Assembly: GCA_016875875.1 (NCBI GenBank) | Contig: VGOP01000002.1 | Location: forward strand, 62,001 to 126,000 | DNA length: 64,000 nucleotides | Origin: Chloroflexota bacterium | GTDB taxonomy: Bacteria > Chloroflexota > Dehalococcoidia > GIF9 > UBA5629 | Reading direction: 5' to 3' | Shown here: positions 1-64,000 of the stretch, piece by piece | Position numbering within the stretch: the first letter of the stretch is position 1 | Layout of the letters: each line of letters opens with the position of its first letter | Position numbers and translations under genes: made by a program | The notes under the pieces: model-generated | What the model was told of the DNA's origin: nothing | What the model saw: the letters and a program-made list of their open reading frames with translations, nothing else | The model's database searches: none

Positions 1-277
1 CGGTTATACTGCTCAGGTGGCTGGCAGCGAGCTCCTGGGATTTTTGAATAGCTTCATTCACTGCTGCCACGACCAGGTCCTCGAGCATCTCAGCATCTTC
101 AGCGTTTATAACTGCTGGCGATATACTCACTGAGCGAATTCTTTGCTGGCCATCAACCACTATCTTGATGGCTCCGCCTCCTGAGCTTACTTCAGCAGTC
201 ATATCAGCTAGCTCTTGCTGAGCCTTGGCTAGCTTAGCCTGTAATTCCTGTGCCTGGCGTAAAACAAACTTGTTCAT
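1..277 (-). CDS. ybaB: YbaB/EbfC family nucleoid-associated protein (partial)
   Basis: Reading leftwards from an ATG at 277, an open frame of 92 codons runs off the window edge, so the C-terminal end is missing. It begins MNKFVLRQAQELQAKLAKAQ, followed by a Gly-rich SSGGG turn and a VVDGQQRIRSVSIS strand. This is the layout of the small DNA-binding YbaB/EbfC proteins: N-terminal coiled helix, then beta-sheet core. Its ATG overlaps the TGA of dnaX (ATGA), the classical dnaX-ybaB(-recR) order, so the two are probably translationally coupled. The role, binding and bridging DNA near the recombination/repair genes, is from family knowledge. Confidence 0.9.
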   Translation of the reverse strand, partial: MNKFVLRQAQELQAKLAKAQQELADMTAEVSSGGGAIKIVVDGQQRIRSVSISPAVINAEDAEMLEDLVVAAVNEAIQKSQELAASHLSSIT

Positions 278-1896
278 TCCTCCTCCGTTCTGGGCTTCCT
301 GCCAACAACTTTAGCTCCATAGCTTTCTTTAGCAGTTTTCACTAGAGGGCTCTCTGTTTCCATTTTGACTTTCCCGCTGGGGTTAGTAAGAACGCAACGC
401 ACCTGATAGGAACGTCCGAAGACCTCTCGTAGCTTCTTTTCCACCAGATGCCTATACTTGGGGTCTTCGATATATTTCTTGTGAAATTCGTGATAAAAAC
501 CTAATATTAAAGTGTTATCTTCAATAGCTAGAGGTTCGCAAGCGCTACGTAAAAAGGCATCCAGGTTGCCTTTCGAGCCCTCACCGCGCATGGCATTAAC
601 AAAATCTTTCCAGCGGTCGCGCAGTTGGTCGATTTCTGGAGAAGACATCGCCTCCGGAGTTCCCTTGGTTCCGCTTGGTTCCGCTTCAATTTCAGTGCTT
701 TCTGCTGGCGTCGGAGCTTTAGCCTTTGGAGCCGACCTGGTTGATTTGGTTGGTCGGCTAGCCACCGTGGCCAGCTTTTCTGACTCAGACTGTTTAGGTT
801 TGACCAACTGCTTGTCTCCGGCCACAGACAATATGCAGTCAACGAGGGCCAATTCTAAGGGTAGAGGGGAATAGTTATCCAGGCGAAGGTCTATCTCACC
901 GAAGCGCTTGACTGCTGTCAGCAGGTAATCCAGGCTGGCGTTTGCTGCCAGCTCTTTAATTTCAATTAAGTCGTCGCTGGTAACATCAATCACTTCTTCT
1001 GAGCCAGACTTAACCAGAAGCATCTCTCGGAGATAATCCACCAGTTCACGATTAAATTGGCGGAGGTCAAGTCCGTCACTGGTGATGCTGTTAATGGTCT
1101 TAAGACCGGCAGTGATATCTTTATTGACGATATTTTTGGCTAACTCTCCAATACGCAGGTCTCCACTAATGCCTAGCATCTCTTGTACCTGGTGCAGCTC
1201 GATCTCATGCCCATAGTAGGTAACCAGTTGCTCCAGTAGATTTTCGGCGTCGCGGAGGCTGCCGGTAGTTACTTTGGCAATAAGCCTTAAGGCTTCGGGC
1301 ACAATATGCACATCCTCTTTTTCGCAGACAAGATTGAGCTTGGAGATAACTGATGATTGGGAGAGACGGTGGAAATCAAACCGCTGACATCGTGATAGGA
1401 TGGTTGGCAGGACTTTGTGAGGTTCCGTAGTTGCCAGAATGAATATAGCGTGGGGAGGTGGCTCCTCCAGGGTCTTAAGGAAGGCATTGGACGCTTCTTT
1501 AGTTATCATGTGGACTTCGTCTATAATGTAGACCTTGTAGCGAGCCAGATTTGGAGAATAATTGACTTTTTCTCTCAGGTCACGAATTTCATCAATGCCC
1601 CTGTTGCTAGCTGCGTCTATTTCTATGATATCAGGAGCGCTACCTTCGTTAATTGCCTTACACAATGCGCAGCCATTGCACGGCTCGCCCTCCTCGGGGT
1701 TTAGGCAGTTTATTGCCTTAGCCAGGATGCGTCCAGTGCTAGTCTTACCGGTGCCTCGTGGACCACAGAAAAGATAGGCATGGGCTACTCGCCCGCTAGC
1801 TACAGCGTGACGCAGTGTTTGGGTAACATGCTCTTGTCCTACTACTTGAGACAAGGTCTGGGGGCGCCATTTGCGGTAGAAAACTTGGGAAGTCAT
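274..1896 (-). CDS. dnaX: DNA polymerase III subunit gamma/tau
   Basis: Clamp-loader ATPase of the replisome, 540 residues. The AAA+ domain holds Walker A (GPRGTGKT, about residues 45-52), a zinc-binding set C64/C73/C76/C79, a Walker B IIDEVHM segment, and the arginine-finger SRC motif in LSRCQRFDF. A linker rich in Ala, Pro, Ser, Thr and Lys (roughly 375-425) precedes a C-terminal tau-like domain. The start is an ATG at 1896, and its stop overlaps the next gene (ybaB). It is divergent from rpsO. No frameshift signal for a separate gamma form was identified. The assignment is firm. Confidence 0.97.
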   Translation of the reverse strand: MTSQVFYRKWRPQTLSQVVGQEHVTQTLRHAVASGRVAHAYLFCGPRGTGKTSTGRILAKAINCLNPEEGEPCNGCALCKAINEGSAPDIIEIDAASNRGIDEIRDLREKVNYSPNLARYKVYIIDEVHMITKEASNAFLKTLEEPPPHAIFILATTEPHKVLPTILSRCQRFDFHRLSQSSVISKLNLVCEKEDVHIVPEALRLIAKVTTGSLRDAENLLEQLVTYYGHEIELHQVQEMLGISGDLRIGELAKNIVNKDITAGLKTINSITSDGLDLRQFNRELVDYLREMLLVKSGSEEVIDVTSDDLIEIKELAANASLDYLLTAVKRFGEIDLRLDNYSPLPLELALVDCILSVAGDKQLVKPKQSESEKLATVASRPTKSTRSAPKAKAPTPAESTEIEAEPSGTKGTPEAMSSPEIDQLRDRWKDFVNAMRGEGSKGNLDAFLRSACEPLAIEDNTLILGFYHEFHKKYIEDPKYRHLVEKKLREVFGRSYQVRCVLTNPSGKVKMETESPLVKTAKESYGAKVVGRKPRTEEE

Positions 1897-2037
1897 GCTG
1901 CCCTTATTATACTCTATGTGTGCTGATTCCTAAAGAGTTTGGTTAATAATTTTTGAACTCATCTCTCTTAATTCCCCTCTCCTTTCAAGGAAAGGGGGGA
2001 TATGATGCAAAGGAACCGTGCATTGCTTTTGTAGCTA

Positions 2038-2046
2038 TGTTATAAT
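2038..2046 (+). promoter_or_regulatory. Extended -10 promoter of the rpsO operon
   Basis: An extended -10 (TGTTATAAT) lies about 35 bases before the rpsO start. No good -35 sits 17 bases upstream, which is typical of promoters that rely on the TGn extension. Just upstream, around 1974-2000, is a short CT-rich/AG-rich near-palindrome whose role is unclear. The divergent dnaX start lies 140 bases away. Confidence 0.6.
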
Positions 2047-2081
2047 TGTGCCTTATAGACGCATACAAAAGGAGTGTAAAT

Positions 2082-2345
2082 TTGGACAAAGAGAAGAAGG
2101 GAGCTGTCATCTCAGACTTTAAAATTCACGATGGTGATACCGGCTCTGCTGAGGTTCAGGTGGCAGTGCTTACGGAGAGGATAAACCAACTGGCTGAGCA
2201 TTTGAAAGTGCATCCTCATGACCAGCACACCCGTCGTGGTCTTCTAAAGTTGATAGGACAACGAAGGCGCTTGCTCGCTTATGTTTCCAAGAGCGATGTC
2301 AAACGTTACCGCAGTCTTATCACCAGGTTAGGTTTGAGGAAATAA
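2082..2345 (+). CDS. rpsO: 30S ribosomal protein S15
   Basis: Small-subunit ribosomal protein that binds the 16S rRNA central domain. The TTG at 2082 was chosen because it follows an AGGAG ribosome binding site at 2070-2074 and gives an 87-residue protein, close to the usual 88-89. A longer reading from 2046 would start inside the promoter. Conserved features are the DTGSAEVQ segment, the KxHPHDxHTRRGL helix-loop, and the C-terminal LITRLGLRK. It heads an operon with pnp 24 bases downstream, the common bacterial rpsO-pnp order. Confidence 0.97.
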
Positions 2346-2369
2346 GTTACCAGGTATTTTGGGTGGATT

Positions 2370-4571
2370 ATGTTTGAGTCTGACAAATGTGAAATTGGGG
2401 GCAGGTTGCTAACTATTGAGACAGGCAAGTTAGCCACGCAAGCTGACAGCGCTGTTACTGTTCGCTACGGTGATACCGTGGTATTGGTCACTGTCTGTGT
2501 TACTGATGAGCCCCGCGGAAATGGTGATTTCGTCCATCTGACTATAGATTATGAGGAAAGGCATTATGCTGTTGGCAAGATTCCCGGGAGCTTCATAAGA
2601 CGAGAGGGACGCCCCAGTCAAGAGGCAACCCTAGCCGGACGACTAACCGATCGCAGTCTACGTCCACTTTTTGACAAGAATTTGCATAACGATGTTCAGA
2701 TTGTGGTTACTGTTCTTTCCACTGACCAGGAAAATGACCCTGATATACTAGCGGTCAGCGGAGCTTCAGCTGCGATGACTCTTTCTTCAATCCCGTTCTA
2801 TGGTCCGGTAGGTGCGGTGCGTGTCGGCTATCTCGACGGCAACCTTGTGTTAAATCCAACATTGCCTCAGCTGAACGATAGCCTGTTGGACCTTGTTGTT
2901 GTCAGCACCAGAGAAGCCATAGTCATGGTGGAAGCAGGAGCCAAGGAAGTTTCTGAGGAGATAGTTCTAGAAGCGATTAAGTTTGGGCACGAGGCGAATC
3001 AGGAGATTATAAGATTCCAGGAACGTTTGCGGCAGGTTTATGGCAAGCCTAAGATGGAGATGAAGGCGGATGGTATTGCTCCCGAACTAATAGCTGCTGT
3101 CTCTTCTGAGTTTGGAACCAAGTTGACTCAGGCCGTTAGTCATATGGAACGAGCCGAACGCGAAAAGGCAATTGAGGCGGTTAAACAGGAAGCCATCGAG
3201 AAGCTAAGGGAGCCATTTCCTGAAGCTGATATTAATGCTGCTCTCGAAGACCAAATTAAAAAGGCAGCTAGAGCGAGCATTTTGGAAAAGAAACAGCACC
3301 TTGATGGCCGCCAACCCAAGGAGGTACGTCACATTACTGGTGAAGTCGGTTTCCTGCCGCGTACTCATGGCTCAGGGTTGTTCAGCAGAGGGCTCACTCA
3401 GGTATTGACCATAACCACTTTAGGTTCTCTACGTCAAGAGCAATTGATTGATGGCTTGGGATTGGAGGCGACAAAGCGTTTCATGCACCACTATAACTTT
3501 CCACCCTTTTCTACTGGTGAGGTAAAGCGCCTTGGGTCGCCAGGACGACGTGAAATAGGACATGGTGCTCTGGCGGAAAGATCTCTGGCCCCGGTGATAC
3601 CCAGCGAAAACGAGTTTTCTTATACGATACGATTGGTTTCTGAGGTACTTAGCTCTAATGGCAGCACTTCTATGGCGAGTGTCTGCAGCTCAACTCTAGC
3701 TTTAATGGATGCTGGTGTGCCCATCAAGGCTCCTGTGGCGGGGATAGCTATGGGGCTAGTTACCAGTGAGGATAACAACTATGTCATCCTTACTGATATT
3801 GAGGGCATGGAGGATGCCTACGGTGATATGGACTTCAAGGTGGCCGGTACCAGCCAGGGGATTACGGCTCTCCAATTGGACATCAAGCTTAGAGGCATAA
3901 GATATGAGATTTTGGCTGAAGCGATAAAGCAGGCGCGTGAGGCATATAGGGAAATACTTGGTAAGCTGAGGCAGACTATCAGCACCAGCCGGCTTGAACT
4001 TAGCCCTTATGCGCCCAGAATGTATAAGATGACTATTGACCCGAGCAAGATCGGTGCCGTGATTGGACCTGGGGGCAAGACCATTCGGTCCATAATTGAT
4101 GAGGCGAAGGTGACCATAGATGTTGATAACGATGGGACGGTGATTATCGGCTCACCCAGTCAGGAAGCAGCTCAGAAAGCAATCGAAAAAATAGAGAGCC
4201 TGACTCGAGATGTGGAAGTTGGCGGTGTTTATACTGGAAAGGTGACTCGTTTGACAAACTTTGGCGCTTTTGTCGAGATTCTGCCTGGAAAAGAAGGATT
4301 AGTTCATATCAGTGAGCTGGCTGATTATCACGTGGACAAGGTGGAGGATATTGTGAAGGTAGGCGATGAGATTATGGTTAAAGTTATCGAAATTGACCAT
4401 CTGGGCAGGGTCAATCTGTCACGACGGGCAGTTTTTTCAGATTTGTCACAAGTTCCAGGAGCTAAAGTTGCGGATTCTACTGCAACAGGTCGTCCTCCCC
4501 ATAGACCGCAAAGAAACCGCCCTGTTGCTCAGCAGCGGGATAGCCGAGATAGCCGCCGTCGGCGTTACTAA
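2370..4571 (+). CDS. pnp: Polyribonucleotide nucleotidyltransferase (PNPase)
   Basis: 3'-5' phosphorolytic exoribonuclease acting as a trimer in mRNA decay. The 733 residues contain a first RNase PH domain (about 10-145), an alpha-helical linker domain, a second catalytic RNase PH domain from about 319 (with the DFKVAGTSQGITALQLD segment near 486), a KH domain with IGPGGKTI (about 554-610), and an S1 domain starting near 617 (TGKVTRLTNFGAFVE). It ends in a basic Arg/Pro tail. The ATG at 2370 follows GGGTGG. The length is normal. The stop directly precedes the dapB leader. Confidence 0.97.
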   Translation: MFESDKCEIGGRLLTIETGKLATQADSAVTVRYGDTVVLVTVCVTDEPRGNGDFVHLTIDYEERHYAVGKIPGSFIRREGRPSQEATLAGRLTDRSLRPLFDKNLHNDVQIVVTVLSTDQENDPDILAVSGASAAMTLSSIPFYGPVGAVRVGYLDGNLVLNPTLPQLNDSLLDLVVVSTREAIVMVEAGAKEVSEEIVLEAIKFGHEANQEIIRFQERLRQVYGKPKMEMKADGIAPELIAAVSSEFGTKLTQAVSHMERAEREKAIEAVKQEAIEKLREPFPEADINAALEDQIKKAARASILEKKQHLDGRQPKEVRHITGEVGFLPRTHGSGLFSRGLTQVLTITTLGSLRQEQLIDGLGLEATKRFMHHYNFPPFSTGEVKRLGSPGRREIGHGALAERSLAPVIPSENEFSYTIRLVSEVLSSNGSTSMASVCSSTLALMDAGVPIKAPVAGIAMGLVTSEDNNYVILTDIEGMEDAYGDMDFKVAGTSQGITALQLDIKLRGIRYEILAEAIKQAREAYREILGKLRQTISTSRLELSPYAPRMYKMTIDPSKIGAVIGPGGKTIRSIIDEAKVTIDVDNDGTVIIGSPSQEAAQKAIEKIESLTRDVEVGGVYTGKVTRLTNFGAFVEILPGKEGLVHISELADYHVDKVEDIVKVGDEIMVKVIEIDHLGRVNLSRRAVFSDLSQVPGAKVADSTATGRPPHRPQRNRPVAQQRDSRDSRRRRY

Positions 4572-4622
4572 GTGGCGTTAAAAAGCCTTTGCTTTCATGA
4601 AAAAGCATTGAGGGGGTGGGAA

Positions 4623-5441
4623 ATGGAACCGATAACAGTGTTGTTGCATGGAGCCTTAGGCAAGATGGGTAGGGAGGCCACGGCTGCGATATGTCGAGAC
4701 CCTGAACTAGAATTGGTTGGTGGTGTTGACATTAAGGCGACTCAAGAGCATCTGACTTTGCCTGATGGTTTAAAGAAGGTGCCTCTTTCTTCCAATCTGA
4801 ACTCGCTTCTTGAAATATGCCATCCAAAAGTGCTGCTAGATTTCACCATTGCTGAAGCCGCAATATCGGCGTCTCGTATTGCCCTTAAACGGGGTATTAA
4901 CGTTGTTATAGGCACATCGGGACTTTCAGACGACAATCTCAAAGAGATTGCCCAACTGTCAAAAGCCAACAAGGTAGGTGCCGTAGTAGCCCCTAACTTT
5001 ACCATCGGGGCAGCAGTGCTATTAAATGCGGTTAAGGCGGCAGCCAAGTTCTTTGACTACGTTGATATAATTGAAATGCATCATCACGAGAAAGCTGATG
5101 CACCATCGGGGACTGCACTGGCTACCGCAAAGGCTATGCTGCAATCGCGAGGCAAGCCCTTCCTTTATTCAAAAACCAAAAAAGAAACACTCAGCGGCAC
5201 TCGTGGTGGGGAGGTTGACGGCATAACCATCCATAGCGTAAGATTACCTGGATTTGTTGCCAGTCAGGAGGTTGTGTTTGGAGGGCAGGGGCAAACGCTG
5301 AGCGTTCGTCATGATACTATAGGGCGGGAGTGTTATATGCCAGGCGTTATTATGGCAATAAAAGAAGTAGTGAATCGACGAGGATTGGTTTACGGATTGG
5401 ATACCCTGTTGAATTTAAGGGGGAGCGATGAAGGCATATAA
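4623..5441 (+). CDS. dapB: 4-hydroxy-tetrahydrodipicolinate reductase
   Basis: NAD(P)H-dependent reductase of the diaminopimelate/lysine pathway. The start at ATG 4623 follows GAGGGGGTGGG and places the nucleotide-binding GALGKMGRE near the N-terminus. An upstream in-frame start at 4572 would add 17 unrelated residues and abut the pnp stop. The family signature EMHHHEKADAPSGTA is near residue 149 and supplies the catalytic His and Lys. The product is 272 residues. The end overlaps the asd start by 14 bases, implying translational coupling with the next pathway gene. Confidence 0.96.
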   Translation: MEPITVLLHGALGKMGREATAAICRDPELELVGGVDIKATQEHLTLPDGLKKVPLSSNLNSLLEICHPKVLLDFTIAEAAISASRIALKRGINVVIGTSGLSDDNLKEIAQLSKANKVGAVVAPNFTIGAAVLLNAVKAAAKFFDYVDIIEMHHHEKADAPSGTALATAKAMLQSRGKPFLYSKTKKETLSGTRGGEVDGITIHSVRLPGFVASQEVVFGGQGQTLSVRHDTIGRECYMPGVIMAIKEVVNRRGLVYGLDTLLNLRGSDEGI

Positions 5442-6453
5442 TGTGGCTATTGTCGGTGCTACCGGGATGGTCGGGCAGGAGTTCATTAAGGTTCTGCAGC
5501 AGCGCAATTTTCCCGTGGCATCGGTGAATCTCTATGCCTCCGACCGGTCAGCAGGCAAGAGACTTTATGTCGGTCATAAAGAGCTCGAGGTTAAGGAGAC
5601 CAGCCCCGAGTCTTTTCATAACATTGATATTGCCCTTTTTTCGGCTGGTTCTGAGATTAGTCGCTATTTTTCACCAATTGCTGCTAAGTCTGGTGCTTTA
5701 GTCGTTGACAATAGCGCAGCTTTCAGGATGGAGCCAAAAGTACCTCTGGTTGTAACTGAGATAAACCCTGAAGACATAAGGTTGCACGAAGGGATTATTG
5801 CCAATCCGAATTGTTCTACTATTCAAATGGTAGTGGCGCTTTATCCACTGCATAAAGTTAACCCAATAAAACGGATCGTCGTCTCTACATATCAGTCGGT
5901 GTCGGGCACTGGCGCAGCAGCCATGGAAGAATTGACTACCCAAGCTAAGTTAGTTTTGGAGGGACAAAATGTCGTTCCTCATGTCTATCCTCACCAAATT
6001 GGATTCAATTTACTACCAGAGATAGATGTTTTCTTGGATAATGGCTATACTAAAGAAGAGTGGAAGATGGTGGAAGAGACTCGCAAGATAATGCATGCTC
6101 CTGATATAGCCATTTCAGCAACCTGTGTCAGAGTGCCTGTTTTTATTGGGCATAGTGAGGCAGTAAATATCGAATTTACTGACCCTATGAGCCCTGAAGA
6201 GGCAAGACATATATTGGCTCAGGCTCCTGGCGTCAAGGTGCTTGATGACCCTAATGTTAGCCTTTATCCACAGCCCTGGCTGGCTGTGGGTTCAGACGAT
6301 GTTTATGTGGGGCGCATACGGGCTGATGCCTCTCAGCCCAAGGGATTGGTAATGTGGGTTGTGGCTGATAATTTACGTAAAGGTGCTGCCCTCAATGCTG
6401 TCCAGATTGCTGAAGAAGCAGCACGGCGGGGCTGGGTTAAGGGTGGGAAATAG
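5428..6453 (+). CDS. asd: Aspartate-semialdehyde dehydrogenase
   Basis: Makes aspartate 4-semialdehyde, the branch-point for lysine, threonine and methionine. It has an N-terminal Rossmann motif GATGMVGQ (residues 10-17), catalytic Cys129 in NPNCST, and a substrate-binding SGTGAAAMEEL region. At 341 residues it is of typical length. It sits between dapB and dapA in one transcription unit, so the window carries three consecutive steps of the lysine branch. Aspartokinase is not in the window. Confidence 0.96.
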   Translation: MKAYNVAIVGATGMVGQEFIKVLQQRNFPVASVNLYASDRSAGKRLYVGHKELEVKETSPESFHNIDIALFSAGSEISRYFSPIAAKSGALVVDNSAAFRMEPKVPLVVTEINPEDIRLHEGIIANPNCSTIQMVVALYPLHKVNPIKRIVVSTYQSVSGTGAAAMEELTTQAKLVLEGQNVVPHVYPHQIGFNLLPEIDVFLDNGYTKEEWKMVEETRKIMHAPDIAISATCVRVPVFIGHSEAVNIEFTDPMSPEEARHILAQAPGVKVLDDPNVSLYPQPWLAVGSDDVYVGRIRADASQPKGLVMWVVADNLRKGAALNAVQIAEEAARRGWVKGGK

Positions 6454-6475
6454 ACTACATATACGGAGGCCGATG

Positions 6476-7378
6476 ATGAAAAAGTTCGGTCGCTTGCTCA
6501 CAGCAATGGTTACTCCATTTGATGCTAAAGGTAAAGTTGATTACACACAGGCCAAAAAGCTGGCAAAAGCCCTGCTCGATTCAGGCAGTGATGGACTCGT
6601 TGTCTCGGGTACTACCGGGGAATGTCCGACTCTTACGCGTGAGGAAAAGCTACGCCTTTTTGCCGAAGTCAAGTCAGCCGTTGGTAACCGGGGCACAGTC
6701 ATAGCTGGCACCGGTAATTACAGCACAGCAGAGAGCATAGAGCTGACCAAAGAGGCGGAGAAGGCTGGAGTCGATGGCTGTCTTTTGGTTGTTCCATATT
6801 ATAATCGTCCTACTCAGGATGGTTTGTACGAGCATTTTAAGGCTATCGCTGGGGTAACAAGTTTACCATGCATCCTCTACAATGTTCCGTCACGCACTGT
6901 TACCAGCTTGGCTGCTGAAACCTGCGTCAGGCTTAGCCAGATTGATAATATCGTTGGAGTGAAGGAAGCTAGTGCTAATCTTGAGCAGATAGCCAGGATT
7001 ATACAAGGAGCTAAGAAGGGTTTCCTGGTTTATAGTGGTAATGATGGTGACACATTTCCCATACTATGTCTGGGTGGCTATGGGGTTATCAGCGTGATTT
7101 CGCATTTAGTCGGGCTTCAATTCAAACAGATGGTGGTTGATTATTTTCAGGGCAATATCGAAAAGGCAGCAGCCGTACATCGTAATTTGTTACCTTTGGT
7201 TAATGCCATGTTTGTTGTTGCCAATCCGATACCAGTCAAATATGCCTTGAATTACTTAGGCTTTTTCGTAGGTAAGCCCCGCTTGCCACTCACTGAGCCT
7301 GACGAGAAATCCAAGGCTGTCATTGAGCAGACTTTGAAGAGCTACAAGATTGACTTGCTAATAGCTGTTAGGGCTTAA
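6476..7378 (+). CDS. dapA: 4-hydroxy-tetrahydrodipicolinate synthase
   Basis: Condenses pyruvate with aspartate semialdehyde through a lysine Schiff base. The start is set at the second of two adjacent ATGs (6476), six bases after GGAGG; the one at 6473 is too close. The 300-residue TIM barrel carries the GTTGECPTL phosphate/pyruvate loop, Tyr135 in YNVPSRT, and Schiff-base Lys163 in GVKEAS. It ends the rpsO-to-dapA operon and is convergent with the downstream gene. No intrinsic terminator is evident between them. Confidence 0.96.
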   Translation: MKKFGRLLTAMVTPFDAKGKVDYTQAKKLAKALLDSGSDGLVVSGTTGECPTLTREEKLRLFAEVKSAVGNRGTVIAGTGNYSTAESIELTKEAEKAGVDGCLLVVPYYNRPTQDGLYEHFKAIAGVTSLPCILYNVPSRTVTSLAAETCVRLSQIDNIVGVKEASANLEQIARIIQGAKKGFLVYSGNDGDTFPILCLGGYGVISVISHLVGLQFKQMVVDYFQGNIEKAAAVHRNLLPLVNAMFVVANPIPVKYALNYLGFFVGKPRLPLTEPDEKSKAVIEQTLKSYKIDLLIAVRA

Positions 7379-7392
7379 GTTTGGATTTGTAG

Positions 7393-7875
7393 TCACAGCT
7401 TCTGCAAGGATTTTTCGAAGTTCTTTACCCGAGGTGGCTTTTTGCCTCTGTTTGGCTCGATGATATGGCCCTCTTCTTTTAAGTGAGCAGCTTGAGCTTG
7501 CACACCGCCGGGAAATTTTTCATTCAAGCTACCATCTGCCTTAATCACGCGCCAGTAGGGCGTTACCTTACCCTTTTCGCTTTTAAAGTCCTCTTCTGCT
7601 ACTTCGGCAACAATGCGAAGGAAAATCCCGGTTGTCATAGGGCAAGAGCAATCGGCGTGCGCATCTTCGGCTAATTTATCCCTGATCTGGGTCACAGTGA
7701 CAAGTTTCCCTTTCGGGACTTTATTGATTAATGCATCAATATCCAGCGGCTTGGGGATAAGCATTTTGCCGGTGCCAAATCTGTTTTGCATTTTTGGGGG
7801 AATATTAACTATTTTACCATGCTCAGGATGTTCTTCTTCTAGCTTCTGTCGCCAGGTTTTACGCGGTTTAGGCAT
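7393..7875 (-). CDS. Alkyltransferase-like (MGMT-fold) protein
   Basis: The 160-residue protein carries the DNA-binding fold of O6-alkylguanine DNA alkyltransferase: VPKGKLVTVTQI (a turn of the recognition helix region) and, at about 105-115, TPYWRVIKADG where a true enzyme has PCHRVI. The acceptor Cys is thus replaced (Pro106, Tyr107), as in alkyltransferase-like (ATL) proteins that flag alkylated bases for nucleotide excision repair. A CSC pair sits at 76-78. The N-terminus (about 40 residues) is basic and not part of the fold. Function as a damage sensor is inferred from the family. Confidence 0.75.
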   Translation of the reverse strand: MPKPRKTWRQKLEEEHPEHGKIVNIPPKMQNRFGTGKMLIPKPLDIDALINKVPKGKLVTVTQIRDKLAEDAHADCSCPMTTGIFLRIVAEVAEEDFKSEKGKVTPYWRVIKADGSLNEKFPGGVQAQAAHLKEEGHIIEPNRGKKPPRVKNFEKSLQKL

Positions 7876-7923
7876 GATCTTATCTCGTTGTCAACAGGGA
7901 TTTGCCTTAAAACTTAGAAAGCC

Positions 7924-9207
7924 TTACACAATCTGCTTGACCATTATTGCCTGGTCTCGGCTGGCGCCGACAGAGATGATACTAACAGGGCAGGAGAGAA
8001 GTTCCTCAAGCCTGGCTATGTAACGGCGGGCTTGGGAAGGCAGTTGTTTATGGTGGCGGATGTCGCTTATCGGTACTTGCCAACCTGGTAGTTCCTCATA
8101 GACTGGCCGACATTTATCCAATATAGCAATATAGCTCGGAAAGTCTTTTATGATGTCACCATTTAATTTGTAGCCTGTGCATATCTTTAATGAGTCGAAT
8201 GCGTCTAAGACATCGAGGCGGGTTAGAGCTATACCGGTGAAACCATTGGCTTGGGCGCTGAAGCGTCCAGCCACAGCATCGAACCAGCCGCAGCGGCGTG
8301 GCCTGCCCGTAGTAGCACCGTATTCGTGAGCTCGTTCTCTGATGAATTCACCCGTTTTGTCCTTAAGTTCTGTCGGCATAGGCCCACCACCCACTCGTGT
8401 GGTGTAAGCTTTGAAAACACCGAGGATTTGGTCAATTTGCTTGATGCTTATTCCAGAACCTGTGGAACTGCCCGCAGCCATAGGTGAAGATGAGGTTACG
8501 TAAGGATAGGTGCCGAAATCGGGGTCTAGCATCGTTCCCTGAGCCCCTTCTAATATAATCGGTTGTTTCCGGGACACCATGTCCTGGATTATGGGGCCAG
8601 CATCTCGAATGAACGGGGTTAGCCGCTCTCCATAGGAGCAGTATTGTTCGTAAATCTCTTCCAGAGATAACGGTGGGGCGTTGTATATTTTGGTGAGTAT
8701 GGTATTCTTGAGTTCGAGGATTGAGCTAAGTCGAGACCGAAAATTTTTCTTATCCAGTAGGTCGCAGGTGCGGATTCCTAGGCGAGCTATCTTGTCAGCG
8801 AAAACAGGACCTATTCCTTTGCGTGTGGTGCCTATAGCTCCCTTGCCTCGGCGCTCCTCTTCCAGTCCGTCCATGAGGGTGTGATAAGGCATTATCAAAT
8901 GTGCTCGGTCACTGATGAAGAAATGGCTGGTATCAACGCCGTGTTTCTGGAGGTTATCAATCTCTTTCAGGAGTACTACTGGGTTAATTGCTACACCGTT
9001 ACCGATTATACAGACTGTTTCAGAGTGGAAGATACCTGAGGGGACAAGGTGAAGCCTGAACTCACCGTAAGGATTAATTACAGTATGTCCAGCATTATCG
9101 CCTCCCGAGAAGCGAACTACCGCCTTTGCTTTCTCAGCCAGGAGGTCGACTATTTTCCCTTTGCCCTCGTCTCCCCATTGGGCACCGATAATCGCTACAA
9201 CTGACAT
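7924..9207 (-). CDS. purA: Adenylosuccinate synthetase
   Basis: GTP-dependent ligation of aspartate to IMP in AMP synthesis. The N-terminal GAQWGDEGKGKIVD contains the P-loop-like GDEGKGK and catalytic Asp. GGDNAGHT follows, then the QGTMLD and GTYPYVTSSS IMP-binding motifs and a C-terminal TRLDVLD guanine-recognition segment. At 427 residues it is standard length. It is the last-but-one gene of a leftward-reading stretch that begins at ino1, though the spacing to the preceding membrane gene allows its own promoter. Confidence 0.97.
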   Translation of the reverse strand: MSVVAIIGAQWGDEGKGKIVDLLAEKAKAVVRFSGGDNAGHTVINPYGEFRLHLVPSGIFHSETVCIIGNGVAINPVVLLKEIDNLQKHGVDTSHFFISDRAHLIMPYHTLMDGLEEERRGKGAIGTTRKGIGPVFADKIARLGIRTCDLLDKKNFRSRLSSILELKNTILTKIYNAPPLSLEEIYEQYCSYGERLTPFIRDAGPIIQDMVSRKQPIILEGAQGTMLDPDFGTYPYVTSSSPMAAGSSTGSGISIKQIDQILGVFKAYTTRVGGGPMPTELKDKTGEFIRERAHEYGATTGRPRRCGWFDAVAGRFSAQANGFTGIALTRLDVLDAFDSLKICTGYKLNGDIIKDFPSYIAILDKCRPVYEELPGWQVPISDIRHHKQLPSQARRYIARLEELLSCPVSIISVGASRDQAIMVKQIV

Positions 9208-9280
9208 TATCTTTATCTTTATGCTAGCTTAGTGTGAAAGTCGGGTAAGGTAACTCTATGGGCTAATGAAGCCTTGAAGC

Positions 9281-9469
9281 CTAAACTTGCGACATATAGT
9301 TTTTGTCCCAGAAGTAGAGCAATGCCCCGCCGCCCACAATCCAGATAACTAAGCCTATAATTATTACCCAGGCAATGCTTAGTATCCCAAGGATACTTCC
9401 CAACACCATCCATAGTAGCGCAAGAATGCTAAGAGTCGTTAGGCCCCATTCAAATACTTTGTCGCTCAT
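9281..9469 (-). CDS. Small two-helix membrane protein
   Basis: A 62-residue protein with two closely packed hydrophobic helices (about 9-29 and 33-53) joined by a short turn, and few charged residues. A GGGGGTG stretch lies about eight bases before the ATG, supporting translation. No family is recognised. It sits between the phospholipid synthase gene and purA in the same orientation. It may be a phage-holin-like or PLDc_N-like helper, but nothing in the sequence proves this. Confidence 0.55.
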   Translation of the reverse strand: MSDKVFEWGLTTLSILALLWMVLGSILGILSIAWVIIIGLVIWIVGGGALLYFWDKNYMSQV

Positions 9470-9491
9470 ACCTTTTCACCCCCGGCTTGTT

Positions 9492-10094
9492 TTATTGACT
9501 TTTTGTTTGTTGCCATACATATACCAACCGTTGCCCTACAGTAACAAAGCCAAGCACTACCAAAAGCAATAAAGTAATAAGAATGCTGAATTCAAACAAT
9601 TGGTTTAAAAGTAACCCAAGCGCCAATATTATAACTCTCTCAGCCCTGGTAAACAAACCGACGGAGCAGTTTATCCCGAGGCCTTCGGCTCTAGCTCGTA
9701 TGTAGCTGGTGAGCAATGCGCTGATCAAGGCTAGGAAAATAAGCACTATTTCACTAGTGCCTCCAATTCTTAAATATAAAGCCAAAAGACCGAAAAGCAC
9801 TATGGCGTCGGAAATCCGATCGAAAGTGGAGTCTAACAGAGCGCCGAAGCGAGTGGTTTGGTTAGTTAAGCGGGCCAGTGCTCCATCCAGAATGTCGAAT
9901 AATCCGGAGATAAGGACTAGAAATCCGCCGATGAGAAGGTGATTGGTGGCAATAGCACCAGCCGCGATTATGCTTATTGCCAGGGCAAACCAGGTCAATG
10001 TGTTAGGTTTTAGTCGGCTTTTGATTAGGATTGTTTTTAGCGGCTCAGCAATGCGTCGAGCAGCTATTTTTCTGAATTCAGCTAAGCTTATCAT
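9492..10094 (-). CDS. CDP-alcohol phosphatidyltransferase
   Basis: Integral membrane enzyme transferring a phosphatidyl group from CDP-diacylglycerol (or a CDP-archaeol-like donor) to an alcohol. The family signature D-G-x2-A-R-x8-G-x3-D-x3-D is complete in LFDILDGALARLTN followed by FGALLDSTFD. The 200 residues have about six hydrophobic segments. The gene lies nine bases after a PimA-like glycosyltransferase and downstream of ino1, so the alcohol is plausibly inositol 3-phosphate (a PI-phosphate synthase role) rather than glycerol phosphate. The substrate choice is inference. Confidence 0.85.
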   Translation of the reverse strand: MISLAEFRKIAARRIAEPLKTILIKSRLKPNTLTWFALAISIIAAGAIATNHLLIGGFLVLISGLFDILDGALARLTNQTTRFGALLDSTFDRISDAIVLFGLLALYLRIGGTSEIVLIFLALISALLTSYIRARAEGLGINCSVGLFTRAERVIILALGLLLNQLFEFSILITLLLLVVLGFVTVGQRLVYVWQQTKSQ

Positions 10095-10103
10095 ATAATG
10101 TTT

Positions 10104-11228
10104 TTACGCACAGCTATCATGCAAGCTGTTATAGTAATCTATAACTTGTCGTGCGATGTTTGGCCAGCTATATTTTTCGGCTTTAATCCTCCCCTTGGCA
10201 CCCATCTTGAGACGCAAGGCTTTGTCATTCACGAGGGATAGCAGGGCGTGAGCCAAAGATTCCTCATCTCGGGGTGGCACAAGCAATCCTTCCTCACCGT
10301 GAGCCAAGACGCTAGCATAGCCTTGAATGTTAGTGGCAACTACTGGTTTTCCGCATGCCATAGCTTCTAGCAAGACTATGCCGAAGCTTTCACCACCGGT
10401 AGCCGGGGCACAGAAAACATCAGCACTGTGATAGTATGAAGGTAGTTCATCGCTGGGAACAAAACCAGTAAAAACCACATTGTCAGTTAGGTCCATGTCC
10501 TCGACCAGTTTTTCATATCTAAGGCGTAACATAATGCCTGGGCCAACTACAATTAGCCGTAAGTTGGGAAAACTGCGCTTTACCTTGGCGCATGCATCGA
10601 GTAAATAGCCTAGGCCCTTTCGCCTTTCAAGCCGACCGACGAAGAGGATGTTTATCTTGCCATCAACGAGTTCTTTCCGCCCAGGGCCGTTAAGACAAAA
10701 GTGTTCGGCATCGATACCATTTGGGATGATATGGTAGTCACCTGGCAGATGCCGACTCACATATTCTAGCGCCGGTTTAGAAACGGCGATTTTGCCATGC
10801 AACCTTGGTAGCCACCTCCTAAAAATAGGTCTGCCTAGCCAGTAGACTCGTGGCTTAGTATGGCAGGCGTGGAAAGTGCCAACATTTATGGATTTCGACT
10901 TAAGGAGGGCGCTTAAACAGAGCATAGGTGTGAAAGGTTCGTGGAGGTGAAGAATATCAAAGTCCTCGTTGGCCAAGATTTCACCCATTTGCGCAGGTAG
11001 CCAGGGGGATACAGGGACTCTGGCGATAGCACCAGCAAATGGGACAGGTAAGGGCTTGCCTATAGGGGTAACCTCTTCTTCGAAGTAGCGGGTTCCTCCT
11101 TTCGGAAAAGGGGCTATTATTTTGACCTTATGCCCATATTGGATGAAGTTATGGGCCAGATAAGCGATGTGGTTGACAACTCCACTTGGGAAGGAATAGT
11201 CGTAGGGGGAAACTAAGCCAATTTTCAC
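10104..11228 (-). CDS. GT4 glycosyltransferase, PimA-like
   Basis: A 374-residue retaining GT-B transferase. The N-terminus MKIGLVSPYDYSFPSGVVNH has the Gly-rich loop and resembles the start of mycobacterial phosphatidylinositol mannosyltransferase PimA. The C-terminal domain has FVGRLERRKG (phosphate-binding Arg/Lys) and the E-x7-E motif in GESFGIVLLEAMACG. Being sandwiched between ino1 and a CDP-alcohol phosphatidyltransferase points to glycosylation of an inositol phospholipid. Sugar donor and acceptor are not proven; an MshA-type inositol-phosphate glycosyltransferase is an alternative. Confidence 0.85.
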   Translation of the reverse strand: MKIGLVSPYDYSFPSGVVNHIAYLAHNFIQYGHKVKIIAPFPKGGTRYFEEEVTPIGKPLPVPFAGAIARVPVSPWLPAQMGEILANEDFDILHLHEPFTPMLCLSALLKSKSINVGTFHACHTKPRVYWLGRPIFRRWLPRLHGKIAVSKPALEYVSRHLPGDYHIIPNGIDAEHFCLNGPGRKELVDGKINILFVGRLERRKGLGYLLDACAKVKRSFPNLRLIVVGPGIMLRLRYEKLVEDMDLTDNVVFTGFVPSDELPSYYHSADVFCAPATGGESFGIVLLEAMACGKPVVATNIQGYASVLAHGEEGLLVPPRDEESLAHALLSLVNDKALRLKMGAKGRIKAEKYSWPNIARQVIDYYNSLHDSCA

Positions 11229-11271
11229 TGCTGTTGCTGCCCTATTTTGGCAAATCTGAGAGTTGCGTTGC

Positions 11272-12399
11272 CTAACTTTCCTTTGCCTTCTCGTTGACTA
11301 TCTCAGGGAGGCAAATTGGTGTTTGTTGCTCCTTGCCAGCGATGAAGTTCTCAACTCGTCTTCGGGCTTCATCGTCAGAATATTGGATGGGTGGTGACTT
11401 CATGAAGTAGGCACTAGGAGCTACTATAGTTCCAACTAGACCCCTCTCCATGGCTAATTTGCAACACCTTATGGCATCAATAACTACCCCAGCGGAGTTT
11501 GGACTATCCCATACCTCCATCTTAAGCTCTAAATTGAGGGGGACGTCACCAAAGGTGCAACCTTCCATTTTAATGTAACAGAACTTACGGTCGGCTAGCC
11601 ATGGCACGTAGTCGCTGGGGCCGACATAGATGTTTTCGGGCTCAATCTCATAATCTAGCTGGGAGGTGACGGCATTAGTTTTGGAAATTTTCTTTGACTC
11701 CAGGCGCTCACGTTCCAGCATGTTATAGAAATCAGTATTGCCGCCAAAGTTAAGCTGATAAGTTCTTTCCAGCTTGACTCCACGGTCACGAAATAGCCTT
11801 GTTAATACGCGATGGGTAATTGTAGCTCCGACCTGAGATTTGATGTCGTCACCGATAATTGATAATCCTGCCTCGGCGAAGCGTTTATACCAGTACGGTT
11901 CACGAGCAATGAAGACTGGTATGCAGTTAATAAAGCCACAGCCAGCAGCCAGTACTTGCTCTATGTACCACTTGGTTGCCTCCTCACTTCCCACTGGCAG
12001 AAAATTTACCACCACGTCTGTTTTTGTTTCTTTAAGAATGCTAACAATATTAGCTGTAGACCCTGATGACTTTGTGATTATTTGCGACAAATATTTCCCT
12101 AACCCATCATGGGTCATGCCTCGAGTTACCTTGACCCCTGTGTTAGGTACATCGCAAAACTTAAAAGTATTATTAGGTCGAGTGAAAATGGCTTCGGCTA
12201 GATCCTTACCGACTTTATTTTTATCTATGTCAAAGGCAGCTACGAAGTTGATATTGCCTATATGGTAGCCGCCAAGATTAATATGCATTAGCCCGGGCAC
12301 AAATTCACCTTCTTTGGTTTTTCTATAGTAATGGACGCCCTGAACAAGCGAAGAGGCACAATTGCCGACACCTATTATAGCAACATTTATTTTTCCCAT
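11272..12399 (-). CDS. ino1: Inositol-3-phosphate synthase
   Basis: Converts glucose 6-phosphate to 1D-myo-inositol 3-phosphate with internal NAD+ redox cycling. The 375 residues start [21 protein letters not shown], the Rossmann loop. [11 protein letters not shown] motif and a KSSGSTAN segment are characteristic of the shorter bacterial/archaeal enzymes. It is the first of three co-directional genes (ino1, GT4, phosphatidyltransferase) with small gaps. Only a weak AGAGAGG stretch precedes the ATG. The family call is secure. Confidence 0.93.
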
Positions 12400-12450
12400 A
12401 ACTGTTTCCTCTCTGTATTTCTAATGTACCACTGGCGATGACACTCTATT

Positions 12451-13359
12451 CTATCCCCTTGGTTTGGGGATAATCATCTTGGGTGACCTAACTAATAATA
12501 TGGGCATTCTGGCACCGTGTAACACCTTGTCGGCTATGCTACCTAATACCCACCTAGCAAGACCCGTTCGACCATGGGTTGACATGGCTATCAAGCTAAC
12601 CCTTTTATCATCGGCATATTCTACTATTTTGTCAGCGGAGTCACCAGTGACCACTTCGTATGTGGATATAATGCCCTTGCCGTTTAGTCTTTCAGCGATG
12701 TTCTTCAGATAATCTTCGCCAGCATCACACATGGCTTTGACAAACTTTCTCCAGTCCGGACCACCGAGTAAACTGGCCTCTACTGTTCCGGGTGGTGAGA
12801 CAACCTGGAGCAAGCTGATCGGATCTCCCGAATTTGTAGCTAGTGTTTCGGCGTAAGGTAGGGCTGCTTCACCAATGTCTGAGCCATCTAAAGGTGCAAG
12901 TATTCTGTGAAGAAAGTGTAGCTTTCCAGCAGTCGCGGTTTTACTGGGTCGTTTGCTTCGAACAAGCAGAACCGGGGCTGTAGCTTCACTTATCACCTTT
13001 TCAGCTACGCTTCCCATCCACCAACGCGTGACACCGCTTCGCCCATGTGTGGCCATGATGATCAAATCAATTCCATTTTCTACGGCAAAATCAAGGATTT
13101 TGTCCGCTGCAATACCATAATGGATCACCGGTTCAGCTTTGATATTGTCGCTGTGTAGACCACTTGCGATTCTGTTTATGTAATCTTCAAGGAGGCGGTT
13201 TACACGGCGTGTCCTTCTGCCGATGCCCACACCTAAAATGTGCACGTTGGAACCAAATCTTGGCGCTAGGTCTCTAAGGTAAGGAAGTACACTTTCAGCC
13301 TCCCCAGAACCGTCTAAAGGAACTAAGATCTCCTGCAGTTTAAACATCCTATTCGCCAT
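12451..13359 (-). CDS. Tandem universal stress protein (UspA x2)
   Basis: Two UspA domains in 302 residues. The first starts ILVPLDGSGEAESV and has the nucleotide-binding GRSGVTRWWMGSVAEKV segment. The second starts ILAPLDGSDIGEAA and has GRTGLARWVLGSIADKV. Both keep the G-x2-G-x9-GS ATP-binding pattern. The start used here is ATG 13359; ATG 13347 (residue 5) would also fit and would leave a more usual leader, because the promoter lies only 12 bases before 13359. Role in stress survival is general family knowledge. A second tandem Usp lies at 30881-31753. Confidence 0.93.
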   Translation of the reverse strand: MANRMFKLQEILVPLDGSGEAESVLPYLRDLAPRFGSNVHILGVGIGRRTRRVNRLLEDYINRIASGLHSDNIKAEPVIHYGIAADKILDFAVENGIDLIIMATHGRSGVTRWWMGSVAEKVISEATAPVLLVRSKRPSKTATAGKLHFLHRILAPLDGSDIGEAALPYAETLATNSGDPISLLQVVSPPGTVEASLLGGPDWRKFVKAMCDAGEDYLKNIAERLNGKGIISTYEVVTGDSADKIVEYADDKRVSLIAMSTHGRTGLARWVLGSIADKVLHGARMPILLVRSPKMIIPKPRG

Positions 13360-13371
13360 CTTCTTTAGTTG

Positions 13372-13400
13372 ATTATAGCGTATGCTCTTGCTTAAGACAA
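13372..13400 (-). promoter_or_regulatory. Promoter of the tandem Usp gene
   Basis: On the minus strand TTGTCT (13395-13400) and a perfect TATAAT (13372-13377) are separated by exactly 17 bases. Predicted transcription would start around 13365, almost at the ATG at 13359, so the message is nearly leaderless or translation uses the ATG at 13347. Confidence 0.7.
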
Positions 13401-13423
13401 AGCCTTTGTGGTATTTTTGAAAG

Positions 13424-14089
13424 GTGCTTTATGACTTTCACACCCACACTTTTTATAGCGATGGTATTTTATCACCGATCGAACTAATCCGTCGTGCTCT
13501 TGTCAAAGGCTATTCAGCTGTTGCTATTACCGACCATGTAGCCCTTGGCTCACTTAGCAGGGTAATCAAGGAAATAAGTGATGATTGCGCTCTAGCCAGA
13601 GCTTATTGGGACATCCTAGCCATTCCCGGTGTAGAACTTACTCATATTCCGCCTCAGGCTATCTCTGAGGTGGCTAAGAGAGCCAAAGAAATAGGGGCTT
13701 GGCTAGTAGTGGTGCACGGCGAAACACCTGTAGAACCAGTAGAGAAAGGCACTAACCTTGCCGCTGTCCAATCTCCCTACGTTGATATCTTGGCCCACCC
13801 AGGCCTGATAACACCTGAAGAAGCCTCTATTGCATCCCGAAATAATATCTTTATTGAACTCACAGCTCGAAGAGGACATTCTACAGCCAATGCTCATGTT
13901 GCTTCAGTAAGCCAAAAAGCAAAAGCAAGACTTATAGTTAGCTCTGATGCTCACGATGAAAATGACTTACTGACGCCGACCTCAGTGGAGTCTATCCTTC
14001 ATCAGGCAAACATAAACCCGCGGCAACGCCCACAAATTATTGACCGCAACCCCCTGCTTTTAATTGAGAAAGTTAACAAGTCGTCTTGA
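13424..14089 (+). CDS. PHP-domain histidinol-phosphatase-type hydrolase
   Basis: A 221-residue metal-dependent phosphoesterase of the PHP superfamily. The metal-binding signatures are in order: DFHTHTFYSDG at the N-terminus, AITDH near residue 38, VVHGETPVEP mid-protein, DILAHPG, and SSDAHDEND near the C-terminus. The start codon is GTG at 13424. It is divergent from the Usp gene and convergent with the small zinc-ribbon gene. Substrate is unknown; stand-alone proteins of this type include histidinol phosphatases and nucleotide/oligonucleotide phosphatases. Confidence 0.88.
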   Translation: MLYDFHTHTFYSDGILSPIELIRRALVKGYSAVAITDHVALGSLSRVIKEISDDCALARAYWDILAIPGVELTHIPPQAISEVAKRAKEIGAWLVVVHGETPVEPVEKGTNLAAVQSPYVDILAHPGLITPEEASIASRNNIFIELTARRGHSTANAHVASVSQKAKARLIVSSDAHDENDLLTPTSVESILHQANINPRQRPQIIDRNPLLLIEKVNKSS

Positions 14090-14114
14090 AGCTCTGGCTA
14101 AAGATATAGATGTA

Positions 14115-14258
14115 TTAGCCCTTGCCAATTCGGAAAACCTTGGTTCCACAGGATGGACAATTTCCACGTGTTGCTGGTCTCTTGTTCTTCAAGGTAACGC
14201 TCTGCGGGTTCTTCATCTCCACTTTCTTCCGGCATTTGAAACAATACGCCTGTGCCAT
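14115..14258 (-). CDS. DUF5679-type zinc ribbon protein
   Basis: A 47-residue gene. An excellent AAGGAGGTG ribosome binding site lies about five bases before the ATG at 14258. The product starts MAQAYCFKCRKKVEM and ends CPSCGTKVFRIGKG, giving two CxxC knuckles for one zinc and a strongly basic middle. This pattern matches the small DUF5679 zinc ribbons, which sometimes occur fused to topoisomerases. A strong dedicated promoter precedes it. Function is unknown; nucleic-acid binding is a guess from charge and fold. Confidence 0.88.
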   Translation of the reverse strand: MAQAYCFKCRKKVEMKNPQSVTLKNKRPATRGNCPSCGTKVFRIGKG

Positions 14259-14286
14259 GTCTTTCACCTCCTTTCATCAAAGCTGA

Positions 14287-14315
14287 ATCATATCTATTAT
14301 AATACAGACTGTCAA
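14287..14315 (-). promoter_or_regulatory. Strong promoter of the DUF5679 gene
   Basis: Minus-strand TTGACA (perfect, 14310-14315) and TATGAT (14287-14292) with a 17-base spacer. The start would lie near 14280, giving a leader of about 22 bases that contains the AGGAGGT site. It is one of the best promoters in the window, for a gene of only 47 codons. Confidence 0.8.
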
Positions 14316-14422
14316 GACCCTTGTGGTAAAATCCTCAAACTGCATAAAAATGGCCTTCAGCTCAAATACGTGAGTTAGTGGGCAATGCGGCTTATCGTTA
14401 GCTCGTTCTGGAAGAGGCTAGT

Positions 14423-17400
14423 CTATCTAAGTGCCTTTTGGGCCTCTTTGCTGCAGAATTTTACGATTTCAGCAAAACCGTTGATCCTTGCCAAATTATT
14501 GGTTTCGGGGAAGCCGTCATATGTGAGGCTGATCCAGGGCTTCTGATATACAGTGCTGAACTTTTCTGCCATTGCAGCCACGATTCCCCCAGGCATGCAG
14601 CCGTGAGGCATTACAGATATGACCCCGGAAAATTTGGGATCCTTTGCCCAGTCGATTCCGCTGCCTATACTCAGAACTGCCTCGCTGCCGCATTTAGTGG
14701 AAAAATACTGACTTGTTAGCCCTAGTATTTTAGAAGTAGGAGGCTCTTTTGAATCCAAAAGGTTACCGCAATTGGCGGCTATGAAGTGTTCATCGTGCTC
14801 CTGAATTCGCTTTTTTATGTAGCTGGTTATGATTTTCTTGAGTTTCCGATCCAGTATGGCATCCTCGAGATGCCTGTAGTAGGTGTATTTGAGCCATTCA
14901 CTCATTGGGGAAACTATGACTTCAAGGCCTGCATCTTCGCATATCTTCACGAGGTTATTGTTGCTGAATCTGTTGGACCGCAAGTATATCTCGCCGTTGA
15001 TGCCGACCAGTGGTTTTCTGGGCTGGCCGGAGTCGATGATAGACCTGAATTCAGCGGTCGCCTGTTGCAGAATATCATCAGGGGTTTCTTTCTTACAAAC
15101 AAGGTTTTTAATCTGGCTTGCGTACTCCTCGAAAAGCCTATCTGCTAATCCGGCATATCTTTCATAGGGGCGAGTACGCCAGAGGAGTCTTTCCAGGCAG
15201 TCTACAGCGACGATTCCTTTCCATGCTAGCCGCTCAAAATCAGGGCTGAGGTTAATATCTCTATAGGCATTGTTTGACACCGTGGTGTGAATTGGAAGGT
15301 CGAAACCGATATCCTTCAATAGCTTCATCTGTTCTATTGCGTATTTGCCAAAGCGGCATGGGCCGTATGCTCCAGCAGTAAACCCCTCAAAGTTTTTTAG
15401 GTTGGCATTATTCTTGTGACAGAATCTTATGAAGTCGCCTAAAGTTATACGATATGGCAAACATTCTGTGCCTGATGTTAGCTGGTTGCTAAAGAGGAGG
15501 TTTTGTTCGTCTGGCTCGGGGAGCACGATTGCCGTGGCCCCACAGGCCTCCATTGCAGCGCCTATAACCTCGACATGAGGTGACATTCTCGGAATGATAA
15601 ATGTCTTCTGTGGGCTAATGAGTGTAGATGTTCCTCTGTAAATATCTTTGTGCCGGGTTTCAGGTTGTTTAGCAGAGCGGGCGAATCCATTCACGGTATC
15701 CACAAAAGCTTCGAGGCGGGTAACTATGCCGGCCTCAGCCGCGTGCTCGTCAATTTCTAGCTGCCCCAGAGGCTTAGTTCTCATTATATCTTCAACAATT
15801 CTGAGTATGAATGAGTTTGGACCACAGCCGAAGTTTGTCAGTACTAGCCCATATAGCTGCGCATCTGATGCTACTATAGCAGCACCAGCTATGTGTTTGC
15901 CTTCACAGGACCAGTACGGGCGGTCTGAGTATTCCTTAGGATTTACTGAATCAAGAGGCAGGAAGTCGAGCGGTATAGGCACTACATCAAGCTGCGCAAG
16001 CTTTTCGGCTATACCGAGGTTGGCCCCCGAATCCTGCGACATATAGGACCTAGCAAAAAGAACCACGCCTAGCTGGTCGCTTTTATGTAGTTTTTTTAAG
16101 AGCTTCCTGCCAAGAGCTGCTTTATCCGCCTCAAATCGCTGCTGTGCTTTAATGCTGGCAAGGGCTGCCTTCTTGCCTTCGCTTTTGCTAAATCCCAATT
16201 TCACGGCAACGTCTGCGAGATTGCTTATTGCGTCAGCATAACCGCGACTGAAGTCTAGTATAGGTATCAAAAGTCGTTCTCCGAGGTCCAGAGCTTCACG
16301 TGTTATAAATGGGGACGCTTGAATAAGAGGACAAGCATATTTCTGGTTTTCGTCTCCTTCTTTCTTGCCTAGTCGGGTAGTACATGGATAGAGGATATAA
16401 TCGACGTCTGTAAAGCTGGCCAAATGACCGTGGAGAAGCTTGAGAGGGAAACAACTGTCGGTGTAACTTAGCTCAACCGCCCTCTCCATTATTTCCTTGG
16501 TGGTCTTACTGGAAATGGTGACCTTTACATTAAGTGTGTTTAGAAAAGCGATGAGCAGCGGTGCATAGTCATATATCAATAGTGCCCTAGGTATTCCCAC
16601 TGATGGACCAGAACCGGAATCCCCCCGATATTCTCGGAAGAGCAACTTTTCGCGCTCATCAAAGAAGGTTTTAATTTTTCCTTGGCTGATGGTGCTGTCG
16701 TAACGGTCGCACCTGCTGCCATAGAAAGTGGGTTTCTCATTAGGCACCTGCATGCGGGTGATGGTGCAATTATTTTCACATCCTTTACAGGTGAATGTAG
16801 AAAGAGTGCACTCGCTATCTATGACATTCTGGAATCCTTTGAATTTTGATTCTTGTCCAGACGTATGTTCTTTTGCCAGTAGCGCAGCACCTATGGCACC
16901 ACTGATTTCCTTATGTTCCGCTACAATCAGGTTTTTGTCTTTAAGCTGCTCATGAAATGCAGAGACAACAGCTTGGTTGTAGAATACAGCTCCGGTGAGG
17001 ATAATTTTATTTCCCAGTTTTTTGTTGCCGACTACTTTGGATAGGTAATTTTTGGCTATGGAGTTGGCAAGGCTAGCTGTGATTACTTCGAGTGGCACAC
17101 CTTCCTGTTGGACTGAAGCTACTGCTTGCCCCATGAAGGCAGCGCATCTTGTACCTAGGTCAATAGTGTGTGGTGCCATGAAGGCTAGATTGGAGAAATC
17201 ACCGTTGCTTACCGAAACGCCGAGCATTTCAGCCAACTCATCAATAAAGCTTCCAGTTCCGGCGGCACATGCCTTGTTCATTTGATAGTCGACGACGACG
17301 CCATTCCTTTTTATGACAAGCTTTGAATCTTGGCCACCGATCTCAATAATATCCGCTTCTGGCTCTATTTCTGAGGCGGCTCTGGCTTGTGTGGTGATTT

Positions 17401-18559
17401 CGTTCTTTATCAAATCTGCCCCGATGAGGCTGCCGATAAGGTATCTGCCGGAGCCGGTAATGCCGACACCAGCTATTTTGACCCTGTCCGCTCCGTTCCG
17501 AAGCAGGCTTTTAAAGACCCTTTTGACTGCGTCAACAGGTCTTCCAGCAGTCATGAGGTAATGTTTCGTCAGTACAGTTTTGCTAGACTCGTCTAGAATC
17601 ACCGCCTTGGTGCTTGTAGAACCAACATCAACCCCTAGATGACCAGTGCATGGGCGCTCTATTTGCTGAATTAATCTGCTGTCCTGGAATGCGGCAAGTT
17701 CTAGCTTGGGTATTTTGAAATAGTGCTGCTGGGCATCAATTTCTGGTAACTCGGTTACAAGCGAACTCTTTCCTATCGAAAGTAAAGCTGCTCCCAGAGC
17801 CTCAATGTGAAGGTAGTTTTTTGGGACGGTCACTTCCACAGGATACCCATTCCTTTCAGACAGTACATCAATAAGAGACTTTACTATTGCATTATTAGCC
17901 GAAACACCACCAACGAAGTAAGCTGGTTCCTTAAAAGCCCCTTTCTTGAGAGAGGCGACCATCCGAGCAACGCTTTCGCAGAGTGCATAGAGCATTGCTT
18001 CAATTGGGACACCCTTTTGCTGTAGATGGATCAGGTCGGTTTTAGCAAAGACGCTGCACCGGGCAGCTATTCTGGGTGGACTACTCTCGCATTTAAGTGC
18101 TAGGCTAGCAAATTCGTCCATACTGATGCCGAGCCTGTATGCCTGCTGTTCAAGGAACCTTCCAGTGCCTGCGGCACAAAGAGGATTTGATGCTACCTTC
18201 CATGGCTTTCCCAGCCCATCCTCCAGCTGTATGACAATGGAACTCTGGCCACCAATTTGTATGATGGTTTTGGCGTCAGGATGGCAGTGAAGGAGTCCTG
18301 AGGCAATCGATAGCGAACTGCTGTACTCCGACCAATTGAATTCTTCTGGGATTACGGTTTTGCCAGAGCCGGATATACCAGCACTGACAATCTGGCCAAG
18401 ATTTACTTTCTCACTTAAACGGGTGATGAGCGAGTTAACTGCGACCTTGGGGCTCGAGATTATCTTTTCGGTATCAAGTTTTATGATGCTGCCATGAGCA
18501 TCTGTCAATGCCAGCTTAACATTGACGGAGCCGACGTCTAATCCAAGAACATACCCCAT
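14423..18559 (-). CDS. Acyl-CoA dehydratase activase fusion (two ASKHA domains, DUF2229, HgdB-like)
   Basis: A 1378-residue protein of the 2-hydroxyacyl-CoA dehydratase/benzoyl-CoA reductase activator group. ASKHA domain 1 starts LGLDVGSVNVK with Cys128 in CAAGTGRF and Cys168 in ARCSVF. ASKHA domain 2 starts LGVDVGSTSTK near residue 308 and again has CAAGTGSF and TRCAAF, so each unit keeps both Cys that hold the inter-subunit 4Fe-4S cluster. Next come a DUF2229 domain (GIPRALLIYDYAPL) and a region resembling the dehydratase component (near YGPCRFGKYA). Activators of this kind use ATP to drive low-potential electron transfer. No dehydratase alpha/beta or electron-donor genes are adjacent, so the target is unknown. 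Confidence 0.9.
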   Translation of the reverse strand: MGYVLGLDVGSVNVKLALTDAHGSIIKLDTEKIISSPKVAVNSLITRLSEKVNLGQIVSAGISGSGKTVIPEEFNWSEYSSSLSIASGLLHCHPDAKTIIQIGGQSSIVIQLEDGLGKPWKVASNPLCAAGTGRFLEQQAYRLGISMDEFASLALKCESSPPRIAARCSVFAKTDLIHLQQKGVPIEAMLYALCESVARMVASLKKGAFKEPAYFVGGVSANNAIVKSLIDVLSERNGYPVEVTVPKNYLHIEALGAALLSIGKSSLVTELPEIDAQQHYFKIPKLELAAFQDSRLIQQIERPCTGHLGVDVGSTSTKAVILDESSKTVLTKHYLMTAGRPVDAVKRVFKSLLRNGADRVKIAGVGITGSGRYLIGSLIGADLIKNEITTQARAASEIEPEADIIEIGGQDSKLVIKRNGVVVDYQMNKACAAGTGSFIDELAEMLGVSVSNGDFSNLAFMAPHTIDLGTRCAAFMGQAVASVQQEGVPLEVITASLANSIAKNYLSKVVGNKKLGNKIILTGAVFYNQAVVSAFHEQLKDKNLIVAEHKEISGAIGAALLAKEHTSGQESKFKGFQNVIDSECTLSTFTCKGCENNCTITRMQVPNEKPTFYGSRCDRYDSTISQGKIKTFFDEREKLLFREYRGDSGSGPSVGIPRALLIYDYAPLLIAFLNTLNVKVTISSKTTKEIMERAVELSYTDSCFPLKLLHGHLASFTDVDYILYPCTTRLGKKEGDENQKYACPLIQASPFITREALDLGERLLIPILDFSRGYADAISNLADVAVKLGFSKSEGKKAALASIKAQQRFEADKAALGRKLLKKLHKSDQLGVVLFARSYMSQDSGANLGIAEKLAQLDVVPIPLDFLPLDSVNPKEYSDRPYWSCEGKHIAGAAIVASDAQLYGLVLTNFGCGPNSFILRIVEDIMRTKPLGQLEIDEHAAEAGIVTRLEAFVDTVNGFARSAKQPETRHKDIYRGTSTLISPQKTFIIPRMSPHVEVIGAAMEACGATAIVLPEPDEQNLLFSNQLTSGTECLPYRITLGDFIRFCHKNNANLKNFEGFTAGAYGPCRFGKYAIEQMKLLKDIGFDLPIHTTVSNNAYRDINLSPDFERLAWKGIVAVDCLERLLWRTRPYERYAGLADRLFEEYASQIKNLVCKKETPDDILQQATAEFRSIIDSGQPRKPLVGINGEIYLRSNRFSNNNLVKICEDAGLEVIVSPMSEWLKYTYYRHLEDAILDRKLKKIITSYIKKRIQEHDEHFIAANCGNLLDSKEPPTSKILGLTSQYFSTKCGSEAVLSIGSGIDWAKDPKFSGVISVMPHGCMPGGIVAAMAEKFSTVYQKPWISLTYDGFPETNNLARINGFAEIVKFCSKEAQKALR

Positions 18560-18608
18560 TTGTCCAGTGTGGTTGCGCAGGTCAGTTTGAGGAAGCCCCG
18601 GCTAGTTC

Positions 18609-19598
18609 TTAACTATCCGTTTTATTTTTGTTATTATAGCAGATTTCTTGCTCTGAAAACCGATAAATCTGGCATGCCCCTTTTTGCTCTGAGCAGCTGA
18701 CTTGTGGAAGGCGAAAAACCTTTTCTGGATGCCATAGCTTTTTTTCAGGGATAAAATGCAGCACAGCTATTAAATATCCATCAAGGTTGTAGGCACGGCA
18801 GTGTTTCTCTGAAGACAGGAAGGCTTCATCTAAAGACAATGAACGGCCGTTTCTAATAGCGAGCTCATTTCTTTTGTCGACAATGATTGCCTCCCAGTTT
18901 GAAAGCGGGCTGTCCATGGGATAAAGAGACTCTTTCCAAGAGCCCTTCTGAAAGGCATCTTCAATTTGGGGCAGAGATAATGCGTCTTCAACGGGAAATG
19001 GCCCACATCGTAAGCGGGTAAGGTTTTTTATATGAGCGCCACAGCCCAGGTATTGTCCCATGTCATGAGCTAAGGAGCGTATGTAGGTGCCCTTGCTGCA
19101 TTCCACATTGATTGTTATTAGCGGTGGCTTGTAGTTAATAAGCTCTATGTCGATAATTTTGATTTGTCTTGGTTTCAGTTCTATTGGTATGCCAGCACGC
19201 GCGAGTTCATAGTATCGTCTTCCCTGGTGTTTCAAAGCGCTGTATGCTGGAGGTACTTGCTCAATTACGCCTTGAAAATTGGTAAGGGCTTCCTCTATCT
19301 GGGTCACGGTGATGGCACCGGGGTCTCTGCGCTCGATTATTTTACCTTGCCTGTCAAAGGTATCCGTAGTTATGCCTAGTTCAATATGGGCGAGGTATGT
19401 CTTGCTGCTATCAGTTAGAAATCGGGTAACTCGGGTCGCCTGACCAAAACAAACTGGTAGCACACCTGTAGCTATTGGATCCAGTGTACCACCATGTCCG
19501 ACATATTTCTCTCCAGTAAGGCGTCTAAGCCAAACTACCACATTGGAAGAGGTCTTGCCTTCTGGTTTGTTGACGTTGAGAATCCCGTCAATGCTCAT
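18609..19598 (-). CDS. truB: tRNA pseudouridine(55) synthase
   Basis: Makes pseudouridine 55 in the T-loop of tRNA. The ATG at 19598 gives MSIDGILNVNKPEG, the family start; an earlier TTG at 19625 would add nine residues inside rbfA. Catalytic Asp40 lies in GHGGTLDPIATG. The C-terminal part is a PUA-like RNA-binding domain. The product is 329 residues. The start overlaps the rbfA end by 11 bases, and the gene closes the nusA-ylxR-infB-rbfA-truB operon. Confidence 0.95.
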   Translation of the reverse strand: MSIDGILNVNKPEGKTSSNVVVWLRRLTGEKYVGHGGTLDPIATGVLPVCFGQATRVTRFLTDSSKTYLAHIELGITTDTFDRQGKIIERRDPGAITVTQIEEALTNFQGVIEQVPPAYSALKHQGRRYYELARAGIPIELKPRQIKIIDIELINYKPPLITINVECSKGTYIRSLAHDMGQYLGCGAHIKNLTRLRCGPFPVEDALSLPQIEDAFQKGSWKESLYPMDSPLSNWEAIIVDKRNELAIRNGRSLSLDEAFLSSEKHCRAYNLDGYLIAVLHFIPEKKLWHPEKVFRLPQVSCSEQKGACQIYRFSEQEICYNNKNKTDS

Positions 19599-19956
19599 CT
19601 TCGTTTTCGGTATCTCTTGAAGCAACCTGCTCGATTAGTCTTATAACTTCGGCTCCCCGCTCAATAGAGTCATCAAGATGAAAGCTAAGCTCAGGCATGT
19701 GCTTTAAGTTTAAACGGTTGGCCAATTGCCTGCGAAAAAAACCTGAAGCAGCAGCGAAGCCCTGCAATATTTCGTTTTTGTTCACCTTATCTCCCATAGT
19801 GCTAATAAACACTTTGGCATGTCTCAAGTCAGGGGATGTCGAAACTTTGGTTATTGAAATAAGGCTGGCAAGCCTAGGGTCATTGACTTGATCTCGGAGT
19901 AAATCGCTGATTTCCTGCTGAATTATGCTGCTTACCCGCTCAGTGCGTCGTGTCAT
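19588..19956 (-). CDS. rbfA: 30S ribosome-binding factor A
   Basis: Small KH-fold protein that assists late 30S maturation. It has 122 residues, beginning MTRRTERVSSIIQQEISDLL and containing the conserved VNDPRL and ISITKVSTSPDLRHAKVFIS segments. The tail is acidic (DTENEDEH). It is co-directional with infB upstream and overlaps truB downstream, the standard gene order. Confidence 0.95.
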   Translation of the reverse strand: MTRRTERVSSIIQQEISDLLRDQVNDPRLASLISITKVSTSPDLRHAKVFISTMGDKVNKNEILQGFAAASGFFRRQLANRLNLKHMPELSFHLDDSIERGAEVIRLIEQVASRDTENEDEH

Positions 19957-20033
19957 ATCTGTTCCTTAGAATTAAAACTGTGATTTTGTATATAGGAAAG
20001 AATCTAGCCTGGAAAAACCGAAATCAGGATGGT

Positions 20034-21842
20034 TTAGCGTACTGCTTCCTGCCGGTAGGATTGGATAATATCGCCAACTTGGAAATCTGAGAAGCCCTCT
20101 ATTTTAATGCCACATTCAAAGCCAGTGGCCACATCTTTAACATCTTCCTTGAACCGCCTTAGGCTGCTGATGCGGGATTCGTGTATTGACTCGCCTCGAC
20201 GTATGACCCTAGCTAAAGCATCTCGTTTTAACTTACCTTCTTTGACTGAAACCCCACCTGCCTTGCCCTTTTTTCCTGTGCCAAAGACAGCCAGTACTTC
20301 TGCCTGCCCTTCGATAACCTCAGCATAGGTTGGCTCGAGCATACCTTTTAGGGCCTTGTCCACATCCTTTACCACTTCGTAGATTATATTGTAATGCCGA
20401 ATGCTTATTCTTTCTGCTTCGGCCAATCGCTGTGCCCCTGGTTCTGGTCGGCTGTTAAAGCCGATGATTATTCCTTTAGAGGCTAATGCCAGTAGTACAT
20501 CGCTTTCTGTAATGCTTCCGCTGCCCGAGTGGATGACTCTAACTTTAACTTTCTCATCACCCAGTTGCTCTAGAGAATCCCTTATAGGTTCGATGCTGCC
20601 TTGGACATCTGTTTTAAGAATTATGTTGAGCTCCTTTATCTGTCCGGCGCTGATTTGGGTTGAAAGGTCACTCAGGCTCAAAGTCCTGGCGCGAGTTGTG
20701 ACTTTTTGCTGTGTGTCCTTTTGTTTTTCCAAGAGTATCCTTGCTTCACGCTCGGTGCTCACAACTTTGAAAGAGTCTCCAGCATGTGGGACTGCGTTTA
20801 GCCCAAGAACTTCTACAGGCATGGCTGGTTCAGCTTTTTTAAGGTGTTTACCCAGCTCATTAAACATAGCCTTGATTCTGCCCCATATATTGCTAATAGC
20901 AAGGATATCGCCGGGCTTGAGTATGCCCTTTTGGACCAGAAGGGTAGCTACTGGCCCCCTGGTTTTGTCAAGTCTAGCTTCAATTACTATACCCTCTGCT
21001 GGACAATCGTGCTCAGCTTTAAGCTCCAGTATATCAGCGACCAGAAGAAGATTTTCCAGAAGCTCGTCTATACCTTGTTTTTTCTTGGCTGATATTGGCA
21101 CGCATACAATGTCGCCTCCCCACTCCTCAATATGCAAGCCTAAATCTGCCAGTTGTTGTTTCACTTTATCTGGATTGGCGTTTGGTTTGTCAATTTTGTT
21201 GATGGCGACTACTATAGGCACATCAGCGGCTCGGGCATGGTTTATAGCTTCTATGGTTTGGGGCATCACTCCGTCATCAGCAGCTACTATTAGGACAGCT
21301 ATGTCAGTAACTTGAGTCCCTCTGGCTCTCATGGCAGTGAAAGCTTCATGCCCTGGCGTGTCCAGAAAAGTAATTTTTCGTGAGTCCACCTCGACTTGGT
21401 AAGCTCCTATGTGTTGGGTAATAGCACCGGCTTCGGTGGCGATTACATTGCTTTGGCGGATGGCATCGAGTAGGCTTGTCTTACCATGGTCAACATGTCC
21501 CATAATGGTGATCACTGGTGGGCGTGGGGAAAGTTTGCCACCACCTGTTGGCACAGGCCGTTTTATTTGGGTCGAAACCGGCTGTTTTTTAGCTTCATAG
21601 CCGAAATGAGCAGCTACAACTGCCGCGGTATCAAAATCTATAGCCTGGTTAATATTGGCCATAACACCGTCTCGCATGAGCTGCTTGATAATGTCGACTG
21701 CACTAACGTGTAGAAGGTCAGCCAATTGCTTCACGCTGAGAGCTGTGGGAAGGCTAACATGAGTCCGTACCTGTGAACCAGTCTTAACTTCCTGGCTATT
21801 CTGTTCTTGGTCGACGATCGATTCTTGTTTCTTGCTAGTCAA
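20034..21842 (-). CDS. infB: Translation initiation factor IF-2
   Basis: GTPase that positions initiator tRNA. At 602 residues it is at the short end for bacterial IF-2, because the N-terminal extension is brief: an IF2_N domain at about 32-84, then directly the G domain. G1 is GHVDHGKT (115-122), followed by DTPGHEAFTAMRARG (G3), NKIDKPNA (G4), then domains II-IV. The start codon is TTG at 21842, whose bases overlap the ylxR stop (TTGA) after a GGGGGAGAG site, so it is coupled to ylxR. Short IF-2 fits Dehalococcoidia. Confidence 0.96.
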   Translation of the reverse strand: MTSKKQESIVDQEQNSQEVKTGSQVRTHVSLPTALSVKQLADLLHVSAVDIIKQLMRDGVMANINQAIDFDTAAVVAAHFGYEAKKQPVSTQIKRPVPTGGGKLSPRPPVITIMGHVDHGKTSLLDAIRQSNVIATEAGAITQHIGAYQVEVDSRKITFLDTPGHEAFTAMRARGTQVTDIAVLIVAADDGVMPQTIEAINHARAADVPIVVAINKIDKPNANPDKVKQQLADLGLHIEEWGGDIVCVPISAKKKQGIDELLENLLLVADILELKAEHDCPAEGIVIEARLDKTRGPVATLLVQKGILKPGDILAISNIWGRIKAMFNELGKHLKKAEPAMPVEVLGLNAVPHAGDSFKVVSTEREARILLEKQKDTQQKVTTRARTLSLSDLSTQISAGQIKELNIILKTDVQGSIEPIRDSLEQLGDEKVKVRVIHSGSGSITESDVLLALASKGIIIGFNSRPEPGAQRLAEAERISIRHYNIIYEVVKDVDKALKGMLEPTYAEVIEGQAEVLAVFGTGKKGKAGGVSVKEGKLKRDALARVIRRGESIHESRISSLRRFKEDVKDVATGFECGIKIEGFSDFQVGDIIQSYRQEAVR

Positions 21843-22111
21843 ATCAGGCTCTCCCCCTTTTTGGGTAGGCTCTTGCCATATTCTACCAGCACTTGGCGAT
21901 TTTCCAAAGTGAGCTTAGCCCGCAAAGCATACTCTAAGCGATTACTTTTCAGTCCTATCTCCCAGCACTCGCGTATTGGGCATAAATAAGCCCCTCGGCC
22001 TACCTCTTTACCCTTATTATCTATCTTTACACTGCCACCGCTACAGATGAGTCGTATTAATTCCTTTTTACCCCTTTTTTCTCGGCAAGCTACGCAGCTA
22101 CGCTCAGGCAT
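21839..22111 (-). CDS. ylxR: YlxR family RNA-binding protein (RnpM-type)
   Basis: A 90-residue DUF448 protein, encoded between nusA and infB as in most bacteria. The family signature [16 protein letters not shown] is near the N-terminus and GRGAYLCP follows about 30 residues later. The ATG at 22111 was chosen because it puts the signature at the start; a TTG at 22174 would add 21 basic residues encoded within the nusA end. Homologues in Firmicutes bind RNase P RNA; the role here is by analogy. Confidence 0.9.
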
Positions 22112-22136
22112 GTGCTTTTGCCGAGGAACCTTATTA

Positions 22137-23537
22137 TCATTGCTCTTCAATTTCGTCTTCTTCAGAAGAGGCAACCCATTTTTGGCGTGCTTTCTTGGGT
22201 TTGCTTTTGCCTTCCACCAAGTCCGTCTCTTTCTTGCCGCTCTTTTTTCTCTTTGTTTTAGTTAGCTTCGTTTGCAAGATATCTTCAGCGAACCTAATTT
22301 GTCGAGCCTCTGCAGATTTGGCTGGTGAGGTAATCTCGGCAGCCAAAACAAGCTCGAAGTCGGCTGGAGCTGTGGCTACTTCTACGCTTTCCTCATCACC
22401 GGCTGGCTCCTGTTCAGTGATTACCTCTGCTTTGCTGACGGGTATTGGACCAGGAAGTTCCTCTTCAGTGACCGCTTCTTTGCCCAAACTGGCCTTTTCT
22501 GCCTCGATCGCTGAGCTGCTCTTGATATCGATTCGCCAGCCTGTTAGTTTCGCCGCCAATCTGGCATTTTGCCCTTCCTTGCCGATGGCCAACGATAACT
22601 GTTTATCAGGAACAGCGACTGTAGCGGTATTCTCCGATTCGTTAAGTTCAACGTTTGATGCTTGAGCGGGGCTGAGGGCATTGGCGATGAACACTGCTGG
22701 GTCATCAGCCCATTCGACAACATCTATCTTTTCGCCATGTAGTTCATTCACGATGTTTTGTATTCTGATGCCACGTAGCCCAACACAGCAACCCACAGGG
22801 TCGATACCTTCTTGGCGTGCTGCTACGGCCACTTTGCTTCGATGGCCTGCCTCGCGAGCTATTGACTTTATCTCTATGGTGCCGCCATATATTTCTGGGA
22901 TTTCAAGTTCGAAAAGCCTTCGCAACAGGTTGCGATGTGAGCGAGACACTAATATCTGAGGTCCTCTGGTGGTCTTGGTTACCTCTAAGACGTATAATTT
23001 GAGCCTTTGCCCAATTCGATAGCGCTCATTGTGCACTTGTTCGCTGCTAGTAAGTATTGCCTCAGCTTTACCCAAATCAATATGAATTTGCTCCGGAGTG
23101 ATGCGTTGCACCATTGCAGTAACTATATCCCCCTCTTTTCCGGTGAATTCCTCGAAAATTGCATGATGTTCCGCCTCGTGCAATCGCTGCAGTATAACTT
23201 GCCTTGCCGTTTGAGCAGCGATACGCCCGGCATTCGGTGGTGTGGATTCTATGCTTACTATTTCGCCAATCTGGGCATTTCTTTCGATCTTTTTAGCTTC
23301 GGCAATGGCTATCTCATGTAGTAGGTCGGTTGGCTTTTCAACCACTGTCTTTCTGACGTAGACCTTGACTTCGCCAGTGCTGGGGTTAATCTTGGCTGAG
23401 ATGTCCTGACCGGAGACGAAAGTATCCTTCCTGTATGCGGAGGCGAGTGCTGACTCTATCGCAGCCAGCACCACTTCCTTAGGCAGATGCTTCTCAGCCG
23501 ATAGTTGGGTAAGGGCAACCATGAATTCGGTCTTCAT
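22137..23537 (-). CDS. nusA: Transcription termination/antitermination protein NusA
   Basis: RNA-polymerase-binding elongation factor, 466 residues. It has an N-terminal RNAP-binding domain, an S1 domain (around 138-205), and paired KH domains with [18 protein letters not shown] and the [17 protein letters not shown] motif. A low-complexity acidic C-terminal tail of about 110 residues (Glu/Ala, then Lys-rich, then EEDEIEEQ) replaces the acidic-repeat domains of E. coli. It is the first gene of its operon; rimP, usually upstream, is absent here. The leader has a terminator-like hairpin. Confidence 0.96.
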
Positions 23538-23569
23538 CGAATACCACTCCCCATTTCCATTTCCTTAAC

Positions 23570-23597
23570 AAAAAAGTGGGAACTAGCCCCACTTTTT
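23570..23597 (-). terminator. Terminator-like hairpin in the nusA leader
   Basis: In the minus-strand RNA a stem of GUGGG with CCCAC, extended by A-U pairs, encloses a seven-base loop and runs straight into six U residues. It has the form of an intrinsic terminator. It lies between the predicted nusA promoter and the nusA ATG, about 35 bases before the start codon, so it could act as an attenuator. It could alternatively terminate uppS transcripts arriving from upstream. Confidence 0.7.
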
Positions 23598-23622
23598 CAG
23601 TGCACTCTTAAATTCCGTTTCT

Positions 23623-23651
23623 AGTATAACATAATTATAAATGAAATGCAA
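23623..23651 (-). promoter_or_regulatory. nusA: Promoter of the nusA-infB operon
   Basis: Minus-strand TTGCAT (23646-23651) and TATACT (23623-23628) are 17 bases apart, and the -10 is preceded by TGT (extended -10). Predicted start near 23616 leaves a leader of about 79 bases holding the terminator-like hairpin. Confidence 0.65.
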
Positions 23652-23720
23652 ATCTAGCCGCTATTGATAGTTTTTCATCTCTTGTCTGTATACCTCGCTT
23701 GTTTGGCACTTGGTGCATTT

Positions 23721-24437
23721 TTAATCTGATGGTAAGCCACCAAAACGGCGTTGGCGTTGGTTGTAGGCAATAAGGGCTTTGTCAATTTCTTTCTTATCAA
23801 AATCGGGCCATAAAGCTGGCGTGAAATAGATCTCAGCGTAGGCGGACTGCCATATAAGAAAGTTACTCAGCCTCATTTCGCCTCCAGTACGGATGATTAG
23901 GTCAGGGTCGGGTATGCCAGCAGTATAGAGGTGTTGGCTGAAAACCTTTTCATTGATATCTTGCGGCGAAATACAGCCAAATATAAGACTCCGTGCCGCC
24001 TCAACAATCTCATCTCTCCCCCCATAATTGAAAGCTAGATTCACAGTTACCCGTTTGTTGCTCTGAGTCAGCTCCAGTGCTCGTTTTACTCTCTCCTGCA
24101 GTCTTAGTGGCAGTCCATCGGGCTTACCCAGGTGGCGTATTCTTATACTATTTTCCTGGGCGAACTTAATTCCTTCTTCTAGCCTTTCTTCCAGAATCTT
24201 AAATATCCCGTCTATCTCACCTCGTGGTCGGCTCCAATTCTCGGTAGAGAAAGCATATAGAGTGAGGTAGGGGATCTTGTATTCCATGAAGATTTCAACT
24301 ATCTTCTGTGCTGTGTTAACTCCCTGTCTGTGTCCAGCTAATCTGGGCAAGCTGCGTTTTTTTGCCCACCGTCCATTACCATCCATGATAATGGCTACGT
24401 GTTGAGGCAGATGTTTTAAATCTGGCAGTTTAATCAT
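23721..24437 (-). CDS. uppS: Isoprenyl (undecaprenyl) diphosphate synthase
   Basis: cis-Prenyltransferase that elongates farnesyl diphosphate to the long lipid carrier. The MDGNGRWAKKR signature (catalytic Asp19) is near the start, and IRTGGEMRLSNFLIWQ and the E-x-YFT segment are near the C-terminus. About 238 residues from ATG 24437; a TTG at 24449 would add four. The 5' end abuts or overlaps the end of the GlmU-like gene, so they are coupled. The product could feed peptidoglycan-independent glycoprotein or glycolipid export in this group; this is inference. Confidence 0.94.
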   Translation of the reverse strand: MIKLPDLKHLPQHVAIIMDGNGRWAKKRSLPRLAGHRQGVNTAQKIVEIFMEYKIPYLTLYAFSTENWSRPRGEIDGIFKILEERLEEGIKFAQENSIRIRHLGKPDGLPLRLQERVKRALELTQSNKRVTVNLAFNYGGRDEIVEAARSLIFGCISPQDINEKVFSQHLYTAGIPDPDLIIRTGGEMRLSNFLIWQSAYAEIYFTPALWPDFDKKEIDKALIAYNQRQRRFGGLPSD

Positions 24438-25776
24438 TTTCTGATTCAATATTGCCCAGTCTTTCGAGTTTTTCTTTCAATTCTTTTCTCTTTGCTTCAT
24501 CAAGCTTAACCGGGTTGGGCTGAGTTCTATAATGTGGCTCGGACAGTATCATTTTCTCTGGCCCCAGGTCTTTCGTCAGACAGACGTGAGAACCGACGGT
24601 AGAGCTGGGCCCGATTTTGATGCCGGGCATAACACTGGCATTAATTCCTGTTTTGCAGTTGTCGCCAATTATTGCTCCGAGTTTATCTCGTCCAGTATTG
24701 ATAGCTTCATTTCCAACCGTAACTGAGATGTTCTGCTCATCAAAGCGGAAATTGGCTAGGACAGTGCCGGCGCCGAAGGAGCAACCTTTGCCTATTATGG
24801 AGTCACCAATATAGCTGGAATGAACCCAGCAGCCATCACCTATGTAGGAACCCTTGATCTCTGTAGAATAACCGATGACACAGTCGGCTCCGATATGGCT
24901 ATAGTCTCGCACCAGGGCATTTGTGCCGATTAGGGAATTAGGGCCTATGTAAACTGGCCCTTTTATAACTGCATTTTCTAACACCCTGACATTTTCGCCT
25001 ATGATAACCTTGCCTTCGATTGTAGCTTTTGTTGAGATGGAAGCCGAGATCGAAGTCATTGGCTGGTTTATATCCAGGAGATGTTTGACTGCATCAAAGA
25101 TGTGCCAGGGGTATTTTATTGGTGCCCAGAAATCAGCGTAGGGGATCACCTTGATTTTGTGCCCGTCTTTGACCAGATTATCCAGGGCACATTCGTAGAC
25201 ATCGTCCCTGGTTGTCTTAACATTTTCCATGTATTTCAAAAGTCTTTTGGAATCGGAATGAAGGTGGACCAGAATGTTTACCAAATTGCTTGGCTCCTCG
25301 CCAGGTTTCGGCTTTTCCACAATATGTTTGAGCTCATTTCTTGAGTTTATAACTAAATAACCACCTGGGAAATATCCCTTTGTCTGGTAACCGAGCATGT
25401 ATGAGGCTGCAGATTTCTTTTTGGCTTCTTGAAGGAGCCTAGTGTATGCCGAGGCTGCAAAAATATCGTTAGGATTCACTACTATGAAGTCTCCGTCCAA
25501 GAAAGAGGCTACGCTTTTTATGGCATCAGCAATGCCGAGAGGTTGTTTTTGCAGACCTAGCTCGATCTTGGTACCGGAGACCATTCTGACTGTTTGCTCT
25601 ATTTGTCTCATATTTGCTGGATTACCAATGACTAAGAACTGATTTAGGCCAGCCTGCTTGGCTGCTTCCATTTGATGCTGGAGTAGCGTTTTACCCAAAA
25701 AATTTAACAGGAATTTGTCCTCAGTGATGGGGAACATCCTTTTGCCAATGCCCCCACAAAGAAAGATTACTTTCAT
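24430..25776 (-). CDS. GlmU-like sugar-1-phosphate nucleotidylyltransferase/acyltransferase
   Basis: A 448-residue two-domain enzyme. The N-terminal nucleotidyltransferase has a slightly unusual signature loop LCGGIGKRMFPITEDK, then the LVIGN and VVNPNDIF segments. From about residue 245 there is a left-handed beta-helix of hexapeptide repeats (IGENVRV, IGPNSLIG, IGADCVIG, IGDGCWV and so on). This is the layout of GlmU and archaeal Sugar-1-P nucleotidyltransferase/acetyltransferase. The true sugar (GlcNAc, Glc or other) cannot be read. A GGGAGAT ribosome site precedes the ATG. Confidence 0.88.
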   Translation of the reverse strand: MKVIFLCGGIGKRMFPITEDKFLLNFLGKTLLQHQMEAAKQAGLNQFLVIGNPANMRQIEQTVRMVSGTKIELGLQKQPLGIADAIKSVASFLDGDFIVVNPNDIFAASAYTRLLQEAKKKSAASYMLGYQTKGYFPGGYLVINSRNELKHIVEKPKPGEEPSNLVNILVHLHSDSKRLLKYMENVKTTRDDVYECALDNLVKDGHKIKVIPYADFWAPIKYPWHIFDAVKHLLDINQPMTSISASISTKATIEGKVIIGENVRVLENAVIKGPVYIGPNSLIGTNALVRDYSHIGADCVIGYSTEIKGSYIGDGCWVHSSYIGDSIIGKGCSFGAGTVLANFRFDEQNISVTVGNEAINTGRDKLGAIIGDNCKTGINASVMPGIKIGPSSTVGSHVCLTKDLGPEKMILSEPHYRTQPNPVKLDEAKRKELKEKLERLGNIESEND

Positions 25777-25827
25777 TTTTTATCTCCCAGCTATCTTATA
25801 AAGCCAAATATGACCTTTCAGCTTATT

Positions 25828-27063
25828 TTACTCCAATTTTAAACCTTTCGGCTTTGCCAGACTACGGCGATTCAGTGAATTTGCGGTCGCCTTATGTTTT
25901 ATAAGGGGTTTGATTGCCTGGGCAGGAATAGCGACAGCCAGGTGCTTTAGTGTTTTTAAGATGAGCTCGCTGTGCCAATCAAAAAACAAATCATCCAGGT
26001 CAGCTATAAACTGTGGTATATCGTTGTTGCTTATAAAACTATGTAGGCACTCAATCTGCCGATTATCAAGTCTCTTGTAAAAACGATGTGCCCAGTAGCC
26101 AACTTTGAGCTCTTTACCTAGTCTGGCTCGCCATCTCTTCTGATAGGAAGCCAGTCTGGATTTAGACAGGTCATGGGCTTGGAGTGCTTGATGTAGAGTA
26201 TCAGTGGCTATGTCAGCACACATGAGTCCGTAATATATGCCACCACCGGTAGTCGGTTTAACCTGACCGGCTGCCTCACCAACTACCAGTATTCGGTCAC
26301 CATATGTCTTGGGTAAAGGTCGGAGAGGGATGGCCCCGTACCCCGGGCTGACTTCTGTTGAGGTTATTTTGCCTTGAGTTTTAAGGCTTGATAGCAACTT
26401 GTTTAAATGCCGTTCGGGCTGCTGGTGTGTTAATAATCCAGCTAGGCCTCTATTATCTCTGGTAGGCACCAGCCAGGCAAAACCGCCAGGAGCCAGTCTC
26501 TGATCCAAGTAAATTTCTACCTCGTCAGGGTTAGTCATGTTTACCTCGGCTTGGGACCCGATGACGAAGTCATTTATCTCTCCTAAACCAAGCCTACTGG
26601 GCAGAGACGAACCGAATCCAGTAGAGATGACTGCTGTCTCGGCTTCAAATAATTTCTTTTGCTCTCCGCAATTGGCTGAGACTTGTATGCGCTCGGTCCC
26701 GACCTCGATATCGGACACCTGTGTACCAAAAAGATAACAGACTCCGTATGCCTGAGCCCGGTCTGCCAGCGCTTGGTCAAGAGCTGGCCGGTCAATGACG
26801 TAGGCCACTTTGTCACTCCGCCACAGTCTAATCGGTTTGCCTGAAGGTGCCAGTAATCTGGCTGAGCTAACTTGCCTTATAACGAGGTTTTTGTCAACGG
26901 GTAGCAAATCAAGACATTCTTTGCCGACAATGCCAGTGCAGCAAATATTCTGCCCGGCAGCCATTTTCTTGTCCAGGACAAGCACTTTGTGGCCAAGCTG
27001 GGCTAACTTCCCGGCTAGATAGCTACCAACCGGCCCTGCGCCGATTATGATAGTGTTATACAA
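25828..27063 (-). CDS. Geranylgeranyl reductase family flavoprotein
   Basis: FAD-dependent oxidoreductase of 411 residues. The N-terminal dinucleotide motif is IIGAGPVGSYLAGKLAQLG, followed by a CCTGIVG segment (a Cys pair often seen in archaeal-type geranylgeranyl reductases). A GGFAWLVPT motif stands where the family has YxWxFP, and the second FAD motif is RILVVGEAAGQVKPTTGGGIYYG. TTG start at 27063 after AGGAG. Substrate may be a prenyl lipid, quinone side chain or polyprenol. Its position upstream of the GlmU-like and uppS genes supports polyprenol reduction, which is inference. Confidence 0.85.
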   Translation of the reverse strand: MYNTIIIGAGPVGSYLAGKLAQLGHKVLVLDKKMAAGQNICCTGIVGKECLDLLPVDKNLVIRQVSSARLLAPSGKPIRLWRSDKVAYVIDRPALDQALADRAQAYGVCYLFGTQVSDIEVGTERIQVSANCGEQKKLFEAETAVISTGFGSSLPSRLGLGEINDFVIGSQAEVNMTNPDEVEIYLDQRLAPGGFAWLVPTRDNRGLAGLLTHQQPERHLNKLLSSLKTQGKITSTEVSPGYGAIPLRPLPKTYGDRILVVGEAAGQVKPTTGGGIYYGLMCADIATDTLHQALQAHDLSKSRLASYQKRWRARLGKELKVGYWAHRFYKRLDNRQIECLHSFISNNDIPQFIADLDDLFFDWHSELILKTLKHLAVAIPAQAIKPLIKHKATANSLNRRSLAKPKGLKLE

Positions 27064-27142
27064 ATTTATCTCCTAATTTGTCCGAGCTTTTGAGGTAATT
27101 CGGCCAGAAAAAGCCATCCTTGTACACATGGCTAACAGACCG

Positions 27143-27583
27143 CTACGGTGAAATGACATCAATATAAAGTCTGAGTGGCTCCTTCAAACAGGGCTCATTT
27201 TCGCCGTTTTTATATAGATAAAAATCGACCCTTTGTCTTTCGCCAACTATCTGCGGAGTGAAACTCACCTTCTCCTCCCATTTTTGCTGATCAACCAGCG
27301 TACCTATATTTACTTCGCTGGCTTCGATATCATCTATCTTTATGTCCACCCTGTAGCTAGCTGGCTGATATTCGTGGTTCACTACACCAAGTACTATGTC
27401 AACAGGCTCGCCTGAAATTGCTTGCTTTGGGTAATCCTGAGCCTTGCCCTCTATACCCAAGATGTAGAATTCAGTAAACTTTTCAGCTTCACTTGGTGTA
27501 ACCGCAATATAGATAATGGAACTTAACGTAGCTACTATGGCTACAATCAGGAAAGTAGACAAGGCTTTATCCAGTTTACTCAT
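27143..27583 (-). CDS. DUF1616-type membrane-anchored protein
   Basis: A 146-residue protein with one N-terminal transmembrane helix (about 10-30) and an exported beta-rich domain. The run FTEFYILGIEGKAQDYP followed by VNHEYQPASYRV matches the extracytoplasmic part of DUF1616 proteins, which occur in archaea and Chloroflexota cell-surface loci. No catalytic residues are apparent. It lies upstream of the geranylgeranyl-reductase-like gene in the same direction. Confidence 0.75.
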   Translation of the reverse strand: MSKLDKALSTFLIVAIVATLSSIIYIAVTPSEAEKFTEFYILGIEGKAQDYPKQAISGEPVDIVLGVVNHEYQPASYRVDIKIDDIEASEVNIGTLVDQQKWEEKVSFTPQIVGERQRVDFYLYKNGENEPCLKEPLRLYIDVISP

Positions 27584-27772
27584 GGTATTCAGTTAGGCAA
27601 GCTGACTTTCAGAAGTAGCTTAGTGGTAGAAGTAACTGCAGTAGATATATGCAGCTTGATGACAGCCATAGCAAATGGTGACTCCTGATTGCAAAGTCGC
27701 ATTCTAAATTTGGTGCCATTATATATGGGGTGTTGTCCGACTTGCAATCGTTGGTTATGTCTGCGGTTGTAG

Positions 27773-29248
27773 TTATTTGCTATCCTGGTTCAGATATTCG
27801 CTGTACTTTGCCAGGTTAGCGAAAGCTGAAGCCGCCTTATGTGGCATGTCATAACATATGGAGTTCCTGCTTGCTAAGGTACGGATTATCCTTTTGGACA
27901 GATTGGCACTGAAGGCCATCGGCTCGGAGGCAACAATGATGGGCTTCTTATACTCGTCGGTCATTTCATTTAATTTGTCAAAGATACCAGCTATTCCTGA
28001 AACGAGTGCCTCCCGCAGGCGCTCTCTTTCATCTTCTTTGGTAGCAAGCACAAACTGCTCTAAAGGTAAGGCAGGCATTAGCCCCAACATGATGACTCCG
28101 TCAACTACAGGACAGCGTAAAATTACTTCAACACATCTGAGTACAGCGTCTCCAAAGATGCCAGCTACTAGGTCAACTGGGTTACCCCGGTTCCACCATG
28201 CTGGCATGAAGCTATCCAGCTCCCTGATGGTCTCGGGAGGCAGAGAGACGACCTCGAGACCTAATCTGGCACAGGCATCGGCAGCTAGAACTCCCCACCC
28301 CCCGCCAGCGGTGACTATGCCAACTCTTCGACCTCGTGGCAACGGGTGGCACAGGAGGGCGATGCCGGTATCAACAAGCTCGTCCAAGCTTGTTACCTTT
28401 ATTATTCCGGATTGCTTGCACATGGCGTCAAATATGGTGTATGATCCGGCCAGGGACGCGGTATGTGACTTGGCAGCAATGGTTCCGGCTGGCGTTTCAC
28501 CGGCCTTGAGCATTACGATGGGCCTTTTCTTGCTTACCTCCTTAGCCGTCTCAAAGAATTGGCAACCTTCCTTGAAGCCTTCGATATAGCTAAGTATGAC
28601 TTTGGTCTGTGGGTCTTCTGCCAGGTATCTAATGTAGTCATCGGAGTGGAGGTCTGCTTCATTGCCGCTGCTGATACACTTGGCACAACCGAAGCCACTT
28701 TCTATCGCCAGGCGCATTATGGTTCCGACTATATTTCCACTCTGGGAGACTATGGAAATGGGACCCGGGTGAGGGAAAATGGGTGGCATCTCGGGATAGA
28801 ATCTGTGATGGGGGTTGACGAGCCCATTGGAGTTAGGCCCCATAAATCTCAGGCCAGTGCTGCGGGCTATCTCGACCATCTCTTGCTGGAGTCTTTGTCC
28901 TTCTGCTCCGACCTCGGCAAAACCAGCGGTTATGACTAATGCAACTTTTATGCCCTTGGTGGCACATTCCCTCAAAACTGCGGGTACACCTGATGGTGGT
29001 ATCACAATGACAGCCATGTCGGGGGTTTCGGGGACTTCACCAACGCTCTTGTATACTTTTAGTCCCAATATCTCTTCTTTGGTGGGATTTACCGGGTATA
29101 TTCTCCCTTTAAATCCACCGTTTACAATATTGGCTAGTATACGGAATCCCCATTTTCTGGGGTCGTTAGTGGCTCCCAGAAAGACAATGGAGTCAGGTTC
29201 AAACAAAAGTTTGAGCTTTGTTATTAGGTCAACTGATTCGTTGTTCAA
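27773..29248 (-). CDS. ADP-forming acyl-CoA synthetase alpha-type protein (CoA-binding)
   Basis: A 491-residue protein with a CoA-binding Rossmann domain (VFLGATNDPRKWGFRI, then VIVIPPSGVPAVL), a succinyl-CoA-ligase-like domain with the ISQSGN and SGNEADLHSDDYI segments and the phospho-His region KSHTASLAGSY, and a third domain with GIVTAGGGWGVLAAD. The ATP-grasp beta domain is missing and no neighbouring gene supplies it. It may pair with an unlinked beta subunit for ATP formation from acyl-CoA, or act as an acyltransferase-type regulator. The start codon TTG at 29248 has a weak ribosome site, so the N-terminus is uncertain. Confidence 0.85.
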   Translation of the reverse strand: MNNESVDLITKLKLLFEPDSIVFLGATNDPRKWGFRILANIVNGGFKGRIYPVNPTKEEILGLKVYKSVGEVPETPDMAVIVIPPSGVPAVLRECATKGIKVALVITAGFAEVGAEGQRLQQEMVEIARSTGLRFMGPNSNGLVNPHHRFYPEMPPIFPHPGPISIVSQSGNIVGTIMRLAIESGFGCAKCISSGNEADLHSDDYIRYLAEDPQTKVILSYIEGFKEGCQFFETAKEVSKKRPIVMLKAGETPAGTIAAKSHTASLAGSYTIFDAMCKQSGIIKVTSLDELVDTGIALLCHPLPRGRRVGIVTAGGGWGVLAADACARLGLEVVSLPPETIRELDSFMPAWWNRGNPVDLVAGIFGDAVLRCVEVILRCPVVDGVIMLGLMPALPLEQFVLATKEDERERLREALVSGIAGIFDKLNEMTDEYKKPIIVASEPMAFSANLSKRIIRTLASRNSICYDMPHKAASAFANLAKYSEYLNQDSK

Positions 29249-29407
29249 GGTGAGTTAGTTGGCTTCTCTTGCTGCTCTAGAGTCTGCTTCAAAAAGGCGA
29301 CTCATATTGTAGCAACAAAGCTTACTTGAGGCAAATTCGGCATAGATAACTATTCGCTATTATCCTCTTGACAAACGTATACACGTGCGGCGAAAGTCGC
29401 CTGAGAG

Positions 29408-29413
29408 TATAAT
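29408..29413 (+). promoter_or_regulatory. -10 box of the 29433 membrane gene
   Basis: A perfect TATAAT lies 19 bases before the ATG at 29433. A perfect TTGACA at 29368-29373 is 34 bases upstream, too far to be its -35. Between them is a small palindrome GGCGA-AAG-TCGCC (29389-29401) that could be an operator. The initiating arrangement is unclear. Confidence 0.4.
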
Positions 29414-29432
29414 GAGCTACAGGAGTTAGATT

Positions 29433-29744
29433 ATGTTTGAAATTTCCGAACCAATCAAGGCAGCAGTAAATACCCTTATTGCTGCCTTGCCAGCGCTAGC
29501 AGTACTACTCTTTTCGTTGAGTGAGGCACGAAAACGTAGATTGAACAGCTTAGAAAGTTGGGCAGTTTACCTTGTATTTTGGGGATTCTTCTTGTTTGCT
29601 TCTTGGGAAAATTTTCGTATTAGGATAACTGATAAGTACACTCTTTGTTTGTGGCTACAAGGGTGGCTAGTTCCGATTCTTGTTGGCTTGGTTATTACTT
29701 CTGTGAGCATAGTTGTGAACTGGGTAGAAAATAAAAAGAGATAG
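29433..29744 (+). CDS. Small membrane protein of unknown function
   Basis: A 103-residue protein with three hydrophobic segments (about 13-30, 43-58 and 76-95) and a basic loop EARKRRLN. An AGGAG site precedes the ATG by seven bases, and an intrinsic terminator directly overlaps the stop, so this is a complete single-gene transcription unit. No family is recognised. It is divergent from the CoA-ligase-type gene. Confidence 0.6.
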   Translation: MFEISEPIKAAVNTLIAALPALAVLLFSLSEARKRRLNSLESWAVYLVFWGFFLFASWENFRIRITDKYTLCLWLQGWLVPILVGLVITSVSIVVNWVENKKR

Positions 29745-29766
29745 ACGAAATAGGGTCTATCTCTTT
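29735..29766 (+). terminator. Intrinsic terminator of the 29433 gene
   Basis: Twelve-base perfect stem (AAAGAGATAGAC with GTCTATCTCTTT) around an eight-base loop. The stem overlaps the TAG stop of the membrane gene at 29742-29744. The structure is symmetrical, with U-rich or A-rich ends in both directions. Confidence 0.8.
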
Positions 29767-29818
29767 AGACCTGTAATGCTGTATGTTCCCCAATGGGATA
29801 ATTACGTAACTATTTATC

Positions 29819-29900
29819 TGTCATCGCGAGAAGTGCTAGTGACGTGGCGACCTCGGTGGTAGAGAGGAGGTGTTGGGGTTGCTCTATGGTCTCGCATTGG
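29819..29900. repeat. MITE-like dispersed repeat, copy 1
   Basis: About 82 bases beginning TGTCATCGCGAG and ending near CTCGCATTGG, which is roughly the inverse of the start. An internal GACGTGGCGACCTCGGTG segment also occurs, inverted and nearly identical, in the copy at 38411-38490, and in shortened form at 60639. It sits in the intergenic region downstream of two genes. No coding function is seen. Confidence 0.7.
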
Positions 29901-29922
29901 GCGGCATGTGTATTTGGGTAAC

Positions 29923-30879
29923 TCACGTCTGGGGTTTGTAGGACATGTCGAAAGTTGAGCTGAGAAAACCAGTAATTTTCTGCTTGATGAGTGGATACCA
30001 TAGCCAGAAGGTGACATGAGTGCCTGGGAACCACACGATAGAAGGCTTGTGGCAAGCTTCCCAGAAATCGAGCGTAGCCTTTTTGGGTATAGCTTCATCC
30101 CAGAGAGCGTTTAACATCAATACCGGACGTTCTCGGAGATATGGAGCGAAGGTCATCGCGTCTGTTTGAAAGCATCCCTTGGCAGGGACAACGTTCTCGA
30201 ACCCTTTCTCGGCTATCTCAGCAAGGTACTGCGGATAGTGGCTGTAAATTCTGTGGCATTCCGCCTCGGTGCAAATATGGCTTTTTCTGATGGTTTCGCT
30301 TTTGCTCTCCCAGGCAATTCGCTCTGAATTTCCTCCGGCAACTAGGAACGCCCCTGCTTTTATGCGCTTGTCAACACCCATGGCAATAGCTGACGCAAAT
30401 CCACCAAGACTTATGCCGACAACTGCTATTTGTTCCTTGTTTATCTCTGGTCTGCCGCTTGCCCAGTCTACTACCTGACGTATTTCGATTACAGAGTTCT
30501 GATAGCCTTCGAACCACTCCTCTGGGGTAAAGAATAGGTGAGGTCGGTTTCTTATAACTTGTGGCATGCGGCGGGAGTGAAAGACCAGATATAAAATGAA
30601 CGAGGCTATCCCCTTTTTTGCCAGAGTTCGTGCCAGAAACCTACAGGGGATTATGCTCCGGTCTCCCATCCCGTGAATTAGAATAGCCAGCGAAGCCCGG
30701 GCTGTATTTCTTGGTTGAAAGTATTCCCCGAAGACGGTGTTGTTCTCTTCATATTTTGTGGGGTGGGCGGTGGGGAAATCGACTGCGTAACGCAGCCAAC
30801 GTGAGGTCGTCTCTTTCAGATGCAAGTTCGGCTGTAGCTTGTTACTTTTATAGGTATATGGGTTCACGCCTTTGTCCAA
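29923..30879 (-). CDS. Alpha/beta hydrolase
   Basis: A 318-residue serine hydrolase without a signal peptide. HGMGDRSI is the oxyanion-hole region, GISLGGFASA carries the nucleophile Ser in GxSxG, and a C-terminal GTHVTFW supplies the likely catalytic His. The 1-base gap after the upstream Usp gene indicates one transcription unit. TTG at 30879 is the upstream start; a GTG at 30867 is also possible. Substrate unknown; the fold resembles acyl-peptide or cinnamoyl-ester hydrolases. Confidence 0.82.
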   Translation of the reverse strand: MDKGVNPYTYKSNKLQPNLHLKETTSRWLRYAVDFPTAHPTKYEENNTVFGEYFQPRNTARASLAILIHGMGDRSIIPCRFLARTLAKKGIASFILYLVFHSRRMPQVIRNRPHLFFTPEEWFEGYQNSVIEIRQVVDWASGRPEINKEQIAVVGISLGGFASAIAMGVDKRIKAGAFLVAGGNSERIAWESKSETIRKSHICTEAECHRIYSHYPQYLAEIAEKGFENVVPAKGCFQTDAMTFAPYLRERPVLMLNALWDEAIPKKATLDFWEACHKPSIVWFPGTHVTFWLWYPLIKQKITGFLSSTFDMSYKPQT

Positions 30880-30880
30880 A

Positions 30881-31753
30881 TTAATCTTTCAAAGTGGGGA
30901 GAGGTGGGCGCACCAGCAAGACCGGCTTAGTAGAACCCTCAACAATTCTGGAGGCAACGCTGCCGTAGGCCCACTTGGTTATGCCTGAAAAGCCATGGGT
31001 TGTCAGGGCTATCAGGCTAACTGATTTGTCTTCAGTATATTGGAGTATGGTCTCAACTGGTTTCCCTTGCAGCAATGCCGCATTAACCTTTATACCTTTG
31101 TCTGACACAGCAGCTTTCTTTTTGTCTAAATAGCGCTCAGCTTCCCTCTCCAACTTAGCCATGTAGTCTTTCTCGTATTTCTCCCGGTCTCTATAAGCGG
31201 CTAGTTGAGGAAGCTTCACCGGCTCGATGACCCTGAGAAGGTCTATTTCACAGCCCATCGCTTTGGCTAACTTCTCTACGTAAGGTATGATAGCATCGGA
31301 TAATTGCGAGCCGTCGAGTGTTACCAGAATCTTCCTTAGCTCCTTGCCGACAGGTGCCTTTTTGGGGTAGCTCGACCTCACCAGAAATACCGGTATATTT
31401 GACCTTTGCACCACTTTGCTGGCGATACTTCCCAGTGGCCAGTGGCTGATACCGGTGCGACCGTGAGTGGAGATTACAATTAAACTGACATCGTATTTCT
31501 CGGCAAAATTTATTATCGAGGCGGCAGGCTCACCCTCGATACATAGTGACCGCGTTTTCATTCCCAGGGACTGAATTTTCTCAGCTCTTCTTTCAATATA
31601 CTCCGTCAGAGCCCGCTCCAGAGGGTCACCGGGCAAACAGACGGTTATCAGGACAACCTCGCTGTTCAATTTTCTGGCCAGACTTTCAACATAGGGAATA
31701 GCCTGCTCAGCCAGTTCAGAACCATCCAATGGGACGAGTATTTTTTTATACAT
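30881..31753 (-). CDS. Tandem universal stress protein (UspA x2)
   Basis: Second two-domain Usp of the window, 290 residues. Domain 1 starts MYKKILVPLDGSELAEQA with the GRTGISHWPLGSIASKV nucleotide loop. Domain 2 starts ILVTLDGSQLSDAI with GFSGITKWAYGSVASRI. An AGGAGGT site precedes the ATG and a matching promoter lies upstream. It is co-transcribed with the hydrolase that follows by one base, suggesting a shared stress response. Confidence 0.93.
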   Translation of the reverse strand: MYKKILVPLDGSELAEQAIPYVESLARKLNSEVVLITVCLPGDPLERALTEYIERRAEKIQSLGMKTRSLCIEGEPAASIINFAEKYDVSLIVISTHGRTGISHWPLGSIASKVVQRSNIPVFLVRSSYPKKAPVGKELRKILVTLDGSQLSDAIIPYVEKLAKAMGCEIDLLRVIEPVKLPQLAAYRDREKYEKDYMAKLEREAERYLDKKKAAVSDKGIKVNAALLQGKPVETILQYTEDKSVSLIALTTHGFSGITKWAYGSVASRIVEGSTKPVLLVRPPLPTLKD

Positions 31754-31829
31754 TTTGTCTGTACCTCCTGCCTAGTGCTGGCGATAAACTCTGGAAGCGT
31801 TACCATCTATCGGTTCTAGCTGTTTCTAT

Positions 31830-31858
31830 ATATTAACTTCAGGCGAAGCTTTTGGCAA
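31830..31858 (-). promoter_or_regulatory. Promoter of the Usp-hydrolase unit
   Basis: Minus-strand TTGCCA (31853-31858) and TAATAT (31830-31835) separated by 17 bases. The predicted leader is about 70 bases and ends in a strong AGGAGGT site before ATG 31753. Confidence 0.6.
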
Positions 31859-31951
31859 TTTTCCCGCACGATGTGCTGCAGGTAAAGCTAAGCCCAGATT
31901 GATGGAGATAGTTTGGCAAAAGGTGCATAATCCAGAAATAGAGATTTTCTG

Positions 31952-33082
31952 TCATTTCAGTAACTTCTCAAATTTACTAAGTGTTCTTACAATGAAATTC
32001 TTTTTCGATGGGTCGGCATATGCTTCTATTTGTTTGCTAAGTCCTTCTTGTGTGGTTTTTTGGGATGACAACATCCAATTGGGGAATTCTTTTAGTATAA
32101 TTGCCTTCTCATCTTGAAGCTTAAATAATATATCCCTTAACTCCTCGGCGTACATACTATTTAGCATACTATCAGGCTTAACATATACAGTTATATCCTT
32201 GTTCTTAGGGGTGATTTGCTGCGCTTCTGCAATAGCTCGTACAACGAGAGTGAGTTTATCGCTAGTTGGATAAACCTCGGTTCTAGTGCGTGGTGTTGGT
32301 TCGGGTCTGCCTTTACCCCACAACAGATTATAATGTTTTACTAACGCCTTGAACCACTCTTGATTCTCTTCGCCTTTGTTATATACTACAAAATTCGGGC
32401 AATTATTAGGGTCTCCGAATGGTATTGCTGTTTCCACGCGTATCCAAGCATCATCAGTGAACTTATTCTCGTCTCTAAAACACTCTTTATCCACAATCAT
32501 CACAAAGTCCATAATAGGAAAATCTGCGAATCTCACAATGGTATCGCTTTTTTGGGCTAATTTAGCGACATCGTTGATGCTATTCACAAAAACATCCTCA
32601 TCTGCCCCCGTTATACCTGTATGTATTTTGGCATATTGGCTATAAGGGTCTAGTAATAATAGCCTGTCTACATGATATTTACTAAAAAGCTCTTCGGTGA
32701 GAAAATACCTCCCTATCCAAGTTGCAATCCATATCTTAGTTGCACCCTTTAGCTCGGTTGACATTTTCTTCCTTACTGTGACCAATTCACCCCTTGTAAG
32801 ATAGAACTCTCTGCCATTGTGCTCGGGTAGTTCCTGTTGTTGTGTTTTGACACTTGTCCCCACCAATTGTCTTAGCCGTGGACTGAGAAATGCTAGAATC
32901 CCTAAAACGAGTAAAAATATTCCTCCAAACAAAAAGAGTTTGTCATACCACGACCACTCAGCCACAACTCCCTTAAGAAATGCTCTCAGCAAGGATGTAA
33001 CCCCCACTGCTGAGAGTGTGGCCCAAACTTCGATTCCCCTCCACCCCCAGCGGAGAATTCTCTTAAGTCGGTCTTTCCACAT
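31952..33082 (-). CDS. Membrane-anchored protein of unknown function
   Basis: A 376-residue protein, not recognised. Residues about 1-70 hold an amphipathic Trp/Arg-rich start and two transmembrane helices, the second near 45-66. The cytosolic part contains a segment around LKGATKIWIATWIGRYFLTEEL and YHVDRLLLLDPYS that resembles the first strands of phospholipase D-like sensor domains, but no HxK catalytic motif is visible. A basic region and a short helical C-terminal domain follow. The AGGAG site lies two bases before ATG. It stands alone between divergent neighbours. Confidence 0.6.
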   Translation of the reverse strand: MWKDRLKRILRWGWRGIEVWATLSAVGVTSLLRAFLKGVVAEWSWYDKLFLFGGIFLLVLGILAFLSPRLRQLVGTSVKTQQQELPEHNGREFYLTRGELVTVRKKMSTELKGATKIWIATWIGRYFLTEELFSKYHVDRLLLLDPYSQYAKIHTGITGADEDVFVNSINDVAKLAQKSDTIVRFADFPIMDFVMIVDKECFRDENKFTDDAWIRVETAIPFGDPNNCPNFVVYNKGEENQEWFKALVKHYNLLWGKGRPEPTPRTRTEVYPTSDKLTLVVRAIAEAQQITPKNKDITVYVKPDSMLNSMYAEELRDILFKLQDEKAIILKEFPNWMLSSQKTTQEGLSKQIEAYADPSKKNFIVRTLSKFEKLLK

Positions 33083-33238
33083 ACTCCTATTCTACCACAA
33101 AGGTATTGACAATTCGCTTGCGAAGTAGCACTATGAAGTTGTGTTGCATGCCTACCCCACATACCAGTTTCTGGATCCGTCGGCTTACTGGAATCATAAT
33201 CCGACTGCCCCCAAAGGCGAACATGTAGCAAAATAAAG

Positions 33239-33267
33239 TTGACAAAAGTCACGGTTTCGAGCAGAAT
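33239..33267 (+). promoter_or_regulatory. Promoter of the glutaredoxin-FTR operon
   Basis: A perfect TTGACA (33239-33244), a 17-base spacer and CAGAAT (33262-33267). Transcription would start near 33274, leaving a leader of about 38 bases with a GGAGGTG site. A weaker candidate (TTGACA at 33106) lies further upstream with a TTCGC-TT-GCGAA palindrome in its spacer. Confidence 0.65.
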
Positions 33268-33311
33268 CCCTGAGAACAAAAATAAGTTTTGCCAGTATGG
33301 AGGTGTAGACA

Positions 33312-33593
33312 ATGGCTGTGGAACATGTTGCCGGTAAAAATATGGGTAAGGTTATGCTGTATGCCCTGAGCACCTGCGTTTGGTGCAAGAAGACAAGAGA
33401 GTTACTGGAGAGTATGGGCATCGAATATGATTACGAGTACGTTGATTTGCTGCAGGGTGGTGAAAAGGATAGAGCGTTGAAGGAAGTAACGCATTGGAAT
33501 CCCGACTGCAATTTTCCCACAATGGTAGTAAACGACCAGAAATGTATAGTCGGTTTCGATGAAAACAAAATCAGGGAAACATTAAAGTCATGA
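33312..33593 (+). CDS. Glutaredoxin-like protein (CxxC)
   Basis: A 93-residue thioredoxin-fold protein with the dithiol C22-V-W-C25, the cis-Pro in NFPTMVVND and a C-terminal VGFDENKIRETL helix. The start at 33312 follows GGAGGTG. Its stop overlaps the ATG of the FTR gene (ATGA), so the two are translated together. It is the natural electron acceptor for the reductase that follows, replacing the plant-type thioredoxin partner. Confidence 0.92.
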   Translation: MAVEHVAGKNMGKVMLYALSTCVWCKKTRELLESMGIEYDYEYVDLLQGGEKDRALKEVTHWNPDCNFPTMVVNDQKCIVGFDENKIRETLKS

Positions 33594-34102
33594 CAGGTGA
33601 TACAGCGATAAGCTCTGAGGAAGTTGTAAAGCTGCATGAACGCCTTGATAGGGAGGCTGAGGCAGATGGATATCATCTGAACCGGGACAAGGAATTCACC
33701 CGGGAGCTGGTGCGCGGCCTGTCTGTAAACCAGAAGCGGTATGGTTACCAAGCTTGTCCCTGCCGTTTGGCTTCCGGTAACAGGCAGGATGACATCGATA
33801 TTATCTGCCCGTGCGATTACAGAGACGCCGACATAAGCGAGTACGGCACCTGCTATTGCGGTCTATATGTGTCGCCCGAGGTGGTAAAAGGGGAAAAGCA
33901 GATTAAATCCATACCTGAACGGCGGCCGAAGCCTGACGATAGGAAGAAGGCGGCACCAAAACCAGTGGCTGCCGGAGTTCTGTCATTGTCTCTGCCAGTG
34001 TGGCGATGTAAGGTGTGCGGCTATTTGTGCGCCAGGAGCGACCCTCCCGAAACATGCCCCATCTGCAAAGCCAGTAAAGACAGGTTCGAAAAATTTATCT
34101 GA
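33590..34102 (+). CDS. Ferredoxin-thioredoxin reductase catalytic subunit fused to rubredoxin
   Basis: A 170-residue fusion. Residues about 5-105 match the FTR catalytic chain, with C56-P-C58, C73-P-C75 and C88-Y-C90. Those six Cys form the 4Fe-4S cluster and active disulfide. A charged Pro/Lys linker (about 105-135) joins a rubredoxin-like knuckle C140-x2-C143 and C156-x2-C159. There is no FTR variable subunit. Electrons from ferredoxin could reach the disulfide directly or through the iron of the rubredoxin domain. ATGA overlap with glutaredoxin ties them functionally. Confidence 0.92.
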   Translation: MTGDTAISSEEVVKLHERLDREAEADGYHLNRDKEFTRELVRGLSVNQKRYGYQACPCRLASGNRQDDIDIICPCDYRDADISEYGTCYCGLYVSPEVVKGEKQIKSIPERRPKPDDRKKAAPKPVAAGVLSLSLPVWRCKVCGYLCARSDPPETCPICKASKDRFEKFI

Positions 34103-34159
34103 CAGTGATAGAAAGGAACTTGTACCATTTCCATCAAGTCAATCTGAGGGAGGTGAAGT

Positions 34160-34633
34160 ATGAAGGAAAGAACCAGTCCTGTGAAAGCGACAGAGACGGT
34201 ACCGGAATTTGTGCTTAAAGACCACGATAATAAAGAATTTGATTTATCAAGCCGGAAAGGGAAACGGGTTTTGCTTTCCCTTCATCCTCTAGCCTGGACC
34301 AGCATATGCGCCAAGCAGATGCAAGCGCTGGAGGCAAATGAAGACACCTTTGCATCTCTGAATACGGTGCCTGTAGGCTTGAGCATTGACTCAGTGCCGT
34401 GTAAGCAGGCTTGGGCGGAACACCTGGGAATAAAAAGCCTGCGTCTGCTATCAGATTTCTGGCCTCATGGCCATGTTGCCAGACTTTACGGGCTGTTCAG
34501 GGAAAAAGAAGGTTTCTCAGAGAGAGCCAATGTAATCCTGGATGAAAAGGGCAAGGTCTCGTTTGTCAAGGTGTACCCATTGAGTCAATTGCCGGATATC
34601 GAGGAAATAATAGCAGTACTTAAAGGGCGCTGA
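34160..34633 (+). CDS. Peroxiredoxin (AhpC/TSA type)
   Basis: A 157-residue thiol peroxidase. The peroxidatic Cys50 is in HPLAWTSIC, where the usual PxxxTxxC motif reads PLAWTSIC. A second Cys81 (SVPCKQAW) could resolve the disulfide, as in two-Cys or AhpE-like forms. It lies 57 bases after the FTR gene with an excellent GGGAGGTG site, so it belongs to the same unit and is a plausible target of the glutaredoxin/FTR electron flow. Confidence 0.9.
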   Translation: MKERTSPVKATETVPEFVLKDHDNKEFDLSSRKGKRVLLSLHPLAWTSICAKQMQALEANEDTFASLNTVPVGLSIDSVPCKQAWAEHLGIKSLRLLSDFWPHGHVARLYGLFREKEGFSERANVILDEKGKVSFVKVYPLSQLPDIEEIIAVLKGR

Positions 34634-34672
34634 TTTTGTTCTGTGAGGCAGACTGCCTCAATGGGAGACGCT

Positions 34673-34852
34673 TCAGCCCGGGCTGCTGATGCAGGATTTA
34701 CCTGGGGAAGCCAGGCCAAAGGTGGAGAATATTCTACGCGGCTGCTTTTTGCCGCACTTAGGGCATTCTACCTCGCTGTCGCTGTCAGCTATTTTGCGGT
34801 GGGCTTCAAACTTTTCGCCGCAGTTTGGGCACTCATATTCATAGATTGGCAT
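34673..34852 (-). CDS. FmdB-type zinc ribbon protein
   Basis: A 59-residue gene: MPIYEYECPNCGEKFEA, then VECPKCGKK about 20 residues later, giving the two CxxC pairs of FmdB/CxxC_CXXC_SSSS regulatory proteins. The C-terminal FSTFGLASPGKSCISSPG keeps the Ser-rich tail typical of the family. It lies downstream of the HdrD-like gene on the opposite strand from the redox genes. Role unknown. Confidence 0.85.
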   Translation of the reverse strand: MPIYEYECPNCGEKFEAHRKIADSDSEVECPKCGKKQPRRIFSTFGLASPGKSCISSPG

Positions 34853-34896
34853 GATTCGTTTCTCCCTAGATTTATAAGTATGCTCATTATCCGTAG

Positions 34897-36174
34897 CTAA
34901 GCCAGGGCTTTGGCCGTCAGCTCAGATATGCTGGTTACTTCGATATTCAAGCCGTAATGCTCACTTAGCTCTCCGATTTGATGGCGGCAGTTATCGCAAG
35001 ATGTAACAACGATTTTAGCTCCGGTCTGGCGAATCTGGTCTGCCTTGAGCTTGCCAGCCTGAAGGCGAATATCAGTCCACTCTGGCACTGTCACCAGGCC
35101 ACTTCCGGCGCCGCAGCAAAAGCTGTGCAGCCGATTAGGTAGCATCTCTCGAAAGTCTCCGACCACGGCCCGAATCACGCGTCGCGGTTCTTCAAGCAAG
35201 CCGCCCTTGCGCCCTAGGTTGCAGGAGTCGTGGTAGGTGACCGGCTCGCCATTTGTGGAGGGGTTAGCTTGCAGCACACCATCTCGCATATATTCATCTA
35301 GCACTTCGATTATATTGCGTACTCCGAAGGGCAAAGGACGGCCAAACCACTTGGGGACTTCCCATCGCATTGCGGTGTAGCCATGGCCGCATTCCGTGAT
35401 AATCATTTCCTGTACTTTCAGCGTCTCGGCTTCTTTGATGATGCGTTGAGCAATGCGCTTAGCTTTGGCGGTATCGCCCAGGAAAACGGCGTAGTTGGCC
35501 GTGTCAAACATGCTCAGAGTCCACGATTCTTTGGCTAAGTTAAAGATTATCGCCTGTGGGATAATGGTATGGGCTCCGGCCAGAGGCACGTAGAGGAAGC
35601 GGGCTCCTTTCTTATCCACCGGTATCTTGGCTTTGGAGCTGCCCAAGCGGTCCTGCACTTCCTTCTCTAGCTCCTTCACCTGTTCTAAGAATATTTCACG
35701 GAAGAGGTCAGCATTCTCTTCCTTGGCGATGGCGGCACCTGCTATCTCGCTGAGCATCTCAGGGCCGTGTCCAGTTGCGGTAGTCACTGACCTCATCACC
35801 CGCATGATCTCGGCTGTCTCTACGCCGAAAGGACATTCGAAGGTACAACGGTGACATAAGGTACAATTGGCAAAGGCTATCTCTGCAAGTTTGTATAAAG
35901 CCTCATCCGCTGTTGCTTTGGCGCCGAACCACCAAGGAAAGGCACGGGCAATGGGGTCGAAGAGTTGGCGATACAAACGGCGGACTTGCTCAGCGCGGTA
36001 ATAGGGAGTGTGCTCTGCCTTGGGGTTAGACCGGTAGTAGTGACAGCTCTCGGTACAGATGCCGCAGTGGACACAGACCTCCAGGGCAGTCAACACTCTG
36101 CGGTCAACCAGGTTGCTAAGCATTTCCCTGGCCAGAGCCATCTTGTTTTGTTCGGCGATTGCTGTGCGTGTCAT
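34897..36174 (-). CDS. HdrD/DsrK-like 4Fe-4S (CCG-domain) reductase subunit
   Basis: About 425 residues from ATG 36174; a TTG at 36204 lies inside the upstream gene. Two ferredoxin-type clusters come first: C34-x2-C37-x2-C40-x3-C44 and the FANCTLCHRCTFECP set. The C-terminal half has one complete cysteine-rich CCG motif (YHDSCNLGRKGG, FCCGAG, SCDNC) that could bind the special 4Fe-4S or zinc site used for disulfide chemistry in heterodisulfide reductases. It is predicted to be cytosolic and to pair with the membrane subunit encoded directly upstream (4-base gap). Confidence 0.9.
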   Translation of the reverse strand: MTRTAIAEQNKMALAREMLSNLVDRRVLTALEVCVHCGICTESCHYYRSNPKAEHTPYYRAEQVRRLYRQLFDPIARAFPWWFGAKATADEALYKLAEIAFANCTLCHRCTFECPFGVETAEIMRVMRSVTTATGHGPEMLSEIAGAAIAKEENADLFREIFLEQVKELEKEVQDRLGSSKAKIPVDKKGARFLYVPLAGAHTIIPQAIIFNLAKESWTLSMFDTANYAVFLGDTAKAKRIAQRIIKEAETLKVQEMIITECGHGYTAMRWEVPKWFGRPLPFGVRNIIEVLDEYMRDGVLQANPSTNGEPVTYHDSCNLGRKGGLLEEPRRVIRAVVGDFREMLPNRLHSFCCGAGSGLVTVPEWTDIRLQAGKLKADQIRQTGAKIVVTSCDNCRHQIGELSEHYGLNIEVTSISELTAKALA

Positions 36175-36178
36175 ATTC

Positions 36179-36799
36179 TTATTCCAATACACTGCGGCGT
36201 CCAAAAACCAAGCCTAAAAAGACGCGTTCGTAGAAGAAGTATATGAAGTGCCGGAGCTTGCCGAAGGGAACATAGGCCATGGTGATGCCCGAGGTAGCCC
36301 AGAAGGCTGGCAGATACTTTATTGCGTAGGCCGATATGGCTGCGGATACCAGAAACAGCGTGGTCAGTGCCAGGGCAAAATAGTCGTCAGGCGTGCTGAG
36401 GAGTCGCATGGTTGGGTCTGCAATACGAATCCAGAAGCCTGCTAATCCCAAAAGGGCGCCTATGCCGAATAGGGCTGCCAGGGAGAGGCGTAATGGTTCG
36501 GGCATTTGAGCCAGCCAGGGAGTAGCTATCAGGTAAGCTGCACCAGCGAAAATGCACAGGTGAAAGATAACGCCGCGGATGTATGATATCCAGTGTATGC
36601 GGGCACTCTCCTTGCCCCAAGGGGCCAGACCCAGGGTGAAGGCCCATAGCACTCCCTGAGCTGGCGAGCCTTTGATCGGTGCCAGTTCGGCGTTGTAAGG
36701 TCGGCGTTGTGAAATCACCAGAATGGCTATTACGCCTGCTATAAAGATAACGGCGCCGATAAGCACCACCCCTGCGGCTACCGTGTCCAATGTGCTCAT
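36179..36799 (-). CDS. DsrM/NarI-like cytochrome b membrane subunit
   Basis: A 206-residue membrane protein with about five hydrophobic helices. His69 and His80 in the second helix (IHWISYIRGVIFH) and His184 (LRHFIYFFYER) are candidate heme b ligands, in the arrangement of nitrate-reductase gamma/DsrM quinone-interacting subunits. Its start overlaps the tusA stop (ATGA) and it is followed at four bases by the DsrK/HdrD-like gene. Together these could move electrons between the menaquinone pool and a cytosolic disulfide or sulfur carrier; the direction is not known. Confidence 0.85.
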   Translation of the reverse strand: MSTLDTVAAGVVLIGAVIFIAGVIAILVISQRRPYNAELAPIKGSPAQGVLWAFTLGLAPWGKESARIHWISYIRGVIFHLCIFAGAAYLIATPWLAQMPEPLRLSLAALFGIGALLGLAGFWIRIADPTMRLLSTPDDYFALALTTLFLVSAAISAYAIKYLPAFWATSGITMAYVPFGKLRHFIYFFYERVFLGLVFGRRSVLE

Positions 36800-37038
36800 T
36801 TCAGCTTCTTTATGAAGAAGGTGATAACCTTGCCCTCTCGTTCCATAGCCAGGACCTCGTTGCCGGTGCTCTTAGCCCAGGCAGGTATGTCGGCAAGCAC
36901 ACCTGGGTCAGTAGCTGTGGCCTTCAGTACGCCGCCGACGGGCAGACTCTTTATCGCCTGACTAACCTTGACTATTGGAATGGGGCAGAGCAGTCCCTCC
37001 AAATTCAGTTTTTGGTCTGCCTTTATGTCTTGTGGCAT
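36796..37038 (-). CDS. tusA: TusA family sulfur carrier protein
   Basis: An 80-residue sulfurtransferase. Catalytic Cys18 is in GLLCPIPIV, the CPxP motif carrying a persulfide. ATATDPGVLADIPAWA and the C-terminal strand complete the fold. The ATG at 37038 follows AAGGAGG; an upstream start would run into the DsrE-like gene. It overlaps the membrane subunit gene and lies 17 bases from the DsrE-like gene, giving a sulfur-relay arrangement familiar from sulfur-metabolising bacteria. Confidence 0.93.
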   Translation of the reverse strand: MPQDIKADQKLNLEGLLCPIPIVKVSQAIKSLPVGGVLKATATDPGVLADIPAWAKSTGNEVLAMEREGKVITFFIKKLK

Positions 37039-37055
37039 TGTTGCCTCCTTATGCG

Positions 37056-37532
37056 TCATATGAATAACGTTACTTTGGAGTGGAAAGCCATCTCTAACAT
37101 GGTGGCCACTCCACATGAGTCTTCGACCTCGTCAATCAGGTCCTCCCGTTTTATCTCCATGACCTGCATGCTCGTCTCACAGGGCAGGAGCTTAACTCCC
37201 AGATCAATAGCGGTCTGCCGAAGTTCTTCCAGGGGTGTTATTTTATGTGACTTCATCATCCGTTTGAACATCCACCGGCCGATGCCGCCGAAATTGAAGC
37301 GGGAAGGGCCGATGCGATTGATGCCACCCCGGTTCAGGAGGCCCATCATGCGGCCAAAGAGGCCCTGGCCTGTAAAGTTCCCCTTCTGGATGGCCTTTAT
37401 ACCCCAGAAGGTGAAAAACATGTTAGTTTCCTTGCCGGCTGCGGCAGCCCCAATGGCGATACTGAAGGCAGCAAAGACTTTATCCATGTCGCCACTAATT
37501 ATAATCATGGTTACTGCATCATCTTTTGCCAT
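37056..37532 (-). CDS. DsrE/DsrF-like (DsrE2-type) sulfur transfer protein
   Basis: A 158-residue protein with a N-terminal strand (TMIIISGDMDKVFAA) and an alanine-rich helix, FFTFWGIK, and a reactive-type Cys in LLPCETSMQVM near residue 118. This is the pattern of DsrE2-like proteins, including membrane-associated ones involved in sulfane sulfur transfer with TusA. A second Cys is in EDSCGVATM. Excellent AGGAGG site before the ATG. First gene of the DsrE-TusA-DsrM-DsrK unit. Confidence 0.88.
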   Translation of the reverse strand: MAKDDAVTMIIISGDMDKVFAAFSIAIGAAAAGKETNMFFTFWGIKAIQKGNFTGQGLFGRMMGLLNRGGINRIGPSRFNFGGIGRWMFKRMMKSHKITPLEELRQTAIDLGVKLLPCETSMQVMEIKREDLIDEVEDSCGVATMLEMAFHSKVTLFI

Positions 37533-37574
37533 TTCTTTCCTCCTATTTCATTATTAATTCTTGTGTGTTGAACG

Positions 37575-37609
37575 TGGCATGCTCCAGGTTGCGAGTACCT
37601 GCTATGCCA
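37575..37609. promoter_or_regulatory. Interrupted hairpin upstream of the DsrE-like gene
   Basis: The stretch 37543-37778 between the DsrE-like gene and the zinc-ribbon gene has no supported gene. It contains a nested inverted repeat: TGGCAT with ATGCCA and inner CAGGT with ACCTG, spanning 35 bases. In the minus-strand RNA it sits 43 bases before the ATG. It may be a leader structure or a remnant repeat. No clear promoter was found, so the DsrE unit may be read through from arsR. Confidence 0.4.
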
Positions 37610-37778
37610 CAGGTAGGAGCTACAGGCCCCCTTAAGCTAGGCTGGAACCGTCTTTGAACCTGTCCGCTGGCACCTCCTTTGCAGTATGAGCTGGCTGCTT
37701 TGTATTTATTCTGATAACTGTGACCTCTTGTTGTGTCCAATCCCATAAACGAGGCTCACGGCCTCGGCCGTTCTAGCC

Positions 37779-37961
37779 TCAGCCGCCGCTGAATGCGAAC
37801 CTGGTGAAGAATCTGAACTTATCGGCGGGGCTATCGAATTTCTCGACATTGCCGCTTTCGCAGCGGGGACATTTCACATTCTCTTTATCTTTCAGATTTT
37901 CTGGCTTTGGTTTGGCGAATGTAATTCTGCAGTCGTTACATCCGTATTCTTGCGCTGGCAT
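37779..37961 (-). CDS. Small zinc ribbon protein (FmdB-like)
   Basis: A 60-residue protein with C-N-D-C (about 8-11) and C-P-R-C (about 34-37) knuckles, a lysine-rich middle and an aromatic tail RFFTRFAFSGG. An AAGGAGA site precedes the ATG. It lies 26 bases downstream of the ArsR-type regulator and is probably co-transcribed with it, between the regulator and the sulfur-transfer genes. Function not known. Confidence 0.75.
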   Translation of the reverse strand: MPAQEYGCNDCRITFAKPKPENLKDKENVKCPRCESGNVEKFDSPADKFRFFTRFAFSGG

Positions 37962-37987
37962 TTTGTATCTCCTTTTCTGCTTTAGAA

Positions 37988-38323
37988 TTAAGCTACTAAT
38001 CTCTCGGCTAACTGTTTGTTCTTTTCTATCTGGTCGAGAAGTATTTGATGTACCATGTCACAGGCATCGCCTATTTTCGGGTCGCTCAGGCTGTAGTAAA
38101 CACTTGTTCCTTCACGGCGGTGTTGCACCACACCTCTGTCGCGGAGAATGGCGAGGTGCCGGGAGACAACCGCTTGAGGCAGCTCCACCACACGGGCTAG
38201 CTCGCCTACTGTCCTCTCGCCCTCACGCAGCTCATCGATGATGATGAGCCTCTTCGGGTCAGCGAATGTCTTGCACAATTCCGCCTTTAGATTGTAGAGC
38301 TCAGGGTTATGTCTCACTAGCAA
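37988..38323 (-). CDS. ArsR-family winged-helix repressor
   Basis: A 111-residue winged helix-turn-helix protein. The recognition helix is VELPQAVVSRHLAILRDRG and the wing is VVQHRREGTSVYYSLSD. The classical arsenic-site CxC of the third helix is absent. Cys17 and Cys88 remain, one on each side of the DNA-binding core, as in persulfide-sensing members; this is a suggestion, not shown. TTG start at 38323 after GGAAGG, with GTG at 38317 as alternative. It sits upstream of the zinc ribbon and sulfur genes. Confidence 0.88.
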   Translation of the reverse strand: MLVRHNPELYNLKAELCKTFADPKRLIIIDELREGERTVGELARVVELPQAVVSRHLAILRDRGVVQHRREGTSVYYSLSDPKIGDACDMVHQILLDQIEKNKQLAERLVA

Positions 38324-38340
38324 TACACCTTCCTTTGTTG

Positions 38341-38394
38341 TTAATATAAATATATGTATATTGAAATATTATCATATTATGACTGCATTGTCAA
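38341..38394 (-). promoter_or_regulatory. arsR promoter with AT-rich operator
   Basis: Minus-strand perfect TTGACA (38389-38394), a 17-base spacer and TAATAT (38366-38371). Immediately downstream lies a near-palindrome with the centre CATATATTTATATT (38341-38365 region), typical of the ATA/TAT operators of ArsR repressors. Autorepression is therefore likely. Confidence 0.7.
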
Positions 38395-38410
38395 GTCTGG
38401 CTTGTTTTCA

Positions 38411-38490
38411 TGTCTTTGCGAGCCTTCTCTCCGGTCCTTTTAACGCACCGAGATCGCCACGTCACGATTGCATCGGGACTCGCGATGACA
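38411..38490. repeat. MITE-like dispersed repeat, copy 2 (inverted)
   Basis: An 80-base element with terminal inverted repeats TGTCTTTGCGAG and CTCGCGATGACA. Its interior GAGATCGCCACGTC is the reverse of a segment of copy 1. No open frame. It lies between the arsR promoter and the kinase operon. The size and ends suggest a non-autonomous transposable element; the matching transposase is not in the window. Confidence 0.75.
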
Positions 38491-38550
38491 AGTGGGTAAA
38501 TGTACGGACTGGGCTTTAGCCCTGTCCGAGACGCCCGTTTATAATTTCAC

Positions 38551-38572
38551 GGACAGACCTGAAGGTCTGTCC
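38551..38572. repeat. Short palindrome GGACAGACCT/AGGTCTGTCC
   Basis: Two 10-base perfect arms with a two-base centre, followed by CCTACATTGTAG. The same sequence with longer arms recurs at 59048-59083, so it is a dispersed palindromic repeat. It could also act as a rho-independent-like hairpin, but has no T tract. Confidence 0.75.
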
Positions 38573-38593
38573 CTACATTGTAGCAGCTGCGTA

Positions 38594-38622
38594 TTCGCCC
38601 CAAATCCTAAAGGTGGTATAAT
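38594..38622 (+). promoter_or_regulatory. Promoter of the kinase-RLP-oxidoreductase operon
   Basis: Perfect TATAAT (38617-38622) 17 bases after TTCGCC (38594-38599, weak). Distance to the ATG at 38641 leaves a leader of only about 12 bases, with GAGGTGG as the ribosome site. Confidence 0.6.
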
Positions 38623-38640
38623 AAGCGCTCGAGGTGGATA

Positions 38641-40182
38641 ATGGCCAAGTACATAATCGCCCATGATGTGGGCACCAGCGGCAATAAGGCAGTTCTGGTG
38701 GATATTGAAGGACATGTCCACGGCAAGTGCTTTGAGCCCTACAAGACCTACTATCCCAAGCCGGGCTGGGCGGAGCAGGAACCTGTAGATTGGTGGAACG
38801 CAGTGACTCGGACGACGAGGCTTCTACTGGAACAAACCGGTGTTTCACCCAAGGATGTGTTATGTATTACTTACAGCACGCAGATGCTCGGCATAATCCC
38901 CATGGATTCGCGAAAAGGGCCGCTGAGACGTGCCATAATCTGGCTTGACAACAGGGCTGGTGAGCAGGCGGAGCGGCTGATGAGAAAATTCTTGGGCCCC
39001 CGTGTTTTTGCCCTAATTGCCGGCGCTACTTTAGGTGGTAAGGATGGTTTACCTAAGCTGCTCTGGCTCAAAGGTGAAGAGCCCGAGATTTATAACATGA
39101 TGAGCTGTTTTCTCGATGTCGCCGGTTATCTTTTCTATCGCAGCACGGGCAACATGGTCATGGAATGGACCGGCGGCTCTGTCTTTGGAATTGACCTGAA
39201 AAAGAAGACATGGCTTAATGGTATTTTTCGCTATGTCGGTCTTGACTCTGAGAAGTTTCCGCCTCTGGTTCGGTCGATAGACAAGGTCGGCGAACTTACG
39301 CCAGAGGCAGCCAAGGAATATGGGCTCCTACAGGGTACGCCAGTAATCGCCGGTTCTGGAGATGCTTCGTGTGCCGCGGTAGGCTCTGGTGCCGTCGGTG
39401 AAGGCGAAGGACATATCTATCTGGGGACGTCTGGCTGGGTGGGTGTGGTCACAGAACGAACACCGCAGGGCAAATGTGGTGCTGCCACGATTCATTCGGC
39501 GGACCCGGGCAAGGCGTTGCTATTTGCTGAATCCGAGACTGCCGGCGCCTGTCTGCAGTGGATTGCCGACGAGTTCTACAAGGCTGAGAAAAAGGACCCG
39601 AATATCCCCAGTGTCTATGCCCTTATGGATGATGAGGTTGCCAGAATTCCACCGGGCTCCAATTACCTGCTCTTCACCCCCTGGATTTACGGCGAAAGGG
39701 CTCCTATAGATGATTGTTATGTCCGTGCCGCCTTTCTCAATTTGAGCGCTGAACATAGCCGTGAGGACTTGCTGCGGGCTGTCTACGAAGGTGTGGCCTA
39801 CAACATAAGGTGGATCGTACAAATCGTGGAGAGAGAATTCAAATTTCCATTGCCGCAGCTCAGAGTCATAGGTGGTGGGGCAAAGGGGAAACCGTGGATG
39901 CAGATTATGGCTGATGTAACTCAAAGGAAAATTGAAACCGTTTGCGACCCTCAAGAAGCTGGAGCGGTAGGAGCAGCGCTGGTAGCTGCTGTTGGCCTCG
40001 GTATATACCCAGATTTTGAGTCTCTGAGAAAGGTGGTCAAGGTAGATAGAGCTTATGAGCCGCAGCCGGAGAATTCGGAGATTTACGACTCGCTGTTTCA
40101 TTCATATCAAGAAGTGTATGGTAGCCTGCGGAATTTCTATAGAAAGCTGAACAAGGAGAGATTTGATAAAGCAACATTGTAA
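38641..40182 (+). CDS. FGGY-family carbohydrate kinase
   Basis: A 513-residue sugar kinase of the xylulokinase/glycerol-kinase group. The N-terminal ATP-phosphate loop is HDVGTSGNKAVLVD. IIWLDNRAGEQAERL carries the catalytic-type Asp. The C-terminal FGGY domain has IYLGTSGWVGVV and RVIGGGAKGKPWMQIMAD. The sugar cannot be inferred from sequence alone. The gene is 12 bases from the RuBisCO-like gene and shares its promoter, so the product is probably a phosphorylated ketose or sugar acid that the RuBisCO-like protein then processes. Confidence 0.9.
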   Translation: MAKYIIAHDVGTSGNKAVLVDIEGHVHGKCFEPYKTYYPKPGWAEQEPVDWWNAVTRTTRLLLEQTGVSPKDVLCITYSTQMLGIIPMDSRKGPLRRAIIWLDNRAGEQAERLMRKFLGPRVFALIAGATLGGKDGLPKLLWLKGEEPEIYNMMSCFLDVAGYLFYRSTGNMVMEWTGGSVFGIDLKKKTWLNGIFRYVGLDSEKFPPLVRSIDKVGELTPEAAKEYGLLQGTPVIAGSGDASCAAVGSGAVGEGEGHIYLGTSGWVGVVTERTPQGKCGAATIHSADPGKALLFAESETAGACLQWIADEFYKAEKKDPNIPSVYALMDDEVARIPPGSNYLLFTPWIYGERAPIDDCYVRAAFLNLSAEHSREDLLRAVYEGVAYNIRWIVQIVEREFKFPLPQLRVIGGGAKGKPWMQIMADVTQRKIETVCDPQEAGAVGAALVAAVGLGIYPDFESLRKVVKVDRAYEPQPENSEIYDSLFHSYQEVYGSLRNFYRKLNKERFDKATL

Positions 40183-40194
40183 GGAGGTGCTAAT

Positions 40195-41505
40195 ATGGAT
40201 AGAGAAGAGATTCTAGGTCTTCCCATAGCTCTGCCGGATGGCGTGGATTACGATGAATATGTTATCGGCACGTATTTGGTTTCCTACCCGGCAGCGCTCC
40301 CCGTGCCACTGATAGCTCCCATGCTGGCTGTGGAGCAGAGCACAGGCACCTGGGTGCCCGTGCCCGGTGAGACTCCAGAGGTTCGTTGCCAGCATATCGC
40401 CAAGGTGATCGGCGTCTACGAGATGCCCGACTACGAATCCACCGTACCTCCCAATCTACAAGACAGGAAGTGGTTTGTGCAGGTGGCTTATCCGGAGGTT
40501 AACATCGGCGAGCAGATACCCATGCTGCTGACTACAGTGGTGGGCAACATTTCTATGGGTGGCGACATAAAGTTGGTAGATATTCGTTTCCCTGAGAAAT
40601 ATGTTGCTGGTTTCAAGGGACCGAAGTTCGGCATTGAAGGTGTGAGGAAAGTGTTAGGCGTGGAAAAACGTCCCCTTCTTAACAACATGATAAAGCCGTG
40701 CACGGGTTATACATGTGAGGTTGGAGCTGAGTTGTTCCGGAAGGCAGCGGCTGGTGGCTGTGACATTGTTAAGGACGATGAGTTGATAGCCGATGCTTCA
40801 TTCAATTCAGCGCTTGAGCGTGTTAAGAGCTATATGAAGATTGAGAAGCAGGTCTATGAGGAAACAGGTGAACGCACTCTATATACCGTGAACGTAACGG
40901 ATGCCATCCCCAAGGTCTTTGAAAATGCCAAGCGCGCTGTGGAATTGGGCTGCAATGCGCTTATGATAAACTACCTCGCCGTCGGCTTTCCGGTTATGCA
41001 GGCGCTGGCCGATGATCCGAAAATAAATGTTCCTATCCTTGCCCACATGGATGTTGCCGGCGCCTTCTATATGTCGCCCTGGCATGGCATGAGTTCTCAT
41101 CTTGTACTGGGCAAGCTGCCTCGGCTGGCCGGTGCTGATGTTGTTGTTATTCCTGCCCCCTACGGGAAAGCGCCGGTGATTGATTATAAGTTCAAAAACG
41201 CTGCTAGAAACCTGTCATTCCCGTTGTACAACCTGAAGCCGACGTTACCTATGGCATCTGGCGGAATTACGCCGTCCATGGTGCCACAGGTGATGATGGC
41301 TTTGGGCAATGATATCGTCATAGGCTCTGGAGGCGGCATTCATGCGCATCCTCAGGGTCCTATCGCTGGTGGCAAGGCGTTCCGTCAGGCGATCGATGCC
41401 ACTATGCAGGGCGTTCCACTGGCGGAATATGCCAAGGACCATAAGGAATTGGCGATTTCCCTTAAGGAATGGGTAGACCCGTTCAGCAAAGGCATTAGGA
41501 TTTGA
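40195..41505 (+). CDS. RuBisCO-like protein (form IV type)
   Basis: A 436-residue member of the RuBisCO large-subunit superfamily. TTVVGN (N118), IKPCTGYT (K167), GGCDIVKDDE (K193, D195, E196: the carbamylated Lys and Mg ligands), H284, loop-6-like Lys325, MASGG (355-357) and GSGGG (378-381) align with the catalytic motifs. However, the equivalents of Lys177, Arg295 and His327 (spinach numbers) appear to be Cys169, Met285 and Ser. It is therefore not a CO2-fixing RuBisCO; it likely enolises or isomerises a phosphorylated ketose or keto acid. AAGGAGGTG site; central gene of a three-gene operon. Confidence 0.93.
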   Translation: MDREEILGLPIALPDGVDYDEYVIGTYLVSYPAALPVPLIAPMLAVEQSTGTWVPVPGETPEVRCQHIAKVIGVYEMPDYESTVPPNLQDRKWFVQVAYPEVNIGEQIPMLLTTVVGNISMGGDIKLVDIRFPEKYVAGFKGPKFGIEGVRKVLGVEKRPLLNNMIKPCTGYTCEVGAELFRKAAAGGCDIVKDDELIADASFNSALERVKSYMKIEKQVYEETGERTLYTVNVTDAIPKVFENAKRAVELGCNALMINYLAVGFPVMQALADDPKINVPILAHMDVAGAFYMSPWHGMSSHLVLGKLPRLAGADVVVIPAPYGKAPVIDYKFKNAARNLSFPLYNLKPTLPMASGGITPSMVPQVMMALGNDIVIGSGGGIHAHPQGPIAGGKAFRQAIDATMQGVPLAEYAKDHKELAISLKEWVDPFSKGIRI

Positions 41506-41518
41506 AAGGAGTAAGCAA

Positions 41519-42736
41519 ATGTCTAAGGTTACAGTTTTAGGTGGCTGTGGGGCGGTCGGCAGCATAGCCAGTGACACGCTGGCTTCAAGCGGCGTGTTCT
41601 CCGAAGTAGTTGTCGCTGACATTAATGTTGCGGTAGCAAGAAAGCTAGTCGGAAGGCTCAAAGGATGTAAAGTTTCCGCCGTGGAAGTTGATGCCGAAAA
41701 TCCCCAGAGCATAAAGAGGGCGATTGGCGGCTCATCGGTTGTCCTGAACTGCGTTGGGCCGTTCTACAAGTACGGCCCCAGCATACTGAAAGCCGTGATA
41801 GAAGCCAAAATCAATTATGTCGATGTCTGCGATGATTTTGATGCCACGGAGAAGATTCTGGCCATGGATGATAAGGCGAAGAAAGTTGGTGTTTCAGCAC
41901 TCATCGGAATGGGGAGTTCGCCCGGCGTGGCCAATGTTCTGGTCAGGTTCTGTGCTGATTCTCTGCTCGACCAAGTTGAGGCGGTGGACATATATCATGC
42001 CCATGGCGGCGAGAAGATTGAAGGTCCGGCGGTGGTGAAGCACAGGATTCACTCCATGAAGATAGATATACCAATGTTCCTTGGTGGCAAGTTTACCACG
42101 GTGAATCTCTTTGAGGACAGCGGAAAGGCCTTGGAGGAGGAGACTGAATTTCAAGATGTCGGTAAATACAGCGTCTATAGCTATCCGCATCCTGAGACTA
42201 TAACTCTGCCGAAGTATTTAAAGGGTGTAAAGAGGGTGACAAATCTAGGGCTGGTACTGCCGCCGGCTTATGCCGAGCTGATAAAGGGGATGGTAAGGCT
42301 GGGTATCACGGATGAGAAACCCATTGAGGTACAGGGTCACAATGTTATTCCTCTGGAGTTTGCTGTAAGCTATATACTTTCCCAGCGGCAGAGGCTGCTG
42401 AAAGAGGCTAAGATTAACCAGCCGATGGGTTGTTTGAAAATTGTGGTCAAAGGGTACAAGGATGGCGGGAAGAACACGTATATTTTCTCGATGTCTTCGC
42501 GAGGGCAGGGCATGGGTGAAGGCACAGGTATACCGGCGGCGATAGGTGCCATACTCATGGCTACAGGAAAGATCAAAGAGAAGGGTGTGCTTCCGCCTGA
42601 AGCCTGCGTCAATCCCATGGACCTGCTTGAGCTTGCCAAGACCAAAGTGAAAGCTGCTGCCGGTAGAGGCTTTCCTATCAGCATCGAACATATAGACAAA
42701 AATGGCAAGTCGCAGAAGGTGAACCTGCTTAGCTAG
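41519..42736 (+). CDS. Saccharopine-dehydrogenase-like NAD(P) oxidoreductase
   Basis: A 405-residue protein with a Rossmann loop VLGGCGAVGS at the N-terminus, the VLNCVGPFYKYG segment and GMGSSPGVANVL, as in saccharopine dehydrogenase and carboxynorspermidine synthase families. It lies 13 bases after the RuBisCO-like gene with a GGAG site, so it is in the operon. A Cys-free active site cannot be assigned. It could oxidise or reduce the product or substrate of the RuBisCO-like step. Neither the substrate nor the reaction is known. Confidence 0.85.
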   Translation: MSKVTVLGGCGAVGSIASDTLASSGVFSEVVVADINVAVARKLVGRLKGCKVSAVEVDAENPQSIKRAIGGSSVVLNCVGPFYKYGPSILKAVIEAKINYVDVCDDFDATEKILAMDDKAKKVGVSALIGMGSSPGVANVLVRFCADSLLDQVEAVDIYHAHGGEKIEGPAVVKHRIHSMKIDIPMFLGGKFTTVNLFEDSGKALEEETEFQDVGKYSVYSYPHPETITLPKYLKGVKRVTNLGLVLPPAYAELIKGMVRLGITDEKPIEVQGHNVIPLEFAVSYILSQRQRLLKEAKINQPMGCLKIVVKGYKDGGKNTYIFSMSSRGQGMGEGTGIPAAIGAILMATGKIKEKGVLPPEACVNPMDLLELAKTKVKAAAGRGFPISIEHIDKNGKSQKVNLLS

Positions 42737-42780
42737 CTAACTTGATTACCTGGTGTTGCGGAGATGGTCTGTCAATGTAG

Positions 42781-42824
42781 GGGCGAGGCTTTAGCCTCGC
42801 CCAATGCGACCTTAAAAAGGTCGC
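42781..42824. repeat. Two adjacent palindromes
   Basis: First palindrome GGGCGAGGCT-TT-AGCCTCGCCC (42781-42802), second GCGACCTT-AAA-AAGGTCGC (42806-42824). They lie downstream of the oxidoreductase stop and may terminate the kinase-RLP operon, or be a dispersed palindromic repeat like those at 38551 and 59048. Confidence 0.75.
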
Positions 42825-42901
42825 AACTATATTGGAAAGTAGACTGTCGCCAAGCACTCTCCATTCACCATATTATTGTTGTCTCTCAGAGAGGTGAACC
42901 A

Positions 42902-43795
42902 ATGAATATCCGTGAAGCCATATGCCATCGTATCAGCGTGCGTCATTACCAGTCACGGCCTGTCCCGGAAGAAGTTCTGCAGGCTGTGGTCGGCTCTGGT
43001 GCGAACTCTGTAGCTCTGGATGGTGGTATCCGAATCCGCTTTCATCTTGTCAGGGAAGGCAAGTCAGTGGCTGAACGGATGCTGTTCTTCACCGGGGCAC
43101 GGTTGCTTTTCGGCTCGTCACCGCACTTCATCATAGCCACATCAGAGGATAAGCCGTTGTTTATGTTGAACATGGGCTTCCGGATGGAGCAGATGATACT
43201 CTTTGCTACCCAGCAGGGCTTGGGCACCTGCTGGATTGGTGGCTTGTTCACCGAGGAGCGTATTGGTGGTTTCTTGGGGTTGGAGAGAGATGAGCGTGTC
43301 ATCGCCTTGACGCCGCTCGGTCATCCAGATACCTCACTTTACGGTCGGCTTACGCATGACCTGTTCGAGCTGGGGGCGATGAATTTCGGGCGTAGGAAGC
43401 CGCTGGAGCAGATAGCTTTTAGCTCTGAATGGGGCGAGCCGCTTAGGACTGAAGATAAGGAACTTCTTGAAACTCTGGAATGTGCCCGTTTGGCTCCATC
43501 GTGGGCCAATACCCAACCGTGGCGCTTTTTGGTAACCGGAGAGAAAGTCATAGCTGTGGCAGATGCCAAAGGAAGATACAGTGCCGTTCGTGATGGCAAG
43601 CACTATTATCGCCTTGACGTGGGCATCGCTATGGCACATTTCTTTCTGGCGGCCAAAGAGATGGGCTGGGGTGGAAAATGGCAGGTTACAGGATTTGACC
43701 CGGCGCAGGTAGCGAAACAGCATTGCATTCCTGATGACTACGAAGTGCTCGGAATATACAGGAGGAAGCAAAATGCCAGAAAAGTTGATGATTGA
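42902..43795 (+). CDS. Nitroreductase family FMN protein
   Basis: A 297-residue enzyme of the TM1586-like nitroreductase group. The ATG at 42902 follows GAGAGGTG; an upstream in-frame start would translate the palindromic repeat. RISVRHYQSRPVPEEVL is the FMN-binding start, GLGTCWIGGLF near the middle and LAPSWANTQPWRF in the second half, so the protein looks like two half-repeats, forming a pseudo-dimer instead of a homodimer. Its 3' end overlaps the BtrH-type gene by 23 bases. Substrate unknown. Confidence 0.85.
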   Translation: MNIREAICHRISVRHYQSRPVPEEVLQAVVGSGANSVALDGGIRIRFHLVREGKSVAERMLFFTGARLLFGSSPHFIIATSEDKPLFMLNMGFRMEQMILFATQQGLGTCWIGGLFTEERIGGFLGLERDERVIALTPLGHPDTSLYGRLTHDLFELGAMNFGRRKPLEQIAFSSEWGEPLRTEDKELLETLECARLAPSWANTQPWRFLVTGEKVIAVADAKGRYSAVRDGKHYYRLDVGIAMAHFFLAAKEMGWGGKWQVTGFDPAQVAKQHCIPDDYEVLGIYRRKQNARKVDD

Positions 43796-44930
43796 AGGAT
43801 TCGAACCGTACGTAGGAAAACATTGCGAGACGACTGCTTTGAAGCGGGTGCTGGACTATCATGGGCTTAATTTGTCCGAGGAGATGTTACTGGGGCTGGG
43901 TGGTGGCATCGGTTATATTTACTGGTACATGAAGATGATGCCATACCCTTTTATCGGTGGTCGTAACGGTAAGGTTGCCGAGTTTGCCGTAACCATCTGT
44001 AAGCGGCTCGGTGCCGAGGTAACCATGATGGAGACAGCCAGTGCCGGCAAGGGATACGAAGAGCTAAAGGCTTTGCTTCGTGGCGGCGAGCCAGCAGTCG
44101 TTTATCTGGACATGGCTTACCTGCCATATTTCGCCCTTCCAGAGGAAGCCCATTTCGGCGGACATGTTGTTGTTGTCTTTGGACTGGATGAGGATAAGGA
44201 CATTGTGCATATCTACGACCGAGGCAAAAACCCGGTAACGGTAAGCATGGCTGACTTAGCCCGGGCGAGAAGTTCAAAATTTCCTCCTTTTGCCCCGAAA
44301 CATCGGCTGTTGAAGATAAAGTATCCAGCGCAAATCGGCGATTTAAGCACAGGTATTAAGGATGGCATACTCGATTGCTGTCACAACATGCTGAAGCCAC
44401 CGATAAAGAATATCGGTCTTGCTGGCATGCAGAAATGGGCTGAGCTGGTGGTAAAGTGGCCGGAGCAATTCAAGGACTTGAATCTATTAGGTGCTCTGAT
44501 GAACGGCTTCATGTATATTGGGATAGCTGGCACTGGGGGAAGTGCCTTTCGCTCCATGTATGCCAGATTTCTCGAAGAGGCCAGCTTAATTGTCGGCAAG
44601 CCGGCTCTCAAGGAAGTGGCGGAGATAGTGCGCCAGTCGGCGGAAATCTGGGGGCAGATTGCCTCGGGGTTTATGCCCGATTCTTGGCCCAATCTCAAAA
44701 GGATGAGGCAGCTAATCGTTGAGAAGAACCAGCTCTTTGAGGAGCAAGAACCAGGCGTACTGGATGGCATGGCAAGAATTAACCAGGAGCTTGACGGTCT
44801 AATGGCAAAGGCTGTTGAAGACCTGGAGAAACCGCCCACGTTTCTATCTGATGTGCAGAGAAGCATTTTGAGATGCCATGACGTAGAAAGCCAGGCATTT
44901 CAGAAACTGAGCAGCGTTATTGCACAGTAG
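43773..44930 (+). CDS. BtrH-type (BtrH_N / DUF4872) acyltransferase-like protein
   Basis: A 385-residue protein, start ATG 43773 after AGGAGG. The BtrH N-terminal signature is seen as HCETTALKRVL (Cys is the thiol-protease-like nucleophile), EEMLLGLGGGIGYIYW, then GGHVVVVFGLDEDK and YDRGKNP, followed by a helical domain of DUF4872 type from about residue 185. BtrH transfers an acyl group from an acyl-carrier protein to ribostamycin. No carrier protein or biosynthetic cluster is nearby, so the role is open. Overlap with the nitroreductase implies coupling. Confidence 0.82.
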   Translation: MPEKLMIEGFEPYVGKHCETTALKRVLDYHGLNLSEEMLLGLGGGIGYIYWYMKMMPYPFIGGRNGKVAEFAVTICKRLGAEVTMMETASAGKGYEELKALLRGGEPAVVYLDMAYLPYFALPEEAHFGGHVVVVFGLDEDKDIVHIYDRGKNPVTVSMADLARARSSKFPPFAPKHRLLKIKYPAQIGDLSTGIKDGILDCCHNMLKPPIKNIGLAGMQKWAELVVKWPEQFKDLNLLGALMNGFMYIGIAGTGGSAFRSMYARFLEEASLIVGKPALKEVAEIVRQSAEIWGQIASGFMPDSWPNLKRMRQLIVEKNQLFEEQEPGVLDGMARINQELDGLMAKAVEDLEKPPTFLSDVQRSILRCHDVESQAFQKLSSVIAQ

Positions 44931-45084
44931 AACCAGAAAACTCCTCTCTGTGAAAGGGCAAGCTTTGAAAGTCTGGCCGTATATTTGAGGAAATTCTAAA
45001 TTACGAATACTTTGAATTTAAATTTTTGAGCAGTGCAGTTGAGATTATATCGTCACTTCAATTAAGATAGCTGCACAAAAAGCC

Positions 45085-45579
45085 ATGCCAGCTGTTTTTG
45101 GAACTGTAATCTTTACCATACTGGTACCCGGCTCCGTGACTGTCCTGGTGCCCTACCTGCTGCTGACATCTGGCCTTGAATGGACTTATGATATTGGAAA
45201 CTCCAGGTTCATCGGACTTGCTCTGATTGCTCTTGGTGCCGCCCTCTATTTTTGGACTGCCTGGGACTTCGCTTTTGCCGGCAAAGGTACTCCGGCACCG
45301 ATTGCACCTCCCAAATCGCTGGTATCGAGGCGGCTGTATCAGGTGAACAGAAATCCGATGTACACCGGAGTTCTACTTGTGCTTCTCGGCGAAGCAATTT
45401 TCTTTATGTCACTGACCTTGCTTGCCTACACTGCATTCTTATGGTTGGCTTCCCATCTTTTTGTTGTCTATTATGAAGAGCCGAACTTGAGGAAGAAGTT
45501 TGGAGCCACATACGGGGAGTATTGTAAGGTTGTGCCCAGGTGGATTCCCCGGGTGGAGCGTGCCAGTAAAAATAGGTGA
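45085..45579 (+). CDS. Isoprenylcysteine/phospholipid methyltransferase-like membrane protein
   Basis: A 164-residue protein with four or five transmembrane segments. The ICMT/PEMT-family core is visible: LYQVNRNPMYTGVLLVLLGE (the R-N-P-M-Y motif), YEEPNLRKKFGATYGEYCKVVPRW near the C-terminus (the E-P-x-L-x-x-x-F-G motif). It would methylate a lipid or thiol group using S-adenosylmethionine at the membrane. The preceding 150 bases contain no other gene; a weak TTGAGA...TAAGAT promoter is possible. Confidence 0.85.
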   Translation: MPAVFGTVIFTILVPGSVTVLVPYLLLTSGLEWTYDIGNSRFIGLALIALGAALYFWTAWDFAFAGKGTPAPIAPPKSLVSRRLYQVNRNPMYTGVLLVLLGEAIFFMSLTLLAYTAFLWLASHLFVVYYEEPNLRKKFGATYGEYCKVVPRWIPRVERASKNR

Positions 45580-45746
45580 CAGGCATCGGGAAGATTCTTG
45601 AATAGGCTAGCGCTTTAATTAAATAAACCCAGGCCGACGTTTAGTGTGTTGTATCACCCCCATCATTAAGCTACAATTAAGGCTACAATTTCTGTCATTA
45701 AGAGTGCGACCTGAAAAATTTCCAAAATAAAACATGGGAGGATATC

Positions 45747-46574
45747 ATGGCTAAAGATTATGGGATTATTGATGCTTGGATGCAGCACCCAAACCTGAAG
45801 TTCTTAAATCACCCCATGTTCGATTCCCTTCGGAGATGGACGGGGACGGAAGAACTAACCGAGGAGATTCCGGTAGAGACCACCATAGCTGCCATGGATG
45901 AGGCAGACGTTGGATTGGGCTTGATATGTGCCTGGTGGGGTCCCCAGGGGCCGCTTATCTCAAACGATGAAGTGGCTACCCTTGTCAAGAAGCATCCTGA
46001 CCGTTTTGTTGGCATCGGGTCGGTTGATTTGTATAGGCCTATGGACGGAATTCGAGAGCTGAGGCGCTGTGTGCGTGAACTCGGTTTCAAGGGTTTGAGA
46101 ATTGTCCAGTGGCTTTGGAATTTGCCCCCCACTGACAGGCACTATTATCCTCTGTACGCAGAATGCACAGAACTCGGCGTTCCATTCTGTTTTCAGGTGG
46201 GACATACTGGTCCCCTCTGCCCTTCTGAGCCGGGACGGCCGATACCATATATCGATGAGGTCGCCATTGAATTTCCTGAGCTTAGGATCGTTGGGGGGCA
46301 CATCGGATATCCCTGGACGGTGGAGATGATTGCCGTGGCAACGAAACATCCGAATGTCTATATTGATACCTCGGCCTATACTGCCAAACGCTACCCAAAG
46401 GAATTCGTAGACTACTTGAAAAAGAACGGGCAGAAGAAAGTCCTTTTCGGCACCAATTATCCCATGATTACTGCAGCCATGTGCTTAAAGGATTTGGATG
46501 CGCTCGGACTGGACGACGAGGTAAAGAAGCTGTTCCTTTGCGAGAATGCAAAACGCGTATATGGGCTTCAGTAA
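45747..46574 (+). CDS. Amidohydrolase_2-fold protein with degenerate metal site
   Basis: A 275-residue TIM-barrel protein of the amidohydrolase-related group. The beta-8 motif normally FGTDYP reads FGTNYPM (Asn237 instead of the catalytic Asp), and the N-terminal HxH reads IDAWMQH (W11, Q13) instead of DxHxH. His153 (QVGHTG) and His185 (GGHIGYPW) remain. It may use no metal, or a different one, or have lost catalysis. GGGAGG site before the ATG. The 167 bases upstream hold two CTACAATT repeats and no gene. Confidence 0.85.
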   Translation: MAKDYGIIDAWMQHPNLKFLNHPMFDSLRRWTGTEELTEEIPVETTIAAMDEADVGLGLICAWWGPQGPLISNDEVATLVKKHPDRFVGIGSVDLYRPMDGIRELRRCVRELGFKGLRIVQWLWNLPPTDRHYYPLYAECTELGVPFCFQVGHTGPLCPSEPGRPIPYIDEVAIEFPELRIVGGHIGYPWTVEMIAVATKHPNVYIDTSAYTAKRYPKEFVDYLKKNGQKKVLFGTNYPMITAAMCLKDLDALGLDDEVKKLFLCENAKRVYGLQ

Positions 46575-46676
46575 GAAATAAGTTCCCGCGGGCTTAGTTT
46601 CGCTCTCACACAGCACACATTGTATCGGCTGGTTTGGAGCCAGCCCCTGCAGAATCTTCCAGCTATCCGTCTCAGC

Positions 46677-46925
46677 CTATTTTTTGACCAATATTCTGTA
46701 CAGAGCGAACACGACTAGCAGGTAGGCTATCAGTCTTATTGTGATAAGAAAGATGGTCAGGCCTGCGGCGAGCCCAAGGAGTGTCATAAGATGAGAGATG
46801 GCAAAAAGGCCGAAAGCTATGCCGATATAAAGCGGCACATCGTACTTCTTCTTAGCGTAAGCCCAGATGCCTAAGGCAAGTATTACGATGCATAGCACAA
46901 AGTTAGTTGTGGTTACCGGGTCCAT
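46677..46925 (-). CDS. Small membrane protein, three helices
   Basis: An 82-residue hydrophobic protein with about three transmembrane segments (6-22, 32-48, 55-77) and an AGGAGG site before the ATG. Not recognised. It lies 41 bases downstream of the kelch protein gene in the same direction and may be co-expressed with it. Confidence 0.65.
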   Translation of the reverse strand: MDPVTTTNFVLCIVILALGIWAYAKKKYDVPLYIGIAFGLFAISHLMTLLGLAAGLTIFLITIRLIAYLLVVFALYRILVKK

Positions 46926-46966
46926 GTCTTAATGCCTCCTTTCATAATTCGGGCTAATGCGTAATT

Positions 46967-49225
46967 CTATTTATTATTTCGTTTCCTTCGACTGCTCACT
47001 ACCAAAGCTACCAACACGACTCCTAATAATAGGGGGCTAGCATCTGATAGTAAACCTGAACTGCTGCTGGCCTTAGCACAGCCCATTCCCTTACCCGGGG
47101 TTGGGGATGTTGGCTCAGGCGCTGGCGTAGTTTCTGGTGCTGGCTCGGCTTCACCTTCAGATAACGTTCCCTTTATAGCGCTGCTTAATGGGTTACCTTT
47201 GCTGTCTGCTCCGCCGATGACGTATATTGATTCAGGTGAGGCAGCGGCTGCGGCGACAAACATGACATTTCGCCCCTGGTCCATCTGCGTCGCTTCGCCC
47301 CATTGGTCGGCCTCGGAGTTATATACCTGGACAGATGGTTCGGCGTGTCCACCGATAATAAATACGTTTACGTTTGTGTTTGTGCTTACGCGTACGCTCT
47401 CTGCTACGGCGGTGCCACCATGGCCGCCACACTTCTTTGGCATATCAGTATTTGTCTCCCATGTGTTGTCAGGCGGGCTCATTGATGCACACATTGTGGC
47501 TCCTGTGGATTCAACGCCGCCTATGACCACTATTTTGTTATTGACCACAGAGGCGACGGACATACTTCTGGCTATGGGCATGTCAGCCTTAGGCGTGAAA
47601 GTTAAGTTCACCGGGTCAAACTCATATACGTTCTTGTAATAGTATGTGGAACGGATAAACAGTTGCGGTTTGCTGCAACCTCCGAAGAGGTATATCTTTT
47701 CTCCGTAGGTCGCTGCGGACATACCCGCAGCAGGGAAAGGTAATTTGGCGATTTTCGCTTGCCAGGTATCAGAAGCGATGTCATAGACATCTACTGTGTC
47801 GACTACCTTCAGCTCGGTGTCCGCTCCACCGAAGGTATAGATTTTGCCCTTATACGCAGCAGCGCCGAAGTTGAATCTGCCCTCCGGCAATGGTGCTTTG
47901 CTGGTCCACTTGTTAGCTACGGGGTCATAGGCTTCAACTAGCTTACCGGTATATGGTAGAGGGTCCTCTAATCCGCCGATAGTGTAGATGATGTTGTTGA
48001 TAGTTATGGCAGCGCCGTAACAGCGCGGTTTGGGTAGTGGGGCTACGGGAGTCCAATGTATTTTTATCTTGGGTTCCGATGGTGTTTGTGTAAAGTCAAG
48101 GGTGGGTGGTGTTGCTGGTGGTGTCCCTCGTTCGGCGCTGGCTAACGGTTCACCCTGCCCTTCTGGATCGCCCTTGTTATCACGCCCTCCCATCACGTAT
48201 AGCTTGCCATCGACAGCAGCAACGAAGGCGCCCTCACGAGGAGTGAGCATGCTGGTTCCAGTTACCCACGTTTGCCACTGGTCGCTATATACATCAACCA
48301 CGGAAGACGTGCTCACCTGCTCATCTCTGCCTCCCATCAGAAAGACCATGTCGTTCGCAGTAGTCCCGAACCAAATGCCGCGTTCCCAGATGACGCATTC
48401 TATGCGGCTCCAGGAGTCTGTGGCGGGGTCGTATAGCTGAGCATTGCCGTTGCCGAAGCCGGAGGAACCGCCAAATACCAGTATGCGGTTTTTGAATACT
48501 ACGGCTGAGGTTCTAGATCTTGGAGTAGGCATGGTTGCTTTCGAGGTGAACTTGCCAGTGGCAGGGTCAAACTCGTAGCAGGCGTTGTAAAAATACTGAG
48601 CAGAGAATAAGTCGGTGCTGGCACTACCGCCAAAAAGATAGATTTTATCGCCATAAGCGACAGCCGACATATCTACCGCTGGTTTAGGCAGCTTGGCTAT
48701 TCCGGCTTTCCACGTGTTCGTGGCGGCATCATAGACATCTACGGTATCCTTGACTTCCTGGTATACATTGGCGCCACCGAATGTGTAAATCTTGCCCTTG
48801 TAGGCCGCAGCGGCGAGGTATACCCTACCCTCTGATTTGCGGGCTTCGGCGCTTGGTAGATAGGGTAGAGGAGCCTTAGTAGTCCATTTATCAGTCTTCG
48901 GGTTGTAAGCCTCTACTATCGCGCCAGTAACTATGCCTGGCATCTTAATCGGCATATTGCCTCCCGAAGGAGTCACCATCATAAACTCGAAGTCGCCAGG
49001 AGGCTCAATTCCGCCTATTGTGTAGATGATGCCATTAATCACCGCGGTTGCCCCGGAATGACGCGGCTTTGACATAGGTGAAATTTGTTCCCATTGGATG
49101 GAAACAGCAGGAGCGCCATTTGTTGTGGCAGCTGCGACTGGCTGCACCGCAGAACTAAGTGGAACCAGTGATAAGGCAGTCGCCACCAAGACGATTTTTA
49201 AGCATAATTTTCCGATTCTTTTCAT
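46967..49225 (-). CDS. Double kelch-repeat surface protein with C-terminal anchor
   Basis: A 752-residue exported protein. Signal peptide about 1-32. Two homologous halves follow: one starts IQWEQISPMSKPRHSGATAV and the second IHWTPVAPLPKPRCYGAAIT, each with repeated GKIYTFGGA and VDVYDxxTxTW kelch blades. A Pro/Thr-rich linker and a C-terminal GMGCAKASSSSG-(15 residues)-hydrophobic helix-SRRKRNNK form an anchor resembling sorting signals of the Synerg/Myxo-CTERM kind, with a single Cys. Strong promoter just upstream. Carbohydrate or protein binding is the usual kelch role; the ligand is unknown. Confidence 0.9.
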   Translation of the reverse strand: MKRIGKLCLKIVLVATALSLVPLSSAVQPVAAATTNGAPAVSIQWEQISPMSKPRHSGATAVINGIIYTIGGIEPPGDFEFMMVTPSGGNMPIKMPGIVTGAIVEAYNPKTDKWTTKAPLPYLPSAEARKSEGRVYLAAAAYKGKIYTFGGANVYQEVKDTVDVYDAATNTWKAGIAKLPKPAVDMSAVAYGDKIYLFGGSASTDLFSAQYFYNACYEFDPATGKFTSKATMPTPRSRTSAVVFKNRILVFGGSSGFGNGNAQLYDPATDSWSRIECVIWERGIWFGTTANDMVFLMGGRDEQVSTSSVVDVYSDQWQTWVTGTSMLTPREGAFVAAVDGKLYVMGGRDNKGDPEGQGEPLASAERGTPPATPPTLDFTQTPSEPKIKIHWTPVAPLPKPRCYGAAITINNIIYTIGGLEDPLPYTGKLVEAYDPVANKWTSKAPLPEGRFNFGAAAYKGKIYTFGGADTELKVVDTVDVYDIASDTWQAKIAKLPFPAAGMSAATYGEKIYLFGGCSKPQLFIRSTYYYKNVYEFDPVNLTFTPKADMPIARSMSVASVVNNKIVVIGGVESTGATMCASMSPPDNTWETNTDMPKKCGGHGGTAVAESVRVSTNTNVNVFIIGGHAEPSVQVYNSEADQWGEATQMDQGRNVMFVAAAAASPESIYVIGGADSKGNPLSSAIKGTLSEGEAEPAPETTPAPEPTSPTPGKGMGCAKASSSSGLLSDASPLLLGVVLVALVVSSRRKRNNK

Positions 49226-49248
49226 TTCACTCTCCTTTATCGTTGTGT

Positions 49249-49277
49249 ATGATAAATGACTTTCAGTAAGGTGTCAA
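49249..49277 (-). promoter_or_regulatory. Promoter of the kelch gene
   Basis: Minus-strand perfect TTGACA (49272-49277), 17-base spacer, TATCAT (49249-49254). Start near 49242; leader of about 17 bases with AAGGAGAG before ATG 49225. Confidence 0.75.
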
Positions 49278-49440
49278 TAGGTTTTATGGAGAGCGCAAAG
49301 CCTAAAACTTTCGCCTTCTCACAATACTTTCTCTATCCTTAGACGGGTAACAATTCTTCCCTTTGCTTGCCTTCTCTGATAGAATTCTCACTGTTTATTC
49401 TAATTCTTTTTTGTCATTAGGTGCGATGTTTCACCAGGTT

Positions 49441-50904
49441 ATGAAGCGATTACCAGTTGTACTGGCTGTGGTGCTGTGCCTTCAGCTTGGCTTTTCAGGT
49501 ACAGCCAGCTCAGCTGTGGAGAGTCCTGATAGGGTCAAGGAGTTAAATTTCGTTTTTCTTCATGGTGCCGCTGGAAATCCCTGCGGTCCACAGTTTCTGG
49601 CTGATGCCATGCTAGAGCAGGTATCTTACTATATTTCTGAATATGAGCAGGCCAATCCCGGCATTAAGGTTAAAGTTGATGTCCTGAACAGATGTTATCC
49701 GAACGATGTGGATATCGAAACCTGGGCAAACAACATTGCTGACAGTATCGATAATCACTTCGGTGATAGGGGAAATCTGGTATTGATAGGACATAGTATG
49801 GGCGGGAAGGCGGCACTTTATGCGGTAGCCAAGAATATAGATAATCTAGTTGACAGAGTGGCGCTGGTAGTTACAATAAATTGCCCGGTTAAGAATCTGA
49901 ATAGGTATCAGCTTATTGGTGGTGGGCCATTTGTTGACTATTGTCGGGCTGGGTGGCTGCTACGCCCTGACCATGGGATTTGCGTTTCAGTAGGTGAATA
50001 TGATAGCTCTGAAGATGGCAAATGGGTAGGACAGAACAAGCATTGGTTAGCTTTCATATCGGGTGAAAACGCACCATTGAGCCCGCAATTTGATTATGGT
50101 GGCTTTGACCCTTACCCGCGTGATATGGATGATGGTGCTCTACCGATATCAGCTCAATACTCTGACGGCGCTGATGTAATCTACTACGGCGAGCATGGCC
50201 ATAGCGACTTCCACGTTATAGAAGGGGTGGCTGATTTTATTGCCGGGGAGATTTTAAAATACATATTCGGTGGGGTTATAGAGTGCTCGGTTTTGGCTAG
50301 GGATGGTGGCTTGCAGCATAATGCTGGCTTGCTGTTGGGAACAGACTACTGGCAGGACATCATTGGTGATGTTCTTGGCATTAGCAGCCGACTACGGCAT
50401 TGGAACCAGTCCTATATTAAGTGGCAGGAATGGGAGGACATATTGGAGTATTACCCTCCGACTTATGAGAAAGACCTGAGGAGCCGTTACGAAGTCAGCC
50501 TAAAGAGGTCAGCAGCGATTTTTACCAACATAGAGGAGATGCGTTGGCTTAATCCTGATAATCCGGAAGACTGCCGCCTTTATCTGCGAACCAGAGCTAC
50601 CCCGGGAAATTATATACAGGTGGACTGGAAAATATATCGGCAGGGGTTGTTGCCCGAGGGAACGAGGCGCGACCATTATGAAATCGAGGTAGTAGCTGGC
50701 ACGCCTTTGGCTGAAGTCTATCAGGCATCGTGGGCGACCGATAATTCGCGTGACTTGAGGGTGCAGGTGTGGTCACGGGCTGAAAAACCCTTCCGCTGGT
50801 TCGAGGCTAAGTGGAGGGTTTATTACAAGGAAAGTCGGCAGAGGAAAGTTATTGGTGAGATAAGTGCATTTCGTTCAGGCTCTGAGCACGGCTCGAGCTT
50901 TTAA
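49441..50904 (+). CDS. Secreted alpha/beta hydrolase (lipase-like)
   Basis: About 488 residues from the ATG at 49441, which gives a classical signal peptide (MKRLPVVLAVVLCLQLGF, cleavage near ASSA). ATGs at 49363 and 49426 are alternatives; ribosome sites are weak for all. FLHGAAGNPCG is the oxyanion loop and LIGHSMGGKAAL holds the nucleophile Ser. ISAQYSDGADVIYYGEHGHSDFH near mid-protein carries the likely Asp and His. A C-terminal beta-rich domain of about 180 residues follows the hydrolase part. It is divergent from the kelch gene with a 215-base interval. Confidence 0.8.
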   Translation: MKRLPVVLAVVLCLQLGFSGTASSAVESPDRVKELNFVFLHGAAGNPCGPQFLADAMLEQVSYYISEYEQANPGIKVKVDVLNRCYPNDVDIETWANNIADSIDNHFGDRGNLVLIGHSMGGKAALYAVAKNIDNLVDRVALVVTINCPVKNLNRYQLIGGGPFVDYCRAGWLLRPDHGICVSVGEYDSSEDGKWVGQNKHWLAFISGENAPLSPQFDYGGFDPYPRDMDDGALPISAQYSDGADVIYYGEHGHSDFHVIEGVADFIAGEILKYIFGGVIECSVLARDGGLQHNAGLLLGTDYWQDIIGDVLGISSRLRHWNQSYIKWQEWEDILEYYPPTYEKDLRSRYEVSLKRSAAIFTNIEEMRWLNPDNPEDCRLYLRTRATPGNYIQVDWKIYRQGLLPEGTRRDHYEIEVVAGTPLAEVYQASWATDNSRDLRVQVWSRAEKPFRWFEAKWRVYYKESRQRKVIGEISAFRSGSEHGSSF

Positions 50905-51981
50905 AAAGTGAAGTAGGCACTCCCGCGTGACCATGCCGACCAACCTGCCCTCTTGTACTACCGGTATCTGGTCTATGTCGTAGTCATCCATCTGCTCGAG
51001 CAGGTCTACCGCTGGCTGGTTAGGCTGAGCTGTCTTGAGCCTATCGGCGGGCGTCATTAGGTCACTGATGTGGGTCGAGTCCCAGTGCTTTTCTGGTATC
51101 TGTATATCGTTCAGGGTTACGATTCCCTGCAGCTTGCCGTCCTCAATGACTACAAAGCAGTGTTGGCCGGAGTTGATTATATATTCTCGGACCAATCCAA
51201 AAGTAAGTTGTTGTTTTATTGGGGTGTAGGCATCGGTCATCATATCATATGCTGTCATGCCGCGGAGAGCGTCGCGTACCAGCGCCTGGCGCCGGCTGGC
51301 TGTGGCGGCATCTTCCAGGAACCAGCCGAACACAATCATGAGTACGCCGGCAAACCAATTACCGGGGAGGATAATTGCTATAATACCGGCAGCGATGAAC
51401 AGGAAACCTATGACTCGCCCGGTCATGGTGGCAATTCTCGTTGCCCGGCTGTAATCCTTCATTGTAAGCTGCAGGATGACTCGTAGAACTCTGCCTCCAT
51501 CTAGGGGAAAAGCCGGAATAAGGTTAAACAGAGCTATCATAAAGTTGAAAAAGAATAGCAGTTGCATGAATTCACCAGGCATAGAGGTTGTAATACCGGC
51601 TAGAGTGTACGAGAGTGCGTAAAATATGCCGGCTATCACAAAGCTGGCCAATAGGCCGGTTACAGACACTAGTATCTCGGGAATCGGCCGGGTGTCCTGT
51701 TCAGTTATCCGAGGTGTCCCACCGAATACGTAGAGGGTGGTGCTCTTTACAGGCATCCCTAGCTTGATAGCTACGGCATTTTGGGCTAGGGCACGGGCAA
51801 ACATGGAGGCGAGAAAAAGGAAGCTAGCAGCTATCCCGTGTGTTATGTTCAGCCATAGCGGGTAGAATCCGTAGAATTGCTGCGCCAGTACTGCTGTTAT
51901 TAGAATTAGGGCAGGTAACCAGGTGTAGTGCAAACGAACTGGAATTCCAAAGACCTCGCCCAGATTTATATAACGCGGCAT
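50875..51981 (-). CDS. Site-2 protease-like membrane protein with CBS pair, lacking HExxH
   Basis: A 368-residue M50-type protein with about six transmembrane segments and a C-terminal CBS pair (about 240-360). The catalytic zinc motif is absent: where relatives have HELSH, this protein has R63-ALA-Q67 (in SMFARALAQNAVAIKLG). The second motif NLIPAFPLDGGR (Asp161) is intact. It is probably a pseudoprotease that binds substrates or senses adenine nucleotides through the CBS domains. The 3' end overlaps that of the secreted hydrolase (convergent). Start ATG 51981 after AAGGAGA. Confidence 0.88.
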   Translation of the reverse strand: MPRYINLGEVFGIPVRLHYTWLPALILITAVLAQQFYGFYPLWLNITHGIAASFLFLASMFARALAQNAVAIKLGMPVKSTTLYVFGGTPRITEQDTRPIPEILVSVTGLLASFVIAGIFYALSYTLAGITTSMPGEFMQLLFFFNFMIALFNLIPAFPLDGGRVLRVILQLTMKDYSRATRIATMTGRVIGFLFIAAGIIAIILPGNWFAGVLMIVFGWFLEDAATASRRQALVRDALRGMTAYDMMTDAYTPIKQQLTFGLVREYIINSGQHCFVVIEDGKLQGIVTLNDIQIPEKHWDSTHISDLMTPADRLKTAQPNQPAVDLLEQMDDYDIDQIPVVQEGRLVGMVTRECLLHFLKARAVLRA

Positions 51982-52006
51982 GCTGTCTCCTTAAGGTGCA
52001 TTCCAT

Positions 52007-52035
52007 AGTATAAATGCTGCGGACAAACTAGGCAA
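52007..52035 (-). promoter_or_regulatory. Promoter of the CBS-membrane protein
   Basis: Minus-strand TTGCCT (52030-52035), 17-base spacer, TATACT (52007-52012). The start would be near 52000. It faces away from the C69 promoter in the same 150-base divergent interval. Confidence 0.55.
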
Positions 52036-52049
52036 GGTATACGGCAGGT

Positions 52050-52079
52050 TTGACAGCAATTGCTTTGCCACGGTATAAA
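52050..52079 (+). promoter_or_regulatory. Promoter of the C69 peptidase unit
   Basis: TTGACA (perfect, 52050-52055), 18-base spacer, TATAAA (52074-52079). Leader of about 47 bases ending with AAGGAGGA before ATG 52133. Confidence 0.7.
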
Positions 52080-52132
52080 TAGGGAGTCCGACAAATATCG
52101 TCAATTCAATACGGAGCACAAGGAGGAAATAC

Positions 52133-53434
52133 ATGTGCGATACTATTGTTGCTCTCGGCTCGGCTACCAAAGATGGCGCCACTCTATTTGGCAAGAACAG
52201 TGACCGGGAACCTGACGAAGTTCAGAACATAAAAATTTACCCTCGCCAGAAGCATAAAAAGGGTGAAAAGGTAAAATGCACCTATCTGACCATACCGCAA
52301 GTTTCTGAAACTGCCAGGGTAATGCTCTGTCAGCCGTTCTGGATGTTCGGAGCTGAGATGGGCGCCAACGAGTATGGCGTGGCTATAGGCAATGAAGCTC
52401 TGTTCACGAGAGAGAAACCAGCCCCCACCGGGCTTACGGGCATGGATTTATTGCGCTTGGCTCTGGAACGAAGCCGAACTGCCAAACAGGCGTTGGAGAC
52501 CATAATTGAGCTATTGGAGAAATATGGGCAAGGCGGCAACTGTGGCTACCGACAAAATTTGCCCTACATGAACAGCTTTCTGATTGCAGGCCATCAAGAG
52601 GCCTACGTACTGGAAACGGTAAAATCATGGTGGGCATGGAAACGGGTCAAAGATTTCTGGAGCATATCGAATATAATTTCTCTGGAGGAGGAATTTGATG
52701 CCTGCTCACCCGGATTACTCGAGAACGCTGTTAAGAAAGGCTATTGCAAAAGCGAAGCTGACTTTAATTTCCGCAAATGCTATTCCGACAAAATAATAAC
52801 GTGGGGTGCCAAGGGAGCACCGCGTCAGGCACGTTCCCGTGAAATGCTTTTACAGAAGAAAGGTGTGCTGACCACGGCGGATTTTATGGCTCTTCTCCGT
52901 GACCACGGAGGTCATGTTGGTTGGACTCCAGATAAGTCCGGCGGGACTATTTGCATGCATGCAGCCGATAAACTGATACGTCGCAGTCAGTCAGTGTGTT
53001 CTATGGTGGCGAAGTTAGGGAAGAAAGCGCAATTCTACTACACCACTGGTGCTGCCGATCCATGTATGAGCCCTTATTATCCGGTTTTCTTTCCTGATAC
53101 GTTGAATCCTACCGGTTATCTGGATGGGGAGGCAAGTTATGATGCGAAGTCTTTTTGGTGGGAATGCGAAAAGCTGCATCGCCAGGCATTGTGGCATTTC
53201 ACCGCTGCCCTGAATGCTATTCAGCCCCAGATAAAAAAGTATGAAAAGGAGATGATTTCTTCGGTGGAAAACGGTCGGCTACCGCTGAATCAGGACAATG
53301 TCGATAAATACTTTGCCAAAGCCAGGGCTATGGTCAGAAATTGGGGTGCCAAGCTGGATAGGCTGCCGGTGACAAAACCGAGGTGGCTGTTCCGACGCTA
53401 TTGGCGGAGTTACAATAAGCTCAATGGATTATAA
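52133..53434 (+). CDS. C69-family dipeptidase/secernin-like Ntn hydrolase
   Basis: A 433-residue N-terminal-nucleophile hydrolase. The start MCDTIVALGSATKDG places the nucleophile Cys at residue 2, to be exposed after Met removal. FGKNSDREPDEVQ and the GANEYGVAIGNEAL segments are family motifs. No signal peptide, so cytosolic like secernins. Excellent AAGGAGG site. The stop is immediately followed by the GTG of a GNAT gene, forming a two-gene unit. Likely hydrolyses amide bonds in small peptides; substrate unknown. Confidence 0.9.
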   Translation: MCDTIVALGSATKDGATLFGKNSDREPDEVQNIKIYPRQKHKKGEKVKCTYLTIPQVSETARVMLCQPFWMFGAEMGANEYGVAIGNEALFTREKPAPTGLTGMDLLRLALERSRTAKQALETIIELLEKYGQGGNCGYRQNLPYMNSFLIAGHQEAYVLETVKSWWAWKRVKDFWSISNIISLEEEFDACSPGLLENAVKKGYCKSEADFNFRKCYSDKIITWGAKGAPRQARSREMLLQKKGVLTTADFMALLRDHGGHVGWTPDKSGGTICMHAADKLIRRSQSVCSMVAKLGKKAQFYYTTGAADPCMSPYYPVFFPDTLNPTGYLDGEASYDAKSFWWECEKLHRQALWHFTAALNAIQPQIKKYEKEMISSVENGRLPLNQDNVDKYFAKARAMVRNWGAKLDRLPVTKPRWLFRRYWRSYNKLNGL

Positions 53435-53923
53435 GTGGAAGAGATTAGAGAAATAAACAAAGAGCGCGACCTTAAGAGCAGTGTAGAAGTGATACGGAAC
53501 TCGTTTAAGACCGTGGCACTTGAATTTGGGCTGAATGAGCGCAATTGTCCTACTCATCCCTCTTTTGTGGCTTTGGATAAATTGTTGGAACTGAAGAAGA
53601 AGGCAAGGCTGTTTGGGCTGTTTTTGAATAGTGTGCAGGTTGGTTTTGTGGCCGTGGAAAAGGCCGATGATGCGCTTTACTACATGGATAAACTGGCTGT
53701 GCTTCCGGAATATAGGCACAGAGGCTATGGGAGGAAGTTGGTGGGATTCGTTTTGGGCGAAGTTAAAAAACACAAAGGTGAAAAAGTCGCCTTGGGGATG
53801 ATAGATGAGAGCGCAGTTTTAAAGAACTGGTACCAGCAACTTGGTTTCAAAAAAGTCGGAACAAAGAATTTTGAGCATTTACCCTTCACTGTATGCTTTA
53901 TGGAAAAGAGCCTATTGCCCTAG
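53435..53923 (+). CDS. GNAT family N-acetyltransferase
   Basis: A 162-residue acetyltransferase, starting with GTG directly after the peptidase stop. The acetyl-CoA loop is in LAVLPEYRHRGYGRKLVGFVL (motif A, R/Q-x-x-G-x-G). WYQQLGFKKVG near the end is motif B. No substrate clue. Convergent with the glycerate kinase gene (12-base overlap). Confidence 0.88.
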   Translation: MEEIREINKERDLKSSVEVIRNSFKTVALEFGLNERNCPTHPSFVALDKLLELKKKARLFGLFLNSVQVGFVAVEKADDALYYMDKLAVLPEYRHRGYGRKLVGFVLGEVKKHKGEKVALGMIDESAVLKNWYQQLGFKKVGTKNFEHLPFTVCFMEKSLLP

Positions 53924-55255
53924 CAAGTACAGCATCACGTCGCTGACATTGGTTCCGGTGTTGCCGGTTATGATGAGTGAGCCACCGATTTTCTTAAATA
54001 GCGTGTGGCTATCGAACCTGTCGATGTATGCTTTTACGTCTATGCCACGTGAAGTAGCGCTTAGCAGAGTGTTGTTATCCACCATAGCTCCGGCCACATC
54101 AGGCAGGTAATCGGAGCCATCTGTACCCACACTGGCTGCTACCCAATAGCCAGGATATGATTTCATTGCCAGCATCGATACAGCAGCATAGTGCTGATTT
54201 CTGCCACCTTTGCCGGCATTCTCCGGTAACTTCGGCGTGGTTTCACCACCAATCAGAATGGCATTGTAGCCCTGATATTTACCTTCAAGGATTTCCCCGG
54301 CTCTCATATAGGCTGCCTCAGCGGTATCACCTTTCTGCTCTACTGTGACAATAAGAGGTGTAAAATCCAGTTCTGCAGCCTTCTGTGCCATGGCTTCTAG
54401 GGCCAGATGGTTATTGCCGATTATGTGATTATGGCAGTTGGTTAGTCTCTTTGGTGTCTCTGGCACCTCGCCGCAGCAGCCCCTTTTCAAGTATGAGAGG
54501 ACGCTTTGTGGAACACTGGCCGTCAAGTCGTATTTTTCGAGCACGCTGTAAGCGTCCTGAAAGGTTGAACAATCTGGATATGTTGGTCCAGAGGCGATGG
54601 TATCAAGGTCGTCTCCGATAACATCGGATATTATCAACGAAACCACTTTTGTTGGTGAATAGAACTCCCCCAACCGGCCACCCTTTGTTCTAGACAAATG
54701 CTTTCTTACCGCATTGATTTCATGTATTTCAGCGCCGCACTTCAATAGTAATTCAGTCGTTTTTTGCTTATCTTCAAGGCTTATGCCGTCAACAGGACAG
54801 GGCATTAGAGCCGAACCACCGCCGGAAATCAAACATATGACCAGGTCATTGGCATTTATGGAGTACTTGTCTTTTAAAGCCAGCATCTGCTTCATGCCGT
54901 TAAAGCCTCTCTTGTCCGGGAGGGGGTGACCGGCTTTTATTATCTTTATCCTCTTCGTTCTGTAACCTCCCCCCTTACAATTGACGATGCCGGTGACGAT
55001 ATTCTTTGCGCCTATAGTGTTTTCCAGTGCTTCTGCCATGAGCCCTGATGCTTTGCCGCCGCCGATAACTAAAATCCTACTCTTGGCGGTATTATATGCG
55101 GTGTCTTTCACCTTTAGTGACACGCCTTCTGGATTATAGCTTACGGCTGATTTCATGATAGTTCTGGCCAGAACACGCTCTATGCCAGCCTCGATGATTT
55201 TCAGAGCCTGGCGCCTTAATTTGGTTGTGGTCAGCTCATCCCAGTTCTTTACCAT
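53912..55255 (-). CDS. Glycerate 2-kinase (MOFRL / DUF4147)
   Basis: About 447 residues. ILVIGGGKASGLMAEAL and CLISGGGSALMPCP are the N-terminal DUF4147 motifs. HLSRTKGGRLG, ISDVIGDDLDTIASGPT and IGGETTPKLPENAGKGGRNQ belong to the kinase/MOFRL domain. It phosphorylates glycerate at C2 in serine, glyoxylate or sugar-acid catabolism. Start ATG 55255 or the adjacent GTG 55258. It lies alone; the sugar kinase-RLP operon is 13 kb away and could feed it, which is speculation. Confidence 0.92.
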   Translation of the reverse strand: MVKNWDELTTTKLRRQALKIIEAGIERVLARTIMKSAVSYNPEGVSLKVKDTAYNTAKSRILVIGGGKASGLMAEALENTIGAKNIVTGIVNCKGGGYRTKRIKIIKAGHPLPDKRGFNGMKQMLALKDKYSINANDLVICLISGGGSALMPCPVDGISLEDKQKTTELLLKCGAEIHEINAVRKHLSRTKGGRLGEFYSPTKVVSLIISDVIGDDLDTIASGPTYPDCSTFQDAYSVLEKYDLTASVPQSVLSYLKRGCCGEVPETPKRLTNCHNHIIGNNHLALEAMAQKAAELDFTPLIVTVEQKGDTAEAAYMRAGEILEGKYQGYNAILIGGETTPKLPENAGKGGRNQHYAAVSMLAMKSYPGYWVAASVGTDGSDYLPDVAGAMVDNNTLLSATSRGIDVKAYIDRFDSHTLFKKIGGSLIITGNTGTNVSDVMLYLLGQ

Positions 55256-55337
55256 CACTTTAACCTATAGAGCAAAAACAGAAAGAGCCTTTTCTGGACC
55301 TTAAGTATACGCTGTTCAGTCGGAAAAATTAACAATT

Positions 55338-55400
55338 TGCGGGCACAGACCTTTAAACCTGTCCGGAACAATCTGTCCTTCTGAGCGAAGCGAACACTCG
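55338..55400. repeat. Degenerate dispersed repeat segment
   Basis: The 230-base interval 55259-55488 contains a weak copy of the ACAGACCT...ACCTGTCC palindrome (around 55345-55368) and a CTTCTGAGCGAAGCGAA stretch. Both are common in dispersed intergenic repeats of such genomes. No gene is seen here. Confidence 0.45.
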
Positions 55401-55411
55401 CTGCACAGATA

Positions 55412-55440
55412 TTGACCTGGAGGATAGTTTGTACTAAAAT
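55412..55440 (+). promoter_or_regulatory. padR promoter with overlapping palindrome
   Basis: TTGACC (55412-55417), 17-base spacer, TAAAAT (55435-55440). The palindrome TACTA-N7-TAGTA (55432-55448) covers the -10, suitable for autorepression. A direct repeat AGT(G/A)CAAGGC follows twice (about 55447 and 55462) in the leader. Confidence 0.65.
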
Positions 55441-55488
55441 AGATAGTAGTGCAAGGCATAGCAGTACAAGGCTTGGAAGGAGACTAAG

Positions 55489-55872
55489 TTGGCTTATGTT
55501 CAGCAGCTGCTAAAAGGGCTTATTGACCCCATCATTCTTTCTGTCATCGACCGACTGCCTATGTACGGTTACCAGATCGTCAAGGAATTAGAACGGATAA
55601 CCGGAGGATACCTTAAACTGAAAAGCGGCACGATTTATCCCTCACTCCTCAGATTGGAGAAGAACGGACTGGTCATGTCCAAGTGGAAACAGGTTACTGA
55701 AGGGCGGGGAAGAAGGTATTATCAGATAACGGGGAAGGGACGTCAGTTCCTGGCCAACCGTTCAGATGAATGGCGCGATTTCTGTACCGTGGTTACTAAG
55801 CTTATGCAAGGGGCTGATCATGAAAATATGGTCTTGCGCTGGGTGAGACGGCCTCGGCCGACTAGAAATTGA
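55489..55872 (+). CDS. PadR-family transcriptional regulator
   Basis: A 127-residue winged-helix protein starting with TTG after AAGGAG. ILSVIDRLPMYGYQIVKELERITGG and the GTIYPSLLRLEKNGL recognition helix plus wing RRYYQITGKG are diagnostic. A shorter C-terminal helix than ligand-binding members suggests dimer formation by a minimal coiled segment. The next gene (degV) lies 28 bases downstream and may be its target along with itself. Confidence 0.9.
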   Translation: MAYVQQLLKGLIDPIILSVIDRLPMYGYQIVKELERITGGYLKLKSGTIYPSLLRLEKNGLVMSKWKQVTEGRGRRYYQITGKGRQFLANRSDEWRDFCTVVTKLMQGADHENMVLRWVRRPRPTRN

Positions 55873-55900
55873 ATACCTTTAACTGGAAGGGTGAGAGACA

Positions 55901-56740
55901 ATGGCAGTGAAGGTTGTTACTGACAGTACCTCTGACTTGACGCCTGAGACGGCTGATGAGCTGGGAATCACGGTAGTGCCGCTGAACGTTCATTTTGGCA
56001 CTGAGGCCTATCGGGATGGCATTGACCTGACGACCGAGGATTTCTACCTTAAGCTGTCGCATTGCAGGGATTTACCGACAACCTCAGCTCCTGCCCCGGG
56101 AACTTTCGCTGAGGTCTATGACAAACTGGCCAAAGAAACAGATGAAATCCTGGCTATTACTATTTCCTCGAAGCTCAGTGCTACCTATAAAGCGGCGATT
56201 GATGGTAAAGAGCTGAGGAAGAGTAAAGCTCGGCTTGAGATAATCGATTCTCTATCGGCGATTGCCGGGTTGGGGCTAATTGTCATATCGGCGGCCAAGG
56301 CAGCTAAGGCGGGTGCTAGTTTTGATGAGGTGATTGATGCTGTCTGTAGCAGCATGAATCGGGTGGACTTTCGCATGGCTTTTGACACGTTGGAGTATTT
56401 GAGAAGGGGTGGGCGTATTGGTACTGCGCAGGCATTTCTGGGCTCGGCGCTGAAAGTGAATCCCATCCTCACCATAAGAGGCGGTCTTACTGAAGGGGTT
56501 GCCAGAGTTCGCTGCAGGGCCAAGGCGATTGACTATCTATGTAACTTTGCTATGAGTTTCCCCGATATTGAAGAGATAGCTATAGAAGATGCTACCACGC
56601 CGGAGGAAGCTGAGATTTTGGCCGAGCGGCTTTGTTTCAGATTTGTCACTGAGCGCATCTACTGGATGAAGGTAAGCCCGGTTATAGGCACTCATGTTGG
56701 CCCGCATGTCCTCGGGGTAGGCGTGCTGCCGAAGCAGTAA
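55901..56740 (+). CDS. DegV family fatty-acid-binding protein
   Basis: A 279-residue protein; VTDSTSDLTPETADEL is the typical start, TTSAPAPGTF the lipid-head-group loop, ISSKLSATYKAA and DSLSAIAGLGLIV follow, and RRGGRIG is the conserved Arg-Arg-Gly-Gly-Arg motif. DegV proteins bind fatty acids; some (FakB) present them to the kinase FakA, which is not in the window. Co-directional with padR. Confidence 0.92.
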   Translation: MAVKVVTDSTSDLTPETADELGITVVPLNVHFGTEAYRDGIDLTTEDFYLKLSHCRDLPTTSAPAPGTFAEVYDKLAKETDEILAITISSKLSATYKAAIDGKELRKSKARLEIIDSLSAIAGLGLIVISAAKAAKAGASFDEVIDAVCSSMNRVDFRMAFDTLEYLRRGGRIGTAQAFLGSALKVNPILTIRGGLTEGVARVRCRAKAIDYLCNFAMSFPDIEEIAIEDATTPEEAEILAERLCFRFVTERIYWMKVSPVIGTHVGPHVLGVGVLPKQ

Positions 56741-56748
56741 ACATCAAA

Positions 56749-57747
56749 TCAGCCCGTGTCGTGCCTTATCCCGGAATTCGCCAATCTCGATTGACTCCTC
56801 TTTACCCGCCACCATAGCCACACGAGGAACATCAATGTGGCCAATCCCACTAGAGTCATGCCGGCTGGGTTGTCTTTGCGGCTGGCATCGAACTCCTGTA
56901 TCGGAGTGAGTAGGATAAAAAAGCTTAGAGGGCCAGCGGCCAGCGCTAGTTGGTGCATCCCTGTCCATGCCGCTCCGTTGCCGGACATCCACATCATTCC
57001 CCAGATAATCAGAGCTACTAAGCCGAGGCCAGTTAGTATGGTAAGGCAGGGGGGCAACGTTGTGTGTGGAAGCCCCCAGAATACTATGAAGAATGCGATG
57101 GTTCCCAAGAAGCCGGTAAGCCAGAACCAAAAAGGATGCCTTTGACTTATGACCTTAGGGGCAAAGGGCTGGCTGGGCAGGCGCCAGGCGAGGAGAACTA
57201 ATGCTGCAACGATTACCAACATTAGAATATAATGAGCGGTGGGTGGTCTATATGCTGTCAGAAAGAAGTAGCCAAGTGTAACATCTGCCGCCAAAATGAT
57301 TGGAAGGATAATAAAACCCTTCCGCCCCACCCACGCCTCGTTGCGCCTGTTGAAAAATATCAGCTCTGCCAACAGGATGGGGATCACGATGCTAATAAAA
57401 GTATGATAGAGTGTCACCTGAACGCTCCACACCCAGTTAACGCCTGCCCATCGTCCGTAAGAGCCGAGGATGCCAAGGTCAACCCAGTTGGGGTCGAAGA
57501 AGCTCTTGACCATCAGGCCTTCTTCGACGATGCCGTAGGCAGCACCTAGGGCGAGCAGGCTAGCCCAACCCTTTCGCCAGTGAATTGTCAGTTCACGGGC
57601 TAAGATGGCTCCGCTGCCGTAGAGGGTAGTCAAAAGCGCAAATCCGACGGGACTAAAGAATTCAACCGGGGGAGCTGACCCCGAAAGCAGCTCCGCTATC
57701 GCCGGAGCCAGGAAGAAAAGTATCACCGCTGGCAACAATTTTTTCAC
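56749..57747 (-). CDS. Polytopic membrane protein of unknown function
   Basis: A 332-residue protein with about nine or ten transmembrane helices and very few charged residues, ending in a basic tail (KRSQSRLANSGIRHDTG). Not recognised. Start codon GTG 57747, one base after the MBL gene stop, so they form one unit. Possibly a transport or signalling protein; no motif supports a choice. Confidence 0.65.
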   Translation of the reverse strand: MKKLLPAVILFFLAPAIAELLSGSAPPVEFFSPVGFALLTTLYGSGAILARELTIHWRKGWASLLALGAAYGIVEEGLMVKSFFDPNWVDLGILGSYGRWAGVNWVWSVQVTLYHTFISIVIPILLAELIFFNRRNEAWVGRKGFIILPIILAADVTLGYFFLTAYRPPTAHYILMLVIVAALVLLAWRLPSQPFAPKVISQRHPFWFWLTGFLGTIAFFIVFWGLPHTTLPPCLTILTGLGLVALIIWGMMWMSGNGAAWTGMHQLALAAGPLSFFILLTPIQEFDASRKDNPAGMTLVGLATLMFLVWLWWRVKRSQSRLANSGIRHDTG

Positions 57748-57748
57748 T

Positions 57749-58654
57749 CTACTGCCTCTGATCGGCCCCAGCTAAACCATTGATGGTGTTAATGAGTAAG
57801 GTAAACTCTCGGGCGTATTCGTCTCTGTCTAGGCGGTCAAGGTAACTCAGGCTCTTATCTTTTTTTCTCAGTAGTGTCAGTATATCTTCAGGACTTTTCC
57901 CGGCTTTGGTTGCAGCGCTAACAATCTTGTGCCAGTCGATGAGTTTTTGCCTATGAGACTTCAATCTTTCGCCCCCGCTGTCATAGCAGCCGAAGTGACC
58001 ATAGCACAGCTTTTGAGGTTCAAGAGCGATGAGCTTACCTATGGAAGACAGGTTCTCTTCCAGTTTGAAGGGTGGTGGTGTTGTCGGTCTGACAATGCCC
58101 TCAATACAGACCCCAGCCGCTTCACCAGCTATTAACACCCCATTTGCCCTATCGAAAATGCTTAAGTGGTGAGGGGCATGTCCGGGTGTAAGATATATCT
58201 CCAGCGTCAGACCTCGGCCTAAGTCGAGCTTCATTTGGTCTGTGGCGACGATAATCCTGTGCTCAGGTACTGGCTCAATCTCACCGTATTCAATCGCGGT
58301 CTCACCCAAGGTTTTGAGGCTAGCCTGCCACAGTATTTTGGGGTCAACCAGATGTGGGATGGCTCGACTATGAGCCAGGACTTTAGCCTTGCTCATTTCT
58401 CTTAGTGCTGTTCCGGCTCCGCCGGCATGGTCCATGTGGATATGTGTCAGTATGATGTAATCTATTTCACTGGGGCTAAGATTGAGTTCTGCTAAGGCGT
58501 GGAGCAAATTAGGTATGGCTGCTTTCGGCCCGACATCGATGATGGCATTTTTTTCACCGCAGAACAGATAGGCTCCTATGAATTTCCCGTATCCCGGTAT
58601 CGGCGGCTGGAGATTTAGTAACTTGAGATTGGGCGTGATAGTGTGTATTTCCAT
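57749..58654 (-). CDS. MBL-fold metallo-hydrolase
   Basis: A 301-residue metallo-beta-lactamase-fold enzyme. The metal motif H71-x-H73-x-D75-H76 is in TIHMDHAGG-type spacing, and further ligands follow in LTPGHAPHH and YGHFG. GAYLFCGEKNAIIDVG is the N-terminal strand pair. Substrate unknown (glyoxalase II-like or lactonase-like). Heads a two-gene unit with the membrane protein. Confidence 0.88.
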   Translation of the reverse strand: MEIHTITPNLKLLNLQPPIPGYGKFIGAYLFCGEKNAIIDVGPKAAIPNLLHALAELNLSPSEIDYIILTHIHMDHAGGAGTALREMSKAKVLAHSRAIPHLVDPKILWQASLKTLGETAIEYGEIEPVPEHRIIVATDQMKLDLGRGLTLEIYLTPGHAPHHLSIFDRANGVLIAGEAAGVCIEGIVRPTTPPPFKLEENLSSIGKLIALEPQKLCYGHFGCYDSGGERLKSHRQKLIDWHKIVSAATKAGKSPEDILTLLRKKDKSLSYLDRLDRDEYAREFTLLINTINGLAGADQRQ

Positions 58655-58709
58655 TTAAGTTCTCTTCGTTTCCAGCAACTGTATATTCTCAGTGTTTGTT
58701 ACCTATATT

Positions 58710-58934
58710 CTATGAGGGACTCATGGCAGCTTTGAGCTTTTGGATGAATTCCTGCCGTTTCCGCTCATTGCTGATTATCTGTAGCTTGAGCTTTTTACAG
58801 GTCTGCGGGCAGTCCTTGTAGGTAATACCGAGTATTTGATGGATAGCCTCATCGTTTTGTTTTCTGTTGTTAGAAGTGACCTGAATGCCAGCCTCGTCGA
58901 AGATTTCCTTAAGATGACGAAAATAGCAAGACAT
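58710..58934 (-). CDS. Small conserved-looking cytosolic protein
   Basis: A 74-residue protein with helical pattern and evenly spaced charged residues: HLKEIFDEAGIQVTSNNRK, then HQILGITYKDCPQTCKKLK and a Lys-rich end. The layout resembles small uncharacterised proteins of anaerobic bacteria and archaea. Cys-Pro-x-x-Cys could be redox-active or metal-binding. Ribosome site is weak. Confidence 0.5.
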   Translation of the reverse strand: MSCYFRHLKEIFDEAGIQVTSNNRKQNDEAIHQILGITYKDCPQTCKKLKLQIISNERKRQEFIQKLKAAMSPS

Positions 58935-59047
58935 AGAATATTACATCCCTTCCAGAAGGCGACTCTGCGCTTAAATCCTAACACGTTAAAGCCAGGCATC
59001 TCAAGCTTTTGTGAATTACTGTCGGGAGTTGCCCTGTTTTATTCACA

Positions 59048-59083
59048 AATGTAGGGACAGACCTGAAGGTCTGTCCCTACATT
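59048..59083. repeat. Perfect 17-base-arm palindrome
   Basis: AATGTAGGGACAGACCT and its reverse complement flank a GA centre. The inner 10 bases of each arm are identical to the palindrome at 38551-38572. It sits in the 250-base interval 58935-59185 in which no gene is seen. Could form a very stable hairpin in RNA on either strand. Confidence 0.85.
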
Positions 59084-59200
59084 ATGGTTCTTGTTGACCG
59101 GACAAGTCGGTGGTGTTAGAATCTGAAATATAGTGGAACCTGCCTTAATTTACGGCTGCGATGCCCCGATTCTGGCATCGTCATTTTGAGTCTAGTAAGA

Positions 59201-59848
59201 ATGAAAATGGGAAAAGTGGTACAAGACAATGCTGTCATGATAATCAGGCTGGAGCTTGGCCCCTTTGGCACGAATGCCTATATAGTAGTATGTCAGGCAA
59301 CCAGGGACAGCGTAGTGGTGGATGTACCTGGCGAAGCTGATGAGATTTTAAGACAACTGGCAAATACCAATCCCGAATATATCCTGATAACCCATAATCA
59401 TTTTGACCACATCGTGGCACTTGATGAGTTAAAGACTAAGCTCAAGGTTCCCGTAGCAGTTCATCCTCTAGATGCTGGCGGGCTGCCGTCTAGTCCGGAT
59501 ATCGAGCTTAATGACGGCGACACCATAGAAGTAGGCAAGCTTAAAATCAAAGTATTACACACGCCAGGGCATACACCGGGAAGCCTGTGCTTTTTAAGAG
59601 GCAGATATTTGATATCTGGAGATACCATTTTCCCCGGTGGTCCGGGTAAAACTGGGACACCGGCTGGCTTCAAGCAGATACTGAAGTCTATAGAAAGCAA
59701 GCTCTTTGTCTTAGCTGATGATACTGAAGTATATCCCGGCCATGGTGAGGCCACCGTATTAGGTAAGGAAAAGAAAGAATTTGCTATCTTCTCTTCGAAG
59801 CCGCATGACGCTAACCTGTGCGGTGATGTTCTCTGGCTATCGTCATAG
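59201..59848 (+). CDS. MBL-fold hydrolase, glyoxalase II-like
   Basis: About 215 residues. H65-N-H67-F-D69-H70 is the metal-binding motif, HTPGHTPGS the second, SGDTIFPGG the bridging Asp and VYPGHGEAT the last His. This set is typical of single-domain hydroxyacylglutathione-hydrolase-like enzymes. The start is uncertain; ATG 59201, 59207 and 59237 are possible, none with a strong ribosome site. Function in the absence of glutathione may be on another thioester. Confidence 0.86.
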   Translation: MKMGKVVQDNAVMIIRLELGPFGTNAYIVVCQATRDSVVVDVPGEADEILRQLANTNPEYILITHNHFDHIVALDELKTKLKVPVAVHPLDAGGLPSSPDIELNDGDTIEVGKLKIKVLHTPGHTPGSLCFLRGRYLISGDTIFPGGPGKTGTPAGFKQILKSIESKLFVLADDTEVYPGHGEATVLGKEKKEFAIFSSKPHDANLCGDVLWLSS

Positions 59849-59853
59849 ATGGT

Positions 59854-60546
59854 CTACCACCATATCTCGACGCGGTAAAAAGTCTCCGCCAGCTTGAACC
59901 CTTTCCCTTCAGCAAATTTTTCGTATCTTTGTCTGAGGAAATCGTCCCATTCGCCAGTGAAGTGACCCACCTGGCTGTGGTGACAGTGCAAGGCTGTCAT
60001 CTTTGTTTCAAAGGTGTCGGTAATATCGCTGAAGTAATTCGGTTCTTCGGCACCCCAGAAAAGAACCTCTTTAACTTTGTGAGGCTCGAGCCCTTGTTCA
60101 AGTAGGTCAGGATAAGCCCAGCGGTCTCGGGCGTAGGGGAAGAGAGCATCCAGCACAACTTGACCGGTGATGCGGTGGTCACGGTGCCAGATGTAACGTC
60201 GGTAGGGGTCGCTGGTAGCTACGATTTCTGGCCGATGGGTTCTGATTAAGCGGACAATTTCTTTCCGAAATTCTGGCGTGTCCTCCAAAGTTTGGTCTTC
60301 ATGTCGCAGGAATATGACCTCCTTTACCCCGAGCAGCTTGGCGGCGGCTAGCTGTTCCTGCTCGCGAATTTCTGCCAATTTCTCAGGCTTCATCTCAGGG
60401 TCGTTGCTGCCCTTGTTGCCGTTGGTGCATACCACGTATATGACCTTTTTGCCCTCACGCGTCCATTTAGCCACAGTTCCGGCGATACCGTATTCGGCGT
60501 CGTCGGCATGAGATGAAATCACCATTGCGTAAAGATTCTTCGTCAT
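59854..60546 (-). CDS. PIG-L family de-N-acetylase
   Basis: A 230-residue zinc deacetylase of the MshB/BshB/PIG-L group. The family motif is S-H13-A-D15-D16 near the N-terminus, IWHRDHRITG supplies the other His, and FLRHEDQTLEDT lies between. The ATG at 60546 follows GGAGG; longer readings would translate a repeat. Substrate is an N-acetylated sugar, possibly GlcNAc-inositol-type. Its divergent neighbour is a tandem GNAT, which recalls mycothiol synthesis, but this is only suggestive. Confidence 0.88.
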   Translation of the reverse strand: MTKNLYAMVISSHADDAEYGIAGTVAKWTREGKKVIYVVCTNGNKGSNDPEMKPEKLAEIREQEQLAAAKLLGVKEVIFLRHEDQTLEDTPEFRKEIVRLIRTHRPEIVATSDPYRRYIWHRDHRITGQVVLDALFPYARDRWAYPDLLEQGLEPHKVKEVLFWGAEEPNYFSDITDTFETKMTALHCHHSQVGHFTGEWDDFLRQRYEKFAEGKGFKLAETFYRVEIWW

Positions 60547-60637
60547 GTTTCGAGCCTCCAGGGCAAAGGTGCTTGCATGAAATTGTATGATACTACCTGC
60601 CTTGATACAATTGCAATGCTGAGAGAATATTGTTTTC

Positions 60638-60680
60638 CTGTCATTGCGAGCCAAGCGTGGTAATCTCGGTGGTGGGGGAG
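60638..60680. repeat. MITE-like dispersed repeat, partial copy 3
   Basis: CTGTCATTGCGAG followed by GTGGTAATCTCGGTGGTG, matching the left part of the copies at 29819 and 38411 (reversed). The right terminal repeat is not recognisable. It lies in the divergent interval between the deacetylase and the tandem GNAT genes and ends just before the GNAT start. Confidence 0.6.
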
Positions 60681-60696
60681 GGGAAAGAGCTGAAGA

Positions 60697-61596
60697 ATGG
60701 GCCATAAATTAACTGTCAGGAATTGCCATCCGCAGGACCCAAGGGATGCTGCCGCCTACGAGCAACTCAAAGAGGGTGCGGTTTTTGCTCACCTGTTGAG
60801 CCGGCCTGATTATCGTGTAGAGGAGAACCTTTTCTTCGTTGAGATGGCTGGGGTAATCGTCGGCTTTGTTAATGTCCTGCCGGAGCTTGGCATCGGGCGA
60901 GTAATCTTCGAGTGCGGTGTCAGCTCCTCATATAAGTCAGAAGTTGTACTTAAAGAGCTTTTTGACCGCGCCATGAAGCGCGCCAGAGAGTTGGGGGCAA
61001 AAGTCGCTCACGTGAGTATTCCTGCGACTCAGTCAATGCAGGCGCAACTCTTGTCAAATCTGGGATTTAAGGTAGTTCGACGCTTCTATGAGCTGAGGTT
61101 GGATGTTTTCAGTGTAAATCTCGAGGCTGTTGAACAGTCAGACATGGAATCTCGGCATCTTAAAGTCGGTGAGGAGGCGCTGTTCGCCTGGATTGAAAAT
61201 CGCTGCTTTATAGACACCTGGGGTTTCAATCCGAATACTGCTGAATACATAGGCTGGGAACTAAGCACCAGAGGTGACTGCACTGACGATGTGATTTTAG
61301 CTTTAAGCGAAGGTAAGCCAATCGGCTATTGCTGGAATGAGGCAGAATGCGGTCGGGATTCAGCTACAGGCAAGAAGAAGGGGCGGATTTATATGCTGGG
61401 TGTGGACACCGACTGTCGAGGCAAAGGCCTGGGCAAAGAGCTGCTCCGGGCAGGGCTGTTACATCTTAGAGGCAAAGGTCGGGAGCTTATAGACATAACC
61501 GTAGACAGCCAGAACATTGTAGCCGTTACACTTTACCGTTCCCTGGGTTTTCAGCTATATGGAGAAACGATGTGGTATGAGAAAGTCGTACCCTAG
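60697..61596 (+). CDS. Tandem GNAT acetyltransferase (MshD-like layout)
   Basis: A 299-residue protein with two GNAT folds. The first is degraded (about 1-140), the second intact with GVDTDCRGKGLGKELLRAGLLHL (acetyl-CoA loop) and VDSQNIVAVTLYRSLGFQ. This order and size are those of mycothiol synthase MshD, in which only the C-terminal half is catalytic. It is divergent from a PIG-L deacetylase. Ino1 and a GT4 enzyme exist elsewhere in the window, but a cysteine ligase (MshC) was not found, so mycothiol synthesis is not established. Confidence 0.82.
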   Translation: MGHKLTVRNCHPQDPRDAAAYEQLKEGAVFAHLLSRPDYRVEENLFFVEMAGVIVGFVNVLPELGIGRVIFECGVSSSYKSEVVLKELFDRAMKRARELGAKVAHVSIPATQSMQAQLLSNLGFKVVRRFYELRLDVFSVNLEAVEQSDMESRHLKVGEEALFAWIENRCFIDTWGFNPNTAEYIGWELSTRGDCTDDVILALSEGKPIGYCWNEAECGRDSATGKKKGRIYMLGVDTDCRGKGLGKELLRAGLLHLRGKGRELIDITVDSQNIVAVTLYRSLGFQLYGETMWYEKVVP

Positions 61597-61790
61597 CCCG
61601 TTTTACTACCTCAGAAGTGACAAAATGGCGCTCCATGTCATGCGTCGGATTAGCATTGCACAAAACTGACTTTTGTTTAGTGCGTAGCAATCGAGATTGT
61701 AGGTTGACAGAATCAGACCGTCGTTATAAATTAAAGGACACGAGAGCCCAGTCGCCTATTTTGTATGACTGCGAGCCAAATGGAGGCCGC

Positions 61791-63191
61791 ATGAAGTATT
61801 ATTGGTTAGTTATTGTAGTCATCCTTAGTGTGGTCTTGGTTTCAGGCTCGTGCACTGGAGTATCTGGACCAACCTCCACGCCGGCGCCCGCTACTCCAGA
61901 AGCACCTACACCTACACTTGATACCACGCCTCCACCCCCAATTGCTGGCCTTATTGCCATTGATGCCTATGATGGAAGAGTAAACCTGTGGTGGGAGAAA
62001 AGCACTGCTGAAGACTTCGACCACTACAACGTATATGCAAGCGAATCAGAGGTAAAGGATTCTGCTGGTCTTACGCCTATTCACCAGATACGAGATATCC
62101 TAGCTACCAACTATCAGGCAACCGGACTTAGAGATGGGACCAGGTATTACTTTGCGGTAACCGCGGTAGATAAAAACGGCAACGAAAACAGGCAAGTAAG
62201 TAGTCCAAGCATAACACCCATGCCGATGCCAACAGGAACCACAGATCCGGACTTGCAGGTGGATGTTTATCAGTCTGATAAAGTGTGGGCTGGCACCACT
62301 TTATTGCCAGACAACCACAATCCTCAAAAGCCAAGGATAATAGAAGTAAACATGCGAGGTGAGATAGTTTGGGAATACCTAGTTCCGCAGGACTTAAGGC
62401 AGTACACTAATCCGGGTTTTGATGTGGAATTGCTACCGAATAATAACATCTTGTTCGTATTGCCTCGTAGGGGAGTGTATGAGATTGACCGTAAGGGTAG
62501 AATTGTCTGGTCATACCTAACTAATAAAATATCCCATGATGCGGACCGTCTGCCAAATGGCAACACGATTTTTGCATTTGGTGCTTCTGATCAAAAGAAT
62601 GATGCCCAGATAATCGAGGTAAATCAAAAGGGTGAGGTTGTTTGGTCTTGGTATGCCAAAGACCATTTTGACAAATCCCCGTACGCCAGTATCTATGATG
62701 AGGGCTGGACTCACACTAATGCAGTGACTAGGCTGCCTGATGGCAACACGCTAATTAGCCCGAGGAATTTCAACTTCGTTGTTGAGGTCGACCCTCAGGG
62801 CTCAGTTGTTAGTACTATTGGGGAAGGCGTTTTTGAAACTCAACACGATCCGCAAGTTCTTTCTAATGGCAATATATTGGTGGCGAATCAGGGAAGACCT
62901 CCTGCGGGATTTCATCAGGCAGTGGAAATTGATCCAAAGACAGGCAAGACTGTCTGGAAATCCCCTGGGTTTGAAAAGTGGGCGTTGCCGGTTAGAGACG
63001 CCAACAGATTGCCCAACGGCAATACCTTGATTACTGGGTCTACAAAGATAGTTGAAGTTACCCCTGATGGAAATATTGTTTGGCAACTCACGCAAAAAGG
63101 TATAACGTTCGATGTTTCCACAGAACAGGGAAGGAAAGACGCGTCAGGATTGGGATTCTACAAGGCTGATAGGATTAGCTCACAAAGGTGA
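61791..63191 (+). CDS. Lipoprotein with FN3 domain and arylsulfotransferase-type propeller
   Basis: A 466-residue exported protein; start ATG 61791 after GGAGG. Signal peptide with a Cys21 (LVSGSC, a slightly non-standard lipobox) and a Pro/Thr linker. A fibronectin type III domain (about 45-140) precedes a beta-propeller with repeated LPNGNTLI and GEIVWxY units, as in aryl-sulfate sulfotransferases; SHDADRLPNGNT and WTHTNAVTRLPDGNT provide candidate His. The catalytic role is not certain, as such propellers are sometimes binding proteins. The 190 bases upstream hold no gene. Confidence 0.82.
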   Translation: MKYYWLVIVVILSVVLVSGSCTGVSGPTSTPAPATPEAPTPTLDTTPPPPIAGLIAIDAYDGRVNLWWEKSTAEDFDHYNVYASESEVKDSAGLTPIHQIRDILATNYQATGLRDGTRYYFAVTAVDKNGNENRQVSSPSITPMPMPTGTTDPDLQVDVYQSDKVWAGTTLLPDNHNPQKPRIIEVNMRGEIVWEYLVPQDLRQYTNPGFDVELLPNNNILFVLPRRGVYEIDRKGRIVWSYLTNKISHDADRLPNGNTIFAFGASDQKNDAQIIEVNQKGEVVWSWYAKDHFDKSPYASIYDEGWTHTNAVTRLPDGNTLISPRNFNFVVEVDPQGSVVSTIGEGVFETQHDPQVLSNGNILVANQGRPPAGFHQAVEIDPKTGKTVWKSPGFEKWALPVRDANRLPNGNTLITGSTKIVEVTPDGNIVWQLTQKGITFDVSTEQGRKDASGLGFYKADRISSQR

Positions 63192-63391
63192 CCGGCAGTA
63201 TACCAACACATAACACGCTAGGTGTGCCAGAGTCATTACGCACCAACTGAACAATTACTCAAAAGGTGCAATTCTGCAAGGCTTGAGGAGCGGTATAATT
63301 GTTGGGGGCAGGTCAGTATCTTACATTTTTGAATCCTCAGGTCCTGTTTAGATTATTAATAGCAAGCTTGCGATTGTGATTAGTAGCCTCT

Positions 63392-63622
63392 TCACGATTT
63401 GACCAGCATCCTCAGGCCAAGTACACCCAAGATAATCCCAATCACTCTACACACTGGGGAAGAAAGCAGCATCACCGACAACCATTCAAGCTCTATTGTG
63501 GGCAAATTCCAACCGGCTAATGAAGCCCATATCAGTACCGCTATAGCTAGGTCACTTATCGCTCCTAAGCTAGAAACACATAGCGCCCCTACTAGCCATT
63601 TTTTGCCTTTGTTCATCCCCAT
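63392..63622 (-). CDS. Small membrane protein, paralogue A
   Basis: A 76-residue protein with two long hydrophobic segments (about 10-35 and 47-72) ending in LGLRMLVKS. It is a tandem paralogue of the next gene: same length, same MNxGKK/MNRSIK type start, same C-terminal MLVKS end. The DNA after both stops is nearly identical (TCGTGAAGAGGCTA), showing recent duplication. Function unknown. Confidence 0.6.
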   Translation of the reverse strand: MGMNKGKKWLVGALCVSSLGAISDLAIAVLIWASLAGWNLPTIELEWLSVMLLSSPVCRVIGIILGVLGLRMLVKS

Positions 63623-63638
63623 AATGGTGATAGCCTCT

Positions 63639-63866
63639 TCACGATTTAACCAGCATTTTCATTCCAACCGCAGCCAGAACAATCCCAGCTACTGTACATA
63701 CCGCGGAACAAACAAAAGCCATCGCTACCCACACCCATGTTGAAACTAAGGCAAAGCCGGTTAGGTAAATATGCAATACAAAGAATATGATAGAACCCAA
63801 ACTAATTATCAACCCCAGACCAAGAACGTATAGCGCTCCTATTAGCAATTTTATACTTCTGTTCAT
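63639..63866 (-). CDS. Small membrane protein, paralogue B
   Basis: A 75-residue paralogue of the 63392 gene, 16 bases upstream. Two hydrophobic helices and a GMKMLVKS end. ATG 63866 chosen to match the paralogue; a TTG at 63893 would add nine residues. The pair form a short leftward unit. No family is recognised. Confidence 0.6.
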   Translation of the reverse strand: MNRSIKLLIGALYVLGLGLIISLGSIIFFVLHIYLTGFALVSTWVWVAMAFVCSAVCTVAGIVLAAVGMKMLVKS

Positions 63867-63922
63867 ACGTTCAATAATAACCGTGTCTATCAAATTAAGT
63901 CAAAAGTCCGCCTTAAATCTAA

Positions 63923-64000
63923 TCACAGCTTGATGTTTACATTCCCACAAGCATTAGCGCTGATTCTAACTCGTCCTTGCTCACCAATTGCCAAAAAGGC
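63923..64000 (-). CDS. Possible C-terminal end of a further gene (partial)
   Basis: Reading leftwards from the window edge, 25 codons followed by TGA (63923-63925) give a tail ending ISANACGNVNIKL. The composition looks like real protein, but the short length makes it uncertain. The 57 bases between this stop and the paralogue start hold nothing else. Confidence 0.35.
   Translation of the reverse strand, partial: AFLAIGEQGRVRISANACGNVNIKL

Follow-up and report, generated by a model that had tools for sequence, protein, structure and literature searches.

A RuBisCO-like protein lineage of bacteria and archaea is linked to an FGGY kinase and to one of three interchangeable C-N enzymes

In a 64,000-nucleotide stretch of the contig VGOP01000002.1 of a Chloroflexota bacterium (the window), genes for an FGGY carbohydrate kinase, a RuBisCO-like protein (RLP), and a saccharopine-dehydrogenase-fold NAD(P) oxidoreductase (SDH) follow one another. 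It was found that the third position of this trio can be filled by any of three interchangeable C-N enzymes, namely SDH and two types of class-III aminotransferase (AT3a and AT3b). That the kinase, the RLP, and the C-N enzyme belong to a module is well supported. I estimate a probability of about 0.6 that they make up one metabolic module of three steps, in which the RLP acts on a keto-monophosphate. The original prediction was that an anaerobic Chloroflexota could have a new catabolic route for a sugar or sugar acid. The observation behind it is confirmed and its interpretation is partly supported; the scope turned out to be wider, covering uncultured bacteria and archaea of mostly anaerobic lineages, while the substrate is probably an amino-polyol or amino sugar acid and catabolism is the likely direction.

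The promoter candidate and the three genes are as follows.
38614..38622, + strand: extended -10 sequence (TGnTATAAT), TGGTATAAT, a candidate promoter before the kinase gene, read from the sequence
38641..40182, + strand: FGGY carbohydrate kinase, 513 aa (Pfam FGGY_N 7e-51, FGGY_C 7.9e-30)
40195..41505, + strand: RLP, 436 aa (Pfam RuBisCO_large 1.2e-47, also RuBisCO_large_N)
41519..42736, + strand: SDH, 405 aa (Pfam Sacchrp_dh_NADP 1.3e-17, Sacchrp_dh_C 1.5e-12)

An ORF check reproduced the order kinase, RLP, and SDH with gaps of 12 and 13 bases, and the coordinates, strand, and frames that had been given were all correct. Shine-Dalgarno sequences (TAAGGAGGTGCTAATATG and GAAAGGAGTAAGCAAATG) precede the second and the third genes, one in each gap. 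Judging from the sequence, the proposed single promoter for all three genes is plausible, since the extended -10 sequence ends at 38622, 18 bases ahead of the kinase ATG, but a consensus scan upstream of the kinase detected no sigma-70 pair at this site. On both sides, the trio is flanked by short repeat-like stretches of the type 'gaaggtctgtccctac' / 'gtaggggcgaggctttagcctcgcc' (window positions 38480-38580 and 42770-42830). An Amidohydro_2 protein is encoded downstream of the trio at 45747-46574, and Amidohydro_2 or look-alike proteins also occur near the RLPs of four other loci (L055, L066, L081, and L218).

NCBIfam gives the same families as Pfam, although no curated NCBIfam function model reaches its cut-off for any of the three products. 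The kinase is a member of the FGGY family, as both FGGY_N and FGGY_C exceed the Pfam cut-offs, while its assignment as a curated xylulokinase, gluconokinase, or AI-2 kinase was rejected; the top match, XylB (TIGR01312), scores 328 bits against a cut-off of 380. The RLP scores 379 bits (cut-off 409) and 337 bits (cut-off 513.6) with the MtnW models NF007095 and TIGR03332, respectively, 261 bits with the type III RuBisCO model (cut-off 497), and 203 bits with the OiaX model NF042437 (cut-off 700), and its identification as OiaX was rejected on the last of these scores. The predicted structure of the RLP (AlphaFold, pLDDT 89) has MtnW and form III RuBisCO as the nearest folds.

In RuBisCO, the P1 phosphate is held by T65, K334, G381, G403, and G404 (spinach numbers, here and below), and the P2 phosphate by R295 and H327. 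The informative codons of the window RLP are listed below.
40693..40701, + strand: K167-P168-C169, corresponding to spinach K175-P176-K177, with K177 replaced by Cys
40771..40782, + strand: K193-D194-D195-E196, corresponding to spinach K201-D203-E204, the carbamate lysine and Mg ligands (computed from the ORF)
41044..41049, + strand: H284-M285, corresponding to spinach H294-R295, with Met in place of R295, a residue of the second phosphate site

Thus, the carbamylated-Lys/Mg triad (K193, D195, and E196) and the Cys and Met replacements of the original prediction were borne out by the residue table, which adds a third replacement that it had not mentioned, H327 by Val318. The RLPs of the trio and their relatives, which form one clade as described below, retain E60, T65, W66, N123, K175, K201, D203, E204, H294, K334, S379, G380, G381, G403, and G404, except for one Phe at W66 in 31 rows. 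The clade has Met at R295, Val at H327, and Cys at K177, the sole exception at the last position among the 31 members being an Asp in the Archaeoglobi locus L222. On these residues, the metal site and the P1 phosphate site are intact and the second phosphate site is lost. Because the P1 residues are retained and R295 and H327 of P2 are replaced, the substrate is expected to carry a single phosphate. The idea that the substrate is phosphorylated first is not proven but is supported by the gene linkage and by the survival of one phosphate site where the other is lost.

Is the RLP then a carboxylase or an enzyme of methionine salvage? A true carboxylase, which would add CO2 to a keto-monophosphate to give a product that SDH aminates, is highly improbable. 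Its appeal is that E60, N123, K175, K201, H294, and K334 are all retained, more as in RuBisCO than in MtnW, but R295, H327, and K177 are replaced, and to my knowledge the RLPs of known reaction are isomerases, enolases, decarboxylases, or an oxygenase. The RLP as a RuBisCO carboxylase was rejected, as the full active-site set is broken at C169, M285, and V318 and the type III model stays below its cut-off. MtnW departs further from RuBisCO, because it has Gly at E60, Lys at N123, and Ser at K334. The Lys at the N123 position of MtnW is the catalytic base; this position is Lys in 7/7 MtnW rows, in contrast to Asn118 in the window RLP and Asn in 31/31 trio rows.

The trio RLP shares with MtnW (IV-YkrW) the fold, the carbamate lysine and Mg ligands, and a single phosphate site, and MtnW provides its nearest solved structures. 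A variant of methionine or 5′-deoxyadenosine salvage, with the RLP as an MtnW-type 2,3-diketo-1-phosphate enolase, would draw on this kinship to the closest solved and curated relative (379 bits with NF007095) and on the class II aldolases (MtnB superfamily) or HAD phosphatase near a few loci. However, this variant is improbable, since the RLP stays under both MtnW cut-offs and outside the MtnW clade, has Asn in place of the MtnW Lys, and keeps E60 and K334, both of which MtnW has lost. Moreover, the neighbours are an FGGY kinase and a C-N enzyme instead of methionine salvage genes; no mtnA, mtnK, or mtnD was identified among the neighbouring genes examined. Methionine salvage as the main reading was thus rejected on residues, cut-offs, tree, and neighbours. 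OiaX (3-oxo-isoapionate-4-phosphate decarboxylase) likewise pairs an RLP with sugar-acid phosphate chemistry and keeps K334, but OiaX-like rows retain R295 and H327, and the OiaX neighbours differ. In summary, the module resembles RLP sugar-phosphate enzymes in general and fails the tests given above for MtnW, OiaX, and RuBisCO.

A tblastn-confirmed scan found 80 loci with an RLP at 55-93% identity. The bacterial carriers are Chloroflexota, Caldisericota, Cryosericota, Actinomycetota, Bacillota, Acidobacteriota, and Myxococcota, and the archaeal carriers are Archaeoglobus, Methanolliviera, Theionarchaea, Bathyarchaeota, and several Asgard groups. In a maximum-likelihood tree that also took in MtnW, clostridial RLPs, archaeal and bacterial RuBisCO, and OiaX-like proteins, the trio RLPs form one clade (support 100/100), nearly all members of which come from metagenome-assembled genomes (MAGs). 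The clade is separate from MtnW (itself 100/100), OiaX, and true RuBisCO, so that the phylogeny suggested as a check places the RLP outside any clade of known reaction. Archaeoglobi RLPs nest inside the trio clade (100/100), beside the same SDH. The RLP of L222, which I take to be the Archaeoglobus fulgidus locus, shares 58% identity with the window RLP, and the product of the adjacent gene shares 57% identity with the window SDH. Because Archaeoglobi proteins, including that of the presumed A. fulgidus locus, fall inside, the trio clade is probably the IV-Aful lineage. This lineage name is used for the RLPs of Archaeoglobus fulgidus (PMC10173188). The common ground with form IV-Aful is the Archaeoglobi RLPs within the clade next to the same SDH; in contrast, IV-Aful is not a functional class, and the present analysis extends it by numerous members from bacteria and archaea and by conserved partners. 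The open papers searched yielded no description of a reaction for the IV-Aful lineage or of the kinase-RLP-SDH/aminotransferase set. An actinobacterial RLP of unknown function was reported with other neighbours (PMC7325909).

Some related RLPs lie in other surroundings. A neighbouring RLP clade of Bacillota (L200-L208 and L219; 636-671 bits to the trio profile) has PEP-hydrolase-like, 2-phosphosulfolactate phosphatase-like, and UPF0261 proteins as operon partners. In another Bacillota group (L211-L214), the RLP genes adjoin those for a PTS-regulated sigma-54 activator, a class II aldolase, and apparent PTS permeases, and pathways for sugars or polyols driven by the PTS are suggested by this context. 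The loci L012, L076, L209, and L217 have genes near the RLP that may encode glycerol-3-phosphate dehydrogenase or a glycerol kinase-like protein, and these were kept out of the model.

The gene neighbourhood, the second check suggested earlier, showed that the trio is present in many relatives. In 65 of 87 loci, the RLP has a kinase of the same kind at a distance of up to 4.5 kb, and this adjacency recurs across phyla and both domains; the kinase family is present in 32 of the 34 RLP genomes searched. SDH is found within the same distance of the RLP in 40 of the 87 loci. Since both linkages extend over several phyla and both domains, the trio is not a chance arrangement. Away from the RLP, SDH adjoins an FGGY kinase in an archaeal locus (L131) and a deltaproteobacterial locus (L132). 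RLPs of other sub-clades in Bacillota (L215-L217) are likewise beside FGGY kinases, and therefore the kinase-RLP pairing is wider than the trio clade.

A class-III aminotransferase takes a place near the RLP in 22 of the 87 loci, and in none was it scored together with SDH (a further aminotransferase-like neighbour in L065, seen by clustering, is below the threshold of this count). AT3a is related to glutamate-1-semialdehyde aminomutase, and AT3b to amino-acid racemase/ArgD-like proteins. The hypergeometric value for the zero overlap is 6.5e-8; since this value takes no account of shared ancestry, more weight is given here to the independent swaps and to the genome-level pattern. On the RLP tree, the AT3a label requires at least six changes and the AT3b label at least two, corresponding to several independent swaps. 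Among 34 RLP genomes, 15 have SDH only, 11 AT3a only, 6 AT3b only, one SDH and AT3a, and one SDH and AT3b. Thus, exactly one C-N family is present in 32 of the 34 and none lacks all three, although 'exactly one' may partly reflect incompleteness, because many of these genomes, which were picked from the RLP matches for spread, are incomplete MAGs. A partner that is not beside the RLP was found elsewhere in the genome, for example in G453, G455, G472, and G473. The thresholds were >550 bits for SDH (next-best 277), >700 bits for AT3a, and >680 bits for AT3b, excluding weaker AT3b matches in G456 and G477; G082 and G452, which give identical coordinates, were counted once, and the SDH status of G400, G402, and G893 was judged from the loci L003, L004, and L222. 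Of 400 Chloroflexota genomes sampled, one, the window's own, has the SDH family and 13 have AT3a.

The third gene had been regarded as foreign to the known RLP pathways. A lead to its role is now given by its C-N oxidoreductase fold and its exchange with PLP aminotransferases, from which it follows that the pathway involves an amine, a point that was not foreseen. SDH belongs to the saccharopine-dehydrogenase superfamily by both Pfam domains and by fold (predicted structure pLDDT 91; Foldseek 8deb with TM 0.81 and 3abi with TM 0.70). The nearest structures are carboxyspermidine dehydrogenase, lysine 6-dehydrogenase, and saccharopine reductase, with which it has the Rossmann and catalytic domains in common, but the identity is about 20% and SDH has a conserved HRxH motif of its own. 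This His-Arg-x-His stretch (H175, R176, and H178) might bind an anionic substrate. The fold family acts at C-N bonds, and carboxyspermidine dehydrogenase has a triad, H228-E229-E230, of a catalytic His, a substrate-coordinating Glu, and a relay Glu (PMC10413350). In a profile alignment, H224-P225-E226 of SDH, invariant in a 15-sequence SDH alignment, aligns to this triad; the catalytic His (H224) and the relay Glu (E226) are retained, and the substrate-coordinating Glu is replaced by Pro225. SDH as a carboxy(nor)spermidine dehydrogenase was rejected on this H-P-E sequence in place of His-Glu-Glu and on the score with the carboxynorspermidine synthase/dehydrogenase model NF043000 (62 bits, cut-off 800). 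No polyamine genes were seen near the trio. In the trio family, SDH could act on a hydroxyl instead.

In the preferred three-step module, the C-N enzyme would interconvert an amine and a carbonyl, using the NAD(P)-dependent SDH here and PLP class-III aminotransferases in other lineages. The FGGY kinase would then add one phosphate at a terminal hydroxyl. The Mg-carbamate RLP would hold that phosphate in its surviving P1 site, and its carbamate lysine would abstract the proton beside the ketone, leading to enolisation, isomerisation, or decarboxylation of the keto-monophosphate. Decarboxylation is an attractive outcome because two enzymes, OiaX (model NF042437) and a class II aldolase relative (NF043034), decarboxylate 3-oxo acid phosphates, to judge from the names of the models. 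The substrate class, the order of the first two steps, the direction, and the exact RLP reaction are what I infer.

The direction was considered through an operon of Chloroflexota in which a PF00016 search gave no match over the cut-off. In these RLP-free genomes (L252-L261), AT3a shares an operon with an FGGY kinase and a class II aldolase, and in most cases genes for an MFS transporter and a TetR regulator are included. Since AT3a, an FGGY-family kinase, and a class II aldolase, mostly with MFS, are united there, the catabolic direction is preferred. Two of these operons add a 2-hydroxyacid dehydrogenase and a beta-hydroxyaspartate-dehydratase-like enzyme, and the operon may in its own right encode an undescribed route for an amino-polyol or amino sugar acid. 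Two RLP-bearing Bacillota genomes have a second AT3a-aldolase-kinase cluster (L267 and L268), one with an MFS-like gene, and in the window's genome a class II aldolase gene and an MFS gene of the operon-related family are 0.7 kb apart (L275). The class II aldolase as an obligatory partner was rejected: a PF00596 protein is present in 32 of 34 RLP genomes, a co-occurrence that is uninformative because 12 of 14 unrelated controls carry one too, and the aldolase adjoins the trio in a few loci only.

On the other hand, most RLP loci are without an adjoining transporter, which would fit a biosynthetic or salvage route too. In such a route, the kinase and the RLP would make a keto-phosphate, and SDH (by reductive amination) or an aminotransferase would convert it to an amino compound. 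The module is retained in genomes of 1.2-2 Mb, and the best-known SDH relatives are biosynthetic (PMC10413350). I consider this route rather unlikely, given that the aminotransferase operon, which includes a class II aldolase and an MFS transporter, looks catabolic and that in L009 and L075 the trio has a related MFS gene close by.

A bolder version of the module, which I offer tentatively and hold to be the less probable case, is that the RLP handles CO2 in an amino sugar acid or amino-polyol pathway common to uncultured bacteria and archaea. The C-N enzyme would give a beta-keto acid, the kinase would phosphorylate it, and the RLP would remove CO2 or, in reverse, add it. The CO2-handling residues of RuBisCO, E60, N123, K175, K201, and K334, are intact in the RLP. 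If true, a CO2-handling RLP would connect the chemistry of RuBisCO with that of MtnW as a living link. RuBisCO is believed to have evolved from RLPs, which serve as its comparison group (PMC12663927).

With the module, this RLP lineage has two conserved partners, and its pathway is constrained by an amine-carbonyl step that any of three enzyme families performs, which narrows the substrate hunt from an open-ended one to a testable set. These results suggest that uncultured Dehalococcoidia, Anaerolineae, Archaeoglobi, Bathyarchaeota, and Asgard archaea have a carbon pathway linked to nitrogen.

Follow-up and report, generated by a model that had tools for sequence, protein, structure and literature searches.

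What becomes of a site-2 protease (S2P) in which the zinc-binding motif is gone and the membrane fold is kept? This question is raised by a gene at 50875–51981 on the minus strand of the window, the 64,000-nucleotide stretch of a Chloroflexota genome that was analyzed here. The gene starts with an ATG at 51981, ends at 50875, contains no internal stop and encodes a protein of 368 amino acids (P0001). The initial annotation had given the same coordinates and open frame with the strand unstated, and our translation agrees with it. It had also placed R63-A-L-A-Q67 at the position of HExxH (codons 63–67, 51781–51795, minus strand); a further 147 S2P-CBS sequences from the class read HExxH at the aligned position, and the full length of P0001 contains no displaced HExxH. 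A sequencing error at the site was excluded, as an independently assembled genome of the same genus (G002) also reads RALAQ.

The remaining parts of an S2P were found in place. Pfam matched Peptidase_M50 (PF02163) with 46 bits against a cut-off of 27.2, the match being confined to residues 136–194, and CBS (PF00571) with 59 bits in two stretches. A profile of the clade described below matched the crystal structure of the Methanocaldococcus enzyme mjS2P (3b4r) over the whole membrane domain (E 8e-30), and in this alignment the Arg column sits on HELGH of mjS2P. The profile also matched the SpoIVFB structure 8vjl (E 1e-10) and the CBS part of the site-2 protease 5g5r. By its membrane domain (PF02163, 3b4r), P0001 is thus a homologue of S2P and of family M50B, and its place in the clade tree agrees with this. 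The third zinc-ligand position is retained as Asp161 (codon 51499–51501, minus strand) within NLIPAFPLDGG, an NxxPxxPxDGG motif aligned with PMDGGR of mjS2P. The C-terminal CBS pair that marks the CBS-type subgroup spans residues ~241–368 (50878–51261, minus strand), with the PF00571 match at residues 305–360. Retention of the Asp161 motif and the paired CBS domains, as originally described, was borne out, and the HExxH position, with R63-A-L-A-Q67, departs from an active M50B protease. AlphaFold models of P0001 and of the neighboring hydrolase described below, made from three-row alignments, had pLDDT values of 41.6 and 33.1, too low for structural conclusions.

Our protein searches took in an order sample of 84 genomes and a sample of 393 from the class, presumably Dehalococcoidia, and the motif was read in every fetched S2P-CBS sequence that covered the site. 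The class-level searches yielded 15 members of a clade to which P0001 belongs and which we call Arg-type. Outside this clade, HExxH was kept in 147 of 147 S2P-CBS sequences (for example, HELGH at locus L220 and HELAH at L232). The orthologue in G002 is 77% identical to P0001, and five further family members read RELVH, RELAH, RETAC, RALAQ and RELAR. An RxLxQ change in homologues, which the initial annotation had proposed to look for, proved to be only partly the rule: Arg was present in all 14 members covering the site, and RALAQ itself in only three. In a quick maximum-likelihood tree built without the motif columns, the 15 Arg-type sequences formed one side of a single branch (SH-aLRT 99), and the closest sequence outside was that of G082, with the motif HELAH. 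The Arg-type clade has a single origin by this tree, in which support might be inflated by long branches; the common linkage to a hydrolase, described below, backs the same conclusion independently of the tree. The clade is nested in the S2P-CBS group of the window's order and has members in four families outside the order, in whose hosts the active S2P-CBS copies group elsewhere in the tree. Joint horizontal transfer of the gene pair, or an old duplication followed by many losses, would both fit this distribution.

The 14 motif readings were RALAQ (three members), REFVF (two), and RELAH, RELVH, RETAC, RELAR, REIVR, REFII, REIIL, REHII and RQFQL (one each); the sequence from G012 was left out of this count because a contig end cuts the gene before the site. 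Arg at the position of the first His was thus invariant. The Glu position was Ala in three members and Gln in one, the second His was missing in 12, with residue 67 being Q, H, R, C, I, L or F, and Asp161 was retained in 12 of the 15, the others having Ala, Gly or Glu. Since Arg is fixed where Glu, the second His and Asp vary, the order of loss would most simply be His-to-Arg first, with erosion of the remaining motif afterwards. R63 was present in 100% of the clade and in 0% of 145 active-type sequences, in which His is fixed, and it was the sole complete swap in the protein between these two groups (the G184 site, being in another frame, was read outside the alignment). With a mean pairwise identity of 45%, only 30 of 364 columns were invariant in the clade. 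Two invariant Arg residues were among them, R63 and the C-terminal R363, and R63 was the only clade-distinguishing invariant basic residue within a membrane-domain helix. This invariance suggests a selected role for R63. A salt bridge from R63 to D161 as a substitute for zinc was rejected, because three Arg-bearing members have lost or changed D161, which is therefore not a constant partner; every full-length member has an acidic residue at position 64, 161 or both, in numbers too small to carry meaning. Two further observations concern individual members. The most eroded site of the clade belongs to G011 (L045, 6806–7912), where all three zinc-ligand positions are gone (RETAC, and PPLAMG for PLDGG) and the frame is still intact. 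The Asn of NxxPxxPxDGG, fixed in active-type sequences, is replaced by His, as a second change, in those hydrolase-linked members that do not belong to the order of the window (L133, L134, L136, L135, L109 at 4267–5379 and L110 at 5412–6623).

Such a protein could still be an active enzyme with an altered site, holding a residual metal through Asp161 and a His at position 67 or using another hydrolytic chemistry. The motif RExxH and the Asp are both kept in two members (G018 and G026), and D161 survives in most of the clade. However, the first His is missing throughout, the Glu, second His and Asp positions are each replaced in some members, and the clade alignment contained no alternative conserved set of catalytic residues, so that we regard activity of this kind as very improbable. 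The opposite possibility, a decaying pseudogene or an assembly artefact, was judged by whole-protein dN/dS (Nei-Gojobori), with synonymous divergence of 0.35–1.1, which makes the ratios usable. The pseudoprotease ratios were 0.22 (G000, the window's genome, against G002), 0.17 (G000/G026), 0.15 (G026/G002) and 0.10 (G325/G295), compared with 0.12 (G000/G002) and 0.09 (G325/G295) for the active paralogue. The Arg-type S2P is under purifying selection. One member, that of G184 (L135, contig C92, 2380–3518), is broken into two frames; the assembly is 66% complete, and the break may represent real decay or an assembly error. Against this single case stand 13 genomes with full-length frames, dN/dS of 0.10–0.23 and the same motif in independent genomes; general decay is hardly credible, and for the window gene it is refuted by the recurrence of its motif in other genomes and by the dN/dS. 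The initial reading of P0001 as a probable pseudoprotease is thereby strongly supported by the single-origin clade, the invariant His-to-Arg replacement, the loss of Glu and the second His in several lineages, and purifying selection. Likewise, there is strong support for the clade as a whole being a conserved pseudoprotease, predicted from its motif to be catalytically dead.

The main new finding lies beyond the interval that had been annotated and had gone unnoticed there. On the plus strand, at 49363–50904, is a gene convergent with the pseudoprotease gene, overlapping its 3′ end by 30 bp. Its product (P0002) is a putative exported alpha/beta serine hydrolase with a signal sequence at residues ~27–51 and a GHSMGG nucleophile elbow (G143-H-S145-M-G147). 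S145, D256/D257 and H280 were invariant in 14 relatives, leaving the putative triad intact; either D256 or D257 would be the catalytic acid. The elbow, together with weak PGAP1 and Abhydrolase_6 Pfam matches in all 14 members, is shared with that superfamily, from which P0002 differs by a conserved C-terminal part of its own and by scores under the curated cut-offs. No close relative of P0002 was found among solved structures. Other genes near the locus were a large exported kelch-repeat protein with nine Kelch_1 stretches (46967–49225, minus strand), which is probably surface-anchored and has at its C-terminus a Pro/Thr-rich linker followed by a hydrophobic tail with RRKRNNK as its last residues, and a C69-family peptidase/AAT-like gene (52133–53434, plus strand), divergent from and just upstream of the pseudoprotease gene. 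The latter also adjoins the pseudoprotease in G002, and not in other clade members.

In 14 genomes, which represent six families (f1, f4, f81, f77, f75 and f49), the hydrolase and the Arg-type S2P were arranged tail-to-tail, with spacing from an overlap to ~200 bp. No hydrolase homologue was found next to active-type S2P genes among the loci examined. When neighbors were clustered, only the pseudoprotease and hydrolase families recurred, every other family being present at three loci or fewer. In the class sample, the hydrolase was found in 11 of 393 genomes, all 11 of which had an Arg-type S2P; in the order sample, it was found in 10 of 84, nine of which had one. No Arg-type S2P without the hydrolase was found in a class survey made up mostly of S2P matches no weaker than E 1e-60, and none of a 400-genome phylum sample had the hydrolase outside the class. 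In G027 the two genes lie on different contigs and both are retained. The gene trees of the two proteins had well-supported groups in common, and their pairwise distances correlated at 0.89, a value confounded by species relatedness. Linkage and co-occurrence of the pair are near-obligate.

From this linkage and co-occurrence we infer that the Arg-type S2P has probably been repurposed as a membrane partner or regulator of the exported hydrolase, through a physical mechanism that can be proposed from the sequences. Some observations count against this reading: the genes are convergent and so are not co-transcribed, and G028 has hydrolase fragments at contig ends and no pseudoprotease that we could find, in an assembly that is 81% complete. 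Two other functions were weighed against it. The initial annotation had suggested an inhibitor of an active paralogue; a protein of this kind would compete for substrates or dimerize with the HELxH copy through the CBS domains. An intact S2P-CBS paralogue is indeed encoded in the window's genome (HELMH, 38% identity, G000:C1:77562–78659), along with an RseP-type M50 protein (HEFGH) on contig C11, and most pseudoprotease hosts carry an intact S2P-CBS. In G422 the two genes even share a strand, the active copy being ~2 kb upstream. However, G422 is the only genome in which an active copy was found to adjoin the pseudoprotease, the constant neighbor being the exported hydrolase; the active copies of different hosts belong to different clades; and in G319, which is 93% complete, no CBS-type S2P was found besides the pseudoprotease, which is accompanied by an RseP-type M50. 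The suggestion is weakened by these data, and we consider paralogue inhibition unlikely, a poor general explanation that is less likely than a role as hydrolase partner. The G422 locus itself (L109, contig C42) carries the HELAH S2P-CBS gene at 1076–2227 and the Arg-type gene at 4267–5379, separated by genes that, by inspection of their translations, are FAD-dependent reductase-like and GreA-like.

The other function would be that of a nucleotide-sensing membrane scaffold with a job unrelated to the hydrolase, the linkage being due to chance or joint horizontal transfer. The congruent gene trees are as expected from joint transfer, and the ribose-type site of the first CBS domain is kept. This possibility is quite unlikely, because no other neighbor is kept at more than three loci and each gene is almost always accompanied by the other, even after the two were unlinked in G027.

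Thus, the role of partner or regulator of the hydrolase is the reading we favor, and a course of events can be proposed for it. A single replacement of the first zinc-binding His by Arg would have ended proteolysis, after which the catalytic Glu and the second His would have eroded in several lineages with the Arg remaining fixed. The old substrate cleft, with Arg in the place of the metal, might then hold a membrane segment uncut, such as the signal or anchor of the hydrolase, or that enzyme's client or lipid. The signal of the hydrolase as the docking segment was not supported by a crude test: conservation is lower in the signal (34%) than in the mature part (61%), and most members have AxA-like ends, so that it looks like ordinary cleaved export. 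With such a signal, the two proteins would have to meet within the membrane or through it, which is a weak point of the proposal. The cytosolic CBS pair may couple holding to the nucleotide state, which would control whether the hydrolase is exported, retained in the membrane or active, much as inactive rhomboids hold clients. In SpoIVFB, the CBS domain is found below the membrane-embedded part, facing the cytoplasm of the mother cell. This position, together with the pattern kept in the first CBS site (G286 and T289 in all clade members, D292 in 73%), makes a nucleotide-sensing role of the CBS pair, as raised by the initial annotation, plausible. The zinc ligands of SpoIVFB are H43, H47 and D137, and its catalytic residue is E44; the E44Q variant binds Pro-sigmaK without cutting it, and Pro-sigmaK threads beside the HExxH motif (PMC11486902). 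A dead S2P could by analogy hold a membrane-entering segment uncut.

Rhomboid-fold pseudoproteases have been well studied in animals. The Arg-type proteins share with mjS2P (3B4R) and Bacillus SpoIVFB (MEROPS M50B) the membrane domain, NxxPxxPxDGG and C-terminal CBS, and differ from them by Arg for the first zinc His, with P0001 also devoid of the Glu and second His. In the open-access literature, which leaves most subscription journals outside its scope, we found no description of a bacterial S2P pseudoprotease such as this clade. The plant chloroplast protein EGY3 is likewise an S2P homologue without HExxH, for which a non-proteolytic part in stabilizing other proteins has been reported (PMC10978774); it is eukaryotic, no linked hydrolase is described for it, and its origin is presumed to be independent of the Arg-type clade. 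iRhoms and other inactive rhomboid-like proteins are dead intramembrane protease folds put to use as holders or escorts of clients (PMC6451368, PMC3149277). The Arg-type clade resembles them in the reuse of an inactive fold, for clients that are proposed here, whereas iRhoms are eukaryotic, have an unrelated serine-protease fold and lack CBS domains. BofA and SpoIVFA inhibit SpoIVFB, with a membrane partner occupying the S2P cleft (PMC9042235); in that system the inhibitor is BofA, whereas here the S2P fold itself would be the inactive partner.

In its most specific form, which we put forward tentatively as a doubtful possibility, the proposal would be a bacterial two-gene module. One His-to-Arg swap would have made its S2P a holder that responds to nucleotides, does not cleave, and serves to escort or gate the hydrolase exported as its dedicated partner; the pair would be a prokaryotic S2P-fold counterpart of iRhom-ADAM17. 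The extant clade displays a series of events, from an active sister through replacement of the first His to erosion of the remaining site. The hydrolase is a concrete candidate client, and with it the role of an inactive S2P fold becomes testable with one gene pair.
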